This document shows positions 1 through 56,541 of a DNA stretch of 56,541 bases, one piece after another. The stretch is from Cytophagaceae bacterium. GTDB lineage: Bacteria > Bacteroidota > Bacteroidia > Cytophagales > Spirosomataceae. Below the pieces are notes generated by a model, which saw only the letters and a program-made list of their open reading frames with translations, searched no databases and was not told where the DNA came from. A program made the translations under genes and the position numbers. Every line of letters begins with the position of its first letter. The stretch's first letter is position 1. The DNA lies in contig JAIXWL010000013.1 in the NCBI GenBank assembly GCA_027491315.1, positions 1 to 56,541 of the forward strand, given 5' to 3'.

Positions 1-113
1 GGGGATTAGGGGTTAGGGGTTAGGGGTTAGGGGTTAGGGATTAGGGATTAGGGATTAGGGATTAGGGATTAGGGATTAGGGATTAGGGATTAGGGATTAG
101 GGATTGGGGGGGG
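1..113. repeat. Telomere-like heptad array (GGGATTA/GGGGTTA)n
   Basis: The window opens inside a tandem array with a 7-bp period: a few GGGGTTA units, then about nine GGGATTA units, ending in a run of G. The left end is cut by the window edge. The G-rich strand has GGG runs every seven bases, so it could fold into G-quadruplexes. The same TTAGnnn heptad family recurs near 7.7 kb and 45.3-45.7 kb. No gene is seen in it. Confidence 0.9.
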
Positions 114-176
114 AAAGGAATAAGTCATGAATTTTATTCAACTATTTATAGGTAAATATATCAATTTGATTGTAAA

Positions 177-211
177 TCGCCAAGATTTGGCGACTTATGG
201 TCTGAAATTTG
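177..211 (+). promoter_or_regulatory. Inverted repeat and candidate -7 box upstream of the small membrane protein
   Basis: A perfect inverted repeat TCGCCAA-gat-TTGGCGA lies at 177-193. It is followed at 204-211 by GAAATTTG, a near match to the Bacteroidota -7 box TAnnTTTG, about 26 nt before the start codon at 237. It may be an operator or a small hairpin. The spacing differs from the sulfur-island promoters, so I do not group it with them. Confidence 0.35.
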
Positions 212-236
212 GGTATCAAAACAAAAAGAAAATACC

Positions 237-554
237 ATGAATAACAGACTACTTAAATCATTGATGATCAGCCTAGTACTAATTTGGATTGTATTTTATG
301 CTACGGAAGGCGTAGCCAAGGCCCTTTGGGCAAGCAGCACCCTTAAAAAATACCGAATGGGTTTATTCACCATGATCCTTTTTATGGTAGGATTGTCGAT
401 TTATTTGATCTTAGCACCTTACCAACTTTTTGGCCCTAGTCCTAGCGATGGATACCATTCACTGTTGGTTACCGCACATATTAGCTATTTAATACTGGGT
501 TGTGGACTAAACCTCTTCTCTGAATTGGAGGAAAAAAAGGTAACTGCTCATTGA
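237..554 (+). CDS. Small integral membrane protein, unknown function
   Basis: This 105-residue protein is mostly hydrophobic. I see three likely membrane segments at about residues 8-28, 42-62 and 78-95, with a charged tail. I do not recognise the family. The ATG at 237 follows a plausible -7 box at 204-211. It stands alone, 160 nt before the metalloprotease gene, so the two are probably not tightly coupled. No catalytic motif is visible. Confidence 0.6.
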   Translation: MNNRLLKSLMISLVLIWIVFYATEGVAKALWASSTLKKYRMGLFTMILFMVGLSIYLILAPYQLFGPSPSDGYHSLLVTAHISYLILGCGLNLFSELEEKKVTAH

Positions 555-713
555 TATATTCAATGGATTTTGTAAAAATGAGGATCATGCCATGAATGTC
601 AAGTGATTTTTCCTATGAATTTTAGATATTGCATCAAATTCCATGGAAACTTCATATCAAACCTGCACATTCTGGAGATACCTAAAAGAATGGCTTTCTA
701 AAAATTCATCCAA

Positions 714-3098
714 ATGAATAAACTTCGTCCGCTTATTATTCTCTTACTCATTAGTTTTTCCATTCAAGCTCAAATCATGGACAAATTAAAGTCCATGAAA
801 GCTTATTCGGGTTTTTTTAATTTTTATTACGATGAAAATTCAGACAAAATCTATTTGTCGGTAGATAAACTCAATCAAGAGTTTTTATACGTCTATTCTT
901 TAAGCCAAGGGGTAGGAAACAATGACTTAGGTTTGGATAGAGGTCAATTAGGGAATGAACAAGTGGTATTTTTTGAGAAACAGGGAAATAAAATATTTCT
1001 CATTCAACCCAATTATCAGTACAGGGCAAACACCAACAATGCCTTAGAAAAAATGTCGGTCCAACAAGCCTTTGCCAAATCTGTCCTATTTGGGTTTAAA
1101 ATAGAAGGGCAAGAAAACGGCAATTACCTCATCGATGCTACAGATTTTTTATTGCAAGATGCCCATGGGGTATTAAAAACCTTGACAAGAGCCAAACAAG
1201 GAAGCTATCAATTAGACAAATCGAGAAGCTCCTTATTACTAGAAAGAACTAAATCTTTTCCTAAAAATTCAGAATTTGAAGCTAGACTTACCTTTTCCGG
1301 AAACGGAACGGGAGCTGAAATTCGTTCGGTTGCTCCCAATCCAGATTATGTGACTGTGGTGGAGCATCATTCATTCATCGAATTGCCCGACAATCAATAT
1401 CAACCACGAGTGTATGATCCGAGGTCAGGTTCTAATGCCATTAGTTTTATGGATTATGCTAGTCCGGTGACAGAATCCATTGAAAAAAAATGGATAACTC
1501 GTCACCGATTAGTCAAGAAAAACCCTGAATTAGCTGTCAGCGAGGCCGTTAAGCCTATTATATATTATTTGGACAATGGTACACCTGAACCTATCCGTTC
1601 AGCGCTTTTAGAAGGTGGTCGCTGGTGGAATCAAGCCTTTGAGGCCATTGGCTATAAAGATGCTTTTCAAGTAAAAATGCTTCCTGATGATGCTGATCCT
1701 ATGGACGTAAGGTACCACGTGATACAATGGGTACATCGTTCAACCCGAGGTTGGAGTTATGGGGCTAGTATTTCAGATCCAAGAACTGGCGAAATCATCA
1801 AAGGACATGTAAGTTTGGGTAGTTTACGTATTCGACAGGATTTTATGATTGCCCAATCCCTCATGAATGCGCCTTATGCTAAAAGTAATCAAAACAACAA
1901 AGCCATGTTAGACATGGCTTTAGCGAGGATTCGTCAGTTATCCTCCCATGAAATAGGGCATACTCTTGGATTTGCGCATAATTATGCTGCTAGTGCCCGA
2001 GCAAATTCGAGTGTCATGGATTATCCGCATCCCCAAGTGGCCTTTATAGGTAAAGAAATCGATTTAAGTAAGGCCTATGATCGTAATATAGGAGAATGGG
2101 ATAAAGTATCAGTGGATTATGCTTACGGCCAGCATACAGATGCGGAATTACCAAAAATATTAGATAAAGCCTACGAAAAAGGCTTAAGGTTTATTACTGA
2201 TTTTGATGCCCGAAATCCAGGAGGTGCCCATATTTATGCCCATTTATGGGATAATGGCAGCACAATAGTAGATGAATTGCAACGTATTTTAGGCATTAGA
2301 AATCAAGCGATTAAACAATTTTCTGTTGACAACATGCGGGAGGGTGAAAGCTATTCCAAATTAGAAGACATGTTTGTCCCATTGTATTTCATGCACCGCT
2401 ATCAAACCGAAGCAGTTAGTAAAATGATTGGGGGCTATGAATATAATTATGCCATCAAAGGAGGAAAAGAGTTAGTATTAAAACCGGCCAGTAAAGCCTT
2501 ACAGCTAGAGGCGCTTCAGCAATTAATGAGGACATTACAAGCCAATGAAATAGCCATACCCAAAGAAAAACTAAGCTTATTTCCACCAAGGGCATTCGGA
2601 TTTCCTAGGACCAGGGAATCATTTAAAAGTAAGACTGGCCTAACGTTTGATGCCCTGGGGGCCGTTGAAACAGCCGCCGAATTTACTTTGGATTTTTTAT
2701 TTCATCCAGATAGGATTTCGAGAATCCAACAAAATCATGCGATAGATGTCCAAAATTTAGGATTAAACGAACTTTTGCAAATCATCAGTCAGCATACTAT
2801 CGAGAAATCATGGTCTGAACCCTATTTAATGGCAGCCCAAGAAACCATTAACTTTAAAATTTGTGAAGCGCTATTAAATACCTGGCAAGCACCTAGCCTC
2901 TCAGCATTAGCGAAAATGGAGCTTCAGGCGGGTCTTAAAAAATGGCAGCAATATTTCAGTAAAAAAGCTACATCAAATCCATTTGCTATGTACATGCAGC
3001 AATATATTCAAGATGCTTTAATTCATCCTGCGGATTGGAAAACACACGCTAGCCCAGTGATCCCAGATGGGGCTCCTATAGGTATGGATTGCTATTAA
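714..3098 (+). CDS. Secreted zinc-dependent metalloprotease (DUF5117/DUF4953 family)
   Basis: This 794-residue protein starts with a signal peptide (hydrophobic residues 6-19), so it should be exported. The zinc site is HEIGHTLGFAH at residues 412-422, the HExxHxxGxxH metzincin pattern with H412, H416 and H422 as zinc ligands and E413 as general base. A downstream SVMDYPHPQ segment fits a Met-turn. The layout matches large Bacteroidota metalloproteases with a DUF5118/DUF5117-type N-terminal half before the catalytic domain. The substrate is unknown; peptide scavenging is the likely role. It appears monocistronic, with a terminator hairpin some 240 nt downstream. Confidence 0.88.
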   Translation: MNKLRPLIILLLISFSIQAQIMDKLKSMKAYSGFFNFYYDENSDKIYLSVDKLNQEFLYVYSLSQGVGNNDLGLDRGQLGNEQVVFFEKQGNKIFLIQPNYQYRANTNNALEKMSVQQAFAKSVLFGFKIEGQENGNYLIDATDFLLQDAHGVLKTLTRAKQGSYQLDKSRSSLLLERTKSFPKNSEFEARLTFSGNGTGAEIRSVAPNPDYVTVVEHHSFIELPDNQYQPRVYDPRSGSNAISFMDYASPVTESIEKKWITRHRLVKKNPELAVSEAVKPIIYYLDNGTPEPIRSALLEGGRWWNQAFEAIGYKDAFQVKMLPDDADPMDVRYHVIQWVHRSTRGWSYGASISDPRTGEIIKGHVSLGSLRIRQDFMIAQSLMNAPYAKSNQNNKAMLDMALARIRQLSSHEIGHTLGFAHNYAASARANSSVMDYPHPQVAFIGKEIDLSKAYDRNIGEWDKVSVDYAYGQHTDAELPKILDKAYEKGLRFITDFDARNPGGAHIYAHLWDNGSTIVDELQRILGIRNQAIKQFSVDNMREGESYSKLEDMFVPLYFMHRYQTEAVSKMIGGYEYNYAIKGGKELVLKPASKALQLEALQQLMRTLQANEIAIPKEKLSLFPPRAFGFPRTRESFKSKTGLTFDALGAVETAAEFTLDFLFHPDRISRIQQNHAIDVQNLGLNELLQIISQHTIEKSWSEPYLMAAQETINFKICEALLNTWQAPSLSALAKMELQAGLKKWQQYFSKKATSNPFAMYMQQYIQDALIHPADWKTHASPVIPDGAPIGMDCY

Positions 3099-3199
3099 TC
3101 TTTATCAAAATTGGATTGTGGCAAGGCTTATAATAGCATAAAGAAGTATTTTATTGTAAAAATACATGACTTTATAAAGTATTAGTATAAATTTTTGAC

Positions 3200-3372
3200 T
3201 AAAAATAAAAAATTATTTTTTTATTCAAATCCTATTGTATAATTTTGATTCATTAATAGTTGAGAACAAATCATTTAGATTAATATACAAAATACGTAAC
3301 CGCAAAATAAAAAATTAATTATAGAACACAGGGATACAAAAAGCTCCTATTCTTTGAATGGGAGCTTTTTTA
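3200..3372. repeat. Copy A of a ~170-bp intergenic cassette flanking the TetR gene
   Basis: This segment aligns with 4121-4288. Shared parts in order are a T-rich stretch, a TGTATAATTTTGATTCATTA-like block (3237-3256), the phrase ATTATAGAACACAGG, and a terminator ending GGGAGCTTTTTT. On the plus strand it has a perfect -7 box, TAATTTTG, at 3240-3247 and a hairpin at 3338-3370, so it could make a ~120-nt transcript. It fills most of the 330-nt gap after the metalloprotease gene. No protein gene is visible in that gap. Confidence 0.65.
3338..3370. terminator. Bidirectional intrinsic terminator
   Basis: AAAAAGCTCC and GGGAGCTTTTT form a stem of about 10 bp around a 12-nt loop, with A and T tracts on the two sides so it works in either direction. 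It lies between the convergent metalloprotease (+) and TetR (-) genes. Confidence 0.8.
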
Positions 3373-3428
3373 TGCTATCAAAAAAAATCAAGGATGGATG
3401 CGGTTTCCTAAATTAACTTAACCTTTTT

Positions 3429-4100
3429 TTAAGATTTCCTTTCCGACAAAAATGATTTTAAATCAAGAGCTTCAAATTCAGATAAACCTTTCGCTGTTAA
3501 ATAAGGCTTATAAATCTCAATAGTACCTGCCAAATACGTAGGTTTGACTTCTTGATAACTTTTTTGGAAGTCAAATAATAAATAAGTATTGAGCCAATGA
3601 ACACCTAGAATAGCATGTTGGTGATAAAAAATCTCAAAGTTTTTTTCTTCAAAAACAGAATCATGCAAATAACCTTCTTTAACTAATTTTTCAAAAAGCC
3701 AAATCATTCTTTTTTTACGAAGCTTAAATGATTCCTTCAGCTCAACCATAAAATTCTCATCTTTAAAGGAAGCTGTCCAGATACAAATGATGGAGTTACG
3801 GTATTTAAATTGGATGTCCATGATATCGGACAACATACCTATATACTCTTTCCAATTAAAGAAATCAGAAAACTGGATGGTATCAAAATACTGTTGCAAT
3901 TCATGAATATAGAGATCAGCAATAGCTATGAATAATGCCTCTTTCGTAGAAAAGTGATTGGTGATTTTACTCTTACTGATTTCAGTATATCGGGCAATTT
4001 CATCAATCGTAATGGCTGAACCGTAGGTGTTTAATACTTCTGAAGCGACTAAAATTATATTTTCACGACTCCTCTCCCCTTTTCTTTGGTATATTTTCAT
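3429..4100 (-). CDS. TetR/AcrR-family transcriptional regulator
   Basis: This 223-residue protein has an N-terminal TetR helix-turn-helix at about residues 10-55. The pattern is ITIDEIARYTEISKSKITNHF followed by STKEALF, typical of the family. The remaining helical part should bind a ligand or form the dimer and resembles no subgroup I can name. The gene is monocistronic. Its own upstream region has a clear promoter and a 21-bp palindrome, so autoregulation is likely. No transporter or enzyme is divergently transcribed beside it, so its target is not obvious. It sits between two copies of one intergenic cassette, which suggests local duplication or deletion. Confidence 0.85.
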   Translation of the reverse strand: MKIYQRKGERSRENIILVASEVLNTYGSAITIDEIARYTEISKSKITNHFSTKEALFIAIADLYIHELQQYFDTIQFSDFFNWKEYIGMLSDIMDIQFKYRNSIICIWTASFKDENFMVELKESFKLRKKRMIWLFEKLVKEGYLHDSVFEEKNFEIFYHQHAILGVHWLNTYLLFDFQKSYQEVKPTYLAGTIEIYKPYLTAKGLSEFEALDLKSFLSERKS

Positions 4101-4120
4101 GATTAAATTATAATTTTTTT

Positions 4121-4176
4121 CAAAAATAAAAAATATTTTTTTTTATTTCAAGTACAATGTATAATTTTGATACATT
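4121..4176 (-). promoter_or_regulatory. TetR promoter and candidate 21-bp operator
   Basis: On the minus strand a -33 TTG (4151-4149), a 20-nt spacer and a perfect -7 box TATTTTTG (4128-4121) lie about 20 nt from the TetR start. Just upstream is the palindrome AATGTAT-N7-ATACATT at 4156-4176, a good TetR operator candidate. A plus-strand -7 box, TAATTTTG (4162-4169), lies inside this palindrome, so a bound repressor would also block rightward transcription. Confidence 0.6.
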
Positions 4177-4288
4177 ATTAAAAAATTAAAATAAATTAAA
4201 ACAAAATACCAACCACGAAAGTTACCAAGACAATTATAGAACACAGGAATGCAATTAGCTCTTATTTTTTGAATGGGAGCTTTTTTGT
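4121..4288. repeat. Copy B of the ~170-bp intergenic cassette
   Basis: This is the partner of 3200-3372. It contains the palindrome with embedded plus-strand -7 box, the conserved ATTATAGAACACAGG phrase, and a hairpin (AGCTC 4257-4261 with GAGCT 4277-4281) followed by six T. The same hairpin also serves as terminator for the minus-strand gene ending at 4293. A short rightward transcript of about 110 nt is possible. Confidence 0.65.
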
Positions 4289-4292
4289 TTTA

Positions 4293-4817
4293 TTACGGTT
4301 TACGGCTAAAAATAATGGTGCTGGACCAAATATCCCAAGTTCTACCTACTCGATCCTCCTTATCAGCTTCCTTTTTGATTCCAATCTGCCAATCAATATT
4401 CTTCCCGGGAGTGGGCATGCGAAAGGTATACCAAGTCATTCCATCGGAATCTTTCCTAATACTTGGATTCGAGGCCAAAATGGCTTGTTCTAAACGATTT
4501 AAAAGATTGATATTGGTAGGAGAAAGTAAAAAATATACTTGATTTTTTTCTTTTCGGATAAGTCGCATTTGATTCACCCTACTCGTCGGTGATAAATATT
4601 CGTATTCGTATCCTCTTTGAAAAATTTGATAGCCATATTGTTTCATCAGGCTTTGAAATTCATCTTGATGGGCCTCCAATAAAATCATCCCATTGGACAA
4701 ATCAGGAATGATATAGCGAGAATATTCATCTGTCTCCAACTTCAAAGCAGGCGTAGTTTGTGCATTAGAAGTCAGCCGAATCAAAAATACCCCAATAAAA
4801 AAACCCCAATATTTCAT
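4293..4817 (-). CDS. Secreted hypothetical protein
   Basis: This 174-residue protein has an N-terminal signal peptide (hydrophobic residues 4-16, cleavage likely near NAQT). The mature part is polar, with mixed alpha/beta character and several Tyr/Arg-rich segments. I do not recognise a domain. It follows the M20 amidohydrolase gene by 13 nt in the same direction, so the two are probably co-transcribed. Its 3' end runs into the cassette B hairpin, which should terminate the operon. A role linked to peptide handling is only guessed from the neighbour. Confidence 0.65.
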   Translation of the reverse strand: MKYWGFFIGVFLIRLTSNAQTTPALKLETDEYSRYIIPDLSNGMILLEAHQDEFQSLMKQYGYQIFQRGYEYEYLSPTSRVNQMRLIRKEKNQVYFLLSPTNINLLNRLEQAILASNPSIRKDSDGMTWYTFRMPTPGKNIDWQIGIKKEADKEDRVGRTWDIWSSTIIFSRKP

Positions 4818-4830
4818 CTCTGAATTTTGA

Positions 4831-6267
4831 TTAATCGCGGTAATTCAGCGCAGGGGCTCTATTTCCAAGAAGCGATTTATAGACAAAGTTGGGGCCTCGT
4901 CTTTGATCGAACTCAGCCTTAGCTTCTTTTATCCATTCAGGGTGTTTGAATAAATCTACTGCGGTGGATGCCAAGGTTTTAGCCGCCATCATCATTCCTT
5001 TCCGACCTATGGATGTACCACCTGCCGCTACTGCTTGCCAGCTATGTGGACTAGTCCCGGGTACCCAGGTAGCTGTACCCAAACCAATGGTAGGCACAGT
5101 CCAACTTACATCGGCCACATCGGTAGAACCAGTCGCTAAATTATCTCCCTCGTGCAAACCTTTAATTTGATTTGTGCTGCTTAAATCAGCAGCTTTCATA
5201 CCCTCTGATTGTTGGATTTGTTTGGCAAAGGCTATTTCGGAAAGGGTCATAGTATATCCGCCTACCCATTGAAGATTGGCATGCATCAAGGTAGCCAATC
5301 GATCATTTGGTAGCATTTCATATACTCCACCAATTAGCTCCGCTTCATATTTGGTACCCGTACCCAAGGCTGCCCCTTTCGCAGCATTTTCTAATCGGTC
5401 CCAAACATCCATCACAATATCTCGATTAGGAGATCGAACATAATAATAGACTTCGGCAAAATCAGGAACAATATTGGGTGCTTTTCCACCTTGGGTGATC
5501 ACATAATGCATACGCGTGGAAGAAGGAATATGTTCACGCATCATATTGGCCATATAATTCATGGCTTCCACAGCATCTAGCGCCGATCTTCCCATTTCAG
5601 GAGATGCTGCAGCATGAGAGGATAAACCATAAAATCGAAATTTCCCCGCTTTGTTGGCTAAGGAATTACTCATAGAAATCACATTTTGGTTGTTGGGATG
5701 CCAATGTAACATCACGTCGGCTTGAGAGAATAAACCAGCGCGCACCATATACACCTTACCTGAACCACCCTCCTCAGCTGGGCAACCATAAAACTTGATG
5801 GTGCCTTTTTGACCGGTCTCCTGCATCCACTCTTTCACGGCTATAGCGGCCGCCACAGAACCTGTACCAAATAAATGATGTCCACAAGCATGACCAGAAG
5901 TACCGCCTAAACTGCGTTTAGTTGGTATGGAATCTTGTGACATTCCAGGCAAGGCATCGTATTCTCCCATGATACCTATAACGGGTTTACCTTGTCCAAA
6001 AGTTGCCACGAAAGCTGTAGGAATATCAGCTACACCAGGCTCAATGCTAAAACCTGCCTTACGTAATGCTTCTTGCAGCAAAGCCGAACTCTGTTTTTCC
6101 TTATAGCCTACCTCAGCATATTTCCAGATTTGATTGGCCATTTGGCCATATTGAACTTCCTTTTGTTGGATGCGTTGTATAACTTTTTTCTTATCTGCCT
6201 CTTGAGCCAAAAGAGAAAAATGAAAACAACATAGCAATAAGACAAATACATTTTTCATAGTTTTCAT
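4831..6267 (-). CDS. Secreted M20-family amidohydrolase (AbgB-like)
   Basis: This 478-residue protein has a signal peptide (residues 5-21). It carries M20/M28-type metal motifs: GEYDALPG with the bridging Asp, HACGHHLFG, and CPAEEGGSGKVYM with the catalytic Glu pair. The dimerisation domain follows, beginning near SSHAA. The overall pattern is closest to AbgB/p-aminobenzoyl-glutamate hydrolase-like amidohydrolases, which cleave an amide bond with two metal ions. Its place in the envelope fits peptide or N-acyl amino acid salvage. It lies 12 nt downstream of the putative glycosyltransferase gene and 13 nt upstream of a small secreted protein. Substrate unknown. Confidence 0.85.
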   Translation of the reverse strand: MKTMKNVFVLLLCCFHFSLLAQEADKKKVIQRIQQKEVQYGQMANQIWKYAEVGYKEKQSSALLQEALRKAGFSIEPGVADIPTAFVATFGQGKPVIGIMGEYDALPGMSQDSIPTKRSLGGTSGHACGHHLFGTGSVAAAIAVKEWMQETGQKGTIKFYGCPAEEGGSGKVYMVRAGLFSQADVMLHWHPNNQNVISMSNSLANKAGKFRFYGLSSHAAASPEMGRSALDAVEAMNYMANMMREHIPSSTRMHYVITQGGKAPNIVPDFAEVYYYVRSPNRDIVMDVWDRLENAAKGAALGTGTKYEAELIGGVYEMLPNDRLATLMHANLQWVGGYTMTLSEIAFAKQIQQSEGMKAADLSSTNQIKGLHEGDNLATGSTDVADVSWTVPTIGLGTATWVPGTSPHSWQAVAAGGTSIGRKGMMMAAKTLASTAVDLFKHPEWIKEAKAEFDQRRGPNFVYKSLLGNRAPALNYRD

Positions 6268-6279
6268 AGATCCATTAAG

Positions 6280-7167
6280 TTAATCTTTCCATTTGGCCAA
6301 TTCATACTTAGCCATTTCCTCCTCTCGATCATACATGTTTTTATCAAATAAAGACGCATGTCCACAATCGGTATCATTGGTCCAAGCATGTTTAGCAAAG
6401 GGCAAATACGATTCATTGACCATTTTATAGCCTTTTAAGGTCATACCTTGAAACCAAGGAATACCATTATCCAAGCTATTCTTTAAACCTATTGGAGGCA
6501 CGGAACCTTTAGGACTAGTTAATGGACGTGCCATCTTCAAATTGATTAAAGCAGCATGTTCATTTAATCTACATTCTGGAAGAGGCCAGCTCATTTTTCC
6601 GTCTTCGACCAAACCATGATTGACCGCCCTTCCGTCTGGTTTAGACTGGTATAATTCTTTCAATTCAGACATGGTTGGACGATAGTCCCAATACCGATCT
6701 CCGTCACAATTTTCTCCAAAGGCTGGACAATTCCAGCATTGACCAACCTGACCGATTCCTACGGCATCTCCAATTTTACTTAAATAGTGCCCAATTAAAT
6801 CACCATTAAAAAGCATATCGTTATGCATCATAAATAACCAATTCGATTTACTATTTTCCCAAGGAAATTGGCTTCGAATGGAATATCGATAATCTTTAAA
6901 ATAAAGCAGCAACTGATTGAGTAAGCCTTTTCGCCTTCCTTCCCACCAACCAAAGAAAAATTTGGGTTTGAAATAAATGATGGGTAGACCTTCCAATAGT
7001 GAGCGCAATAAGTCTTCATCAAAACCTTCGGGCTGACTTTTTTCTAAGGTGAGATAAATGTGTTGAATATGCTGTCCTGAATTTTTCATCAAAGACCAAA
7101 TACTAACAGCCGTTTGATAAGGTTTTCCATAAACATTAATGGCTACATCTACTTGTTGAACAGTCAT
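6280..7167 (-). CDS. Putative glycosyltransferase-like protein
   Basis: This 295-residue cytosolic protein has an N-terminal beta strand followed by LxSL helices. At about residues 110-118 it has LFMMHNDMLF, which resembles the DxD-bearing strand of GT-A glycosyltransferases (here HND). A later acidic segment is followed by a WTNDTDCGHASLF motif. Cysteines cluster around residues 144-154. It has no signal peptide or membrane segment. The family assignment is weak: the fold looks like a family 2-type glycosyltransferase but the donor motif is not classical. It is first in a three-gene minus-strand cluster with the M20 amidohydrolase. Confidence 0.5.
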   Translation of the reverse strand: MTVQQVDVAINVYGKPYQTAVSIWSLMKNSGQHIQHIYLTLEKSQPEGFDEDLLRSLLEGLPIIYFKPKFFFGWWEGRRKGLLNQLLLYFKDYRYSIRSQFPWENSKSNWLFMMHNDMLFNGDLIGHYLSKIGDAVGIGQVGQCWNCPAFGENCDGDRYWDYRPTMSELKELYQSKPDGRAVNHGLVEDGKMSWPLPECRLNEHAALINLKMARPLTSPKGSVPPIGLKNSLDNGIPWFQGMTLKGYKMVNESYLPFAKHAWTNDTDCGHASLFDKNMYDREEEMAKYELAKWKD

Positions 7168-7298
7168 AGGCGTTTTAAATTACTATAAAATTAATGGTAA
7201 AAAAGGGAAATGGTGACAGAAAGACGAAGGAATATTCGGGCACAATTCCAATACCAGCCAAAAGGAGAGATGTCAATTAACCAATAGTCATTTCACCT

Positions 7299-7664
7299 TT
7301 ACAGGGGCTCATACTTGGCCTGAATGACATAGTAATTTCCATTTTTCCCTTGAATGATGGAATTCCCTAAATCATCTATGTCATTGATTTGTAGGGTATC
7401 TTGAAGAAATTTAGAGCCTTTAGGAAAGCGAATTGCTAAGACTAAACAACCTTCTATCTCAACCGGAATTCGAGCAAAAAAAGTAGAATCCTTGCTTATT
7501 GAATTCCTTTGAATGACGGTAGCAGGGTATGCCCCATCCTCAAAAATACAGGCATAAGGTAAATGGGAATTCTTTTTTTCTGGCAAAGCCTTCTTCACCT
7601 TTGCTTGTTGAGAAAAAGCCAAAGCAGGCACTAAAAGCAGAAAGAAAATGAATCTATATTTCAA
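7299..7664 (-). CDS. Small secreted protein, unknown function
   Basis: The product starts with a strong signal peptide (KYRFIFFLLLVPALAFSQQ) and is about 100 residues when mature. No domain is recognised. The frame has no ATG. I chose TTG at 7664 because it places the signal peptide at the N-terminus. A GTG at 7691 would add nine residues encoded by repeat-like DNA. The start of the gene touches a CTAAnnn heptad array, which separates it from the esterase gene upstream. Expression and start are uncertain. Confidence 0.55.
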   Translation of the reverse strand: MKYRFIFFLLLVPALAFSQQAKVKKALPEKKNSHLPYACIFEDGAYPATVIQRNSISKDSTFFARIPVEIEGCLVLAIRFPKGSKFLQDTLQINDIDDLGNSIIQGKNGNYYVIQAKYEPL

Positions 7665-7684
7665 AACAACAAAACACTTATCAC

Positions 7685-7733
7685 TAAACACTAATCCCTA
7701 AACCCTAATCACTAAACACTAATCCCTAACTCC
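7685..7733. repeat. Short CTAAnnn heptad array between two genes
   Basis: About seven units of the form ACTAAnn/CCCTAAn with a 7-bp period lie here. They are the complement of the TTAGnnn units at positions 1-113. The array forms the last codons and the stop of the esterase gene (ends at 7719 on the minus strand) and reaches the start region of the next gene. Confidence 0.8.
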
Positions 7734-8972
7734 TATTTCCTCCATCCCAAACTTGATATATTGCTCCCAATCATATGCATTGATATCATGTTTACCATCT
7801 CGAATATGGTAACGAATTAGCTTGCCGACAGGTTGATTTAGGCCAGGCATATCAATATTTCCCAAACCTTTTTTCCCATATAAAGCATAAACTTTTTCCA
7901 TTTCTTTGGCGCCTAAAAACTCCCCTTTCGGGTCAGACCATTGATCGCCAAAGGCAGAGGCTACATATACAGGACGAGGAGCCATCAAACTCAACAAAAT
8001 ATGCTGGTCAAAGGGCAATTCATTTTCGCGATCAGCATAGCTAGCAAATTTAGGGATAAACCAATGTGGGAAACTGTTCGTGATTCGCCAAATGGTTTCA
8101 CCATAAATTCGTCTACTGATTGCAGCACCACCCTCTCCAGATTCATTGGATATAATAGCTGCGAATCGACGGTCATTGGCACCTGCCCATAAAGCAGCCT
8201 TGCCTAGTCGCGAATGTCCATGTAACAAAACTTTTTTTGCATTTATTTGTGGGATACTTTGGGCTAAGTCCAACATCCTGCTTAATCCCCATGCCCAGGC
8301 ACCAATGGCTGTCCAGTCCTCTGTTTTCAAGCCTAGTTCAGCAGCCAAATGGGTTCTAAGTCCGTTTTTATACCCTTGAGCAAAATCTTCTTCAAAATCC
8401 CCACAGGCAGCAGTAATCGTACCGAATCCGGCATCTACTACTTTTTCAATTTGCCATCTACTGGCCCATTCACCTCGAGATGAGGCTTGAGAAATATTAT
8501 TAATGAATTTAGGATCATTATTACAAACCACATATTTGTCAAAAACCGGAATACCTTCGTCGGAACTAATCGTTTGATTTCCGCAGAAATTCAATCCCAT
8601 AAATACAGGAACTGGCTTATTTGACTTAGGCAAAATCACCACCACGGTAGCTTGAACTTTTCCTGCAAAATCCATTTTCCAAATCGACTGAATGGCTTTT
8701 CCACCTAAAATTTCCTTTTGAGATATAAGCTTATTGGTCTGTTTAACCGACTTTTTAGGCATTTGGCCATACATGTGATCAGCAAATAAGGTCAACCATT
8801 GGGCTCTATTTTTCTCCCAATCTTCTTTACTGCTTATTTTTTTAGAACCAATCAATAATGGGTCAGGCAAGGTAATAGGACCCACTTTGCTTTCATCATA
8901 ATTTGCTACAAATGGTTTTTGCTGTGCCATAATCGTGGTGCTTATCAAACAAAAAAAGAGGAACTTTTTCAT
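7719..8972 (-). CDS. Secreted alpha/beta-hydrolase, CE15 glucuronoyl esterase-like
   Basis: This 417-residue protein has a signal peptide ending near MAQQ. The nucleophile elbow is GHSRLGK with S254, matching the GxSRxGK motif of CE15 glucuronoyl esterases. A following NESGEGGAA segment and the late DGKHDINAYDW with its His supply the rest of the triad. CE15 enzymes cut ester links between lignin and glucuronoyl xylan; some relatives act on other sugar esters. The length fits the family. The last four residues (GVRD) and the stop are encoded by the heptad array. It lies 28 nt after the RbsB-like gene in the same direction and may extend the sugar operon. Confidence 0.82.
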   Translation of the reverse strand: MKKFLFFCLISTTIMAQQKPFVANYDESKVGPITLPDPLLIGSKKISSKEDWEKNRAQWLTLFADHMYGQMPKKSVKQTNKLISQKEILGGKAIQSIWKMDFAGKVQATVVVILPKSNKPVPVFMGLNFCGNQTISSDEGIPVFDKYVVCNNDPKFINNISQASSRGEWASRWQIEKVVDAGFGTITAACGDFEEDFAQGYKNGLRTHLAAELGLKTEDWTAIGAWAWGLSRMLDLAQSIPQINAKKVLLHGHSRLGKAALWAGANDRRFAAIISNESGEGGAAISRRIYGETIWRITNSFPHWFIPKFASYADRENELPFDQHILLSLMAPRPVYVASAFGDQWSDPKGEFLGAKEMEKVYALYGKKGLGNIDMPGLNQPVGKLIRYHIRDGKHDINAYDWEQYIKFGMEEIGVRD

Positions 8973-8999
8973 GGAGAAGGTTGATTAAAAAGCTGAAAT

Positions 9000-9908
9000 C
9001 TATTTAGTTTTAACTTGAAACGGAATCAAGACCTGAGTGTCTTTAATCGGCTTTTTACTAATTAAATCCAAAGCCATGGCAATCGCTTGCGCCCCTTGTT
9101 GCTCTGCATTTTGCAAGATCGTAGCATCTAATGTTCCTGCATCAACAGCCTTGATGGCATCACCGATTCCATCGACACTGACCACCACAACTTGTGATTT
9201 CTTTTTCGCATCCAATAATGCCTGCAAAGCACCTAGGCCCATTTCATCATTGTGGGCAAATACGCCTTGAATTTGATCTCCATAGGATTGAATCCAATTT
9301 TCCATCAAGGACATGGACTTAGCCCGATCCCACTCTCCTGTTTGAGTGGCTAGCAACTTGATGTTGGGATATGCTTTTAACGCTTCGACCGCCCCACGTT
9401 CACGATCTATTTGGGCTGCTTGTCCCATATAGCCTTGAATAATCACGATATTACCTTTACCATTTAATTTTTTGGCTAAAAAATCAATCGCCATTTTAGC
9501 GGATTCTGCATCATCAGAACCTACCCATGCATCGGGTTTTTCTTTGGTAGAAGAATTAACATTGACGATAGGAATACCCGCCTTTTTAGCTCGCAAAATA
9601 GCTGGAGAGCTTGCCTCAAATTCAGCAGGATTTAATATAATGGCATCTACTTGTTGACTGATGAAATTCTCCACTTGTTCCACTTGTTTCAAAGCCGATC
9701 GTTCTGCATCCACCACAATCAATTCCACATCGGCATCTTTGGCATGTTTTTCCAAGGAGGCACTCACTTTTTGGATAAACTCATTTTGAAGACTTAACAT
9801 AGAAACACCTATGACGATTTTCTTTTTCCCGTCACTTTCTTTATTTCCACAGGCCCAGGCTAAGCAGATAACTAAACAAGTAAATAAAATACGTAAACTA
9901 ATTTTCAT
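9000..9908 (-). CDS. Sugar ABC transporter substrate-binding lipoprotein (RbsB-like)
   Basis: This 302-residue protein has a lipobox LAWAC with C20 as the lipidated cysteine, followed by a periplasmic-binding-protein type I fold of the ribose/galactose class. Features include VIGVSM, IILNPAEF, GIPIVNVNSS, GNIVIIQGYMGQAAQIDRE and FAHNDEMGLGAL, as in RbsB-like proteins. It captures a monosaccharide or cyclitol in the periplasm and hands it to the permease one nt upstream. In a Bacteroidota cell it would be anchored to the inner membrane. The exact ligand cannot be read from the sequence. Confidence 0.9.
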   Translation of the reverse strand: MKISLRILFTCLVICLAWACGNKESDGKKKIVIGVSMLSLQNEFIQKVSASLEKHAKDADVELIVVDAERSALKQVEQVENFISQQVDAIILNPAEFEASSPAILRAKKAGIPIVNVNSSTKEKPDAWVGSDDAESAKMAIDFLAKKLNGKGNIVIIQGYMGQAAQIDRERGAVEALKAYPNIKLLATQTGEWDRAKSMSLMENWIQSYGDQIQGVFAHNDEMGLGALQALLDAKKKSQVVVVSVDGIGDAIKAVDAGTLDATILQNAEQQGAQAIAMALDLISKKPIKDTQVLIPFQVKTK

Positions 9909-9909
9909 G

Positions 9910-10863
9910 CTAACGTTTCATTTTTTGATAAACACTATCTAATACAACTGCTAATATAATGATTCCACCCATGACTACTTGCTGCCAATAGGCTGAAACA
10001 TTTAATAAATCCAATCCATTATTAATTACCCCAATGAACAATACCCCCAAAAGAGTTCCTGTCATACTTCCTTTACCTCCACGCGTACTAGTACCCCCTA
10101 TAATTACGGCCGCAATAGCATCTAATTCAAATCCTAATCCCGCATTAGGTTGCCCAGTATTGATACGTGCAGATAACAATATACCACCCAAAGCCGCAAA
10201 CAAGCCACTAATAGTATATACCCACCATTTTACTTTAGCTACAGGAATACCTGCTACCCAAGCTGCAGTTTCATTTCCACCAATGGCAGTCACGTAGCGA
10301 CCAAAAACCGTTTGTGTCAAAACGAAATGACAAATAAGGTAGGTGCCTATTAAAAATAAGATGGGAATTGGAATGCCGAATAAGTCTCCGTTTCCCAGAA
10401 AGTTAAAAGATTCCGATAAGTCTGAAACTGGCCTTCCCGAAGAAATGATTAAGGCTGCTCCGCGAGCAATGGTCATGGTTCCCAAGGTGACGATGAAAGG
10501 CGGAACTTTAGATAAGATGACCGTAAATCCATTCAAAGCACCCATCAGTGCCCCTACTGTCAAGGCCATAAATAAGGACAAATAAACATTGCCACCTTCA
10601 GATTTGGCAAATAATGCGGCCACGACACCCGCCACAGCCAACATGGACCCTAAGGACAAGTCTATTCCACCTGAAATAATCACAAAAGTCACTCCAAAGG
10701 CCAAAATGGCATTAACGGACACTTGATTCAAAATGACTAATAAATTGGTATCGGTTAAAAAACGTGGTGTCAAAGTGGATATTAAGACACACATTAAAAT
10801 CAGGGCTAGAAAGATTCCTCCCGATTGACTACCAAAAAGTATTTTTTTCAAATTCATACGCAT
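9910..10863 (-). CDS. Sugar ABC transporter permease (RbsC-like)
   Basis: This 317-residue protein is highly hydrophobic with about eight to ten membrane segments. It carries typical RbsC/BPD_transp_2 landmarks: NAILAFGVTFVIISGGIDLS near the N-terminus and AVIIGGTSTRGGKGSMTGTLLG near the C-terminus, the latter being the ATPase-coupling loop. It lies one nt after the ATPase gene and one nt before the binding-protein gene. A second ATG at 10857 would shorten it by two residues. Confidence 0.92.
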   Translation of the reverse strand: MRMNLKKILFGSQSGGIFLALILMCVLISTLTPRFLTDTNLLVILNQVSVNAILAFGVTFVIISGGIDLSLGSMLAVAGVVAALFAKSEGGNVYLSLFMALTVGALMGALNGFTVILSKVPPFIVTLGTMTIARGAALIISSGRPVSDLSESFNFLGNGDLFGIPIPILFLIGTYLICHFVLTQTVFGRYVTAIGGNETAAWVAGIPVAKVKWWVYTISGLFAALGGILLSARINTGQPNAGLGFELDAIAAVIIGGTSTRGGKGSMTGTLLGVLFIGVINNGLDLLNVSAYWQQVVMGGIIILAVVLDSVYQKMKR

Positions 10864-10864
10864 A

Positions 10865-12370
10865 TTATTTCATAGCATAAGACATAATCTCTGCTGGGCT
10901 AGTCTCTTCTTTATGTAAGGTAGCGGTTTGCTTTCCTTTGGATATTACCAAAATCCGATCACTCATGTGCATCAATTCAGGCAAATCGGAAGAAATCAAT
11001 ATGATGGATTTACCTTGTTTACTTAATTCAGCCATTAAGGTATAAATTTCGAATTTGGCTTGCACATCGATTCCTCGGGTAGGTTCATCCAATATTAAAA
11101 CCTCGGGGACATGTTGCAAAACACGTCCAAAAACCACTTTTTGTTGATTTCCACCACTTAAATTCATCACCGCTTGTTCTGGACCCTTGGATTTGATTTT
11201 AAGTCGTGCTATATGCCCCTTGGCTATTTCTTTTTCTTTCGCTTGATTCAACACTCCCCAACGCTGAAAATCCAACAAAGAAGATAAGCTTATATTTTGT
11301 TGAATCGAAAACTCAGGAATAAATCCCATTTCCTTTCTATCCTCACTGACATAGCCAATTCCGTGCTTCATGGCGTCTTGAGGATTTTTGAACTTGATGG
11401 CTTGCCCCTTCCAAATAATTTCTCCACTTTGAGGAATGAGTAGTCCAGCTAAAGCTTTACCGATGTCCGTCCTACCGGCACCCACCAATCCCCCCAAACC
11501 TAAGATTTCTCCTTGGTGTAAATCAAAATGAATATCTTGAAATAAATTTGGAATACCCAAGCATTTAACCTGCAAACACAAATCTCCTCTTAGCACCTCA
11601 CGCTGAGGGAAAAATTGATTCATTTCCCGGCCTACCATTTGTTGGACAACCTCTTGCTCAGTACTATCATCCCTTAATTTTGATGATATTAAATAACCAT
11701 CGCGTAAAACAGATATTCGATCGGAGAAGCCAAATATCTCCTCCATTTTGTGGGAAGTAAATAAAATACTAACTCCCTCATTTTTTAATTTATTAATTAG
11801 ACGCCGAAACAAGCTTATTTCCTTTTCAGATAAGGAAGAAGTGGGTTCATCCATTAAGATCAATTTGGCTTGCTGAGAGATAGCCCTCAAGATCTCCACG
11901 AGTTGTTGTTCGGCAATCGATAAATTCTTAACTAGGGCACTTGGATCCATGGGGATATCACAATCCGCCAACAATTCCAAAGCTTTTAATCGGGCATTTT
12001 TCTTCCTTTCCCAAGGCCAGAATCCCAATTCATTTTCTCTTCCCAAAAAGATATTTTCTTCAACACTTAATTCTGGTATCAACATTAATTCTTGATGAAT
12101 CATGGATATTCCGCTATCCATGATTTGTTTCAAACTTTGCTGCTGACGTTTTTGACCAAAAAAAATCACCTCCCCTTTATCGGGAGAGATGATTCCTAAA
12201 ATAGTCTTCATTAAAGTAGATTTACCGGCTCCATTTTCACCCACTAAGGCGTGGATTTCTCCTGGATATAAGGATAAATCAACGGAATGTAAGATGGGAG
12301 TTCCCGAATAAGCAATAGATACATGACTGAGCTCTAGTACTGGTTTCTCTCCTTCCACCCTACATTCCAT
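10865..12370 (-). CDS. Sugar ABC transporter ATP-binding protein (RbsA-like)
   Basis: This 501-residue protein has two fused ABC domains, the size and layout of RbsA/MglA. The first has Walker A GENGAGKST, signature LSIAEQQ and Walker B LILMDEPTSSLS. The second has a degenerate Walker A (GLVGAGRTD), signature LSGGNQQKVV and LILDEPTRGID, as usual in this family. It powers sugar uptake through the adjacent permease. It follows the Gfo/Idh gene by 8 nt, so the importer is part of the same transcription unit as the sugar enzymes. Confidence 0.93.
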   Translation of the reverse strand: MECRVEGEKPVLELSHVSIAYSGTPILHSVDLSLYPGEIHALVGENGAGKSTLMKTILGIISPDKGEVIFFGQKRQQQSLKQIMDSGISMIHQELMLIPELSVEENIFLGRENELGFWPWERKKNARLKALELLADCDIPMDPSALVKNLSIAEQQLVEILRAISQQAKLILMDEPTSSLSEKEISLFRRLINKLKNEGVSILFTSHKMEEIFGFSDRISVLRDGYLISSKLRDDSTEQEVVQQMVGREMNQFFPQREVLRGDLCLQVKCLGIPNLFQDIHFDLHQGEILGLGGLVGAGRTDIGKALAGLLIPQSGEIIWKGQAIKFKNPQDAMKHGIGYVSEDRKEMGFIPEFSIQQNISLSSLLDFQRWGVLNQAKEKEIAKGHIARLKIKSKGPEQAVMNLSGGNQQKVVFGRVLQHVPEVLILDEPTRGIDVQAKFEIYTLMAELSKQGKSIILISSDLPELMHMSDRILVISKGKQTATLHKEETSPAEIMSYAMK

Positions 12371-12378
12371 TTAATAAA

Positions 12379-13536
12379 TTAACAAGGCCACTCTACATGA
12401 GTATCCTTCCACTGTTTTTGCTTCGCTGAATCAATCACGGCTTCACATACTTTCTGAGTTTGTAAGGCCTCACGGAAAGTAGGTGAACAAGGTTCGCCTG
12501 TCTCCAATGATTTCAAGAAATCTGCTGCCTGATGCACAAAGCTATGCTCATAACCGATGGATAATCCTGGCACCCACCATTTATCCATGTAAGGCTGATC
12601 ACCATCTGTTACCAAGATAGACTTCCAACCACGCACGATAGAATCATCCGCATGATCATACATTTCTAAACGGTTCAGGTCATGTAAATCCCAACGAAGA
12701 GAAGCATGCTCACCATTGATTTCAAATGTATATAAAGCCTTATGTCCACGAGCATAACGCGTAGACTCAAACAAGCCTAAAGAACCATTTTCAAAGTGGC
12801 AGTGAAACAAGCAAGCATCATCAATACCAACTTTTTGCACTTGTCCAGAATCTGTGTGAACACGTTCTTTAATGAACGTTTCAGTCATGGCAGAAACATC
12901 TGTGATTCCACCATTGATCCATAAAGCAGTATCAATACAGTGTGCAAGCAAGTCGCCCGTAACACCAGAACCAGCTGCCTCAACGTCTAAACGCCAAGTA
13001 CCGGCACCCCCTTGAGGTAAATCTGGACTAATGGTCCAATCCTGCAAGAAGTTGGCACGGTAATGAAAAATACGACCTAATTTACCTGAATCAACGATTT
13101 GTTTCGCCAAAGTTACAGCTGGAAGACGGCGGTAATTATACCAAACCGTATTCTTGACACCTGAAGCTTCAATTTCCTTAACCATTTCTTCACCCTCAGC
13201 CAATGTTCTCGACAAAGGTTTTTCACAAAGAATCATTTTTCCAGCTTTCGCAGCCGCAATCGCGATTTCAGCGTGAGTATCGTTAGGCGTACAAATATCT
13301 ACTGCATCGATATCATCACGAGCAATTAATTTACGCCAATCTGTTTCGTAGGAAGTATATCCCCATTGCTCAGCGAATGCCTTCACCTTTTCCTCATTTC
13401 TAGAGCAAACAGCTTGCATAACAGGCTCATAAGCTAGATTAGGGAAAAAGTTGGTGATGCGGTTAAAACCATTGGAGTGGGTTCTTCCCATGAAGCCCGT
13501 TCCGATCAATCCTATTCTTAATTTTTTCTTTTCCAT
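12379..13536 (-). CDS. Gfo/Idh/MocA-family sugar oxidoreductase
   Basis: This 385-residue protein has an N-terminal Rossmann fold ([15 protein letters not shown]) and the family motif CEKPLSRT around residues 100-107, whose Lys is catalytic. A C-terminal alpha/beta domain follows, with a [13 protein letters not shown] segment supplying the His/Asp pair. Such enzymes oxidise a ring hydroxyl of a sugar, often C3, with NAD(P). I chose the ATG at 13536 over an upstream TTG. Its neighbours (TIM-barrel isomerase, DUF1080, cupin, RbsABC) suggest that it makes or reduces a keto-sugar. Size and layout also fit inositol or levoglucosan dehydrogenases. Confidence 0.9.
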
Positions 13537-13557
13537 TGTCAAATATATTTCAAAATC

Positions 13558-14589
13558 TTAAGACCAACCATGTGCATTGCGTACCTTAATCATGGTAGCT
13601 AAAATGTCATTCCAGGTTTTTTGTTGTAACATTACATCATTGCTGAACATACAACCATCCCAACAAATATGCTTGAATGCTTTAGTCAATTCACCTTTTT
13701 CATCACGTAACCAAAATCCAGCATCTTCAGCCACCACTAATTTTCCATTAGGATCTGTAGCTTGGCAGTGTCTACCAGTTTTATCGTGACTACCTGTTCC
13801 ATGCACTGTTCCGTCATTTTGAGCTACGTGGAAGTCGATGGTCCAAGGACGAAGCGCCGCTGTTAATTGGCGTAAAGCATCTTTCAACACTTCACGATCA
13901 GACCAGTCGTAACCTTCTGGTAAGATACAATCCTCCGGAGAATTATAACCCATGGTATACAACAAAGTATGTGACATATCCGCTTGGAAACCGATGTTTT
14001 TACGATCTACGGCTTCCAAAGTAGCTACCATGTGACGCCAAGAGTGCATACCACCCCAGCATATTTCACCTTCAGCAGCTAAACGCTCGCCGTAATCAGC
14101 TGCCACATCACAAGCCCTTTGAAAGGTTTCTACAATTTTCTTGGAATTACCTACTGGATCTTTGGCCCAATCAGACACACCACTGGCAGAATCAATACGT
14201 ACAATACCGTTAGGACGAATGCCCATTTCACGTAAAGTTTGACCGATTTCACATGATTTTTTGACCATGTCAACAAAAGTGTCTTGATCTGCCTTAGAGC
14301 CAATAGCAGGTCCACCCCAAATAGGAGCAACCAAACTACCAATTTCTAAACCATGAGCTGCTACTTTATCGGCAAGGCGTTTTGCGCCTTCCTTACCCGA
14401 ATTAATATCAAAATGCGGATCAAATAAACCCACATCCACCCCATCAAATTTTACGCCATCCACTTCTGCAGCCGCAGTCATTTCAAGCATTTGATCTAAA
14501 GAAATAACTGGCTCGGAATCTGGACCCTTACCCACGATGCCAGGCCAAGTGGCATTATGCAATTTTGGATAATTATTTATTTGTGTCAT
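13558..14589 (-). CDS. Sugar phosphate isomerase/epimerase-family TIM-barrel protein
   Basis: This 343-residue protein has no signal peptide. It shows the AP endonuclease 2-type TIM-barrel pattern with metal-binding residues: RLAAEGEICWGG (Glu), FQADMSHTLL (Asp and His) and TIDFHVAQNDGTVHGTG (His). Members include xylose isomerase-like epimerases and lyases that act on keto-sugars. It lies 21 nt after the cupin gene and 21 nt before the Gfo/Idh gene. Together they could convert an oxidised sugar by epimerisation or beta-elimination. The specific reaction is not known. Confidence 0.87.
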   Translation of the reverse strand: MTQINNYPKLHNATWPGIVGKGPDSEPVISLDQMLEMTAAAEVDGVKFDGVDVGLFDPHFDINSGKEGAKRLADKVAAHGLEIGSLVAPIWGGPAIGSKADQDTFVDMVKKSCEIGQTLREMGIRPNGIVRIDSASGVSDWAKDPVGNSKKIVETFQRACDVAADYGERLAAEGEICWGGMHSWRHMVATLEAVDRKNIGFQADMSHTLLYTMGYNSPEDCILPEGYDWSDREVLKDALRQLTAALRPWTIDFHVAQNDGTVHGTGSHDKTGRHCQATDPNGKLVVAEDAGFWLRDEKGELTKAFKHICWDGCMFSNDVMLQQKTWNDILATMIKVRNAHGWS

Positions 14590-14611
14590 TTGTTCAAATG
14601 GTTTATATCAA

Positions 14612-15820
14612 TTATAATTTTAAATCAGGATTGTTTGGACCAAAGTGCTTCAACATCACAATAGGATCAGTAGAAGAATGGTTTGTGATGACAACGCCTT
14701 CTTGAGCCGCTTTTTCAGTCACAAAGAACTCATCATTGGTTAATTGGCCGTAACGAATCATGGCTGGTGTTTCAATATTCCAAACACCCATTTTACCATG
14801 ACCTTGCATCATGATTAAGCCATAAGCAGCGGCATCTTTGATGGTAACAGTTTGACCAGGGAATACAGTTAATTCTTTGGCAGAGAATGCTTCCGAACGG
14901 TAGCAAACCCATTTCTCAGAATACCCTTCTTTAGCCATTTCAGCCTCATCCTTTACAGGAATAGGAGCCATAAAACGAGTTTCCAATAAATTAGGATTGG
15001 TATTTAAGTCCCAGTCAATAACTTCCATCAATTGGTCATAATTACCGATTTCTTCTTTTGGAGTACCATTCCACAATAATTCCTCTGGAATGATTGCCTC
15101 ATTAACCAAAGATTGGTACATGGCAAACACGTCAGAAGCTTTCTGAGGCTCATAAGTACAAAGGCTACCTGGAGCATGTAACATGCCTGGAGGCACATCC
15201 CAACCTGTTCCCGGAATTAATGGGAAAGCTTGAGAGAACATGGTGATTTTATTATCACCCTTGGTAAAGTTCTGTAAACATTCTTTGATTTGCTCTTTGG
15301 TGGTTCCCGGTGCAATACCAAAGAACGTATAAGGAAAATCACCTCCATGGTTATTCAATTGTGGAGGAAAATAATATGCTTCTGGCTTACCTAATTGTCC
15401 AATCTTAGCCGCATGCTCGTCATTGTGGTGAATGTGGTGAGGTAAAGGACCCATGTTATCAAAAAACTTGGAATACATAGGCCAAGACTTATATTCATTC
15501 CAAAGACGATCACCGATAATTTGGCCGCCTAATTCTTCAATGACATCCTTTAATAGGATTTGTTCTTCCTTGCCACCTTCAGAATAAACTACAGCACTTA
15601 GACCTTCGTTTTCTCCGGTTAATGGACCATTTTTAGCAGGGGTAGTAGATGATAACCAACGCTCATCAATTCCTCCTCGTACTCCACCGAGTACATAATA
15701 ATCATCTGGATGCAATTTAATACGACGACCTGGAACACAAAATGATCTGGGTACCCAAGTTGGCGCTAAACGCAATATACCCTTTCCTTGCTCCAGGGCT
15801 TTTTCTGCTTTGTTTTTCAT
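14612..15820 (-). CDS. Cupin-type protein, mannose-6-phosphate isomerase-like
   Basis: This 402-residue protein has a central cupin segment: PLPHHIHHNDEHA, with clustered His and Glu for a metal, and later GTGWDVPPGMLHAPGSLCTYEP with a further His. A second cupin-like segment lies at the C-terminus (FPGQTVTIKDAAAYGLIMMQGHG). This two-domain layout resembles class I mannose-6-phosphate isomerases and related sugar isomerases, but similarity looks distant. I chose the ATG at 15820 over a TTG at 15832. It is 16 nt after the DUF4432 gene. A sugar isomerase role is inferred from the fold and neighbours. Confidence 0.7.
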   Translation of the reverse strand: MKNKAEKALEQGKGILRLAPTWVPRSFCVPGRRIKLHPDDYYVLGGVRGGIDERWLSSTTPAKNGPLTGENEGLSAVVYSEGGKEEQILLKDVIEELGGQIIGDRLWNEYKSWPMYSKFFDNMGPLPHHIHHNDEHAAKIGQLGKPEAYYFPPQLNNHGGDFPYTFFGIAPGTTKEQIKECLQNFTKGDNKITMFSQAFPLIPGTGWDVPPGMLHAPGSLCTYEPQKASDVFAMYQSLVNEAIIPEELLWNGTPKEEIGNYDQLMEVIDWDLNTNPNLLETRFMAPIPVKDEAEMAKEGYSEKWVCYRSEAFSAKELTVFPGQTVTIKDAAAYGLIMMQGHGKMGVWNIETPAMIRYGQLTNDEFFVTEKAAQEGVVITNHSSTDPIVMLKHFGPNNPDLKL

Positions 15821-15836
15821 AAGAATAGGCAATCTT

Positions 15837-16898
15837 TTATTGTATAAAATTAGTTAATTTCTCTGCTTGTTTTTGTTGATCTAAGACTTCTAAAGTCACA
15901 GAAAAACGCTTACTGGCTCTAGGGGCTAAAAAAACTAAAGAGCCTTCTTCCCTAGCTGCTTTTTGGCCTATGGGAGGGTTCGTTCCAGGTTCTATCCCGG
16001 TGACATATTCATCCTTTCCCCAATGCTGCCAATTGGTTAAACTAGGCAATGTCCTTTTGTCGTACGACATCTTGACTCCTAGTCCTAGCTTTTCATTGTA
16101 AAGTCCGCAAGCTACTTGATGCTGGGCATCTGTGGCTGCATCGATAAAGGCAACTTCTTCTCCCCCACCCAAATGGATATCCAAGGGTGCTGGACAAGTT
16201 TTATAATCATTTCCTTCCTTGAAAATCAAAGCATCTTGAGTTCCCTCAAAACGATATTTCCAAGTTCCTTCCGCTACAATCTTTGTTCCTTGATCTACTA
16301 GAGGCCAACCAAAATTAAAGTGATATAATAACATCAATGGGGCGTCCATATTGCCTTCATTGATGATTTCATCTTCAATCTTTAAAAATGCTTCACCAAG
16401 TCGACCAGAAATAGTTCTTTTCAAAGTCAAACATGGACCAAAAATGACATGTTGACGAATAATACCTGAAATACTCATGTCTAACTGACCTGAGTGAATA
16501 TCAGGCTGTACGATGGACGTAATTTCAGCGATTTGATTACTGATTTTTCCATGGATACCCCGACTGCCATACTCATCTTGCTCGGGTCCTCCCACATGGT
16601 CTAAACCGCAGGTCGTAAGTAGTCCTCCTCCAAAAGTACGTAACCAGTGCAGCCCCTGGTCTGACAGGGGCTGTGGACTGGTAATACCTGCATGGGAAAT
16701 CCATGCTAAACTTTTCTCTTGGTAAAAGGCCTCGGCAATATCCATGCCGCGATCTAGAACTATTTTGTAGCGAAATCCCGCTCCCGTATCCATCCAAGCA
16801 ATTCGAACGCCTCTACCAGCTCCATTATCTAAAGTGGAGGTTTCAATGCCTCCGAGTTGCTTGTGATTGGATATTTTATCTTTCCAAGGATACGTCAT
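15837..16898 (-). CDS. DUF4432-family aldose 1-epimerase-like protein
   Basis: This 353-residue protein has the galactose mutarotase-like beta-sandwich pattern of DUF4432. Markers are VLDRGMDIAEAFYQEKSLAW, a GLLTTCGLDHVG segment, and LLYHFNFGWPLV with a His that could act in ring opening. It has no signal peptide. Such proteins interconvert sugar anomers or bind free hexoses. It is 14 nt downstream of the cytochrome-type dehydrogenase gene. It likely prepares the correct anomer for the oxidoreductase or isomerase of the same locus. Confidence 0.82.
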   Translation of the reverse strand: MTYPWKDKISNHKQLGGIETSTLDNGAGRGVRIAWMDTGAGFRYKIVLDRGMDIAEAFYQEKSLAWISHAGITSPQPLSDQGLHWLRTFGGGLLTTCGLDHVGGPEQDEYGSRGIHGKISNQIAEITSIVQPDIHSGQLDMSISGIIRQHVIFGPCLTLKRTISGRLGEAFLKIEDEIINEGNMDAPLMLLYHFNFGWPLVDQGTKIVAEGTWKYRFEGTQDALIFKEGNDYKTCPAPLDIHLGGGEEVAFIDAATDAQHQVACGLYNEKLGLGVKMSYDKRTLPSLTNWQHWGKDEYVTGIEPGTNPPIGQKAAREEGSLVFLAPRASKRFSVTLEVLDQQKQAEKLTNFIQ

Positions 16899-16912
16899 CT
16901 TTTTCTCTTCAA

Positions 16913-19651
16913 TTATTTCGCAGCTGGTTTGGCAAACATAGCATTGCTCTCACTACCACCTGACATTAAATATGCCATCAAATCTTTCAATTCTTCTGCA
17001 TTTAAACTATTGATTAAACCTGCTAACATAGGAGAAACACCTGAGTATTTCACAGAAGTTACATTTTTCTTCAATACTTTTTCAACCTGATCTGGAGCAT
17101 ATGGATTTTGTGACACGTAGAAAGCAACCTTATCTTGGTTAGTAATACGACCCACTACGGAAGTTCCATTTCTCAACATCAATTGGGAAGCAGCATACTG
17201 ATCAGAAACTGTTTTATTAGGTTCAATGATTGCTTCCAAAATATCCTTCTTAGAAAAACGCGTTCCTAAATTAGTTAAGTCTGGACCAACATTTCCACCA
17301 CCATCAGAACCTACGGCATGACAGTTTCTACAAGTTGTAGCCGCAAACATCGACTTTCCATTTTGGAAATCACGGTTAGTTAATGGAGCATCCAAAAGAG
17401 CTACGGCATCCTCTACTTTCCAGTTTTTACCCGGACCTTTTGGAGCGTTTACTTTTACTAAATCATTACCATTAGCTGTTAATAAATCAGCTCCAGATAA
17501 TTTGTCATATTTAGCACGTTGCGATTCAGCTACATTTTTCAAAGCCAATTTACGAGCACGATCAATGAAACCTACATAACTACGTCCACCTTGATACTCA
17601 AATCCCTTACGGAACCAAGCAAAATAACGATCATGTAACTCTGGAGTCCAATTGTTTTTAGCCGCACTTAACATAGTAGCTAAATAAGTCTGCTGAGCTG
17701 GTGGAATTTTTTCCAACATACGAGCAATATCCGTTCCATACTGAGGGTTACGCATGATTAAATCAGCAGAAGAAGTGGCTGTTTCCGCACGGTATGCAGC
17801 TACTGAAGCTGTATCCTTTGTCTCCATTAATTTCAAAGTACGAGGAATGATACCTGGCGCTTCCAAAGTAATCAAAATACGACTTAATGAACGAGTTAAG
17901 TTCATTTGTTTAGCTGGATACATGGCATCAAACTTAGCTACAATACCGGCTGATTGAGAAGCATCTGGTAAACCGTTTCTTAAAATATTTAACTCAAAAG
18001 CACGGATATAATCGATCTGCAATGCCTCATTGAAACCTTTATTGTCAATCTTTAACAATGCAGCATTAATCGCATTTTTATTTTCTGGCTTATCCATACG
18101 GATCAAACCAATCAATGCATTGATGGCAGTTACAGGATCTTTTTCATTCAAGGCTTTATCCTTCCAAGAGTCAGCTGGATTATGCTCAAGAGCTATACGA
18201 GCTGCATAACGAACAAAACGATCTGGATTATTTAAATACGGCCAAACAGTAGTCACTGCTGCTGGATTTGGACCATTGTGGAATACCTCTAATTTGCGAC
18301 GCAATTCATTCAAAGGAGTAATTTGAGAAACTACTGGCTTCATACTTGCCTCTTCAGGACCATTATAAGAAACACGGTACAAATCAGACTCCAAACGACG
18401 ACCACCAATTAAGAAATACAAGGCTCCATCTGGGCCCACTTGACCGTCAGTTAATGGAAGTGGAATACCTGATAAAAACTCTTCACGATCGGCTGTATAA
18501 GTAGAACCTTGTGGTTTCAACTTAATTAAGTGAGCAATACCAAATGTCCAGTCGAAAGCCAACAATGATTTCTTGTATTTTGCAGGAAATTTAGCATCAC
18601 GCAATGACAATAAACTTGTAGGAGAACCTTGACCGATGTTCAATACTGGAGGTAAATTATCCGGTAAAGAAGGGGACCATTTGCTATTACCTGTTCTCCA
18701 TCCATGTTCAGAACCCGAAGTTACGTGGTTAATACGCGTTGGACGGTACCAAGGTAAACCGAAATCCCACTCCATATCTGCATCATAAGCAAATAAGTCG
18801 CCAACTTCGTTGAATGCTATATCAAATGCATTTCTGTATCCTGCACTAATCAATTCCCATTTTTTACCATCTGGATCAATATTAACAACATATCCACCTG
18901 GTGCATAACGGTCATTAGCATGTCCTCTTGGATCCTTGATCAAAGGGAATAAATTATCTTCATGCCAGTTTTTAGGCAAACGATACGCATCCATTGGAGG
19001 TACGTCTGTGTGGTTACCATTGATTAAATAAATGGATTTTTTATCAGGAGATAAAATGATTGAGTGTGGTCCATGTTCACCTTCACCTTTGAATTCTTTC
19101 ATCAAAGTGATTTTATCGAAATGATCATCTCCATCTAAATCTTGGATACGATACAATCCACTACCACGTGGAGCATAACTAGGCGCGAAATTAGGATTTC
19201 TACCTGCTTGAGCTGCTGGAGGATTCACCGGAGCAACACGCGCATTAACCATTACGTATAGGCTATTGAACGCATACAATAATCCATGTGCATTACCGAT
19301 TCCTAATGTATCTGCTCCTTTACCAAATTTCAATTTTTCAATTTTAGGAGTATTGTCTTTTGAACCAATAGCAGGAATCGTTAAACGAAACAATCCACCA
19401 TATTGGTCAGAAGCAATCATTCTACCCTTGTCATCAAAACACATAGCCACCCAAGAACCCATTTTGGCATCCGAAGGGCTAAATATATGTTCAACTTTAA
19501 ATCCGGGTTGTAAACGAATCTTATCCGTTTTAGGATTAGCCCCTTCTGCTAGAGCGGGCTGTACTTTGTGGAGCGAATTGTAGCCAAAACTGCCTAAAGC
19601 AATCACGGCTGCAAACACCATTCCAAGTTTTACTAGAGGTCTCATTTTCAT
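16913..19651 (-). CDS. Secreted beta-propeller/HEAT/cytochrome c protein (PVC-type haem protein)
   Basis: This 912-residue protein starts with a signal peptide (residues 8-35). Residues about 40-420 form a soluble glucose dehydrogenase-like beta-propeller. A helical HEAT-type region follows (about 450-700). A c-type cytochrome domain carries CRNCH at about 774-778, with a later Met (SQLMLRNG) as possible axial ligand. The arrangement matches proteins first noted in Planctomycetes and Verrucomicrobia and common in Bacteroidota. It may oxidise a sugar in the periplasm and pass electrons to the respiratory chain; no enzymatic activity is proven from sequence. It lies 15 nt after the DUF1080 gene. 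Confidence 0.85.
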   Translation of the reverse strand: MKMRPLVKLGMVFAAVIALGSFGYNSLHKVQPALAEGANPKTDKIRLQPGFKVEHIFSPSDAKMGSWVAMCFDDKGRMIASDQYGGLFRLTIPAIGSKDNTPKIEKLKFGKGADTLGIGNAHGLLYAFNSLYVMVNARVAPVNPPAAQAGRNPNFAPSYAPRGSGLYRIQDLDGDDHFDKITLMKEFKGEGEHGPHSIILSPDKKSIYLINGNHTDVPPMDAYRLPKNWHEDNLFPLIKDPRGHANDRYAPGGYVVNIDPDGKKWELISAGYRNAFDIAFNEVGDLFAYDADMEWDFGLPWYRPTRINHVTSGSEHGWRTGNSKWSPSLPDNLPPVLNIGQGSPTSLLSLRDAKFPAKYKKSLLAFDWTFGIAHLIKLKPQGSTYTADREEFLSGIPLPLTDGQVGPDGALYFLIGGRRLESDLYRVSYNGPEEASMKPVVSQITPLNELRRKLEVFHNGPNPAAVTTVWPYLNNPDRFVRYAARIALEHNPADSWKDKALNEKDPVTAINALIGLIRMDKPENKNAINAALLKIDNKGFNEALQIDYIRAFELNILRNGLPDASQSAGIVAKFDAMYPAKQMNLTRSLSRILITLEAPGIIPRTLKLMETKDTASVAAYRAETATSSADLIMRNPQYGTDIARMLEKIPPAQQTYLATMLSAAKNNWTPELHDRYFAWFRKGFEYQGGRSYVGFIDRARKLALKNVAESQRAKYDKLSGADLLTANGNDLVKVNAPKGPGKNWKVEDAVALLDAPLTNRDFQNGKSMFAATTCRNCHAVGSDGGGNVGPDLTNLGTRFSKKDILEAIIEPNKTVSDQYAASQLMLRNGTSVVGRITNQDKVAFYVSQNPYAPDQVEKVLKKNVTSVKYSGVSPMLAGLINSLNAEELKDLMAYLMSGGSESNAMFAKPAAK

Positions 19652-19666
19652 GTATTTAATAGAGTT

Positions 19667-20449
19667 TTATTTAAGAGTTTTCAATCGAATATTTTTGTAT
19701 TCCACTTTCATCGGTGGACCTACGTGTACTTGCATACCTAACCAACCAGAAGCTTTACCATTTATTTGATCTAAGTCGGTAACATCACTCATCAAAACAC
19801 CATTGATGTAGTGTAATAAGTGATTTCCTTTAGCTACAATATGTAATTCATTCCAATCTTCTGATTTAATATTAACCTTTAATGAATCCGAATTACCTAA
19901 TGAACCTTTTACTTGACGAGCAGTCCAGTTATTTCTCTGGGCTAAGGTGCGTAAATTATTCTTTAATTCTGGGTCTTTTTGCTCATTAATCACTGAAATC
20001 TCACCACGATAAGCCAGGGTAGTACGAGCACGCTCTTCATAATTTTGACCGGTATATCGGTTACTTCCATCGATGTCAGCCTGATATCCTTTTAATGCAA
20101 ATGGTAAATCAGGTAATAATTCTTCAGAACGATAATTCACACCGGTATTTCCTGCTTTAGTAATTTTAACATCAGCTTTGAATTCAAAATCAGCTGGCTG
20201 TCCACCTCTCCAAATTAAGAAATGGTTTCTTTTCAAAACGGTAGCAGGGGTTATTTCTCCTACAATAGATCCATTCTCCACACGCCAATAAGCAGGATCA
20301 CCCTCCCATCCTTTTAAGCTCTTTCCATCAAAGATTTTTTTGAATCCTTTTTCCTTAGGCTTGTCCTGTTGGCCTGCCGAGGGACTGCGAAACGCAAAAA
20401 AAGGAATCATCAGCCCCACAAGGCCTAGGTACAATAATTGTTTTTTCAT
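19667..20449 (-). CDS. DUF1080 protein, 3-keto-glycoside hydrolase/lyase family
   Basis: This 260-residue protein has a signal peptide (residues 4-20). A concanavalin-like beta-sandwich follows with the family phrases FKKIFDGKSLKGWEGD near the N-terminus and SGWLGMQVHVGPPMKVEYKNIRL near the C-terminus. Pfam labels this family 3-keto-disaccharide hydrolase, and characterised Bacteroides members cleave 3-keto-glycosides. Acting in the periplasm, it could split a keto-sugar made by a partner oxidoreductase. It sits directly before the cytochrome-type propeller gene, a possible source of the keto group. Confidence 0.87.
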   Translation of the reverse strand: MKKQLLYLGLVGLMIPFFAFRSPSAGQQDKPKEKGFKKIFDGKSLKGWEGDPAYWRVENGSIVGEITPATVLKRNHFLIWRGGQPADFEFKADVKITKAGNTGVNYRSEELLPDLPFALKGYQADIDGSNRYTGQNYEERARTTLAYRGEISVINEQKDPELKNNLRTLAQRNNWTARQVKGSLGNSDSLKVNIKSEDWNELHIVAKGNHLLHYINGVLMSDVTDLDQINGKASGWLGMQVHVGPPMKVEYKNIRLKTLK

Positions 20450-20515
20450 AGGTAATATAGATTATAGGTAAAAATTAGTGAAAATTTCTGCATTTATATA
20501 ATGTTTTATATGCTT

Positions 20516-21721
20516 TTAGGCCTTTTTCTTTGAATAATGATAAAAAACAAAGACGCCTTTTTTATTCGAAATAACAATATCCTTTAAACCATCTTGATTC
20601 ATATCTTCTATGACTATATGAATACCTGCCCCAGAATCTTCATCAATGTCATGACTAATCCAGCTAGGATTTTTTCCTGGTTTAAATTCATACCAACGCA
20701 ACAAGGCTTTCTCAAATTCACCTGGATCTTTGCCATTATGCGCCATAAATCGTTTACCCACCACAAAGTCGGGTTGCTTATCTCCATTCAAATCCGCCAT
20801 AGCCATGGCATGGGTTTGAGATAAATCTTTTTGAATTACTTGGGTTTCCACTCCAGTGGCGGTTCTACGATGCCACCAAATACCATAATCATGTGCTGAA
20901 GAATTGAGTAAATCCACCAATCCATCACCATCTATATCGAGCACCATGATATGTGCACTATCAAAACTTAAAGACAAAGGATGGTAGGTCCATTCATTGG
21001 TCATTACATCCTTGGGACATTCCCACCAGCCTTCTTTGAAAATAATGTCTTTTCTGCCATCACCATTCATATCACCATGACCTAAACCATGGGTATATTT
21101 ATGAGTTCCAAGACTAGGATTAGAGGAAATCACGTGTGCTTTCCAAATTGTATCTTTTTTAGTGTTAGGTGCTTGCAACCAAACCATTTGCTTGGACTTG
21201 GAATCGTTGCCAATAATATCTTTCAATCCATCCCCATTGACATCTTCAAAAAGCGGAGATTCATTTCCAATGGAGGCATATAAAAAATGTTTTTTCCATA
21301 GTTCAGCTTTGTTTTTGGGATTTTCAAACCAAAAAACTGCTTCACCTGGCAATCCCACTTTAATCAAATCAACCCAGCCGTCGTGGTTAACATCTTGGGC
21401 AAAATTTAAAAATGAATTACTGTATCCTTCGTCCACTTTAAACACGTGGTCTTTTGGGAAAACTTTTAATGATTTATCATAACGAATATCATCATCGCTG
21501 ATGGTATGCTTCGTCCACTTGGGTGCTTCAAACCAATAAGCACCTGCCATGACATCCTTTTTTCCATCATGATTTACATCACCTACACAAACTCCTTCTG
21601 ATAGAAAAGTTGTACTTAATATCACTTTTTTAAAATCCGGAATATGAGAAGCTCCAATGATTGGGCCTGAAAAACAAAGGCTTAAAAAAAGAACTTGGCT
21701 GTAAAATGAAAACGTTTTCAT
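20516..21721 (-). CDS. Secreted FG-GAP/VCBS-repeat beta-propeller protein
   Basis: This 401-residue protein has a signal peptide (residues 5-23). It has at least five copies of a D-x-D/N-x-D-G-x-x-D calcium-binding loop, for example DVNHDGKKDV, DVNHDGWVDL, DVNGDGLKDI, DMNGDGRKDI, DIDGDGLVDL and DMNQDGLKDI. These form an integrin alpha-like FG-GAP propeller. It probably binds ligand or protein at the cell surface or periplasm. It lies after the terminator hairpin that follows susD, so it should be transcribed less than susCD unless it has its own promoter. Confidence 0.87.
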   Translation of the reverse strand: MKTFSFYSQVLFLSLCFSGPIIGASHIPDFKKVILSTTFLSEGVCVGDVNHDGKKDVMAGAYWFEAPKWTKHTISDDDIRYDKSLKVFPKDHVFKVDEGYSNSFLNFAQDVNHDGWVDLIKVGLPGEAVFWFENPKNKAELWKKHFLYASIGNESPLFEDVNGDGLKDIIGNDSKSKQMVWLQAPNTKKDTIWKAHVISSNPSLGTHKYTHGLGHGDMNGDGRKDIIFKEGWWECPKDVMTNEWTYHPLSLSFDSAHIMVLDIDGDGLVDLLNSSAHDYGIWWHRRTATGVETQVIQKDLSQTHAMAMADLNGDKQPDFVVGKRFMAHNGKDPGEFEKALLRWYEFKPGKNPSWISHDIDEDSGAGIHIVIEDMNQDGLKDIVISNKKGVFVFYHYSKKKA

Positions 21722-21770
21722 AGAAAAAAGAGAAAAAAATAGCTGTCCTGATACCCTAGGACAGCTATTT
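21722..21770 (-). terminator. Intrinsic terminator or attenuator between susD and the sugar enzymes
   Basis: On the minus strand AAATAGCTGTCCT and AGGACAGCTATTT form a perfect 13-bp stem with an 8-nt loop (21737-21770). It is followed by a long T-rich tract (21737 down to 21723), ending right at the next start codon. It should cut most transcripts after susD. Confidence 0.85.
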
Positions 21771-21784
21771 CAACTTGTTATTAA

Positions 21785-23296
21785 TTACTTAATATTAGGA
21801 TTCAATGCTGCTTCATCAGCTGGCAGAGGATAATATTTCTCAATAACGGTGAAAGAGTTACTACGTAATGTATATCCTCTTTCATAATAGTGTGCAAATG
21901 GGTCCGCTTTGATCGCATTTCCTTTTGCTGTTATTCTTTCTTTAAACGTATCTGTACGAACTAAATCATGCCAACGCTTATTTTCAAAAGCTAACTCCCA
22001 ACGACGTTCATTCATTAATGCAGTACGGAATTCAGCTTGAGAAGTAGCCGTTGTATTAGCCAATCCTGCACGCTTACGTACTTGATTCATGTATGGTGCT
22101 GCTTCAGCCGTTTTTCCTTGCTCATTTAAAGCCTCAGCCAAGAATAACAATACCTCTGAATAACGGAAAATAGGCCAGTTCATACCATGGTTACCATTCA
22201 ATGCGTGAGGTCTTACAAACTTCTTAATGTAAGGATAGGTTTTTGCTTGCCACAAAGTTGTTGAACAAGTAATATATCCAATAGAAGCATCTTTACGTAA
22301 GTCTCCAGCTTCATATGAATTAATTAACTCCGGCATAGGTGCATTATTTCCCTCTCCTGTCTGAGGTTGAGGATTTGAAGTACCAGCTAGAGTAAATAAT
22401 TCAGCGGAAGTCATAGGTCTTGGCAAGAAATTATACATGAATGATCCTTGAAAACCATTTGCACCTTCTTGATATTGAACCTCAAACACACTTTCTGCAT
22501 TATTCTTATTCGAAGTACTCGTCGTGAATGCATTGTTGTAATCAGGCATCAATGAATAGCTACCTTCAGCTATTATTTCTTTGCATAATTTTTCTGCACC
22601 AGCCCAGTTCTTTTGAATTAAGTACAAATTAGCTAAAAGAGCTTTGGCAGCACCAGATGTAGCACGACCCGGCTCTTGCGTCGATTTTGGTTTTAAACCA
22701 GCAATAGCACCTGTCAAATCTCCAATGATGATTTTAGATATGTCATCTGCAGTTCCAAGCTTAGCAGCAGCTTGTTCCCTATTAGATACGGGGGTCAATT
22801 GCAAAGGTCCCTTGTTGAAATATCGATAAATTTCAAAGTAGGCAAAAGCACGCATAAATTGCGCTTGTCCTTTCAAATTTGCCTTTGCAGCCGCATCAAA
22901 ATCCGCTTTGTCAATCAAAGCTAAAATTTGATTGGCACGAGCAATAATCAAATAATCTTGACGATATTGATTTAACACGTGCGTATTGGTAGTCAAATTA
23001 TTCGATACTGGAATCGAAAAATCAGCCAAATCCTCTTGCTGCTCAGTTGCACCAAATGCCGTATTTCTGTAATAATACGTGTTATCAGAGTGCATTTCAG
23101 ACAGTAAATACGAACGGTCATTGTAAATAGTTCGTAATGGGACATAACAAGCATTCACTGCTTGAGTAAAATCGGCTTCGGTCTTAAAAAACGTAACCGA
23201 ACTTAAACTTGTCTCTGGAGTTATTTCCAAAAATTCAGCTGTGCAACCTGATAATCCAATGGCTAACAAACAGCTTAATATGATTTTATTTTTCAT
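21785..23296 (-). CDS. SusD/RagB-family nutrient-binding outer-membrane lipoprotein
   Basis: This 503-residue protein has a lipobox LSGC with C18. It shows the SusD pattern: ITPETSLSSVTFFKTEADFTQAVNACY at the N-terminus, TPR-like helices, and the C-terminal RNERRWELAFENKRWHDLVR-like motif (here MNERRWELAFENKRWHDL). It forms the lid of the SusC porin and binds a glycan at the cell surface. It lies 33 nt after susC. A strong terminator follows 15 nt beyond its stop codon. Confidence 0.94.
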   Translation of the reverse strand: MKNKIILSCLLAIGLSGCTAEFLEITPETSLSSVTFFKTEADFTQAVNACYVPLRTIYNDRSYLLSEMHSDNTYYYRNTAFGATEQQEDLADFSIPVSNNLTTNTHVLNQYRQDYLIIARANQILALIDKADFDAAAKANLKGQAQFMRAFAYFEIYRYFNKGPLQLTPVSNREQAAAKLGTADDISKIIIGDLTGAIAGLKPKSTQEPGRATSGAAKALLANLYLIQKNWAGAEKLCKEIIAEGSYSLMPDYNNAFTTSTSNKNNAESVFEVQYQEGANGFQGSFMYNFLPRPMTSAELFTLAGTSNPQPQTGEGNNAPMPELINSYEAGDLRKDASIGYITCSTTLWQAKTYPYIKKFVRPHALNGNHGMNWPIFRYSEVLLFLAEALNEQGKTAEAAPYMNQVRKRAGLANTTATSQAEFRTALMNERRWELAFENKRWHDLVRTDTFKERITAKGNAIKADPFAHYYERGYTLRSNSFTVIEKYYPLPADEAALNPNIK

Positions 23297-23329
23297 TTTT
23301 TTCTAAATAAAAGTTTAATATTTAGCTAA

Positions 23330-26300
23330 TTAAAAGTTGAAGTTTGCACCAACTGTAAAAGTTCTTGGTACTGGATAGTTAGATAAATCCACACCTGGAC
23401 TTAAGTTACCACCGTCACCCTGACCGTTTCCTTGCGCACTTGTTTCTGGATTTGGTCCACCCCAATAATTAGTAAACACATAAGCTTGTTGACATGATGC
23501 ATATACACGAAGTGACTTATAAACCTTAGTAGGTTTAGCAAATGTGTAACCCAAAGTGATGTTACGAATAGTGAAATAAGAAGCATCAGCAACGAAACGA
23601 CTGTTCATCCAGTCACGCTCGATACCTGTTACGTTACCACCACCAACAGTAGTTCCATACATACCCATACCTGGATTAGCTTCAGAACGGAAACGATATT
23701 TAGCACCATCCACCATGTTAAACACACCGTCTAAGTTAGCGGTTGAATAAATGTGACGAACTAACAATTGGTTACCATAAGAACCCGAACCAATGATGTT
23801 GAAATCCCAATTTCCGTAAGTTACGTTATTAGTAATACCATAAACAAAATCAGGGAAAGGATTACCCATGATGGTTCTATCATCAGCGTTTCCACCGTAA
23901 TCAATAACACCATTACCATTGAAATCCTTCAGTTTGATACTACCCACTGTCGAACGTCCTGGAACCTTAGGATTATTTGCTAAATCTTCTGCATTTTTAT
24001 ATACTCCATCGGCAATAACTCCATAAAATTGACCAAATGGCTGACCCACTTTCGTAATATGGAAAGATCCGTAAACACGGTCAATACCCGGAGCTAAAGC
24101 TACTACTACGTTTCTGTTAAAGGAAATATTTGCATTGGTCGTCCATTTAACTTTCCCTACCGTATTTTTTGTATTGAATGAAAATTCATGACCCCAGAAT
24201 TTAATCTCACCAATGTTATCATTGAAGTTACCAAAACCTGATTCTTGAGCAATTTGAACAGCATACAACAAGTTAGTAGTATTCTTAGTATAATAATCAT
24301 AAGCAAAATTAATGCGATCATTAAACAAGTTTAAATCAAACCCTAAATCTAATTGTTGAGTAGTTTCCCAACCTAAGTTTGGATTGGCTAATGAACTTAC
24401 TGCAGCACCTGTTGCAACTGTATTTCCAAATACACCATTGACTGTATTATTAATCAATGCATAAGAAGTATAGTTACCTAAGTTATTATTTCCAATAATA
24501 CCCCAGCTACCTCTTAACTTTAAGAATGATACAACTGGTAAATCAGACATAAAAGCTTCATCAGAAACAACCCAACCAGCACCTACTGATGGGAAAGTTC
24601 CCCAACGGTTGTTAGCACCAAAACGAGATGAACCATCACTACGAATAGCGGCATTAAATAAATACTTGCCTTTGTAATTGTAATTCAAACGTGCCAAATA
24701 AGAAGTTAATGACCACTCTTGAACTCCAGAGTTGGTACCTCCTCTTGCAATATTAATCGCACCTTGAATAGTTGGAAGACGATCATCCGCATAGGTATCC
24801 GCCTGGATACGAGTTGACTCTTGACGGAAATATTGGTTGGTATAACCACCTAATAACTCCACTTTATGATCTTCATTGATAGTCTTGGAGTATGTTATTG
24901 TATTTTCATTCAACCAAGATAAATTTTCAAAGTTCTCACGAATGGATGAAGCCGTGGTTGGAATTGGCACATTAATCGCCGAAGTTGCAGTCGATGGATT
25001 AAAGTAGAAAAACTTCGTTCTTAAAATCTCACCATTCATTGAAGATTTAAATTTCAAACCTTTGATCGGTTCAAACTCAATAAATGCGTTTGATAACAAA
25101 TTGGTAGTCGTTGTTTCATTAATTAATTCATCAGCCGAACGTACCCAGTTGGCATATGCAAAAATATTACCTGTACTAGCTGGGAAACGATTGAATTTAG
25201 TTAAGGTCTTACCGTCAGCCTCATAAATAGGCATGATTGGCCAAGTATGTAATGCATTGAATAAGATACCTGTACCACGGTCACCATCAGTTCTAGGTGT
25301 ATTATCATAAACCATCTGTGGAGCTAGGTTGAAACCAATGGTTACCTTATCAGAAATATCATATGTTGAATTTAATCGCAAGGAATAACGTTGATAATCT
25401 GTGTTGCGAACCACACCTTTTTGTTGTAATACTCCAGCCACTAAAGAGGTTCTAGATTTTTCTTTATTGGAAGTAATGGATAAATTATAACTTGAAATAG
25501 GGGCATCTTTGTTCAATAAAGCATCATACCAGTCATTATTTTTATCCCTGTATTGAGCAGGATTTTGAAATTCAACTGGCACTGGCTGCTTTGCATCTTC
25601 ATAAGACTCCTTTTTGAAGGTAGCAAACTCCTCTGCATTCATCATATCAAGACGTCCTTTCATAGGGACATTTTGAGTTCCTGCAAAAGCATTAAAACTT
25701 ACTGTCATTCCAGCACCTTTGCCTTTCTTCGTAGTAATCAAAACCACACCATTCGCAGCACGAGAACCATAAAGCGAAGTAGAAGAAGCGTCTTTCAATA
25801 TCGAAATATCTTCAATCTCATCTGGGTTCATTGCACCAATATTACCTGTAATAGGGAAACCATCTACTACATATAATGGATCAGAACCAGCAGATACGGA
25901 TAATTGACCACGAATACGTACGTTCATACCCGTTCCTGGCTTACCTGTTGTTTGGTTAATTTGAACACCAGCTAATTGACCCTGTAATTTCTGTGCAATT
26001 TGAGTTACAGGTAAATCTTTTAATTCTTTGTACGAAATTGTTTGAACGGCACCTGTGATTTCTTTTTTCACCTGGCTACCGTAACCTACTACTACGATTT
26101 CGTTCAAAGTCTTATTGTCCGCAGCTAAAGAAATATTCAAGGTCTTTTGGCCTGAATAAACTACATCTTTGGATATAAAACCAACCGAACTAAAACGTAA
26201 AGTTTCATTGTTTTTAACATCGATGGCAAAGTTACCTGAACCATCTGTGGAAGCTCCACGAGTAGTACCAACTATAGTAACGGCAGCACCGATCAAAGGC

Positions 26301-26437
26301 TCCCCGTCGGAACCACTTACTTTACCTCGTAGATTCTGGGCCTGTGCCATTGCTACCGAGGACAAAAAGAAAATCAGCGCTAGAAGCAAGCCTCCAGTCC
26401 GATTTCCCATTCGTAGATCGTAAAATTTGTTTTTCAT
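23330..26437 (-). CDS. SusC/RagA-family TonB-dependent outer-membrane transporter
   Basis: This 1035-residue protein has a signal peptide to about residue 33. A carboxypeptidase-regulatory-like domain follows (LRGKVSGSDGEPLIGAAVTIVG), then a TonB-box-like segment (NEIVVVGYGSQVKKEITGAV), a plug with VRIRGQLSVSAGSDPLYVVDGFP, and a 22-strand barrel ending in aromatic TVGANFNF. It imports an oligosaccharide or glycoside with its SusD partner, driven by TonB. It is the first gene of the 17-kb sugar locus. No sigma/anti-sigma or hybrid sensor gene is adjacent, so the regulator lies elsewhere or acts on the upstream palindromes. Confidence 0.95.
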   Translation of the reverse strand: MKNKFYDLRMGNRTGGLLLALIFFLSSVAMAQAQNLRGKVSGSDGEPLIGAAVTIVGTTRGASTDGSGNFAIDVKNNETLRFSSVGFISKDVVYSGQKTLNISLAADNKTLNEIVVVGYGSQVKKEITGAVQTISYKELKDLPVTQIAQKLQGQLAGVQINQTTGKPGTGMNVRIRGQLSVSAGSDPLYVVDGFPITGNIGAMNPDEIEDISILKDASSTSLYGSRAANGVVLITTKKGKGAGMTVSFNAFAGTQNVPMKGRLDMMNAEEFATFKKESYEDAKQPVPVEFQNPAQYRDKNNDWYDALLNKDAPISSYNLSITSNKEKSRTSLVAGVLQQKGVVRNTDYQRYSLRLNSTYDISDKVTIGFNLAPQMVYDNTPRTDGDRGTGILFNALHTWPIMPIYEADGKTLTKFNRFPASTGNIFAYANWVRSADELINETTTTNLLSNAFIEFEPIKGLKFKSSMNGEILRTKFFYFNPSTATSAINVPIPTTASSIRENFENLSWLNENTITYSKTINEDHKVELLGGYTNQYFRQESTRIQADTYADDRLPTIQGAINIARGGTNSGVQEWSLTSYLARLNYNYKGKYLFNAAIRSDGSSRFGANNRWGTFPSVGAGWVVSDEAFMSDLPVVSFLKLRGSWGIIGNNNLGNYTSYALINNTVNGVFGNTVATGAAVSSLANPNLGWETTQQLDLGFDLNLFNDRINFAYDYYTKNTTNLLYAVQIAQESGFGNFNDNIGEIKFWGHEFSFNTKNTVGKVKWTTNANISFNRNVVVALAPGIDRVYGSFHITKVGQPFGQFYGVIADGVYKNAEDLANNPKVPGRSTVGSIKLKDFNGNGVIDYGGNADDRTIMGNPFPDFVYGITNNVTYGNWDFNIIGSGSYGNQLLVRHIYSTANLDGVFNMVDGAKYRFRSEANPGMGMYGTTVGGGNVTGIERDWMNSRFVADASYFTIRNITLGYTFAKPTKVYKSLRVYASCQQAYVFTNYWGGPNPETSAQGNGQGDGGNLSPGVDLSNYPVPRTFTVGANFNF

Positions 26438-26786
26438 AGAGAAAAAATTAAAGGTTAAAAATGTGTGATTTAGATTAATTCAGAAGCTGAGTTTTAAAGC
26501 AACATGATTAATAACTATCGAAATTTAGAATATAGCAATACCCTAACCGTCCTTATCTATCCTTATGAAAAAAATAAAAAATTTCTAGATTTCATCAGAA
26601 AAGTACAATTTCATGTATTTAGTGGTAATTAAAAATGCACCAAATAGTACTTTAACTGCATTTTCTTTAAAATTTCCGACTCTTTAAATTTTAAGCTTTG
26701 TTACCCTGACACAGAATGAAAATCTTAGCATCTTTGTCCTTTATTTTAAAAAAAAGTCTTAAAGAACATAATTAGACAAGTAATAC
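26438..26786. promoter_or_regulatory. Divergent intergenic region susC / M24 peptidase with inverted repeats
   Basis: This 349-nt AT-rich gap separates two divergent genes. I see an inverted repeat AAAATGCA-N17-TGCATTTT at 26632-26664. A second one, AAAGTAC (26600-26606) with GTACTTT (26647-26653), partly overlaps it. CATCTTTG, close to a -7 box, lies about 50 nt before the peptidase gene. On the susC side TAAATTTC is one base from the -7 consensus. The repeats are operator candidates only. No small ORF is convincing. Confidence 0.4.
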
Positions 26787-28016
26787 ATGATGCATCGACG
26801 ACAATTTCTTCAATCCACGACCCTAGGCTTACTTGTTCCAAGTATATCGAATGCCTCCACAGCTATACCAGAGTCTTCGCCCATTATTCCCATTAGTTTA
26901 GAAGAAAGAAAACAAAGAATTGAGAAGGCGCAGAGCTTATTGTTAAAGAATAAAATGAGGGCGCTCATTTTAGATGCGGGAACCACTATGGAATATTTCA
27001 CGGGGGTAAAATGGTATCCTAGTGAAAGATCACTTTTAGCTATCATTCCTGACCAAGGGGAACTGAGTTTTATTTGCCCCGCTTTTGAAGAGGATAGATT
27101 TAGTGAAATAAATCTCATGAGTAAACGTGTTCAAACCTGGGAGGAACACGAAAATCCATTTACCATGACCATTCAGCTTCTAAAAGACCAAGGGATTCGT
27201 TCTGGAAAAATAGCAGTGGAAGAAAGAACCCGCTTTTTTATATTCGATGGTTTAAGAAAAGCAGGGCCAGCTTTCCAATGGGTAAGCGGCGACCCGATTA
27301 GCATTCCTTGTCGGATAATTAAATCAAAGGCCGAAATAGCCCTGATGCAAAAAGCGAATGATATTACGGTAGAGGCTATCAAAGTTGGAATTGCCAGTTT
27401 AAAGGAAGGCATGACCCCTGCTGATGTTTCAGCTAAGATAGCGCAATACCACCGAAGCCAAGGTGCGCAGCATGATTTCGCTTTGGTCAATATGGGTGTA
27501 GCTACTTCTTTTCCACATGGGAGTAATAAAGCTCAAATATTAAAAGAAGGAGATGTGGTTTTATTGGATGTAGGCTGTGTGGTAGGTGGATATAGTTCTG
27601 ACATCACGCGAACCATCGTATTTGGTAAAGCCAATGACAAACAAAGAAGAATTTGGGATTTAGAGAAAAAATCTCAAGCTGCAGGATTTGCCGCAGCTAA
27701 ATTAGGTAGACCATGCGAGGAAGTGGATCGTGCTTCGCGAAAAGTATTGGAAGATGCGGGCTTCGGACCTGGATATCGCCTTCCTGGTCTACCGCATCGA
27801 ACAGGACATGGAATCGGAATGAATGGACATGAATGGGGAAATATGGTAAAGGGGAATAAAGATCCTTTACAAGTAGGAATGTGCTTTAGTATAGAACCGA
27901 CCATTGCTATTCCGGGAGAATTTGGCATTCGCTTGGAAGATTGCGTTTACATGACTGCCGATGGCCCACGCTGGTTTTCTCAACCTAGCCCATCCATTGA
28001 ACAAGCATTTCAATAA
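26787..28016 (+). CDS. Exported M24-family Xaa-Pro peptidase-like protein (Tat signal)
   Basis: This 409-residue protein begins with a twin-arginine pattern (HRRQFLQS) and a hydrophobic stretch, so Tat export is likely. The creatinase/prolidase N-domain is followed by a pita-bread catalytic domain with the five metal ligands. These are Asp in VLLDVGCVVGG, Asp in SSDITRT, His in GHGIGMNGHEW, Glu in SIEPTI and Glu in RLEDCVYM. Members remove residues before proline or hydrolyse dipeptides. It is divergent from susC and ends in a convergent hairpin region, so it is probably monocistronic. Confidence 0.9.
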   Translation: MMHRRQFLQSTTLGLLVPSISNASTAIPESSPIIPISLEERKQRIEKAQSLLLKNKMRALILDAGTTMEYFTGVKWYPSERSLLAIIPDQGELSFICPAFEEDRFSEINLMSKRVQTWEEHENPFTMTIQLLKDQGIRSGKIAVEERTRFFIFDGLRKAGPAFQWVSGDPISIPCRIIKSKAEIALMQKANDITVEAIKVGIASLKEGMTPADVSAKIAQYHRSQGAQHDFALVNMGVATSFPHGSNKAQILKEGDVVLLDVGCVVGGYSSDITRTIVFGKANDKQRRIWDLEKKSQAAGFAAAKLGRPCEEVDRASRKVLEDAGFGPGYRLPGLPHRTGHGIGMNGHEWGNMVKGNKDPLQVGMCFSIEPTIAIPGEFGIRLEDCVYMTADGPRWFSQPSPSIEQAFQ

Positions 28017-28074
28017 TTAGACAAATTTCTAATAATACTAAATCCGCCCCCTCCACACACACACTACTCCATAG

Positions 28075-28107
28075 AGATTTGTCAACTTTCCCAAAGTTGA
28101 CAAATCT
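28075..28107. terminator. 33-bp perfect inverted repeat between convergent genes
   Basis: AGATTTGTCAACTTT-CCC-AAAGTTGACAAATCT has perfect 15-bp arms and a 3-nt loop. It lies between convergent genes ending at 28016 and 28147. There is no clear T-tract after the stem, so it may be a bidirectional hairpin terminator or a dispersed repeat element. Confidence 0.6.
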
Positions 28108-28146
28108 AAGGGAAAAAAGCCAAATAAATCCCCAACAACCTGATAA

Positions 28147-29577
28147 TCAACAGGTCATACTCTTTCTTTGTGTGACACAACTAGGTACATCGCTTTCATA
28201 GTGCGAAACGTAGAGTAAGGTAAAATCATCTGTTTCCGACATGAAGTCTAACAAGGATTTAACATGCTGTATTTGATCTTCATCTAGGCCCTGGCAGGGC
28301 TCATCTAAAATTAATAAAGGTGGATTTTTCACCAAAGCCCGAGTTAATAACACCATTCGCTGTTCGCCCGTGGAAATTTGTTGAAAATTCCTCTCAGAAA
28401 GATGCGATAAACCCATAATTTCCATCCAGGTCTGAACTCGTCCACTTTGATCTACACTCATTCTTTTGCCTAAACCCATGATATCAAACAAACCCGACGA
28501 AATGACTTCTCTAACGGTACCAGGAGCTCTAAAATATAAATGTAATTCGGGACTTACATAGCCCATGCGTTTTTTAATATCCCAAATACTTTCTCCACTA
28601 CCACGCTTTCGATCAAACAAAACCAAATTTTGCGCATAGGCTTGGGGATTATCCGCCGAAATCAGACTGAGCATAGTAGATTTACCTGCGCCATTAGGAC
28701 CATAAATCAACCATTTTTCGCCCTGCTTTACCTCCCAATTGAACCCAGACAAAACCACTTTTTCCCCATATTTAACCTGCACATCTTTCATCTGAATGGC
28801 CCATTCAAAATGAGGAAAGCGCTCCTTAGTGGCTATCAAATCCTTTAATTTCTCTTTCCAACCGGGATCTCTTTCCGTAATAAAGTGTGACTTCTTTTGT
28901 TCATAGGTCGTTTTATCTCCTTGCCAAACCGCTTTTCCAGCCTCCAATACCATCACATGAGTAATACTTTCCGGTAAAACTACCGCAGAACTAATAAGTA
29001 TGAATTGAATACCTAAAGCATGTAATTTGGCCAAGCATTGACTTAAAATAGCTCTACCCTCTACATCTAATCCTAAAAATGGATTATCAAGAATCAACCA
29101 ATCCGGTTGCTTTAATAAGGCTTTAACTAGCTGTAATCGCTTATTTTCACCATTAGACAATTGAATCAATGGTTTATTTTCCAAGGCCTTTAAATGAAAT
29201 ACCTCTAGCCAAGATTGAATGGCTACTGAATCCTCCTCCGCTAATTCCTCCAATATCGTGTAGGCATCTTCAGAATCTTGTGAATTAAAACGTTGCTGCA
29301 AATAAAAATCACTTACATTACTTCGATTCTTAAATCGATGCTGCTGTTCTATCCAATAAACCTTAGAAGTGGTTTCCTCTTCTTGGAAAAAGCTAACTTG
29401 CCCTTTCCTAAACAAACGACCCGTCAAGGCTTTTGCTAAGCTAGTTTTTCCAGAACCCATGGAACCTACAACGGCCCAATTTTGCCCCTCAAGTACTTGA
29501 AAGCTAATATCATCCAACACCTGAGTACTCCCATAAGAAGCACTCAAGTGTTGGATATCGGCCAATTTTTTTGCCAT
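28147..29577 (-). CDS. ModF-like double ABC ATPase
   Basis: This 476-residue protein has two ABC domains in tandem. Walker A sites are GSMGSGKTS and GPNGAGKST. Signatures are LSNGENKRLQL and ISTGEQRMVLL. Walker B sites are WLILDNPFLGLD and LLILDEPCQGLD. It has no membrane segment. The layout resembles E. coli ModF, whose function is unclear, and other soluble ABC proteins. I chose the ATG at 29577, one nt after the acs stop, over a longer frame that overlaps acs. It is the last gene of the MHS transporter-acs operon. Confidence 0.83.
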   Translation of the reverse strand: MAKKLADIQHLSASYGSTQVLDDISFQVLEGQNWAVVGSMGSGKTSLAKALTGRLFRKGQVSFFQEEETTSKVYWIEQQHRFKNRSNVSDFYLQQRFNSQDSEDAYTILEELAEEDSVAIQSWLEVFHLKALENKPLIQLSNGENKRLQLVKALLKQPDWLILDNPFLGLDVEGRAILSQCLAKLHALGIQFILISSAVVLPESITHVMVLEAGKAVWQGDKTTYEQKKSHFITERDPGWKEKLKDLIATKERFPHFEWAIQMKDVQVKYGEKVVLSGFNWEVKQGEKWLIYGPNGAGKSTMLSLISADNPQAYAQNLVLFDRKRGSGESIWDIKKRMGYVSPELHLYFRAPGTVREVISSGLFDIMGLGKRMSVDQSGRVQTWMEIMGLSHLSERNFQQISTGEQRMVLLTRALVKNPPLLILDEPCQGLDEDQIQHVKSLLDFMSETDDFTLLYVSHYESDVPSCVTQRKSMTC

Positions 29578-29578
29578 A

Positions 29579-31486
29579 TTACAATCGCTCTTCCTTGATT
29601 TTATCCACAACCGATGGATCTAACAAAGTGGAGGTATCCCCCAAATTATTGATATCACCCTCGGCTATTTTTCGTAAAATTCGACGCATAATTTTACCAG
29701 AACGAGTCTTAGGTAAACCTGTTACAAATTGAATTTTATCTGGTCTGGCGATAGCTCCAATAATCTGACTAACCGTGGCAGCTATGTCTTTTCGTGCCAT
29801 CACAGGGTCTTTAGGCGTGGAAGCCATGATCACGTATGCATAGATACCTTGTCCTTTTATATCATGCGGATAACCAACGACGGCCGATTCAATTACATCC
29901 GTGAACATATTGATGGCATTCTCTACCTCTGCTGTTCCAATTCGGTGCCCTGAAATGTTCATCACATCATCTACCCTACCCGTAATGCGATAATAACCAT
30001 CCTCATCCCGCATACAGCCATCACCGGTAAAATATAAGTTTTCATAGGTTGCGAAATAATTAGTTCGACAACGCTCGTGATCGCCATAGGTCGTTCTTAA
30101 AATACCTGGCCATGGAAACTTGATACATAAATTACCAGAAACACCATTTCCAGTGATCTCCTCTCCTTTTTCATCCACCAACATGGGTTGAACCCCAGGT
30201 AATGGAAGAGTAGCAAAACAAGGTTTGGTTTTCGTGATTCCCGCTAAAGGTGATATTAAAATACCTCCTGTTTCGGTTTGCCACCATGTGTCAACAATCG
30301 GACATTTCCCTTTACCAATATGTTCATTATACCAATTCCAGGCCTCCGCATTAATAGGTTCTCCTACGGAACCCAATACCCTTAAACTGCTTAAATCCTT
30401 GTCTTTGACATAATCTAAGCCAAATTGCATCAAGGAACGAATCGCCGTAGGCGCAGTATATAATATATTAACCTGATGTTTGTCTACAATATCCCAAAAA
30501 CGTCCTGCATCCGGGAAGGTAGGAATTCCCTCAAATATCAAACTTGTGGCTCCTTGAATTAAAGGCCCATAAACTATATAAGAATGACCCGTAATCCAGC
30601 CAATATCTGCTGTACAGAAATACATTTCACCGGCTTGGTATTGAAATATGTTTTGAAAAGTATAAGCCGTAAAGACCATATAACCTCCACAGGTATGAAC
30701 CACTCCTTTAGGCTTACCGGTCGAACCTGAGGTATATAAAATAAATAAAGGATCCTCGGCATTCATTTCTTCTGCCGTACATTCAGTCAGACCAAGGCTT
30801 CTCATACGATCCATTTCTGCGCTCCAGAAAAGATCGCGACCTTTGATCATACTTACTGCCGACTTAGACCGCTCAAGCACAATCACTTTTTTGACACATG
30901 GACAAGTAATGATAGCCTCATCCATGATATGCTTTAAAAATATTTCTTTATTTCCACGATGGGAGCCATCTGCTGTAACAACCATGGAACATTGAGCATC
31001 TTGAATTCTGTCGGCAATGGACTGAGCAGAAAAACCACCAAAAACTACCGAATGTATAGCTCCAATACGAGCACAAGCCAATACCGCAATGGCTAATTCA
31101 GGTACCATAGGCATGTAAAGACAAATCCTATCCCCTTTCTTTGCCCCATTCTGTTTCAGCACATTAGCAAATGTGCAAACCTCCGTGTATAATTCTTGAT
31201 AGGTATAGGTACGATTTTCCTCATGAGGGTCATTGGATTCCCAAACAATGGCCGCTTGATTGGCTTTGTCTGCTAAATGACGATCAAGGCAATTTTCCGT
31301 GATATTCAAGGTGGCTCCTTGGTACCAAGCTATCTTAGGGTCTTTGAAGTTCCAATCCAGAACTTTATCCCATTTTTTCTTCCAAACAAAATTTTCAGCC
31401 AAATCTCCCCAAAAGCCTTCTGGGTTCTCTACGCTGTATTGGTACGCTTTCTCGTAATCTTCAAAGTTTTCTATCGTAAATTTCAT
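29579..31486 (-). CDS. acs: Acetyl-CoA synthetase
   Basis: This 635-residue protein has the full AMP-forming acyl-CoA synthetase pattern: YTSGSTGKPKGVVHTCGG for the phosphate loop, DTWWQTETGG, TGDGCMRDEDGYYRITGRVDDVMNISG with the hinge, and PKTRSGKIMRRIL with the catalytic/acetylated Lys. Length and the N-terminal extension fit Acs. It activates acetate to acetyl-CoA using ATP. Upstream in the same direction are a small membrane protein and an MHS transporter, which may import the acid. A propionate preference cannot be excluded. Confidence 0.94.
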   Translation of the reverse strand: MKFTIENFEDYEKAYQYSVENPEGFWGDLAENFVWKKKWDKVLDWNFKDPKIAWYQGATLNITENCLDRHLADKANQAAIVWESNDPHEENRTYTYQELYTEVCTFANVLKQNGAKKGDRICLYMPMVPELAIAVLACARIGAIHSVVFGGFSAQSIADRIQDAQCSMVVTADGSHRGNKEIFLKHIMDEAIITCPCVKKVIVLERSKSAVSMIKGRDLFWSAEMDRMRSLGLTECTAEEMNAEDPLFILYTSGSTGKPKGVVHTCGGYMVFTAYTFQNIFQYQAGEMYFCTADIGWITGHSYIVYGPLIQGATSLIFEGIPTFPDAGRFWDIVDKHQVNILYTAPTAIRSLMQFGLDYVKDKDLSSLRVLGSVGEPINAEAWNWYNEHIGKGKCPIVDTWWQTETGGILISPLAGITKTKPCFATLPLPGVQPMLVDEKGEEITGNGVSGNLCIKFPWPGILRTTYGDHERCRTNYFATYENLYFTGDGCMRDEDGYYRITGRVDDVMNISGHRIGTAEVENAINMFTDVIESAVVGYPHDIKGQGIYAYVIMASTPKDPVMARKDIAATVSQIIGAIARPDKIQFVTGLPKTRSGKIMRRILRKIAEGDINNLGDTSTLLDPSVVDKIKEERL

Positions 31487-31512
31487 GCGGATTTTGTTTT
31501 TAATCTAATACT

Positions 31513-31731
31513 CTATAAGTCATATTCTTTCTGTAAGGCATACAGGCCAAATACACACATTCCTCCTGTAATGATGGGCGACAAAATAAAGGTGTAAATA
31601 ATCGCAGGCACCAAACTTTCCATATCTCCTTTGGCAAACAAAGGGATGGCTTGTTCAACAATCAAAAAATAGGCTGCTGCCAAACCCAAAATAATCCAAA
31701 TAGCTCCAGCAATGCGTCTAATGTTATTCAT
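31513..31731 (-). CDS. Small two-helix membrane protein (DUF6814-like)
   Basis: This 72-residue protein has two hydrophobic segments (about residues 5-25 and 45-65) with short charged ends. The ATG at 31731 follows the transporter stop by one nt. I recall small proteins of this kind, now named DUF6814, between an MHS-type transporter and acs in many Bacteroidota; the family name is from memory. It may be a subunit or regulator of the transporter. No motif shows catalysis. Confidence 0.7.
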   Translation of the reverse strand: MNNIRRIAGAIWIILGLAAAYFLIVEQAIPLFAKGDMESLVPAIIYTFILSPIITGGMCVFGLYALQKEYDL

Positions 31732-31732
31732 C

Positions 31733-33325
31733 CTAATCGTTGATCTCCCGATCTTTACCGTTAATGTATAATAATCCAATCACAAAACAGACCCCACCTA
31801 TGATGATGGGATACCATAAACCCTCTAAATAAGGTTTATCATAAGGAATTGCCTGTCCAGCAGCCATGGCTACTTCATTGGCTGAGTTAGCTTTTGCGGC
31901 CAGGTAAGTCGCTACTGCAGGAAGTAAACCTCCAAAAATACCATTACCAATATGATAAGGTAAAGACATGGATGTATAACGAATAGCCGTAGGAAACATT
32001 TCAACTAAAAATGCCGCAATGGGTCCATACACCATCGTCACATAAATGACTTGTATAAATACCAATAAAATCAACATCCAAAAAGCATGTTGCCCCACAT
32101 GTACCGTTTTTTTCAACACTGCTTTTTCCCTTTGAACAGATGGAATATGTGAAACTTTCTCTGTTTTTTCCTCCAATAATTGAGTACCATCCGTATAAGA
32201 ATAAATCGTTCTTGTTACTTTGGATAAATTCACCGAAGCATCAATCATGTGGTAATCCGCCCTTACTTGTCGAGAATTAGGTTTTTCTGTTTTTAAATTA
32301 ATATCTGCTAGTTCATACATAGCCTGATATATCGGGCGATAGGTACAAATAGCCAGCAACATACCGGCTAACATAATTCCTTTACGACCAATTTTATCCG
32401 ATAACCAACCAAAAAAGATAAAGAATCCAGTACCCGCTGCCAAAGAAATGGCAATGATATAATTACTTTGTTCAAATTCAATATTGGCCACCTTTTGAAG
32501 AAATGAAAGGGCATAAAATTGTCCGGTATACCAAACAACACCCTGCCCCATGGTGGCTCCAAACAGCGCCAAGAGCACAAACTTAAAATTCAATTTCTTC
32601 CCAAAGGATTCCTTCAATGGATTCGCCACAATCTTTCCTTCTTCTTTTGCCTGAGCAAACAAAGGAGACTCATCCATATTTTTACGGATGAAATAAGATA
32701 TTCCTACCATGACGATGGAAATCAAAAAAGGAATTCGCCAGCCCCAATCGTTAAAGGCTTCCAGACTCATCGACTTCTTAGTAGCTAAAATAACCAACAA
32801 AGAAATAAATAAACCCAATGAAGCCGTAGTTTGAATCCAAGCTGTTCGTAGGCCCCTTTTATTAGGTTCAGCATGTTCTGCGACATAAGTTGCTGCTCCT
32901 CCATATTCACCCCCTAAGGCCAGTCCTTGCAACAAGCGTAAGGTTAAAACCAAAATGGGTGCTAGAAAACCAATACTCGAATAGGATGGAATTAAACCTA
33001 TGGCAAACGTGGAAAAACCCATGATTAATAAAGTAACCAAAAAGGTATATTTCCTTCCCAACAAATCCCCTAAACGACCAAAGAAAAGAGCTCCAAAAGG
33101 GCGCACCACAAAACCAGCAGCGAAAGTAGCTAAGGTAGATAAAAAAGCGGCTGTAGGGTTATCTGAAGGGAAAAACTTGGTAGCAATAATGACCGATAAG
33201 CTTCCGAAAATATAAAAATCATACCACTCAATCAAGGTGCCTACCGAAGATGCCGCAATAACTTTGCGCAATTTCTTTTCATCAAAGCCTTCGCTTACTT
33301 CATTTTGTAACATAGTTGTTTTCAT
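31733..33325 (-). CDS. MHS-family MFS transporter with a long soluble insertion
   Basis: This 530-residue protein has twelve likely membrane helices and metabolite:H+ symporter landmarks: SVGTLIEWYDFYIFGSL, the loop GRLGDLLGRKY and RLLQGLALGGEYGGAATYVAEHA. These match ProP/KgtP-type carriers. Between helices 8 and 9 (about residues 327-408) lies an unusual ~80-residue hydrophilic insertion. It is first in an operon with a small membrane protein, acs and a ModF-like ATPase, so short organic acids such as acetate are likely substrates. This is inferred from context only. Confidence 0.88.
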   Translation of the reverse strand: MKTTMLQNEVSEGFDEKKLRKVIAASSVGTLIEWYDFYIFGSLSVIIATKFFPSDNPTAAFLSTLATFAAGFVVRPFGALFFGRLGDLLGRKYTFLVTLLIMGFSTFAIGLIPSYSSIGFLAPILVLTLRLLQGLALGGEYGGAATYVAEHAEPNKRGLRTAWIQTTASLGLFISLLVILATKKSMSLEAFNDWGWRIPFLISIVMVGISYFIRKNMDESPLFAQAKEEGKIVANPLKESFGKKLNFKFVLLALFGATMGQGVVWYTGQFYALSFLQKVANIEFEQSNYIIAISLAAGTGFFIFFGWLSDKIGRKGIMLAGMLLAICTYRPIYQAMYELADINLKTEKPNSRQVRADYHMIDASVNLSKVTRTIYSYTDGTQLLEEKTEKVSHIPSVQREKAVLKKTVHVGQHAFWMLILLVFIQVIYVTMVYGPIAAFLVEMFPTAIRYTSMSLPYHIGNGIFGGLLPAVATYLAAKANSANEVAMAAGQAIPYDKPYLEGLWYPIIIGGVCFVIGLLYINGKDREIND

Positions 33326-33363
33326 AGGTTGATAAGCATGCCTAATCTCCGCTAACCTTCTCC

Positions 33364-33383
33364 TTTAGACACGAAAGTCTAAA
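33364..33383. promoter_or_regulatory. Inverted repeat in the divergent MHS transporter / serine hydrolase gap
   Basis: TTTAGAC-N6-GTCTAAA has 7-bp arms and lies about 40 nt upstream of the transporter start and 75 nt upstream of the hydrolase start. It is an operator candidate. No matching regulator gene is adjacent. Confidence 0.3.
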
Positions 33384-33458
33384 TTACTGATAATTTCATT
33401 ATTTTTAGAAATCTTTAGACAATAGAATTGCAAAAAACTAGCATATCAACAGTAGACT

Positions 33459-35000
33459 ATGAAAAAAATATCAATTCTCTTTTCCCTAGCATGGATATTA
33501 TGCCTCAGCTCCTCCCTACTAGCCCAAAACTTAGTAAGAAGCACACCTGAAGCCGAGGGTGTTTCCTCAGCTGCCATTGAGCAATTTGTGGATTCATTTG
33601 ATGCCAAAAAACATGAACTCCATTCTGTCATGGTACTGCGTCATGGAAAAGTCATTGCAGAAGCTTGGTGGAAACCCTATGCAGCTAATTTAAAACACAG
33701 CATGTATTCTGTATCGAAAAGCTGGACATCCACTGCCATCGGATTTGCCGTGGCAGAGAAAAAAATCCAAGTTAGCGATAAAGTCATGAGCTATTTTCCT
33801 GAATATCAAGAACTAGCCAATAAACCATTCATACAGGATTTGACCATTCAAAACCTATTGACCATGTCGGTTGGTCACGAAGTTGAGCCTCTACGTGGGG
33901 TTGTAGCTACCCAAACTGATTGGGTAAAAGGTTTTCTTTCAGCCAATATTAGCTATAAGCCCGGCACAAAATTCTTATACAATACCCTAGCAACCTACAT
34001 GCTATCGGCCATCATCCAAAAAGTTACCGGACAAAAAGTGGTAGATTACCTTGGACCGCGTCTCTTTAAACCCTTGGGAATTCAAGGGGTAGACTGGGAA
34101 GTTGACCCTAAAGGAATCAACACAGGAGGCTGGGGAATCCGCGTAAAAACAGAGGATATGGCCAAATTAGGTCAATTATACCTCCAACATGGACAATGGA
34201 ATGGCAAACAAATCTTACCAGCTGCTTGGGTAGATGAGGCTACGTCTAAACACATCGAACAAGATCCAAGTGCCAGTGCAGAGAAAAAAGCCAATTCCGA
34301 TTGGTTGCAAGGCTATGGCTATCAGTTTTGGCGTTGTAGAAATGGCGCATTTAGAGCCGATGGAGCCTATGGGCAATACATTGTCATGATGCCAGAGCAA
34401 GATGCTGTTTTGATCATCACCTCGGAATCACATGATTTACAAGATGACCTGAACATGGTTTGGAAACATCTTTTACCTGCCTTTGAGAAAAATAAGTTAG
34501 CCACAAATCCTTCAGCCCATAAACATTTACAAGCTAAACTTAAGCAATTACAATTAGCTGCGCCTGCCCAAGACAAATCCATCCAAGCCCCTGTATGGAA
34601 AAATCCAAGCATTCAACTTGGGAAAAATGCTTTAAACCTAGAGCAAATAGGCTTTGAGTGGATAGGAGAAAAATTGAATCTTCAATTAACTGATAACAAA
34701 CAACAAAAGCACCTAATTCCAGTAGGACATGCAACCTGGGCAATGAGTAGTACTGAAATGCCTGGACCCTATTTATTAAGAGCCGCCAAGGCTAATCTGG
34801 AAGGACAATCTCCTTTTAAGGTAGCTTCCTCGTATCGATGGACAGGCCAAAATTCTTTGGAAATCACCTTACGCTTTTTTGAAAGCCCGCATCATTGGGT
34901 ATGGAATTGTCAATATGAAAATGGACAATTTACCATGGAGGTGAAAAACTCCTTTGATCGGCTAAATACCATCAAAGTAGGTGGTAATGTAAAACTTTAA
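33459..35000 (+). CDS. Secreted serine hydrolase of the class C beta-lactamase family
   Basis: This 513-residue protein has a signal peptide ending near LLAQ. The catalytic SxxK is S84-V-S-K87, in MYSVSKSWTS. The Tyr of the YxN region is in FLYNTLATY. The C-terminal part (about residues 350-513) is a separate beta-rich domain of unknown role. The family contains esterases, D-amino acid peptidases and beta-lactamases, and sequence alone does not choose between them. Antibiotic hydrolysis is not implied. The gene stands alone. Confidence 0.86.
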   Translation: MKKISILFSLAWILCLSSSLLAQNLVRSTPEAEGVSSAAIEQFVDSFDAKKHELHSVMVLRHGKVIAEAWWKPYAANLKHSMYSVSKSWTSTAIGFAVAEKKIQVSDKVMSYFPEYQELANKPFIQDLTIQNLLTMSVGHEVEPLRGVVATQTDWVKGFLSANISYKPGTKFLYNTLATYMLSAIIQKVTGQKVVDYLGPRLFKPLGIQGVDWEVDPKGINTGGWGIRVKTEDMAKLGQLYLQHGQWNGKQILPAAWVDEATSKHIEQDPSASAEKKANSDWLQGYGYQFWRCRNGAFRADGAYGQYIVMMPEQDAVLIITSESHDLQDDLNMVWKHLLPAFEKNKLATNPSAHKHLQAKLKQLQLAAPAQDKSIQAPVWKNPSIQLGKNALNLEQIGFEWIGEKLNLQLTDNKQQKHLIPVGHATWAMSSTEMPGPYLLRAAKANLEGQSPFKVASSYRWTGQNSLEITLRFFESPHHWVWNCQYENGQFTMEVKNSFDRLNTIKVGGNVKL

Positions 35001-35126
35001 CCCACATAATCCGCTACTCGTCGCAAATTTGGGTATGCCGTATAAGAATATTGAAAACTTTTTCTAACATTGTACAAAAGCAATTTATTGCCCATTTAGC
35101 ATACATTTTATTTAAATCATATATCT

Positions 35127-36155
35127 ATGTCAACTCATTTACCAAAAAACTCATCTCGTCGTCAATTTTTACTTTCGGGATCCTTGGCTACCATGGGCCT
35201 ATTTTTGGCGGGAAAAGCCAATGCTTCTTCTCTTTTATTAGCTGCGAAACCAGATTCAAAATTTGCTGGGGTACAGATCGGAGCTATCACTTATTCATAC
35301 CGTAGTTTACCAGGAAGCATAGAGCAAATATTGCAATATTGCATCGACAGTAATATTTCTGCTATTGAATTGATGGGTGATGCTGCTGAAGATTTTGCAG
35401 GAAAGCCTAAAAACCCAAATCCTAGACCGATGATGGGCCCACCAGCTCCTGGCCAACCTCGTCCACAAATGACGGATGAGCAAAGAGCTAAAATGGCTGC
35501 TTACCAAAAAGAAGTAGCAGAATGGAGAGCTTCTGTATCCATGGATAAGTTCAAAGAAGTAAAACAAATGTTTGACAAAGCAGGTATTAGCATTTATGCC
35601 TTCAAACCTAACGCACTAGGACCAAATAATACCGATGCGGAGGTTGAATATGCACTAAAAGCAGCTAAAGCCTTAGGCGCTAAGTCGGTGACAATTGAAT
35701 TACCAACTGACCCAGCTCAATCACAACGCTTAGGTGATTTGGGTGCTAAGCACAAAATGTACATTGGATACCACCTACACACTACGGCTACTGATACAGC
35801 TTGGGACGTAGCTTTAGCACAGTCGCCATACAATTCCATGAACTTGGATTGCGGTCACTACATCGCAGCGGGTGGCAATAACACGACAGCAAGCTTATTG
35901 AAATTGATTGAATCAAAATCGGATCGCATTACGTCGATGCACATCAAGGACAGAAAGAACAAAGAAAATGGTGGTCAAAATCAAGTTTGGGGCCTAGGAA
36001 ATACTCCTTTAAAAGAGATTCTTACTTTGATGAAGGAAAAGAAATACAAATTCCCTGCTACGATCGAATTAGAATATGATATCCCTGCAGGTTCTGACCC
36101 AGTTTCAGAAGTTAAAAAATGTGTCGCTTATGCGAAAAACATTTTAGTTGGATAA
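35127..36155 (+). CDS. Exported sugar phosphate isomerase/epimerase-like TIM-barrel protein
   Basis: This 342-residue protein starts with a twin-arginine signal (SSRRQFLLSG), so it is likely folded before Tat export. A Pro/Met-rich insertion is seen at about residues 93-115. Metal-binding barrel residues are in SVTIELPT (Glu), MNLDCGHYIAAGG (Asp/His), ITSMHIKDRK (His) and ATIELEYD (Glu). It resembles periplasmic xylose isomerase-like barrels found with keto-sugar genes. The second Gfo/Idh protein at 38.9 kb is a possible partner. A strong terminator follows. Confidence 0.85.
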   Translation: MSTHLPKNSSRRQFLLSGSLATMGLFLAGKANASSLLLAAKPDSKFAGVQIGAITYSYRSLPGSIEQILQYCIDSNISAIELMGDAAEDFAGKPKNPNPRPMMGPPAPGQPRPQMTDEQRAKMAAYQKEVAEWRASVSMDKFKEVKQMFDKAGISIYAFKPNALGPNNTDAEVEYALKAAKALGAKSVTIELPTDPAQSQRLGDLGAKHKMYIGYHLHTTATDTAWDVALAQSPYNSMNLDCGHYIAAGGNNTTASLLKLIESKSDRITSMHIKDRKNKENGGQNQVWGLGNTPLKEILTLMKEKKYKFPATIELEYDIPAGSDPVSEVKKCVAYAKNILVG

Positions 36156-36182
36156 TATACCCCAAATCTACTTATACATTAC

Positions 36183-36209
36183 AAAAAGCCCTGAAATTCA
36201 GGGTTTTTT
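36183..36209. terminator. Bidirectional intrinsic terminator
   Basis: AAAAAGCCCTGA and TCAGGGTTTTTT form a 7-9 bp stem with a 3-nt loop flanked by A and T tracts. It lies between the convergent isomerase (+) and NAD(P)HX dehydratase (-) genes and can serve both. Confidence 0.88.
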
Positions 36210-36231
36210 GTTTTATACCACCGACAAATTT

Positions 36232-37065
36232 TTACATGTTAATTTGCTTGAGCATTTCCACCAAATCTCCAGCGACTAAACTTGATTTCGAATACGAGCT
36301 GGCATAGAGATCTCCTGCTAACCCATGGTAATAAACACCCAAACTTGCAGCGAGCCAGCAAGGATAAGACTGAGCCGCTAAGGATGCGATAATTCCTGAT
36401 AATACATCCCCACTGCCAGCTGTGGCCATGCCATCATTCCCCGTACTGTTCATAAATTTATTTCCATCTGAAGTGAAAATATGGGAGTTTTTACCCTTCA
36501 CGACTAGTTGAACGGGATAATGCTTGACAAACTTTTCAGCTTCCTCCAAAGCGCTATCCGCATCTACTGTTTTTCCTAAAATCCGACTTAGCTCTCCCAA
36601 ATGAGGCGTTAAGATATGGTTTTCCCGAAGTAAGGCATACCATGACGGATGCTGAGCTAGTATGGTCAATCCATCTGCATCAATCACCAAAGGAACCTGA
36701 ACATGCTCCAATAAATAATGTAGTAGCTCAGCAGACTCATCACTTACACCTATGCCCGGCCCAAAAACAATGGCAGAGCCATTGGCTTCTATGGACAGTT
36801 TTTTAAAGACCCGTGTACCCTCGTTGACTTCATACATGATTTCTGGACTTGCCGACAATAGCGGAATTATTCCTTCAGAAGGAATAATGGCCGTTACCAA
36901 TCCACAACCAGCACGCAAGGCAGCCCGAGAACATAAAATAGAAGCGCCTAATTTGCCTTCGCTGCCAGCAAAAACCCATACATGACCAAAGGTTTTTTTA
37001 TGTCCATCCGTGGCTCTATTTTTTCGGTGACTTTCCACCCAATCTTCTTGAATAATCTTGAGCAT
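36232..37065 (-). CDS. nnrD: ADP-dependent NAD(P)H-hydrate dehydratase
   Basis: This 277-residue protein matches the ribokinase-like repair dehydratase. It has KLGASILCSRAALRAGCGLV, VIDADGLTIL, HLGELSRILG and the anion-hole/catalytic NDGMATAGSGDVLSGI near the C-terminus. It converts S-NAD(P)HX, a damaged cofactor, back to NAD(P)H using ADP or ATP. In many bacteria it is fused to the epimerase NnrE; here only the dehydratase part is present, as its size shows, so the epimerase must be encoded elsewhere. It is transcribed alone. Confidence 0.9.
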   Translation of the reverse strand: MLKIIQEDWVESHRKNRATDGHKKTFGHVWVFAGSEGKLGASILCSRAALRAGCGLVTAIIPSEGIIPLLSASPEIMYEVNEGTRVFKKLSIEANGSAIVFGPGIGVSDESAELLHYLLEHVQVPLVIDADGLTILAQHPSWYALLRENHILTPHLGELSRILGKTVDADSALEEAEKFVKHYPVQLVVKGKNSHIFTSDGNKFMNSTGNDGMATAGSGDVLSGIIASLAAQSYPCWLAASLGVYYHGLAGDLYASSYSKSSLVAGDLVEMLKQINM

Positions 37066-37172
37066 ATTTATTCTATTTTATCTTCAAATAATAAAATTTA
37101 TAGCCAAATTTGTAATTCTAGTAATCGAGAACTACTATTGTAACAAACTGATACAATAAAGAAATTAATCAC

Positions 37173-38819
37173 ATGAAAAGAATCTTACAACTAGCTGCAG
37201 GCTGCCTTTTCAGCCTATCCCTGTTGACTATGAATGCACAAGGCCCCAAGAACTCTTATAGTATCGATGTACAAGTTAAAACCAAAAACGGAATCGTCGA
37301 AGGCGAACTTGATACTCGATCAAAAATTGTAAGTTTCAAAGGTATTCCTTTTGCTCAAGCTCCCGTAGGAGATTTACGCTGGAAGGCTCCTCAAGAACCC
37401 AAATCTTGGAACGGTGTTTTGCAAGCTAAGCAATTTGGTCCAAAAGCGGTACAAACACCCATTTTTGGTGACATGGGTTTCCGAAGTAATGGCATGAGTG
37501 AAGATTGTTTATACCTAAATGTATGGACTCCAAAACCTGAATCAGGAGCAAAATTACCCGTATTAGTTTATTTCTATGGAGGAGGTTTTATGGCAGGAGA
37601 TGGTTCTGAACCACGTTATGACGGAGAATCCATGGCAAAAAAAGGAATAGTTTCGGTAACAATTAATTACCGTTTAAACCTATTCGGTTTCTTTTCTCAT
37701 CCTGAATTGACCCAAGAATCTCCCAATAAAGCATCAGGAAACTATGGCCACATGGATATGGTAGCTGCTTTAAAATGGGTGAAAGCTAATATCGCCCAAT
37801 TCGGTGGAGACCCTAACCACGTGACCATTGCAGGAGAGTCAGCAGGTTCCATTGCCGTTTCTGCTCAGATGGCTTCTCCCCTTTCAAAGGGCTTATTCCA
37901 AGGAGCCATCGGTGAAAGTGGAGGATGGTTAAGTAATACCTTAGCCCCTATGAGTTTAAAAGATTCCGAAAAATTTGGTGCCGATTGGGCAAAAAAAATT
38001 GGCGCTAATTCGCTAAAAGAATTGAGAGCCATGTCAACTTATGAATTATATCAAAAAATGGTTGATTCTAAGACCTTAAGCTTCCCAGGTAATATTGATG
38101 GGTATTTTATGCCAAAAACGGTTCGTGAAATTTTTGAGGCCGGCGAACAAGCTCAAGTTCCTTTGTTACTTGGCTGGAATTCAGAAGAAATGAATTACCG
38201 AGCTATTACCAAAGGAAAAGCTGCTAGCCCAGAGGTTTTCACTGAAGTAGTTAAAGAACTTTACAAAGAAAAGGCAGATCAAGTTTTACAATTATACCCG
38301 GCCAAAACAGCTGATGAAGCAGAACAGTCAGCTACTGACTTATCAGGTGATCGCTTCCTTGGATATTCAACTTGGAAATGGTTTGATTTACATCGTAAGC
38401 ATAGTCAACAACCCGTATATCGCTATTATTTTGCCCGTCCTAGACCCGATATGGTTCAAAAAGATGTAGAAGCTGCCTTAGCAGGTGGAGTGGTAAAAAG
38501 AGACCCTAACGCACCGAAAGCTCCCAAACCAAAAGGAGCGGTTCACTCTGCGGAAATTGAATATGCCTTAGGGAATTTATCCACTAATTTAACCTACGCT
38601 TGGACACCTGAGGATTATAAAGTATCTCAGGTCATGCAAGAGTATTTTGCCAATTTCATCAAAACATGGAATCCGAATGGAGCAAATTTAGCTAACTGGC
38701 CAGCTGCAAAAAACGAAGCTAAGCCAGAATTGATGTTGTTGGATGTTGAGTCTAAAGTCATTCGTGGTGAAAAAGATGCCCGATATGAATTTTTAGATCA
38801 AGATTCAGGTAAAAAATAA
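37173..38819 (+). CDS. Secreted type B carboxylesterase
   Basis: This 548-residue protein has a signal peptide ending near MNAQ. It shows the type B carboxylesterase pattern: FKGIPFAQAPVGDLRW, EDCLYLNVWTP, the oxyanion hole YFYGGGFMAG, and the elbow GESAGS with S223. The triad Glu is likely in LLLGWNSEEM and the His in GAVHSAEIEYALG. It hydrolyses carboxyl esters outside the cytoplasm; substrate unknown. It is 38 nt before the second Gfo/Idh gene, so the two may be one unit leading into the Crp/Fnr regulator. Confidence 0.9.
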   Translation: MKRILQLAAGCLFSLSLLTMNAQGPKNSYSIDVQVKTKNGIVEGELDTRSKIVSFKGIPFAQAPVGDLRWKAPQEPKSWNGVLQAKQFGPKAVQTPIFGDMGFRSNGMSEDCLYLNVWTPKPESGAKLPVLVYFYGGGFMAGDGSEPRYDGESMAKKGIVSVTINYRLNLFGFFSHPELTQESPNKASGNYGHMDMVAALKWVKANIAQFGGDPNHVTIAGESAGSIAVSAQMASPLSKGLFQGAIGESGGWLSNTLAPMSLKDSEKFGADWAKKIGANSLKELRAMSTYELYQKMVDSKTLSFPGNIDGYFMPKTVREIFEAGEQAQVPLLLGWNSEEMNYRAITKGKAASPEVFTEVVKELYKEKADQVLQLYPAKTADEAEQSATDLSGDRFLGYSTWKWFDLHRKHSQQPVYRYYFARPRPDMVQKDVEAALAGGVVKRDPNAPKAPKPKGAVHSAEIEYALGNLSTNLTYAWTPEDYKVSQVMQEYFANFIKTWNPNGANLANWPAAKNEAKPELMLLDVESKVIRGEKDARYEFLDQDSGKK

Positions 38820-38857
38820 ATTGCTTATTTTTACCTAGTCTAACGTAAACCTATCTC

Positions 38858-39904
38858 ATGCAATCGAACATATTTCACACGGCCATACTTTCTTACGGAA
38901 TGTCTGGCCGTGTTTTTCATGCCCCCTTCCTAGCTACTCATCCAGGATTTAAATTAGTCGGATGCTGGGAAAGATCTCAAAAAAACATTCAAGTAAGGTA
39001 TCCCGAAGTAGCCAGCTATGATTCATTGGAAGAAATTTTGGCCAATGATCAAATTGAATTGGTGGTGGTCAACACTCCCATCGCTACTCACTTTGATTAT
39101 ACATTGGCATGTTTGGAAGCAGGGAAACATGTATTAGTTGAAAAGTGCTTTACTCGCACAGCTGAGGAAGCCATTCAGTTAAAAGCTGCCAAAGAGAAAG
39201 CCGGTAAGCATTTATTTGTCTTTCAAAATCGTCGATGGGACTCCGACTTTTTGACCGTAAAAAAAGTAAAAGAATCAGGTGTTTTGGGCGAATTAGTGGA
39301 AGCAGAATTTCACTATGACCGCTTTGATGGTAACCTTTCCTATAAAGCCCATAAAGAAACCCCAGGATTAGGAGTTGGTGTAGTTACCGACCTAGGACCA
39401 CACATCATAGACCAAGCAATTTCCTTATTTGGCATGCCTGAACGCGTTTTTGCGGATTTACGTAAAACAAGAAAAAACACTCAAGTAGATGATTACTTTG
39501 AGATTCTACTGTATTATCCGGATTTAAGAGTGCGCTTAAAGGCGGGTTATTTCGTAAAACTGCCTGTCCCATCCTTCCAACTGCATGGAAAACAAGGCAG
39601 TTTCTTAAAAACCCGTTCGGATAGACAAGAGGCTGATTTGCAATTAGCAATTTTACCCAATACTCCTAATTGGGGACAGGATTCGGAAATGGATTTTGGC
39701 CAAATTTGGGTGGATGGAGAAGATAGTCCACGCACCATAACTTCGGAAGCAGGTAACTACATGGCTTTCTTTGAAAATGTGTTTCAAACCCTAGTGGGGA
39801 ACGAAAAGCCGGCCGTTTCTGTTGAAGACGGAATTCGTAGTATGCGCATTATAGACGCTGCCTATGAGAGTAATCATCAACAAGCTATCATCTCGCTTTC
39901 CTAA
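38858..39904 (+). CDS. Gfo/Idh/MocA-family oxidoreductase (YdgJ-like)
   Basis: This 348-residue protein has a Rossmann start with SYGMSGRVFHAPFL in place of the usual glycine loop, typical of the YdgJ/YhhX subgroup. The family Lys is in VEKCFTRTAEEA. The C-terminal domain has GVVTDLGPHIIDQAISLFG with the Asp and His of the active site. It should be a cytosolic NAD(P)-dependent sugar or polyol dehydrogenase. It ends six nt before the Crp/Fnr gene, so the regulator is probably co-transcribed with it. Confidence 0.9.
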   Translation: MQSNIFHTAILSYGMSGRVFHAPFLATHPGFKLVGCWERSQKNIQVRYPEVASYDSLEEILANDQIELVVVNTPIATHFDYTLACLEAGKHVLVEKCFTRTAEEAIQLKAAKEKAGKHLFVFQNRRWDSDFLTVKKVKESGVLGELVEAEFHYDRFDGNLSYKAHKETPGLGVGVVTDLGPHIIDQAISLFGMPERVFADLRKTRKNTQVDDYFEILLYYPDLRVRLKAGYFVKLPVPSFQLHGKQGSFLKTRSDRQEADLQLAILPNTPNWGQDSEMDFGQIWVDGEDSPRTITSEAGNYMAFFENVFQTLVGNEKPAVSVEDGIRSMRIIDAAYESNHQQAIISLS

Positions 39905-39910
39905 TAAACC

Positions 39911-40552
39911 ATGGCAACTGCTTCTACCACCCAGCAATTATTTCAACAATTTGAACCAGAATTACTTAAAAAAGTACAACAGGTAGGATTGGTGCGTAAG
40001 TTTAAAGCAGAGGATTATTTGATGCAAACGGGCCAACAAATCCGTTCGGCGGTATTGGTCTTAGATGGCGTTGTTAAAGTCTTTCGAGAGGATGATGAGG
40101 GTAATGAAGTATTTATGTACAATTTACACCCAGGAGAAGCATGTGCCATTTCTATGACTTGTGCGGCTAGACAACTTTCTAGTCAGATTATGGCCAAAGC
40201 CCTAGTGGATACGGAGGTTTTGGCTATACCCATTGAATTAATGGACGAATGGGCCCTAAAATACCGTTCCTGGTACCAATTTGTCTTAGAAACGTATCGC
40301 TCCCGTTTTGAAGAGCTCTTAGATACGCTTGATCACATTGCCTTCCGCAACTTAGATGAAAGGCTTCTTTGGTATTTAAAACAGCATCAAAAGAGCTTAA
40401 AAAGTAATTTCATCAAAACATCTTTTACTGATATCGCCTTGGAGCTCAACTCTTCACGAGAAGTAATCTCTCGTCTCATGAAAAAATTAGCCGAAAAGGG
40501 CCTAGTTAAATTGCATAAAAATGAGGTGGAGATATTGAAATTAGAAATATAA
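39911..40552 (+). CDS. Crp/Fnr-family regulator, proposed activator of the sulfur island
   Basis: This 213-residue protein has a cyclic-nucleotide-binding-type beta-barrel (about residues 8-115), a dimer helix and a C-terminal winged helix (about 148-213). The recognition helix reads SSREVISRLMKKL. E184, S187 and R188 form the E--SR signature by which FNR/FixK proteins read TGAT half-sites. It lacks the N-terminal FNR iron-sulfur cysteines but has C78 and C84 (C-x5-C) in the barrel, possible thiol or persulfide sensors. TGAT-N4-ATCA palindromes precede the porin gene just downstream and three further intergenic regions of the island. The regulatory link is inferred. Confidence 0.88.
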   Translation: MATASTTQQLFQQFEPELLKKVQQVGLVRKFKAEDYLMQTGQQIRSAVLVLDGVVKVFREDDEGNEVFMYNLHPGEACAISMTCAARQLSSQIMAKALVDTEVLAIPIELMDEWALKYRSWYQFVLETYRSRFEELLDTLDHIAFRNLDERLLWYLKQHQKSLKSNFIKTSFTDIALELNSSREVISRLMKKLAEKGLVKLHKNEVEILKLEI

Positions 40553-40590
40553 TTTTAATAATAATATAACTTTTAATTCAAATTTTAAAA

Positions 40591-40634
40591 GTGATTATTA
40601 TCACGCCCCTACTGAGTTAATACATCGAAATTTG
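40591..40634 (+). promoter_or_regulatory. Crp/Fnr-type site and promoter of the porin gene
   Basis: The perfect palindrome GTGAT-TATT-ATCAC (40591-40604) is followed after 22 nt by the -7 box GAAATTTG (40627-40634), 18 nt before the ATG. No -33 TTG is present at the expected place, which fits an activator-dependent promoter with the activator centred near -41. Confidence 0.75.
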
Positions 40635-40652
40635 TTGGCATAAACTAAATAT

Positions 40653-42038
40653 ATGCCATACAAATACCTCATTACCATCATCGTATTTTTCAGTTTTTCA
40701 TGGAAAACGAATGCCTCATATTATTCTGAAGCTACAGATACCACAAGTATTTGGAAAGTACTGAGCTCTGGTAGTATATACACCAATGTTCGCTATTTTT
40801 ATATGAATACAGACAATTCTGGGGACAATTATGACGCCTTTGCACATGGATTAAATATGGGTATTTCGTACGAAACCAAAGCATGGAAAAATTTTAGTTT
40901 TGGAATTAGTAGCCAATGGATGTACAATTTGGGTTCAAGTTCTTTAAGCCCAGACCCTAAATTCCCAATTTTAAATCGCTACGAAATTGGGCTATTTGAT
41001 GTACTTAATCCGCTGTCTACCAACATACTATCTCGTTTGGAAAAGTTATACTTGAATTATACCTACCAGAAATCGAATATAAAAATTGGCCGACAAATCA
41101 TCAATAGCCCTTTTGTAAATGCGCAAGATGGGCGTTTAAGGCCAACGATGCTTTCTGGAATTTGGTTAGATTGGAATGAAATATCGAAAACAAAAATTGA
41201 ATTGGGCTATCTGGGCGCCATTTCTCCCAGAGGTACGACACAATGGTTTAGCATCGGAGAGAGCATGGGTATTTACCCAAAAGGGGTTAATCCTGATGGA
41301 AATAAATCAAATTATTATGGCAACATAGAATCAAAGGGAATTGCCATGCTAGGAATCACTTTAAAACAACTAAAAACCATCAACTTTCAATTTTGGAATA
41401 TGTATGTTGACAGGGTAATGAATACTCACATGCTACAAGCAGATGGGAAATGGCCCTCTAATTTAAAAGGCCAGTGGGTAGGTGGAATACAATATTTAGA
41501 ACAACATGCCCTTGAACAAGGAGGAAATCCAGATCCATCTAAAACATATATGACAGCTGGATCTATGTCAAGATCGTGGGGGGCAAGATTTGGTTGGGAA
41601 AATAAACAATGGAAAACATCCATCAATTTTAATCAAATCACCAACGAAGGACGATATTTAATGCCAAGAGAATGGGGCAAAGATCCATTTTATACCTTTT
41701 TACCAAGGGAAAGAAACGAAGGTTTTGGAAATGTCCATGCCTTTGTAGCCAAAATGGCCTATCAATGGAAGAAAATTCCTCTAAGAACACAATTAGCACA
41801 AGGATATTTTTATTTACCTCCTACACAAGATTTTGTCTTAAATAAATATGCTTTACCTTCTTACGCTCAAACAAATTTGGAATTAAATTTTGAACCCCAA
41901 GGTAAGTGGAAAGGAATGACCCTTTCATTAATTTATGTTCTCAAAAATCAAATAGACGAAAGTAAATTGGCTGACAAATTCGAAATTAACAAAGTGAACA
42001 TGAGTCACATCAATGTTATTTTAAATTATACCTTGTAA
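40653..42038 (+). CDS. OprD-like outer-membrane porin
   Basis: This 461-residue protein has a signal peptide (residues 5-22, ending near TNAS). The rest is rich in alternating aromatic/polar strands (for example SIYTNVRYFYMNTDN and KIELGYLGAIS), ending in INVILNYTL, as expected for an 18-strand barrel. Its size and the segment LYLNYTYQKSNIKIGRQIINSPFVNAQDGRL fit OprD-type porins. It probably lets small anions enter the periplasm. Its promoter carries the best Crp/Fnr site of the region, so thiosulfate or another sulfur anion is a reasonable guess for the cargo. Confidence 0.78.
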   Translation: MPYKYLITIIVFFSFSWKTNASYYSEATDTTSIWKVLSSGSIYTNVRYFYMNTDNSGDNYDAFAHGLNMGISYETKAWKNFSFGISSQWMYNLGSSSLSPDPKFPILNRYEIGLFDVLNPLSTNILSRLEKLYLNYTYQKSNIKIGRQIINSPFVNAQDGRLRPTMLSGIWLDWNEISKTKIELGYLGAISPRGTTQWFSIGESMGIYPKGVNPDGNKSNYYGNIESKGIAMLGITLKQLKTINFQFWNMYVDRVMNTHMLQADGKWPSNLKGQWVGGIQYLEQHALEQGGNPDPSKTYMTAGSMSRSWGARFGWENKQWKTSINFNQITNEGRYLMPREWGKDPFYTFLPRERNEGFGNVHAFVAKMAYQWKKIPLRTQLAQGYFYLPPTQDFVLNKYALPSYAQTNLELNFEPQGKWKGMTLSLIYVLKNQIDESKLADKFEINKVNMSHINVILNYTL

Positions 42039-42170
42039 ATTGTGGACCAATAAGCATAAGGCAACAGCCATGTATAATCCATTGATAATGAATCATATAA
42101 TGCTGATTTCACCTTCTTCTATCATACCTTAATCAAGCTCCCAATTCAATGGTAAATAATTTTCATTGCT

Positions 42171-42214
42171 GTGATAAAAATCACGAATAAGGCCAAAATA
42201 TAGCCTGACATTTG
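42171..42214 (+). promoter_or_regulatory. Crp/Fnr-type site and promoter of tauE-cstB operon
   Basis: The perfect palindrome GTGAT-AAAA-ATCAC (42171-42184) is followed after 22 nt by the -7 box GACATTTG (42207-42214), 26 nt before the ATG. The spacing is identical to that at 40591. Confidence 0.78.
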
Positions 42215-42240
42215 TATCAACAAAAAAGAAAAAATAAGTC

Positions 42241-43062
42241 ATGGAAATAATCGGATACTTTGCCTCATTACTCATTGGAATCTCGTTGGGACTCATTGGA
42301 GGAGGTGGATCCATTTTAACAGTACCAGTTTTGGTCTACTTGTTCGGTATTAATCCTGTATTAGCAACGGCCTATTCCCTATTCATTGTAGGAGCAAGTA
42401 GCTTAGTAGGAGCTTTTCCTAAATACCAACAAGGTTTAGTGAATCTAAAGACGGCTATTATTTTTGGTATTCCTTCTATTGTTTCGGTTTATGCCACGCG
42501 CAAATTCATCGTACCATTAATTCCAACAGATATATTTCAAATAGGGGATTTATTGATTACCAAATCCATTTTAATGATGGTGCTCTTTGCCATTTTAATG
42601 GTTGCCGCTTCCATATCCATGATACGTGGCAAATGTGAAAATTGTGGAAAAGAAGGAACAGAGGAACTAGAACTAAAAGAACAAACGTTTAATTATCCAG
42701 TGATTATTTTGGAAGGTAGCGTAGTTGGCTTATTAACCGGATTAGTAGGTGCTGGTGGTGGATTCTTGATTATTCCTGCTTTAGTTGTTCTCTCCAAACT
42801 ACCCATGAAACAGGCCGTAGGAACTTCATTACTTATCATTGCTATGAAATCACTGATTGGTTTCACCGGTGATTTAGGACATCAAGAAATCAATTGGAAC
42901 CTGCTGTTAACCATCACAGCATTAGCCATAGCAGGCATATTTGTTGGAGATAAATTCAGTAAGAAAGTAGACAGTGATAAACTAAAAAGAGGCTTTGGAT
43001 GGTTCGTGTTAATTATGGGTGTATATATTCTCATTCAACAATTAGCCTTCCCCTTAAAATAA
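42241..43062 (+). CDS. tauE: TauE/SafE-family sulfite/sulfur-anion exporter
   Basis: This 273-residue protein has about eight membrane segments in two similar halves. Each begins with a glycine-rich motif: GISLGLIGGGGSILTVPVLVY and VVGLLTGLVGAGGGFLIIPALVV. The soluble loop between them carries a CENC pair (C132, C135), which could bind metal or sulfane sulfur. In the staphylococcal cst operon a TauE protein sits beside CstB and is thought to export sulfite or related anions. Here it lies 48 nt before the CstB-like gene, under its own Crp/Fnr-type promoter. Confidence 0.9.
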   Translation: MEIIGYFASLLIGISLGLIGGGGSILTVPVLVYLFGINPVLATAYSLFIVGASSLVGAFPKYQQGLVNLKTAIIFGIPSIVSVYATRKFIVPLIPTDIFQIGDLLITKSILMMVLFAILMVAASISMIRGKCENCGKEGTEELELKEQTFNYPVIILEGSVVGLLTGLVGAGGGFLIIPALVVLSKLPMKQAVGTSLLIIAMKSLIGFTGDLGHQEINWNLLLTITALAIAGIFVGDKFSKKVDSDKLKRGFGWFVLIMGVYILIQQLAFPLK

Positions 43063-43110
43063 GTCATTAATTAATTGAAAACATTAGCAAAACAACATAC
43101 TATTAAAGAA

Positions 43111-44529
43111 ATGAAAGTAGAACAAATTTATACCGGATGTTTAGCACAAGGTGCCTATTACATTGAAAATAACGGCGAAGCAGCCATCATTGATCCTTTA
43201 CGTGAGGTTGAACCTTATATCCAAAAGGCAGAGCGCAATGGTGCTAAAATCAAATACGTTTTTGAAACTCACTTCCATGCGGATTTTGTTTCTGGCCACA
43301 TTGACTTATCTGCTAAAACAGGTGCTCCCATTGTTTATGGTCCCAATGCTGCCTGTGCCTTTGATTGTATTTCGGCTACGGACGGACAAGAATTCCCTCT
43401 AGGAAATGCTACTATCCGAGTGATACATACACCAGGACATACCATGGAAAGTACTTGCTTTTTATTGATTGATGCGCATGGCAAAGAAACTAGTTTGTTC
43501 TCGGGTGATACTTTATTCATTGGTGATGTAGGTCGGCCAGATCTAGCACAAAAAGTAAAGGCAGATTTAACAGAAGATATTTTAGCGGGTCATTTATTCG
43601 ATTCTTTACGAAATAAAATCATGCCATTAGCCGATGATATCATCGTTTACCCAGCGCATGGCGCGGGTTCAGCATGTGGAAAAAACATGAGTAAGGAAAC
43701 CACGGATACTTTGGGTAACCAAAAGAAGACAAACTATGCTTTGAATCCTGAATTGACCAAAGAACAATTCAAAAAAGAAGTTTTAACCGGTTTAGTGGCT
43801 CCTCCATCCTATTTCCCTTTGAATGTATTGATGAATATCCAAGGATATGACAGTATAGATAAGGTATTGGAAAGAGGTCAACATGCTTTATCTCCTGAGG
43901 CTTTTGAAGCAGCAGCCAATGAGACAGGCGCTTTAATTTTAGATACACGTGATCCTCAGACATTTACTAAAGGATTTGTACCAAATGCCATCAACATCGG
44001 AATCGATGGATCCTTTGCTCCTTGGGTAGGTGCCATGATTCCAGACATCAAGCAAGAAATCTTGTTGATTACGGATGAAGGACGTGAAGAAGAGGTTATT
44101 ACCCGTTTAGCCCGTGTGGGATATGATTTTACCATTGGCTATTTGAAGGGTGGATTTGAGGCTTGGAAAGCAGCAGGAAAAGAAGTGGATAGTATTGAAT
44201 CCATCACAGCAGAAGAAGTGGCAAAACGTTTTGCAGCTGGTGAAGGTGAGATTTTAGACGTCCGCAAGAACTCAGAATATTTGAGCGAGCATGTCAAAGA
44301 AGCGGAAAATGCACCTTTGGACTTCATCAATGAAAGTATGTTGAAGATCGACAAAAACAAAACTTACTTTGTGCACTGCGCAGGGGGCTATCGTTCTATG
44401 ATTTTCAATTCTACCCTTAGAGCTCGTGGATACCACAATTTAGTGGATGTTAATGGAGGCTTTAAAGCCATCAAAGAATCAGAGAAGTTTCATATCACGG
44501 ACTATGTTTGTCCATCAACCTTATTGTAA
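43111..44529 (+). CDS. CstB-like persulfide dioxygenase fused to two rhodanese domains
   Basis: This 472-residue protein has an N-terminal ETHE1-type metallo-beta-lactamase domain (about 1-245) with HFHADFVSGH (H54, H56, D58), TPGH (H110) and SGDT (D133). It oxidises persulfide to sulfite with O2. A degenerate rhodanese domain follows (about 270-360), with Asp322 in TDEGREE where Cys is expected. The active rhodanese domain (about 375-460) has HCAGGYRS with C423, and a further Cys sits in the tail VCPSTLL. This three-part layout is that of CstB. I chose ATG 43111 because it fits the family start; an upstream TTG is rejected. Confidence 0.9.
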   Translation: MKVEQIYTGCLAQGAYYIENNGEAAIIDPLREVEPYIQKAERNGAKIKYVFETHFHADFVSGHIDLSAKTGAPIVYGPNAACAFDCISATDGQEFPLGNATIRVIHTPGHTMESTCFLLIDAHGKETSLFSGDTLFIGDVGRPDLAQKVKADLTEDILAGHLFDSLRNKIMPLADDIIVYPAHGAGSACGKNMSKETTDTLGNQKKTNYALNPELTKEQFKKEVLTGLVAPPSYFPLNVLMNIQGYDSIDKVLERGQHALSPEAFEAAANETGALILDTRDPQTFTKGFVPNAINIGIDGSFAPWVGAMIPDIKQEILLITDEGREEEVITRLARVGYDFTIGYLKGGFEAWKAAGKEVDSIESITAEEVAKRFAAGEGEILDVRKNSEYLSEHVKEAENAPLDFINESMLKIDKNKTYFVHCAGGYRSMIFNSTLRARGYHNLVDVNGGFKAIKESEKFHITDYVCPSTLL

Positions 44530-44531
44530 TC

Positions 44532-44813
44532 ATGAATATTCAAGAATTGATACAAAACCCCAAGACCAATATCATTGACGTACGTGAAATTGGAGAGTTC
44601 ATGCAAGGGCATTATGAAGGAGCTATCAATATCCCTTTAGGAACGATTCCAAATCAATTGGAAAAATTCAAAAGTATGGAAGGTCCCATCATTGTGTATT
44701 GTCGAAGCGGAAATCGCTCAGGCTTAGCCCAGACCATGCTTAAGCAAATGGGCTACCAAGACGTATACAATGGAGGTGCCCTACAAGATATATTGGTTTA
44801 TTCTAATAACTAA
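44532..44813 (+). CDS. Single-domain rhodanese
   Basis: This 93-residue protein is one rhodanese domain with DVREIGEFMQGHYEGAINIP and the active loop YCRSGNRSG (C57). It has no signal peptide, so it works in the cytosol, moving sulfane sulfur between carriers such as glutathione or coenzyme-A-like thiols and enzymes. The ATG at 44532 lies two nt after the CstB-like stop, so translation is probably coupled. Confidence 0.9.
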   Translation: MNIQELIQNPKTNIIDVREIGEFMQGHYEGAINIPLGTIPNQLEKFKSMEGPIIVYCRSGNRSGLAQTMLKQMGYQDVYNGGALQDILVYSNN

Positions 44814-44817
44814 GCCC

Positions 44818-45066
44818 ATGTGGAGCGCACTCAAACAACCGTGGGATTTAATGCGTATAGCTCGCCTGACTATGGGGGGCTATGCGCTATATGAATCCAT
44901 CCAAACCAGAGAAATCTTTTTAGGATTATTAGCTGGCGTCCTTTTGATACAAGCTGTATTTAATTGGGGCTGTGGTGCTCAAGGATGTAATGTTCCGACA
45001 TATTCAAAAAAATCAAACGCTAAAAACACCGAAGAAACGGAATATGAAGAAGTTCATTCAAAATAA
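44818..45066 (+). CDS. Small DUF2892/YgaP-like membrane protein with CxxxxC pair
   Basis: This 82-residue protein has two hydrophobic segments (about 13-28 and 32-50). Right after the second is NWGCGAQGCNVP with C52 and C57. It resembles the membrane part of YgaP-type rhodaneses (DUF2892), which here would be separate from the soluble rhodanese four nt upstream. A hydrophilic acidic tail follows. It may dock the rhodanese at the membrane or move sulfur or electrons. The last 23 nt overlap the next gene in another frame. Confidence 0.75.
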   Translation: MWSALKQPWDLMRIARLTMGGYALYESIQTREIFLGLLAGVLLIQAVFNWGCGAQGCNVPTYSKKSNAKNTEETEYEEVHSK

Positions 45067-45250
45067 TCGATTAGCCCTTTTAGGTTCCCTATTGGGTGGA
45101 ATTGCAGGGTATTTCTATTGGCAACAAATTGGATGTAGTACGGGGACTTGCCCTTTAACATCCAAGCCTTTGAACAGTACCTTGTATTTTGCCTTCTTAG
45201 GTTATATTTTTAGTGGATTTTTTACCAACAAAAAAACAGCAGAGGAATAG
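45044..45250 (+). CDS. Small DUF6132-like membrane protein with CxxxxC pair
   Basis: This 68-residue protein has two membrane helices (about 9-27 and 46-61) joined by QQIGCSTGTCPLTSKP with C31 and C36. This GC-x4-C-P phrase is what I recall for DUF6132. It overlaps the previous gene by 23 nt, so the two are translationally coupled. Both have a cysteine pair with the same C-x4-C spacing. Function unknown; a membrane-bound sulfur or redox relay is possible. The stop codon touches the start of a heptad repeat array. Confidence 0.72.
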   Translation: MKKFIQNNRLALLGSLLGGIAGYFYWQQIGCSTGTCPLTSKPLNSTLYFAFLGYIFSGFFTNKKTAEE

Positions 45251-45397
45251 TGGTTAGTGTTTAGTGATTAGTGGTTAGGGATTAGGGATTAGTGTTTAGG
45301 GATTAGGGATTAGTGTTTAGGGATTAGGGATTAGTGGTTAGGGATTAGGGATTAGTGGTTAGGGATTAGTGGTTAGGGATTAGGGATTAGTGGTTAG
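45250..45397. repeat. Direct TTAGnnn heptad array after the cst-like operon
   Basis: About 20 heptads of the forms TTAGGGA, TTAGTGT, TTAGTGG and TTAGTGA begin at the stop codon of the upstream gene. This is the first arm of an inverted pair; the complementary-strand arm is at 45524-45672. The 447-nt gap to the next gene holds only these arrays and a 126-nt spacer, with no ORF. The spacer has a weak Crp/Fnr-like site, ATGAT-AAAA-ATCAA (45398-45411). Confidence 0.9.
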
Positions 45398-45523
45398 ATG
45401 ATAAAAATCAAAACACAAAGAAATGTAATTAAACACTGGACATTAAAAAGAACAAATCAGCTAGTGCATTCAGTCCTTTTAAAAAGTAGACAGTTTTAAA
45501 CTAATTACTTAGTATTTAATAAA

Positions 45524-45672
45524 TAAACTCTAATAACTAATAACTAAACTCTAATAACTAAACTCTAATAACTAAACTCTAATAACTAAACTCTAATAAC
45601 TAAACTCTAATAACTAAACCCTAATAACTAATAACTAAACCCTAATAACTAATAACTAAACACTCATAACTA
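45524..45672. repeat. Inverted CTAAnnn array (14-bp compound unit)
   Basis: Units AACTCTAATAACTA repeat with a 14-bp period (two heptads, CTAATAA and CTAAACT) on the plus strand, degrading at both ends. Read on the other strand they are TTAGnnn heptads, so the array is inverted relative to 45250-45397. It ends 25 nt before the YeeE-like start codon. Confidence 0.9.
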
Positions 45673-45697
45673 AAAAAAAGCTTACCATTATAAAACC

Positions 45698-46261
45698 ATG
45701 ATACAAACCATTTCTCAACCCTGGCCATGGTACGTGGCGGGGGCCTTAATCGGCTTAATCGTACCGGCTTTATTACTTCTAGGCAATAAGCATTTTGGCA
45801 TATCTTCTAATTTGAGGCATATTTGTGCCGCTTGTTTTCCGAGTAATATTTCCTTTTTCAAATACGAATGGAAAAAAGAAACTTGGAATTTATACTTTGT
45901 AGGTGGAATTTTGATAGGTGGCTATTTGTCTGCTACTTTATTAGGCTCAAATGAGCCAATCATTATTCACCCTGATTTGGCCAATGAATTAGCTACTTAT
46001 GGTATAACCGACTTTTCTGGATTAGTACCAGTGCAGTTATTTTCCTTTGAAAATTTATTCACAGCCAAAGGATTAATTATGATGATCGGCGGCGGATTTT
46101 TAGTCGGTTTTGGCACTCGATATGCAGGAGGATGTACTTCAGGACATGCCATCATGGGATTAAGTAATCTTCAATGGCCATCCCTAGTGGCGACAATCTG
46201 CTTCATGGTAGGTGGATTCATCATGGCCAATTTCATTTTACCTTACATTCTTAGCCTTTAA
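45698..46261 (+). CDS. YeeE/YedE-family sulfur transporter, N-terminal-half type (PmpA-like)
   Basis: This 187-residue protein has about five membrane segments. It carries the family motif GTRYAGGCTSGHAIMGLSN with C146, and GGILIGGYLSA near the middle. YeeE/YedE proteins import thiosulfate or pass sulfane sulfur through conserved cysteines. Here the protein is half-size and pairs with the gene five nt downstream, as in PmpA/PmpB systems found with sulfide-responsive operons. A further Cys pair lies in HICAACFPS. Its promoter is unclear because repeats occupy the upstream 450 nt. Confidence 0.88.
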   Translation: MIQTISQPWPWYVAGALIGLIVPALLLLGNKHFGISSNLRHICAACFPSNISFFKYEWKKETWNLYFVGGILIGGYLSATLLGSNEPIIIHPDLANELATYGITDFSGLVPVQLFSFENLFTAKGLIMMIGGGFLVGFGTRYAGGCTSGHAIMGLSNLQWPSLVATICFMVGGFIMANFILPYILSL

Positions 46262-46266
46262 TCACC

Positions 46267-46776
46267 ATGGAAAATAAAAAAGTAGTTCATAGCAACCCAG
46301 TCGATTTTGAAGTAAGATCATTAGATGCCATGTGCATCAATGAATCTGAATTAAAGCACCCTTGGTGGTATAATTTTAAGTATTTGGCCGTAGGCTTAGT
46401 TTTTGGTATTGTTTTCGTAAAGGCCGAGATTATTTCTTGGTTCAGAATTCAAGAGATGTTTCGTTTGCAAAGCTTCCACATGTATGGCGTGATTGGAACC
46501 GCCGTAGTGGTAGGGGCTATTTCTGTATTTTTAATCAAGAAATTCAATGTGAAAACCATTCACGGAGAGGATATTACTTTCACGGATAAAAAGTTTAACA
46601 AAGGACAAATCTACGGAGGCTTGATGTTCGGATTTGGTTGGGCTATCACAGGTGCTTGTCCTGGCCCCCTATTTGCTCAATTAGGCACCGGAGTATTATC
46701 CATTTCAGTGGTTATTTTAAGTGCCATTGCTGGTACTTGGGTATACGGTAAGTTTAGGGATCAATTACCTCACTAA
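46267..46776 (+). CDS. YeeE/YedE-family sulfur transporter, second half (PmpB-like)
   Basis: This 169-residue protein has about four membrane segments. The signature is FGFGWAITGACPGPLFAQLGTG with C131, the second half of the YeeE/YedE motif pair. It lacks a signal peptide. It should form the complete transporter with the preceding protein. Together they would move thiosulfate or a similar anion across the inner membrane to the cytosolic rhodaneses. A strong terminator follows 20 nt after the stop. Confidence 0.88.
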   Translation: MENKKVVHSNPVDFEVRSLDAMCINESELKHPWWYNFKYLAVGLVFGIVFVKAEIISWFRIQEMFRLQSFHMYGVIGTAVVVGAISVFLIKKFNVKTIHGEDITFTDKKFNKGQIYGGLMFGFGWAITGACPGPLFAQLGTGVLSISVVILSAIAGTWVYGKFRDQLPH

Positions 46777-46795
46777 TGATATACTTGGTCTAATA

Positions 46796-46835
46796 AAAAA
46801 GAGGGATTCCGACTTTCATCGAAATCCCTCTTTTT
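46796..46835. terminator. Bidirectional intrinsic terminator
   Basis: AAAAAGAGGGATT and AATCCCTCTTTTT form a 13-bp stem with a 14-nt loop and A/T tracts. It closes the YeeE/YedE operon (+) and can also serve the soxB-like gene (-), which ends at 46910. Confidence 0.9.
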
Positions 46836-46909
46836 ATTTTAATTAAATTTAAATGTCGAAAGTAATTAAAGAAGTTACCTAAGGCTAATGCTTTAGTGTA
46901 TTTATGCTT

Positions 46910-48580
46910 CTACCTAAATGTGTAATCCACGCCTGTTACCTGACTTAATAATGATTGTGGCCCATCAAGGATTTTAGCATCATGCCGTAAGGTAGGAGTC
47001 ACTGGAGAGAATTTAGCCAGATACTCTTTCATCATACTGTGCAACGTATAAGCAGTATTTTTGGCTTCCTTTACACCTTTCATACGACAAAGCATATCCT
47101 CAGGATCACCTTCACGTTCACATGCACACAAAACATATAATTTTTCTAACTCCAAAGGAGCACCACCAATGATGACTTTTTGAACGCGATGTCCTACTCG
47201 CTCAAATGCTTTGAATTCCACTTGCATACCTTTAAATCGAATTAACCACCCTCCAAATCGTAAGGAAGCATCCTGTGCAAACACATTTTGTAACTCCTTT
47301 TCTAACCAATTTAAGATTTGTTGGCCTGTTGCTTTCGCTGTTCTAATCGTGGAATCCACAGGTAACATATCATACAAATAACCTTCTGTAATGGCTACTT
47401 TACCATCTTTTCCCGGAACAAGCGGTGGACAAAATCGAAAACCATTAGACAATACCACATCTGCATTTACCTTCCATTTTAAGGCATCTACAATCAAGGT
47501 ATCAATCGTGTTTTCAACCACAAAATTTCGATATAAGGGTAAAGTACTATAACCTATTACTTTATTAATTTCAGTCTTCCATTGGCCCTCCAACTCATTT
47601 ACTAAGGTTAAAATCTCCTTTTTTGCTGGATATTTAATGGGATCTACTTCTACTAATTCGTAAGAGGAACCAGTCAATTTTCCGTTTTTAACATGAATAT
47701 CTAACTTCCCTATGAAAGATCCGAAAGCGCCAGGTTCCACAATCTTTGTATATTCTGCCTGAATCGGCTTACGTACCCGCTCATGTGTATCCGCGCCAAA
47801 AATATAATCGACCCCTTCACAATGAGGATTATTCCCTAATGCAATTTGTTGGGAAAGACCTAAATGAGATAAGATAATAACAAAATCGCATTGCTCTTGT
47901 TCGCGTAATAGCGTCACATATTCTTTTAAATTTTCTTCAGGTTTGGTATATAAAATACCTTTACTGTACAAAGGTGATTGACGAAGAGGAACTAAGGGAT
48001 CCGTATAACCTAAGAAACCAATTTTAATCCCCAAACGATGCATGATTTGATACGGTTGAAAAATCAATTCTCCTTTCTTACCATCACCTAAATCATGATA
48101 CATATTTGCACAAATTTTAGGAGCTAAAAGGCCACCCAATAGTTTTTGCATATTTTTCTTATAATAAACAACTTCCCAGTTTCCGGGTAGATACAAATCA
48201 TAATTCATAGCATTCAACAAGGGAACAAATGCCTGGCCCGTTGTTTTCACCGATAACATGGATCCCTGAAACATATCTCCAGTATCTAACGTAATGGTAT
48301 TTTCAGGATTACCTTGTTTTATTTTGTCTAAGGCCGAGGCCATGTGCGCATATCCACCCGCTTTTCGAAAAACGAGCTCTTCATTCTCCCAAAATAACTC
48401 ATCATGTGCGTGTAATTGACAATGCACATCGGTGGTTTGTAAAATTGTAATTTTACCGGAATCCGGCTTTGCAGGATTGGATTTTGGGGAAGTCAATTTA
48501 GCTTCCAAAGGAGCTAGTGGAGACAATGCGGCGACACTACTTAGTAGCCCACCTTGTAAAAATTTTCTTCTAGAGTTCAT
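46910..48580 (-). CDS. SoxB-like/5'-nucleotidase-family metallohydrolase
   Basis: This 556-residue protein begins with a twin-arginine-type signal (NSRRKFLQGG), as SoxB does. The metallophosphoesterase half has TTDVHCQL (D51, H53), LDTGDMFQGS (D102), GNWE (133-136), SHLGLS (H239) and FGADTHERV (H266). In 5'-nucleotidases the third motif is GNHE or GNHD; a Trp there is typical, as I recall, of SoxB thiosulfohydrolases. A 5'-nucleotidase C-terminal domain follows. It lies 4 nt after the TsdA-like gene. Possible role: hydrolysis of a sulfonate from a sulfur carrier. Nucleotide hydrolysis remains an alternative. I reject a longer start that overlaps tsdA. Confidence 0.78.
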   Translation of the reverse strand: MNSRRKFLQGGLLSSVAALSPLAPLEAKLTSPKSNPAKPDSGKITILQTTDVHCQLHAHDELFWENEELVFRKAGGYAHMASALDKIKQGNPENTITLDTGDMFQGSMLSVKTTGQAFVPLLNAMNYDLYLPGNWEVVYYKKNMQKLLGGLLAPKICANMYHDLGDGKKGELIFQPYQIMHRLGIKIGFLGYTDPLVPLRQSPLYSKGILYTKPEENLKEYVTLLREQEQCDFVIILSHLGLSQQIALGNNPHCEGVDYIFGADTHERVRKPIQAEYTKIVEPGAFGSFIGKLDIHVKNGKLTGSSYELVEVDPIKYPAKKEILTLVNELEGQWKTEINKVIGYSTLPLYRNFVVENTIDTLIVDALKWKVNADVVLSNGFRFCPPLVPGKDGKVAITEGYLYDMLPVDSTIRTAKATGQQILNWLEKELQNVFAQDASLRFGGWLIRFKGMQVEFKAFERVGHRVQKVIIGGAPLELEKLYVLCACEREGDPEDMLCRMKGVKEAKNTAYTLHSMMKEYLAKFSPVTPTLRHDAKILDGPQSLLSQVTGVDYTFR

Positions 48581-48584
48581 TGGT

Positions 48585-49640
48585 TTAGCTTTTCGATTTT
48601 TTATGTTTTTTAATCCAATCCTTGATGGGCTTATAGGGACCAAATTTATGTTGAGATTCTGGGAAAGGATCAACATAAGGACCAAATGGATGATCAAAAG
48701 GCTTAGCTGAAATATCTGGCCAATCTGTAGATAAATCCTTTCCAGGCCTTGGCATGGAATTAATGAAGGCCGCCACATCCCAAGCTTCCTCATCCGTCAA
48801 TTGCGCTTTTTCATAGGTGGTTCCCAAAGGCATGTTGTACTTGACATAGCCTGCTAAATTGGAAATGCGAAACAAGCCCGCTCCTTGATTATAACTGTGC
48901 ATTCCCCATACTGGCGGATAAATATAGGATTTTCCTCCAGCTGCTAATACTCCTTCCCCATTTGCCTGATGACAAGATTGACACTTACTATCATACACCA
49001 TTTTCCCCTTCTCAGGATCTGCGGCGCGTTTCATTGACTTCAACTTAAATATTCCAGCTCCCCTAGGGATTTTTCCTTTTTCAACATCCTGACCTAACCA
49101 AGCTATATAAGCCAATATCGACTGCATTTCTTTACTGGAGGAGTCCAACTTAGCCCCGTTTAAACTACGTTCAAAACAATCATTAACCCGTTTAATTTGA
49201 TTCTCAACAGTACCCGAACGTGCTCGAAACTTGGGATAGGTAGATTCTACAGCAAAATAATTATTCCCCCAAGGCTGAGTGCCCGCCTTCAAATGACAAT
49301 TTTGGCAATTCATGCCATTTGACATAGCTCTAACCGAACCTTTTGGACCCAAATAATCTGAAGTATGCGCTATCAACTCACGACCATAAAGTACCAATTC
49401 CATTTGAGATGCCGATAAATACATCATACGCCAGTCGGAAGGTGCCGTCCAAACATGGGTAAAATTGGTATCAACAGGCACAAATCTGGCCGTCGAATCC
49501 GCTCCTGACAGATCATTCTCTTTTACCTCACGGGGGTCCAAAATCAAATAAATCATTAAGGCAAATAGTACAACAACTAGGCCATATAGGAACCGAATGA
49601 GGGTATCGAATGAATTTAAGCGGGATTGATTTGATTTCAT
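48585..49640 (-). CDS. tsdA: TsdA-like dihaem cytochrome c (thiosulfate dehydrogenase/tetrathionate reductase)
   Basis: This 351-residue protein has one N-terminal membrane segment (about 15-34), so it is membrane-anchored facing the periplasm. Two haem sites are visible: CQNCH (112-116) and CQSCH (220-224). The first domain keeps the TsdA phrase RVNDCFERSLNG with C155, matching the unusual Cys axial ligand of the active-site haem. M270 in KYNMPLG suits the second haem. TsdA joins two thiosulfates into tetrathionate, or the reverse. Its promoter has a perfect TAATTTTG box and a Crp/Fnr-type site shared with the divergent sqr. Confidence 0.87.
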   Translation of the reverse strand: MKSNQSRLNSFDTLIRFLYGLVVVLFALMIYLILDPREVKENDLSGADSTARFVPVDTNFTHVWTAPSDWRMMYLSASQMELVLYGRELIAHTSDYLGPKGSVRAMSNGMNCQNCHLKAGTQPWGNNYFAVESTYPKFRARSGTVENQIKRVNDCFERSLNGAKLDSSSKEMQSILAYIAWLGQDVEKGKIPRGAGIFKLKSMKRAADPEKGKMVYDSKCQSCHQANGEGVLAAGGKSYIYPPVWGMHSYNQGAGLFRISNLAGYVKYNMPLGTTYEKAQLTDEEAWDVAAFINSMPRPGKDLSTDWPDISAKPFDHPFGPYVDPFPESQHKFGPYKPIKDWIKKHKKSKS

Positions 49641-49662
49641 TTTAACATGGGTATTTATAACT

Positions 49663-49736
49663 CAAAATTACTCAGTGCAATTGCCTCGCATAGTGACAAA
49701 TATCACGATTCACTAAGCTTGAATATCCTAATATTA
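49663..49736. promoter_or_regulatory. Shared Crp/Fnr-type site between divergent tsdA-soxB-like and sqr
   Basis: The near-palindrome GTGAC-AAAT-ATCAC lies at 49693-49706. On the minus strand a perfect -7 box TAATTTTG (49670-49663) is exactly 22 nt away. On the plus strand the weaker TAATATTA (49729-49736) is also exactly 22 nt away. One bound dimer could activate both directions. Confidence 0.75.
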
Positions 49737-49759
49737 CATATAATTAAAACAAAATCCAC

Positions 49760-50953
49760 ATGAGAATTCATCATCAAATCATCATCATTGGTGGCGGTAA
49801 TGCGGGTATTTCCGTGGCCAGTCAATTATTGCGCCAGGATTCCAACTTAGATATTGCCTTGATTGATGCAGCAGAGAAACATTATTATCAGCCAGCATGG
49901 ACTTTAGTAGGTGGTGGAGTATTTGACATTCAAAAAACTGTACGAGATGAAGCCTCCGTGATGCCTAAGAAAGTTACTTGGATAAAAGCCATGGTTAGCG
50001 AAGTTCAAGCAGAAAAAAATAAACTAGACTTAAACAATGGGCAATCCATTTATTATGACTACCTCATCGTTTGCCCTGGTATTCAACTCAATTGGTCTGA
50101 AATAAAGGGATTGGAAGAAAGCCTAGGAAAAAATGGGGTTTGTTCGAATTATAGTTTTGAAACAGCTCCCTATACCTGGGAATGTGTCCAATCTTTACCC
50201 AAAAATGGCAAGGCGGTATTTACCAATCCTCCCACTCCCGTAAAATGTGGAGGAGCACCGCAAAAAGTGATGTATATGTCTTCAGACTATTTCAAAAAAC
50301 ATCATAAAGCTGCTCAAGTATCATTTTGGAGTGGAGGAACACGTATTTTTGGAGTTGAAAAATATGAGAAAACACTTAAAAAAGTCATTCAACGCTACGG
50401 TATACAAACCCATTTCTTTGTCAAGTTGGTAGAGATTGAAAAAAAAAAAAAAAAAGCTAAGTTTGTAGGAATTGGAGATAGTAATAAAGATCAAGAATAT
50501 TGGGTAGCATATGACATGATCCATGTGACTCCACCACAATCTGCCCCAGATTTTATTCGAAAAAGCAGCTTGGCAAATGCGGCTGGATGGGTAGAGGTCA
50601 ACAAACATAGCCTTCAACACCTACGATTCCCCAATGTTTTCTCTTGCGGAGACGTAGCAGGAATCCCAGTTTCCAGAACAGGTGCCGCTATTCGTAAACA
50701 AGCACCTGTATTGGTGGCTAATTTACTTTCGCTGATTAAAGGTGAGGATTTGATGGCATTTTACAATGGCTACTCTTCCTGCCCGATTATCACGGGATAC
50801 GGAAAATTAGTCTTGGCCGAATTTGATTACAATAATGTCCCAACGGAGACCTTTCCTTTCGATCAATCCAAAGAAAGGTGGTCGATGTACCAATTAAAAA
50901 CGAAAATTTTACCTTGGTTATACTGGAATGAGATATTACCTGGAAGAATGTAA
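49760..50953 (+). CDS. sqr: Type II sulfide:quinone oxidoreductase
   Basis: This 397-residue flavoprotein starts with the FAD-binding IIIIGGGNAGISVA and ends with the quinone-side tail ETFPFDQSKERWSMY...LPWLYWN, very like human SQOR. The catalytic cysteines are C163 in VKCGGAPQK and C341 in SSCPIITGYGK; both are offset by 38 from the human pair 201/379. It oxidises sulfide to a persulfide and reduces quinone. It is monocistronic and divergent from tsdA. A run of 17 A at 50439-50455 inside the gene encodes EKKKKK and is a possible slippage site. Confidence 0.93.
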   Translation: MRIHHQIIIIGGGNAGISVASQLLRQDSNLDIALIDAAEKHYYQPAWTLVGGGVFDIQKTVRDEASVMPKKVTWIKAMVSEVQAEKNKLDLNNGQSIYYDYLIVCPGIQLNWSEIKGLEESLGKNGVCSNYSFETAPYTWECVQSLPKNGKAVFTNPPTPVKCGGAPQKVMYMSSDYFKKHHKAAQVSFWSGGTRIFGVEKYEKTLKKVIQRYGIQTHFFVKLVEIEKKKKKAKFVGIGDSNKDQEYWVAYDMIHVTPPQSAPDFIRKSSLANAAGWVEVNKHSLQHLRFPNVFSCGDVAGIPVSRTGAAIRKQAPVLVANLLSLIKGEDLMAFYNGYSSCPIITGYGKLVLAEFDYNNVPTETFPFDQSKERWSMYQLKTKILPWLYWNEILPGRM

Positions 50954-51003
50954 AGCAGCTGGAAACCTTGATTGCTTCCAGCTGATAAGAAATAGGAAGT
51001 TGA

Positions 51004-51414
51004 TTATGGTTTCAAGTAGGACCAACCTGCTTCTTGCTTTAAAACCACTTCAGCCACGCCAGAAGGCACAAAACCTGATTGAGGAAGTATAGTTGCTTTA
51101 TCAATTTTATTCATGCGAATGGTATTCTCACAAGCCACAAATGAAACTCCTTTAGCCGCTAATTCTGCAATTTTAGCCTTTTGAGTAGTTTTTGAATCTA
51201 TTAATAAACCAATACCTGAACCATGAGCAACCACTTCAATGGAAGTATTTGGACCCAAGGCGGTTTGAAGATTACCAATATTACGAACCACACCATGCCA
51301 AGCAGTGGTGTCCGAGGTGTTCACCTGAATCACAATTTTGTGAGCAGGCGACTGCGCTAAAGAATGAAAAGTGAATAGTAACGCAAAACCAGAAGTAACA
51401 AGGATTTTTTTCAT
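51004..51414 (-). CDS. Periplasmic DsrE/F-like protein
   Basis: This 136-residue protein has a signal peptide ending near SLAQ. The mature part has the DsrE fold pattern (KIVIQVNTSD, IEVVAHGSGIGLLI, GVSFVACENTIR) with the conserved Cys at C95. DsrE-type proteins carry sulfane sulfur on this Cys. Its export suggests that it accepts sulfur in the periplasm, perhaps from SQR, TsdA or SoxB products. It lies between sqr and a methyltransferase, with which it is divergent across a 34-nt gap. Confidence 0.84.
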   Translation of the reverse strand: MKKILVTSGFALLFTFHSLAQSPAHKIVIQVNTSDTTAWHGVVRNIGNLQTALGPNTSIEVVAHGSGIGLLIDSKTTQKAKIAELAAKGVSFVACENTIRMNKIDKATILPQSGFVPSGVAEVVLKQEAGWSYLKP

Positions 51415-51448
51415 TTTCTAATTTTTTTCGAAAGTAAGCAATCTACAC

Positions 51449-52051
51449 ATGAAAACAATATGGAATTCTCGGTATAACTCAAAAGAATACCAATATGGAA
51501 TTGAACCCAATGATTTTTTAAAAAATCAATTAACCCAATTACCCATAGGCCGCCTACTTGTTCCTGCAGCAGGTGAAGGCCGTGACGCAGTTTTTGCGGC
51601 ACAATTGGGATGGGAAGTATATGCCTTTGATAGCAGTGATACCGCCCAAGGAAAAGCCATTAGGTTGGCGAGTGAAAAGTCTGTTAACCTACATTATGAA
51701 TGCATTGATGCAAACAATGTTAGATATCCATTAGAGTCATTTGATGCAATCGCCTTGGTTTACTTTCATTTACCGCCTGAAGAGCGTAGAAAATTCCATC
51801 AACAATGTATCAAATGGCTAAAACCAGGTGGGAAAATTATCCTAGAAGGGTTTTCTAAAAATCAATTGGGCCTGGATTCTGGCGGACCCAAGGATGTAAA
51901 CATGTTATTTCACCTAGATGAGTTGAAAGTAGATTTTGCTGGATTAAACATAGAATTTTGCCAAGAAAATGCAAGGGTATTAAACGAAGGTCCATTGCAC
52001 CAAGGCAAGGCTTTTGTCCTTGATTTTGTTGCCAGCAAATGTTTCGTTTAA
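51449..52051 (+). CDS. Class I SAM-dependent methyltransferase (thiopurine/TehB-like)
   Basis: This 200-residue cytosolic protein has the SAM motif LVPAAGEGRDAVFAAQLG followed by VYAFDSS, and a later LKPGGKIILEGF. The N-terminal WNSRYNSKEYQYGIEPNDFL is typical of TehB/thiol S-methyltransferase-like enzymes. Within this neighbourhood it might methylate a sulfur compound, for example hydrogen sulfide or a thiol, but that is only context. It ends 79 nt before a rhodanese gene that has its own Crp/Fnr-type promoter. Confidence 0.82.
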   Translation: MKTIWNSRYNSKEYQYGIEPNDFLKNQLTQLPIGRLLVPAAGEGRDAVFAAQLGWEVYAFDSSDTAQGKAIRLASEKSVNLHYECIDANNVRYPLESFDAIALVYFHLPPEERRKFHQQCIKWLKPGGKIILEGFSKNQLGLDSGGPKDVNMLFHLDELKVDFAGLNIEFCQENARVLNEGPLHQGKAFVLDFVASKCFV

Positions 52052-52062
52052 GAAAATCCAAA

Positions 52063-52106
52063 GAGACAATTGTCACGCCAAACAAGTAAAATGGCACGTA
52101 GCTTTG
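52063..52106 (+). promoter_or_regulatory. Crp/Fnr-type site and promoter of rhodanese-thioredoxin pair
   Basis: GAGAC-AATT-GTCAC (52063-52076; one mismatch in the palindrome) is followed after exactly 22 nt by a perfect -7 box TAGCTTTG (52099-52106), 24 nt before the ATG. There is no -33 TTG at the usual distance. The palindrome is the weakest of the four sites by sequence, but its spacing is identical. Confidence 0.68.
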
Positions 52107-52130
52107 TGACATAAATAAACAAACAAAATC

Positions 52131-52433
52131 ATGATCGAATTTCTTAAAAATTTATTGGGTTTAGGCTCCAAGGTAGATGTTGCCGCGCTTATAAAATCTG
52201 GCGCCAAAATAGTGGATGTTCGAACTGCAGCCGAATACAAGCAAGGGCATGTGAAAGGTTCTATCAATCTACCTTTACAAACCTTGGCCAGCAATTTAAA
52301 TAAATTAAAAAAAGAAGATGTTATCATCACTTGTTGCGCCTCTGGTATGCGTAGTGGTGCCGCCAAACGCTTATTGAAATCTCATGGTTTCCAAGAAGTT
52401 CACAATGGTGGAACTTGGATGTCATTAAGATAG
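52131..52433 (+). CDS. Single-domain rhodanese
   Basis: This 100-residue cytosolic protein has a short hydrophobic N-terminus (IEFLKNLLGLG), then KIVDVRTAAEYKQGHVKGSINLP and the active loop CCASGMRSG (C68, C69). The double Cys at the active site is unusual; C69 aligns with the catalytic position. The last part is HNGGTWMSLR. It is 25 nt before a thioredoxin gene, which could reduce its persulfide. Confidence 0.9.
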   Translation: MIEFLKNLLGLGSKVDVAALIKSGAKIVDVRTAAEYKQGHVKGSINLPLQTLASNLNKLKKEDVIITCCASGMRSGAAKRLLKSHGFQEVHNGGTWMSLR

Positions 52434-52458
52434 TTTAGTCTATATAAAAGCCATTATT

Positions 52459-52755
52459 ATGAGCAATTTTTCAGAATTACTAAAATCAGAACAGCCAGTG
52501 CTGGTCGACTTCTCAGCAGAATGGTGTGGACCTTGTAAACAATTAAAGCCTATTTTGGAGCAAGTAAAAGCCAAAATTGGCGATTCCGCAAAAATCATCA
52601 AGGTAGATGTGGACAAAAACCGAAAAACTGCGGAAAAATTCCAGATTCGCTCTGTTCCTACCATGATTCTATTCAAAAATGGTAAATCAGTTTGGCGACA
52701 ATCGGGTGTTATTCCTGCCCATACCTTGGTGGGGATCATTCAACAGTATAGTTAA
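52459..52755 (+). CDS. Thioredoxin
   Basis: This 98-residue protein has the thioredoxin fold with WCGPCK (C23, C26), the KVDVDKNRKTAEKF segment and the cis-Pro in RSVPTMILF. It has no signal peptide. It probably reduces persulfides or disulfides on the adjacent rhodanese and other sulfur proteins. It is co-transcribed with the rhodanese. Its 3' end is followed by a heptad-repeat hairpin. Confidence 0.93.
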   Translation: MSNFSELLKSEQPVLVDFSAEWCGPCKQLKPILEQVKAKIGDSAKIIKVDVDKNRKTAEKFQIRSVPTMILFKNGKSVWRQSGVIPAHTLVGIIQQYS

Positions 52756-52766
52756 ATCAATTTAGA

Positions 52767-52938
52767 GTGAAGAATGTAGAATGTAGAATTATTGCTTATT
52801 TTCAGGTCACTTGACTTAAACAAACTACTAGCTTTTCTTCATTCTTAATTCTACATTCTTCATTCTTCATTCCATTCTACATTCTACATTCTTCATTCTT
52901 CATTCCATTCTACATTCTTAATTCTTCATTCTACATTA
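52767..52938. repeat. Inverted pair of GAATGTA/GAATGAA heptad arrays
   Basis: A short direct array of AGAATGT/AGAATGA units (52767-52790), a 45-nt spacer, and a longer inverted array of ATTCTAC/ATTCTTC units (52836-52938) fill the gap after the thioredoxin gene. AGAATGTAGAATT pairs perfectly with AATTCTACATTCT, so a long hairpin is possible. The inverted arm stops two nt before the next start codon. Confidence 0.9.
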
Positions 52939-52940
52939 TT

Positions 52941-53645
52941 ATGAAATCCCTCCTCTTCTCCCTCCTTTTCTCACTTACACTTTTTTCTTGCTCCCAGCCT
53001 GCAGGCGAAGGATTACAGGACGTTAGTGCCACCGAATTCCAACAAGCCATCCAAACTGGTGCTTCCAATCAACTGTTGGATGTAAGAACCCCAGAAGAAT
53101 TTGATGGTGGACACATTGCTGGTGCTATTTCAGCAGATATTAGTTCAGAACTATTCCAACAAACAGTTGCTACATTAGATAAAAACAAAGCCGTGTATGT
53201 CTACTGTTTGTCGGGAGGTCGTTCATCTCAAGCAGCCCAACAATTGATTTCGATGGGCTTCAAGCAGGTATATAATTTAGGTGGAGGTATCTTGGCATGG
53301 AATGCTGCTAGTTTGCCTTTATCGACAGAATCTGGTAGCGAAAGCAGGCAAGAAGGGATGAGTTTAGCTGCGTTCGAAACCCAAATTAAAGGCAAGAAAA
53401 AGGTAATCATTGATTACAATGCCACTTGGTGCGGCCCATGCAAACAATTAAGCCCCATATTAGAAGCTTATGTTAAGGATCAAAAAGGCGAAGTCGAACT
53501 TATTAAAATCGATGTAGATGCCAATCCTGAATTGGCAAAGGCTAAAAATATCGAAGCAATTCCCTACTTGGAGCTATATCTAGATGGAAAATTAACCTGG
53601 AAAAACGTTGGATTAATTGGACGTTCTGAATTGGATAAATTATAA
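52941..53645 (+). CDS. Lipoprotein with fused rhodanese and thioredoxin domains
   Basis: This 234-residue protein has a lipobox LFSC with C17, so it is membrane-anchored outside the cytoplasm. Residues about 25-125 are a rhodanese with YCLSGGRSS (C89). Residues about 140-234 are a thioredoxin with ATWCGPCK (C164, C167) and cis-Pro in EAIPYLEL. The fusion would load sulfane sulfur on C89 and release it by the thioredoxin pair, a periplasmic counterpart of the preceding separate genes. The start codon abuts a repeat array, so its promoter is not visible. Confidence 0.9.
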   Translation: MKSLLFSLLFSLTLFSCSQPAGEGLQDVSATEFQQAIQTGASNQLLDVRTPEEFDGGHIAGAISADISSELFQQTVATLDKNKAVYVYCLSGGRSSQAAQQLISMGFKQVYNLGGGILAWNAASLPLSTESGSESRQEGMSLAAFETQIKGKKKVIIDYNATWCGPCKQLSPILEAYVKDQKGEVELIKIDVDANPELAKAKNIEAIPYLELYLDGKLTWKNVGLIGRSELDKL

Positions 53646-53646
53646 A

Positions 53647-53693
53647 AAAATCCAGGTCGGTTTTGGCGAACTAGCTTAACTGACCAGGATTTT
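53647..53693. terminator. Imperfect hairpin terminator between convergent genes
   Basis: AAAATCCAGGTCGG and CTGACCAGGATTTT pair with one central mismatch and a 19-nt loop, with A and T tracts outside. It separates the rhodanese-thioredoxin gene (+) from msrB (-). Confidence 0.65.
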
Positions 53694-53699
53694 CAAAGA

Positions 53700-54185
53700 C
53701 TATTTACTTGGTTCAAAGCTCAAGGAAACTGAATTAACGCAATAGCGTAAACCCGTATCTGTAGGACCATCATCAAATACGTGGCCTAAATGTCCACCGC
53801 ATTTTCCACAGGTAATTTCGATACGGCGCATGCCTAAGGAATTGTCAACCGTCTCTTTAATCACGCCTGCTTTGATTTCTTTATCAAAACTAGGCCATCC
53901 GCAGTGAGCATCAAATTTGGAATTGGAGGAAAATAAATGAGCCCCACAACCACGGCATGTGTAAATGCCTTTTTCATTGTGCATTAAAAATTTCCCCGTA
54001 AATGGTCTTTCTGTCCCTTTTTGACGTAATATATAATATTCATCGGGTGTTAACTTGGCCTTCCATTCGGCCTCTGACTTAGGTAAATCTTTCATAGGTA
54101 TATTTGCTTGAGCAGCATCCTTGGGTCTTTGACCACAAGCTTGAAAACATAAAAAAACGATGCAAGAAATAAAGAATGATTTCAT
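53700..54185 (-). CDS. msrB: Lipoprotein methionine-R-sulfoxide reductase B
   Basis: This 161-residue protein has a lipobox FQAC with C17. The MsrB domain has two zinc CxxC pairs (CRGCG and CGKCGGHLGHVFDDGP) and the catalytic Cys in RYCVNSVSL. It repairs oxidised methionine in envelope proteins; its electrons may come from the neighbouring periplasmic thioredoxin domain. It is convergent with that gene. It protects proteins against oxidants that may arise during sulfur oxidation, which is inference. Confidence 0.92.
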   Translation of the reverse strand: MKSFFISCIVFLCFQACGQRPKDAAQANIPMKDLPKSEAEWKAKLTPDEYYILRQKGTERPFTGKFLMHNEKGIYTCRGCGAHLFSSNSKFDAHCGWPSFDKEIKAGVIKETVDNSLGMRRIEITCGKCGGHLGHVFDDGPTDTGLRYCVNSVSLSFEPSK

Positions 54186-54399
54186 AAATGCTTTTTTTAC
54201 AAATAACGAGAAAATAACTCGATTGTTTCAAAGTCTAAGGCAAAATGCTGACAGTTCCATCATGAATGCTAATCAATAAATGATTTGCACGATACGCAAA
54301 AGGAGAAATATTAGCCATTAAAAATCACCTCCCCAAAAATCAAAAAAAGGTAGTAATTTGAGAGCGAAATTTACCGCTTATTTTTGATCATTTACCTGC

Positions 54400-55065
54400 A
54401 TGTGTTATTATACCGACCAGACTAGTTCTAAAAAAGCCTTAGAAGCAAGGTTCAAAGCGCAGGCAAAATATGATGAATCCCAAGCACCACAAGGGAAAAT
54501 TTCTGGTTTCACCCGAGCGGCGCTACCTATTATCACCCAAGGAAAACCGGAACTCATACAATTAATTCCTTGGGGCCTAATTCCAGCATGGGCCAACACA
54601 GAGCAAGCCCGAGATTTGCCTAAAAACACCCTAAATGCCAAATCAGAAAGTATATTTGAAAAGCCTTCTTTTGAGCCTTCCATCTTAAAACAACGCTGTT
54701 TAATTCTAATAGATGGCTTTTATGAATGGCAACACCTTGGTAAAGATAAGATTGAATACCACATACATTTGAAAGAAAATGGGTCCTTTGCTTTGGCTGG
54801 AGTTTATGCCATTTGGCATAATCCACAAACAAGATCCCTTCAACCCTCCTTTTCCATCATTACCACCCCCGCCAATGAATTGATGGAGGAAATTCACAAT
54901 ACCAAAAAGCGAATGCCTTTAATCCTTGAGGCAGAACAAGAAAGAGATTGGCTAGCAGATTTGTCGAGTGAAGAAATCAAATCCTTTTTCAAACCATTGG
55001 ATAGTTCTAAAATGCAGGCTCAGCGCGTGAAAAATATTGGAGAACAAACGCTGCTTTTTGGATAA
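54400..55065 (+). CDS. SRAP-domain DNA-protein crosslink protein (YedK/HMCES-like)
   Basis: This 221-residue protein begins MCYY, where C2 becomes the N-terminal catalytic residue that forms a thiazolidine with abasic sites in single-stranded DNA. Other SRAP marks are LIPWGLIPAWA, NAKSESIFEKPSF, RCLILIDGFYEW and the late STPAN-like ITTPANELMEEIHNTKKRMPLIL with the His. It shields abasic sites. It is not linked to the sulfur genes by a clear promoter; only a half-site ATCAC is seen upstream. Confidence 0.92.
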   Translation: MCYYTDQTSSKKALEARFKAQAKYDESQAPQGKISGFTRAALPIITQGKPELIQLIPWGLIPAWANTEQARDLPKNTLNAKSESIFEKPSFEPSILKQRCLILIDGFYEWQHLGKDKIEYHIHLKENGSFALAGVYAIWHNPQTRSLQPSFSIITTPANELMEEIHNTKKRMPLILEAEQERDWLADLSSEEIKSFFKPLDSSKMQAQRVKNIGEQTLLFG

Positions 55066-55152
55066 ATATCCCTCGTTTCTTTCAAGCGATTTATCCAGAA
55101 ATAAACCTATTATTCCAATATTAAAAACTATCTTTTGAAAAAATAAAGACTC

Positions 55153-55509
55153 ATGCTCTCCGAAATACATCCCAAATTACCTATGCGAAATAAAGCCCTT
55201 ACTAGGGATTATTATGTAAACCAACTAGGATTTCAGGAAGTTGGCCAAGCAGACTTTGAAGGATATTTGATGTTACAAAAAGATCAAATTCAAATCCATT
55301 TTTTTGAATTTAAGGATTTAATTCCCGAGGAAAATTATGGACAGGTTTATATCAGAGCCCGGCAAATAGATGAACTATACCAAAGCCTGGTAAATAATCA
55401 AGTAAAAATCCATCCCAATGGGCATCTTCATGTTAAACCTTGGGGACAAAAAGAATTTTCATTACTTGACCCTGATTATAATTTATTGACTTTCGGTGAA
55501 GCTATCTAA
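55153..55509 (+). CDS. VOC-family (glyoxalase/bleomycin resistance-like) protein
   Basis: This 118-residue protein has the beta-alpha-beta-beta-beta pattern of the vicinal oxygen chelate fold: EIHPKLPMRNKALTRDYYVNQLGF, IQIHFFEFKD, QVYIRARQIDELYQSL and KEFSLLDPDYNLLTFGEAI. Potential metal residues are H and E at family positions. The closest type is the bleomycin-resistance-like group, but many members have other ligands, so binding of an antibiotic is not established. Monocistronic. Confidence 0.85.
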   Translation: MLSEIHPKLPMRNKALTRDYYVNQLGFQEVGQADFEGYLMLQKDQIQIHFFEFKDLIPEENYGQVYIRARQIDELYQSLVNNQVKIHPNGHLHVKPWGQKEFSLLDPDYNLLTFGEAI

Positions 55510-55602
55510 GGTTAGGTATGGCCCATGATTAGCAAGACAATCAAAAATTTGTAAATTAAACATTTGAAAAAATATTATTCTAATCCATTTATCTTGTTAA
55601 CA

Positions 55603-56415
55603 ATGAAAAACTTACTATTTGCTCTGTTTTTAGTACTTTCTTGGACTGCACAAGCCCAACATACACTAGAAAAAGTATGGGAGAGTGATACTACCCTCGC
55701 CGTTCCTGAGTCTGTTTTATACCATCAAGGTAGTCTTTATGCAGCATTAATTGATGGACAACCATGGGATGTAGATGGTAAGGGTGAAATTGCCAAACTC
55801 GATAAAAATGGCAAAATTTTGAATGCAACATGGGTCACAGGTCTAAATGCGCCCAAAGGTATGGGGATTTGGAAGCAGCAATTATACGTAGCTGATGTAT
55901 CAGAAGTGGTCGTAATTAATACGAATTCCGGTAAAATAATGACTAAAATTCCTGTTGAAGGAGCTACTGGCTTAAATGATATTACGGTAGACCAGCAAGG
56001 TATTGTCTATGTTTCTGACTCTAAATTGGGAAAAGTTCACCGCATAGAAAATGGTAAGGCAGCGCTTTATTTAAGTGACCTTAAGGGAGTTAATGGGCTA
56101 AAAGCGGTGGGTGATGCATTGTATATGCTTACTGCCAACGTTATTTTCAAAGCTGGTGCCGATAAGAAACTCGTATCTGTGGCCACTACTGAAGTAGGTG
56201 GAGATGGCATAGAGCCTGTAGGAAATGGTGATTTTGTAGTTACTTGCTGGCCTGGTATCATTTATTACCTGGATAAATCTGGTCAATTAACTACCATGCT
56301 GGACACGCGCGATAAAAAATACAATTCAGCTGATATTGGCTATAACCCAGATCAGCGCATCGTTTATGTTCCTACGTTTTTCAAAAAATCGGTGGTTGCG
56401 TATAAATTGAAATAA
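55603..56415 (+). CDS. Secreted SMP-30/NHL-type beta-propeller protein
   Basis: I chose the ATG at 55603, which gives a 270-residue protein with a signal peptide ending near TAQAQ. A TTG 39 nt upstream would add 13 residues before it. The mature protein has propeller repeats such as VPESVLYHQGSLYAAL, LNAPKGMGIWKQQLYVAD and GLNDITVDQQGIVYVSDS, as in gluconolactonase-like/NHL proteins. It may hydrolyse a lactone or only bind. A heptad repeat array follows its stop by one nt. Confidence 0.82.
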   Translation: MKNLLFALFLVLSWTAQAQHTLEKVWESDTTLAVPESVLYHQGSLYAALIDGQPWDVDGKGEIAKLDKNGKILNATWVTGLNAPKGMGIWKQQLYVADVSEVVVINTNSGKIMTKIPVEGATGLNDITVDQQGIVYVSDSKLGKVHRIENGKAALYLSDLKGVNGLKAVGDALYMLTANVIFKAGADKKLVSVATTEVGGDGIEPVGNGDFVVTCWPGIIYYLDKSGQLTTMLDTRDKKYNSADIGYNPDQRIVYVPTFFKKSVVAYKLK

Positions 56416-56416
56416 A

Positions 56417-56541
56417 ATGAAGAATGAAGAATGAAGAATGTAGAATGTAGAATGGGGAATTTTGGGTTAATATTTACTTTTAACTATTTCATCACTTAAA
56501 TATCTATGTGAAATTCTACATTCTCCATTCTACATTCTCCA
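56417..56541. repeat. Inverted pair of GAATGAA/GAATGTA heptad arrays (right end cut)
   Basis: A direct array of GAATGAA, GAATGTA and GAATGGG units (56417-56460) is followed by a 51-nt AT-rich spacer and an inverted array (56512-56541) of ATTCTAC/ATTCTCC units that runs off the window. It repeats the design seen at 52767-52938. Confidence 0.88.

Follow-up and report, generated by a model that had tools for sequence, protein, structure and literature searches.

A Crp/Fnr-family protein as probable activator of sulfur oxidation genes from promoters of fixed geometry in Bacteroidota

Background

CRP and FNR of Escherichia coli act at class II promoters when centred at -41.5, the base contacts of their helix residues are established, and the cAMP contacts of CRP are R82, T127 and S128 (CRP numbering). 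The regulator described here is encoded in a sulfur island of the window, the whole 56,541-nucleotide stretch of Cytophagaceae bacterium DNA that was analysed. It shares with the two E. coli proteins the domain families, a TGTGA-type palindrome and the distance from palindrome to promoter, and its reading helix has R-E-x-x-x-R as in CRP together with the Ser of FNR. It differs in that the promoters carry a Bacteroidota -7 box rather than TATAAT, the cAMP contacts and the FNR N-terminal cysteines are missing, and the proposed regulon is one of sulfur catabolism.

Other regulators of such genes belong to other families. FisR of Cupriavidus is described in excerpts of PMC9774590 as an activator of sulfide-oxidation genes that senses reactive sulfur via several cysteines. 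We propose the same role for the window protein, but FisR is of the Fis family and acts at sigma54 promoters, a fold and promoter type unrelated to those of the window Crp. According to the same excerpts, CstR and SqrR/BigR respond to sulfane sulfur and regulate genes for sulfurtransferases, sqr or thiosulfate oxidation, with two cysteines at work in CstR and in SqrR (PMC9774590); abstract-level accounts present SoxR and sHdrR of Hyphomicrobium as sulfane-sulfur regulators of such genes (PMC10451225, PMC12423496). All of these are repressors of the CsoR and ArsR families, whereas here a Crp/Fnr protein is predicted at an activator position. Searches of open-licence PMC literature, represented mostly by titles and the opening lines of abstracts, turned up no description of such a regulator. 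The closest solved sequence was PDB 3dv8, deposited as 'transcriptional regulator, Crp/Fnr family' (E 2.8e-32; next 7.5e-14). It has C-x5-C at the equal position and the helix R-E-V-I-T-R, with Thr where the window helix has Ser; the cysteine motif therefore need not mean sulfur sensing.

Results

Gene content of the sulfur island

The gene for the 213-aa Crp/Fnr-family regulator (39911..40552, plus strand), assigned from Pfam PF00027 and PF13545 matches above cut-off and from alignments, is followed on the same strand by genes for an OprD-family outer-membrane porin (40653..42038; PF03573), a TauE/SafE-family sulfite exporter (42241..43062; PF01925), a fusion of a metallo-beta-lactamase (persulfide dioxygenase-type) to rhodanese that we take to be CstB-like (43111..44529; PF00753 and two PF00581 stretches), and a single-domain rhodanese presumed to belong to the same operon (44532..44813; PF00581). 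Two half-size YeeE/YedE-type sulfur transport proteins are also encoded on the plus strand (45698..46261 and 46267..46776; PF04143). Genes for a SoxB-like protein (46910..48580; TIGR04486 248.5 bits, under the cut-off of 550) and a TsdA/SoxA-type di-domain cytochrome c (48585..49640; PF21342, PF00034) lie on the minus strand. Plus-strand genes for a sulfide:quinone oxidoreductase-like, type III-like flavoprotein (49760..50953; PF07992; NF049943 210 bits, under the cut-off of 525), a rhodanese (52131..52433; PF00581) and a thioredoxin (52459..52755; PF00085) complete the set.

Binding sites and promoter boxes

The initial annotation had placed four palindromes exactly 22 nt before -7 boxes of the TAnnTTTG type, and the letters matched, the site at 49693 serving both strands. 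Palindrome 1, GTGATTATTATCAC (40591..40604; no strand is assigned to any palindrome), is predicted to centre at -41.5 in the porin promoter and lies 22 nt 5' of the plus-strand box GAAATTTG (40627..40634); its half-sites are kept in congeners and its flanks diverge. Palindromes 2 (GTGATAAAAATCAC, 42171..42184) and 4 (GAGACAATTGTCAC, 52063..52076), each identified from the letters, the pattern scan and congener comparison, precede the plus-strand boxes GACATTTG (42207..42214) and TAGCTTTG (52099..52106) at the same distance. Palindrome 3, GTGACAAATATCAC (49693..49706), is common to the divergent cytochrome/soxB-like and sqr transcripts: 22 nt after it stand a perfect box on the minus strand, TAATTTTG (49663..49670), and a candidate box with two mismatches on the plus strand, TAATATTA (49729..49736), which was letter-identical in 6 of the 8 relatives compared. 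As a small correction to the initial annotation, the palindrome at 52063 differs from GTGAT-N4-ATCAC by three letters. The proposed targets, namely the porin, tauE-cstB, TsdA-like/SoxB-like, sqr and rhodanese-trx genes, were supported. The pattern scan found no gap-22 site belonging to the YeeE/YedE-type pair (45698..46776).

As the initial annotation had stated, none of the window sites had a TTG at -33. Across 121 non-redundant sites, TTG started at -33 in two (1.7%) and at -31 in seven (5.8%), about as often as at 2453 unselected TAnnTTTG boxes (2.0% and 4.6%). Box mismatches at sites from regulator loci clustered at -12, where the T was often G or C. Excerpts of work on Flavobacterium (PMC9723704) place the -7 box at -12 to -5. 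With the box so placed, the palindrome would be centred at -41.5, where class II activators bind, and the sites have both the predicted dimer centre near -41.5 and the fixed spacing of class II promoters. Among congeners, half-sites were 95-98% conserved, boxes 80-91% and spacers 36-58%, and boxes had decayed in some (L055-L057).

Conservation of the spacing

When 121 family genomes were scanned for palindrome and box separated by 12-32 nt, 69 of 95 matches fell at gap 22; the reversed pattern yielded 15 matches summed over all gaps. At the fixed gap with the box NAnnTTTG, 61 of the 121 genomes contained 123 matches in all; the reversed pattern produced 2. The 140 regulator loci contain 361 distinct strand-sites, of which 137 had a box (at most one mismatch) at gap 22; other gaps averaged 2.7 sites (highest, 13 at gap 21), and two scrambled boxes at gap 22 gave 4 and 2. 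Sites were deduplicated by sequence before the 361-site count, and loci L050-L059 and L113-L126 share genomes in part; L066, where tblastn did not find the regulator, was kept in this gap count and left out of synteny and residue counts. The sites had originally been listed by inspection of a single window, so the spacing might have been a chance pattern chosen by eye. Independent genomes with their controls reproduced it, however, and the gap histogram and scrambled boxes rule out a chance origin with near certainty. The spacing is not absolute, as three cytochrome genes had gaps of 21 or 23.

Linkage of regulator, sites and sulfur genes

Of the 81 genomes with a regulator match, 54 had gap-22 sites and 27 had no exact gap-22 site; among the 40 genomes lacking a match, 7 had such sites. 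At E 1e-40, 105 of 296 sampled Bacteroidota genomes contained a relative of the regulator. The regulator adjoins such sites in many Bacteroidota, and in two loci (L064, L065) a single site between divergent crp and tauE is common to both. Relatives of tauE, cstB or yeeE lay within the stretch examined in 46/59 family loci and 65/80 named loci, and 10 of the 59 family loci had no sulfur gene near the regulator. Six genomes (G014, G035, G042, G067, G079 and G089; G035 and G067 being 63% and 71% complete) had gap-22 sites and no detectable regulator of this clade. Some of these sites precede rhodanese, TauE or YeeE genes; another protein may read them, or the regulator may have been lost.

Forty of the 69 gap-22 sites were outside sampled regulator loci. 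The other 29, which were left out, comprised the window's own sites, those within or next to regulator loci, one more on the G090 contig that carries the regulator, and near-copies of sampled sites (G050, G063, G075:614123). Sulfur genes lay downstream of 22 of the 40 further sites but of only 3 of 26 off-gap matches, these three having gaps of 21, 21 and 23; the spacing was thus not equally common before unrelated genes, the pattern that by the initial annotation's own criterion would have counted against it. No sulfur gene was recognised downstream of the remaining 18, and thioredoxin, peroxiredoxin and ferritin genes followed some gap-22 sites. L251 and L262 adjoin weaker regulator matches, and without them 21 of 38 sites precede sulfur genes. 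Three of the 40 (L249, L252, L258) had no downstream frame and were scored non-sulfur, four (L228, L242, L243, L251) had no Pfam match, and in L226 and L242 the scan covered the frames beyond a short first one. Eight of the 26 off-gap loci likewise had no downstream frame and were scored non-sulfur; the other 18 were scanned. The first gene in L238, L244 and L262 encodes a short YgaP-like membrane protein, with TauE next in L262.

The regulator protein

PF00027 (39.7 bits; cut-off 27.5) and PF13545 (33.7 bits; cut-off 27) place the regulator in the Crp/Fnr superfamily. Its reading helix, S-S-R183-E184-V-I-S187-R188, aligns with CRP R180-E181...R185; in the family sample R183, S187 and R188 were present in 62/62 sequences and E184 in 59/62. 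The helix had been described as FNR-like E--SR. The Ser of FNR is indeed present, but so is R183, the equivalent of CRP Arg180, and on the alignment we dropped the FNR-only reading in favour of R-E-x-x-S-R. R183 combined with an FNR-type Ser would explain the G of GTGAY in place of FNR's TTGAT. Six cNMP-domain proteins of the same genome scored above cut-off; R-E-x-x-x-R and C-x5-C were found in this regulator only.

In the alignment with E. coli CRP, the equivalents of R82, T127 and S128 are Ser, Leu and Leu, Leu also being the commonest residue at the latter two (52/62 and 54/62); as judged from these residues, the cAMP contacts are lost. The NCBIfam CRP model scored 38.2 bits (cut-off 266) and the Fnr model 21.7 bits (cut-off 228), and alignment with E. 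coli FNR placed no cysteine in the region of the FNR N-terminal cluster. Cys78 was present in 62/62 and Cys84 in 53/62 of the family sample, and in 142/142 and 132/142 once the named sample was included, the search motifs themselves having held these cysteines or the helix. The predicted position of both cysteines in the former nucleotide pocket suggests sulfane-sulfur sensing, and these sensor-domain residues, which earlier description had omitted, are the best hint of the signal. As Cys84 was absent from 9/62 sequences, some at loci keeping the sites, a mechanism that strictly needs both cysteines cannot hold for all of these proteins.

Proposed mechanism and alternatives

The Crp/Fnr protein of the island (39911-40552) probably serves as an activator dedicated to genes that deal with sulfide, thiosulfate and sulfane sulfur. 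The sequence features behind this proposal are the sites, their fixed 22-nt spacing, the value of that spacing in predicting sulfur genes, the linkage of sites and regulator, and the lost cAMP contacts. The adjacent protein had been named as likely activator with class II-type geometry, and its helix, unique among the six cNMP-domain proteins, argues for this along with spacing and linkage. A regulator dimer would read GTGAY-N4-RTCAC centred at -41.5 and touch RNA polymerase by a class II mechanism. As the -7 box appears weak and a -33 TTG is lacking, transcription from these promoters would need the activator. The signal may be a persulfide or other sulfane sulfur that modifies Cys78 in the degenerate nucleotide pocket, with Cys84 as its usual partner.

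The sites could instead be read mainly by another Crp/Fnr-type protein, the island Crp being incidental. A response-regulator/CAP fusion (C9:163591, L110) is present in the same genome and in the checked site-bearing genomes that lack the island Crp (G014, G042, G079, G089). The helix of the fusion, T-A-T-E-T-V-I-R or similar, disfavours it, since the Arg and Ser expected to read GTGA are absent. R-E-x-x-x-R is also missing from the genome's four other cNMP-domain proteins, and the sites track the island Crp and adjoin its gene, which makes a different main reader quite improbable. A PF00027 search for a substitute reader, which covered G089, G079 and G014, found none with R-E-x-x-x-R at the helix; one cNMP-domain protein of G079 has R-Q-x-x-S-R there.

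Repression by the Crp from a site that overlaps the -35 region is, in our view, similarly improbable. A dimer at -41.5 would cover the position of sigma region 4, and excerpts of PMC9774590 present the persulfide regulators CstR and SqrR as repressors. Basal activity should nevertheless be low, since a -33 TTG is absent and the -12 T is degenerate, and the spacing is constant to about 1 nt, which polymerase contact demands and occlusion does not. An activator could also respond to thiol redox state, NO, a metal or a small ligand rather than to sulfane sulfur, and this is quite possible, if short of probable: 3dv8 shares the cysteine pair, and the thioredoxin, peroxiredoxin and ferritin genes after some sites would suit such a signal. 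CprK is a known example of a thiol-switch Crp/Fnr protein. Sulfur genes nevertheless make up 22 of the 40 further targets, and the regulator mostly lies inside sulfur gene clusters.

With direct persulfide sensing retained as our tentative reading, a little under an even chance attaches to the broader proposal of a widespread Bacteroidota family of Crp/Fnr activators that sense persulfide or polysulfide directly through cysteines replacing the cyclic-nucleotide phosphate-binding site and, through class II promoters, drive the oxidation of sulfide and thiosulfate. If true, sulfane-sulfur sensing would gain a new protein family, and the Crp/Fnr fold would join the short list of folds that do so. 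The circuit reduces to testable statements: one protein, a 14-bp palindrome, 22 nt to a -7 box and two named cysteines. Motif and spacing together point to sulfur genes over whole genomes.

Sites elsewhere in the genome and in other taxa

The genome (2.92 Mb, 17 contigs) matched GWGAYN4RTCAC at 19 places, 4 of them inside the 11.5-kb island. Only one of the 15 outside matches had a gap-22 box within one mismatch, TTCCTTTG (C8:365776, L196), and it stands upstream of a rhodanese gene. The full 44-nt pattern gave 57 strand matches at up to three mismatches, 7 of them island sites, versus 17 for the reversed pattern; its four one-mismatch matches were three island sites and this rhodanese site. 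Two weaker candidates, one preceding a Rieske protein gene (C2:241299) and the other a gene for a small membrane protein (C8:264760), have TTGAT- or CTGAT-type half-sites and were left out of the regulon. The initial proposal of a regulon private to the island does not hold: a further site precedes this rhodanese gene, and several families share the circuit. Records named Chitinophaga, Flavobacterium, Pedobacter and others showed the same geometry together with the same regulator.

Genes and palindromes of the sulfur island

In gene order the island begins with a Crp/Fnr protein of 213 aa (39911-40552; the regulator), followed by an OprD-type porin, TauE, a CstB-like lactamase/rhodanese fusion, a rhodanese, two small proteins and two YeeE-type halves. 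A TsdA/SoxA-type cytochrome and then a SoxB-like protein lie on the minus strand, an SQR-like flavoprotein on the plus strand and, farther along, a rhodanese and a thioredoxin. The nearest named relatives of the regulator, among the matches listed, are Aquirufa species.

The sqr frame contains a run of 17 A at 50439-50455, perhaps a tract prone to slippage, perhaps an error of sequencing; six congeners have an equally long, less repetitive stretch at this position (GATGGACCAGCTAAAAAA-type). Arrays with 7-nt periodicity (GGGATTA, TTCTTCA and similar) were observed at 2-109, 45244-45402, 45517-45674, 52835-52937 and 56416-56541; both ends of the contig fall within them.

The palindromes and -7 boxes described in the initial annotation were found at 40591 (porin), 42171 (tauE-cstB), 49693 (cytochrome/soxB-like and sqr) and 52063 (rhodanese-thioredoxin), with an intervening distance of exactly 22 nt at each. 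Two palindromes are exact GTGAT-N4-ATCAC and one is a single letter off; the palindrome at 52063, which had been called perfect, is three letters off. Two of the boxes are exact TAnnTTTG and two deviate at the first base alone. The plus-strand sqr box, TAATATTA, differs from the consensus by two letters; it was kept letter for letter and at the same distance in six of eight relatives compared, the remaining two having TATTTTTG. Identity to the window in congeners was 95-98% for half-sites, 80-91% for boxes and 36-58% for spacers, with exceptions in three congener loci: one cytochrome site with gap 21 (L057) and two with decayed boxes (L055, L056).

Fixed spacing and gene function

Across 121 family genomes, GTGAYN4RTCAC followed by TAnnTTTG within 12-32 nt occurred 95 times, 69 of them at gap 22, three at gap 21 and two at gap 23 (mean 1.3 per gap other than 22), and the reversed pattern gave 15 matches over all gaps. 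When the first box base was left free, 123 matches in 61 of these genomes were found at gap 22, against two for the reversed pattern. Of 361 distinct strand-sites at 140 loci taken around regulator genes, 137 had a box with at most one mismatch at gap 22; other gaps averaged 2.7 boxes, with a maximum of 13 (gap 21), and two scrambled boxes at gap 22 gave 4 and 2. With an exact palindrome required, 74 of the 140 loci had at least one gap-22 site with a box and 66 had none. The original observation was right, and understated.

Whether the spacing is equally common before unrelated genes was assessed with 40 gap-22 sites drawn from outside the collected regulator loci; the proposal was not refuted. 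Sulfur genes, listed as rhodanese (including lactamase and thioredoxin fusions), TauE, SoxA/TsdA cytochrome, YeeE-type transport, OprD porin and YgaP-like membrane protein, lay downstream of 22 of the 40, compared with 3 of all 26 off-gap matches. These three were SoxA/TsdA-type cytochrome genes only (L317, L319 and L340, with gaps of 21, 23 and 21). The palindrome fell inside a frame of at least 200 codons in 16/26 off-gap and 6/40 gap-22 cases. The functional and frame counts together indicate that the regulon is marked by the spacing, with a tolerance of about 1 nt, and not by the palindrome alone. Among the remaining 18 gap-22 sites were some upstream of TetR, response-regulator, ferritin, peroxiredoxin, thioredoxin and HMA genes, and others upstream of unscanned or unrecognised ones. 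A heavy-metal-associated (HMA) domain protein lies downstream of a gap-22 site in two congeners (L263, L264), and a copper link is possible.

Promoter anatomy

A Flavobacterium psychrophilum transcriptome study places TAnnTTTG at -12 to -5 (PMC9723704); with this placement the palindrome would be centred at -41.5. Among 121 non-redundant sites, box mismatches clustered at -12 (T 42%, G 30%, C 25%), other fixed box letters being at least 93% conserved; selection for at most one box mismatch bounds the number of mismatches, not their place. TTG near -33 was not enriched across sites. A site at -41.5 above a weak -7 box, with the -33 element missing, has the appearance of a class II activator-dependent promoter.

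The regulon beyond the island

In its own genome, the 44-nt pattern had four one-mismatch matches, one of them outside the island: GTGATAAACATCAC-22-TTCCTTTG at C8:365746 (minus strand), immediately behind the preceding gene, with a rhodanese gene following 15 nt on. The regulon thus extends beyond the island, and the initial proposal that it is private is wrong; that first interpretation is well supported in mechanism, and incomplete on recognition and signal. Among 19 non-island three-mismatch matches examined, 17 lay inside frames of at least 200 codons; the own-genome matches examined came from loci given for 30 of 57 matches of the pattern. An FNR-like half-site with the same geometry, TTGATTTTTATCAG-22-TAGTTTTG, was seen upstream of a small Rieske protein (C2:241299, minus strand; L197) and perhaps belongs to another Crp/Fnr protein.

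Probable reader of the sites

The regulator helix R183-E184-x-x-S187-R188 aligns with CRP R180-E181...R185 and adds the Ser of FNR. In a family sample of 62 sequences retrieved by whole-protein similarity, R183, S187 and R188 were conserved in 62/62 and E184 in 59/62. Six cNMP-domain proteins in the own genome exceeded the cut-off, and R-E-x-x-x-R together with C-x5-C occurred only in the window protein. One of the other five, a response-regulator/CAP fusion, has Thr for R183 and Ile for S187. Such response-regulator/CAP/HTH fusions, with the helix TATETVIR or similar, were observed in the own genome (L110, C9:163591) and in four relatives checked (L267-L270).

Relatives of tauE, cstB or yeeE were present in the fetched stretch at 46/59 family and 65/80 named loci; no listed sulfur gene was found in that stretch at 10/59 and 6/80. 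Two loci (L064, L065) have one site common to divergent crp and tauE. Sites were present in 54 of 81 genomes with a regulator match versus 7 of 40 without. Among these seven, G013 has a partial regulator match; the other six (G014, G035, G042, G067, G079 and G089; loci L225-L234) bear gap-22 sites, some upstream of rhodanese, TauE or YeeE genes, with no detectable regulator of the clade. The G089 assembly consists of one contig and has sites upstream of TauE and of a rhodanese; an R-E-x-x-x-R helix is absent from all of its cNMP-domain proteins.

Possible sensed signal

At the cAMP-contact residues, as numbered in CRP, the aligned window protein has Ser, Leu and Leu, and the N-terminal cysteines of FNR are missing. 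Cys78 was conserved in 62/62 and Cys84 in 53/62 of the family sample. A set of 142 sequences was partly retrieved with motifs containing these cysteines or the helix and hence provides no independent test; ten of its members lack Cys84, seven of which have Cys116, Cys163 and Cys165. The regulon deals with sulfane sulfur and sulfide, which CstR, SqrR and FisR detect by means of cysteines (PMC9774590); direct sensing of persulfide is therefore the obvious hypothesis, to which we give about an even chance. The C-x5-C motif is shared with PDB 3dv8, so it may predate or exceed the sulfur regulon.

Reach and novelty

The predicted circuit combines class II-type activation by a Crp/Fnr protein, a sensor domain that bears cysteines, and a regulon of sulfur genes; no description of such a Crp/Fnr sulfur regulator was found in the open-licence literature searched. 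Relatives of the regulator occurred in at least 576 stretches of GTDB genomes, from which 80 named loci were kept; the named matches among those listed include Chitinophaga, Niastella, Flavobacterium and Pedobacter. Many named loci have a gap-22 site upstream of tauE or cstB, and none was found in four Niastella and Longitalea loci (L138, L140, L141, L144). In a phylum-spread sample, 105 of 296 genomes had a regulator match at E 1e-40.
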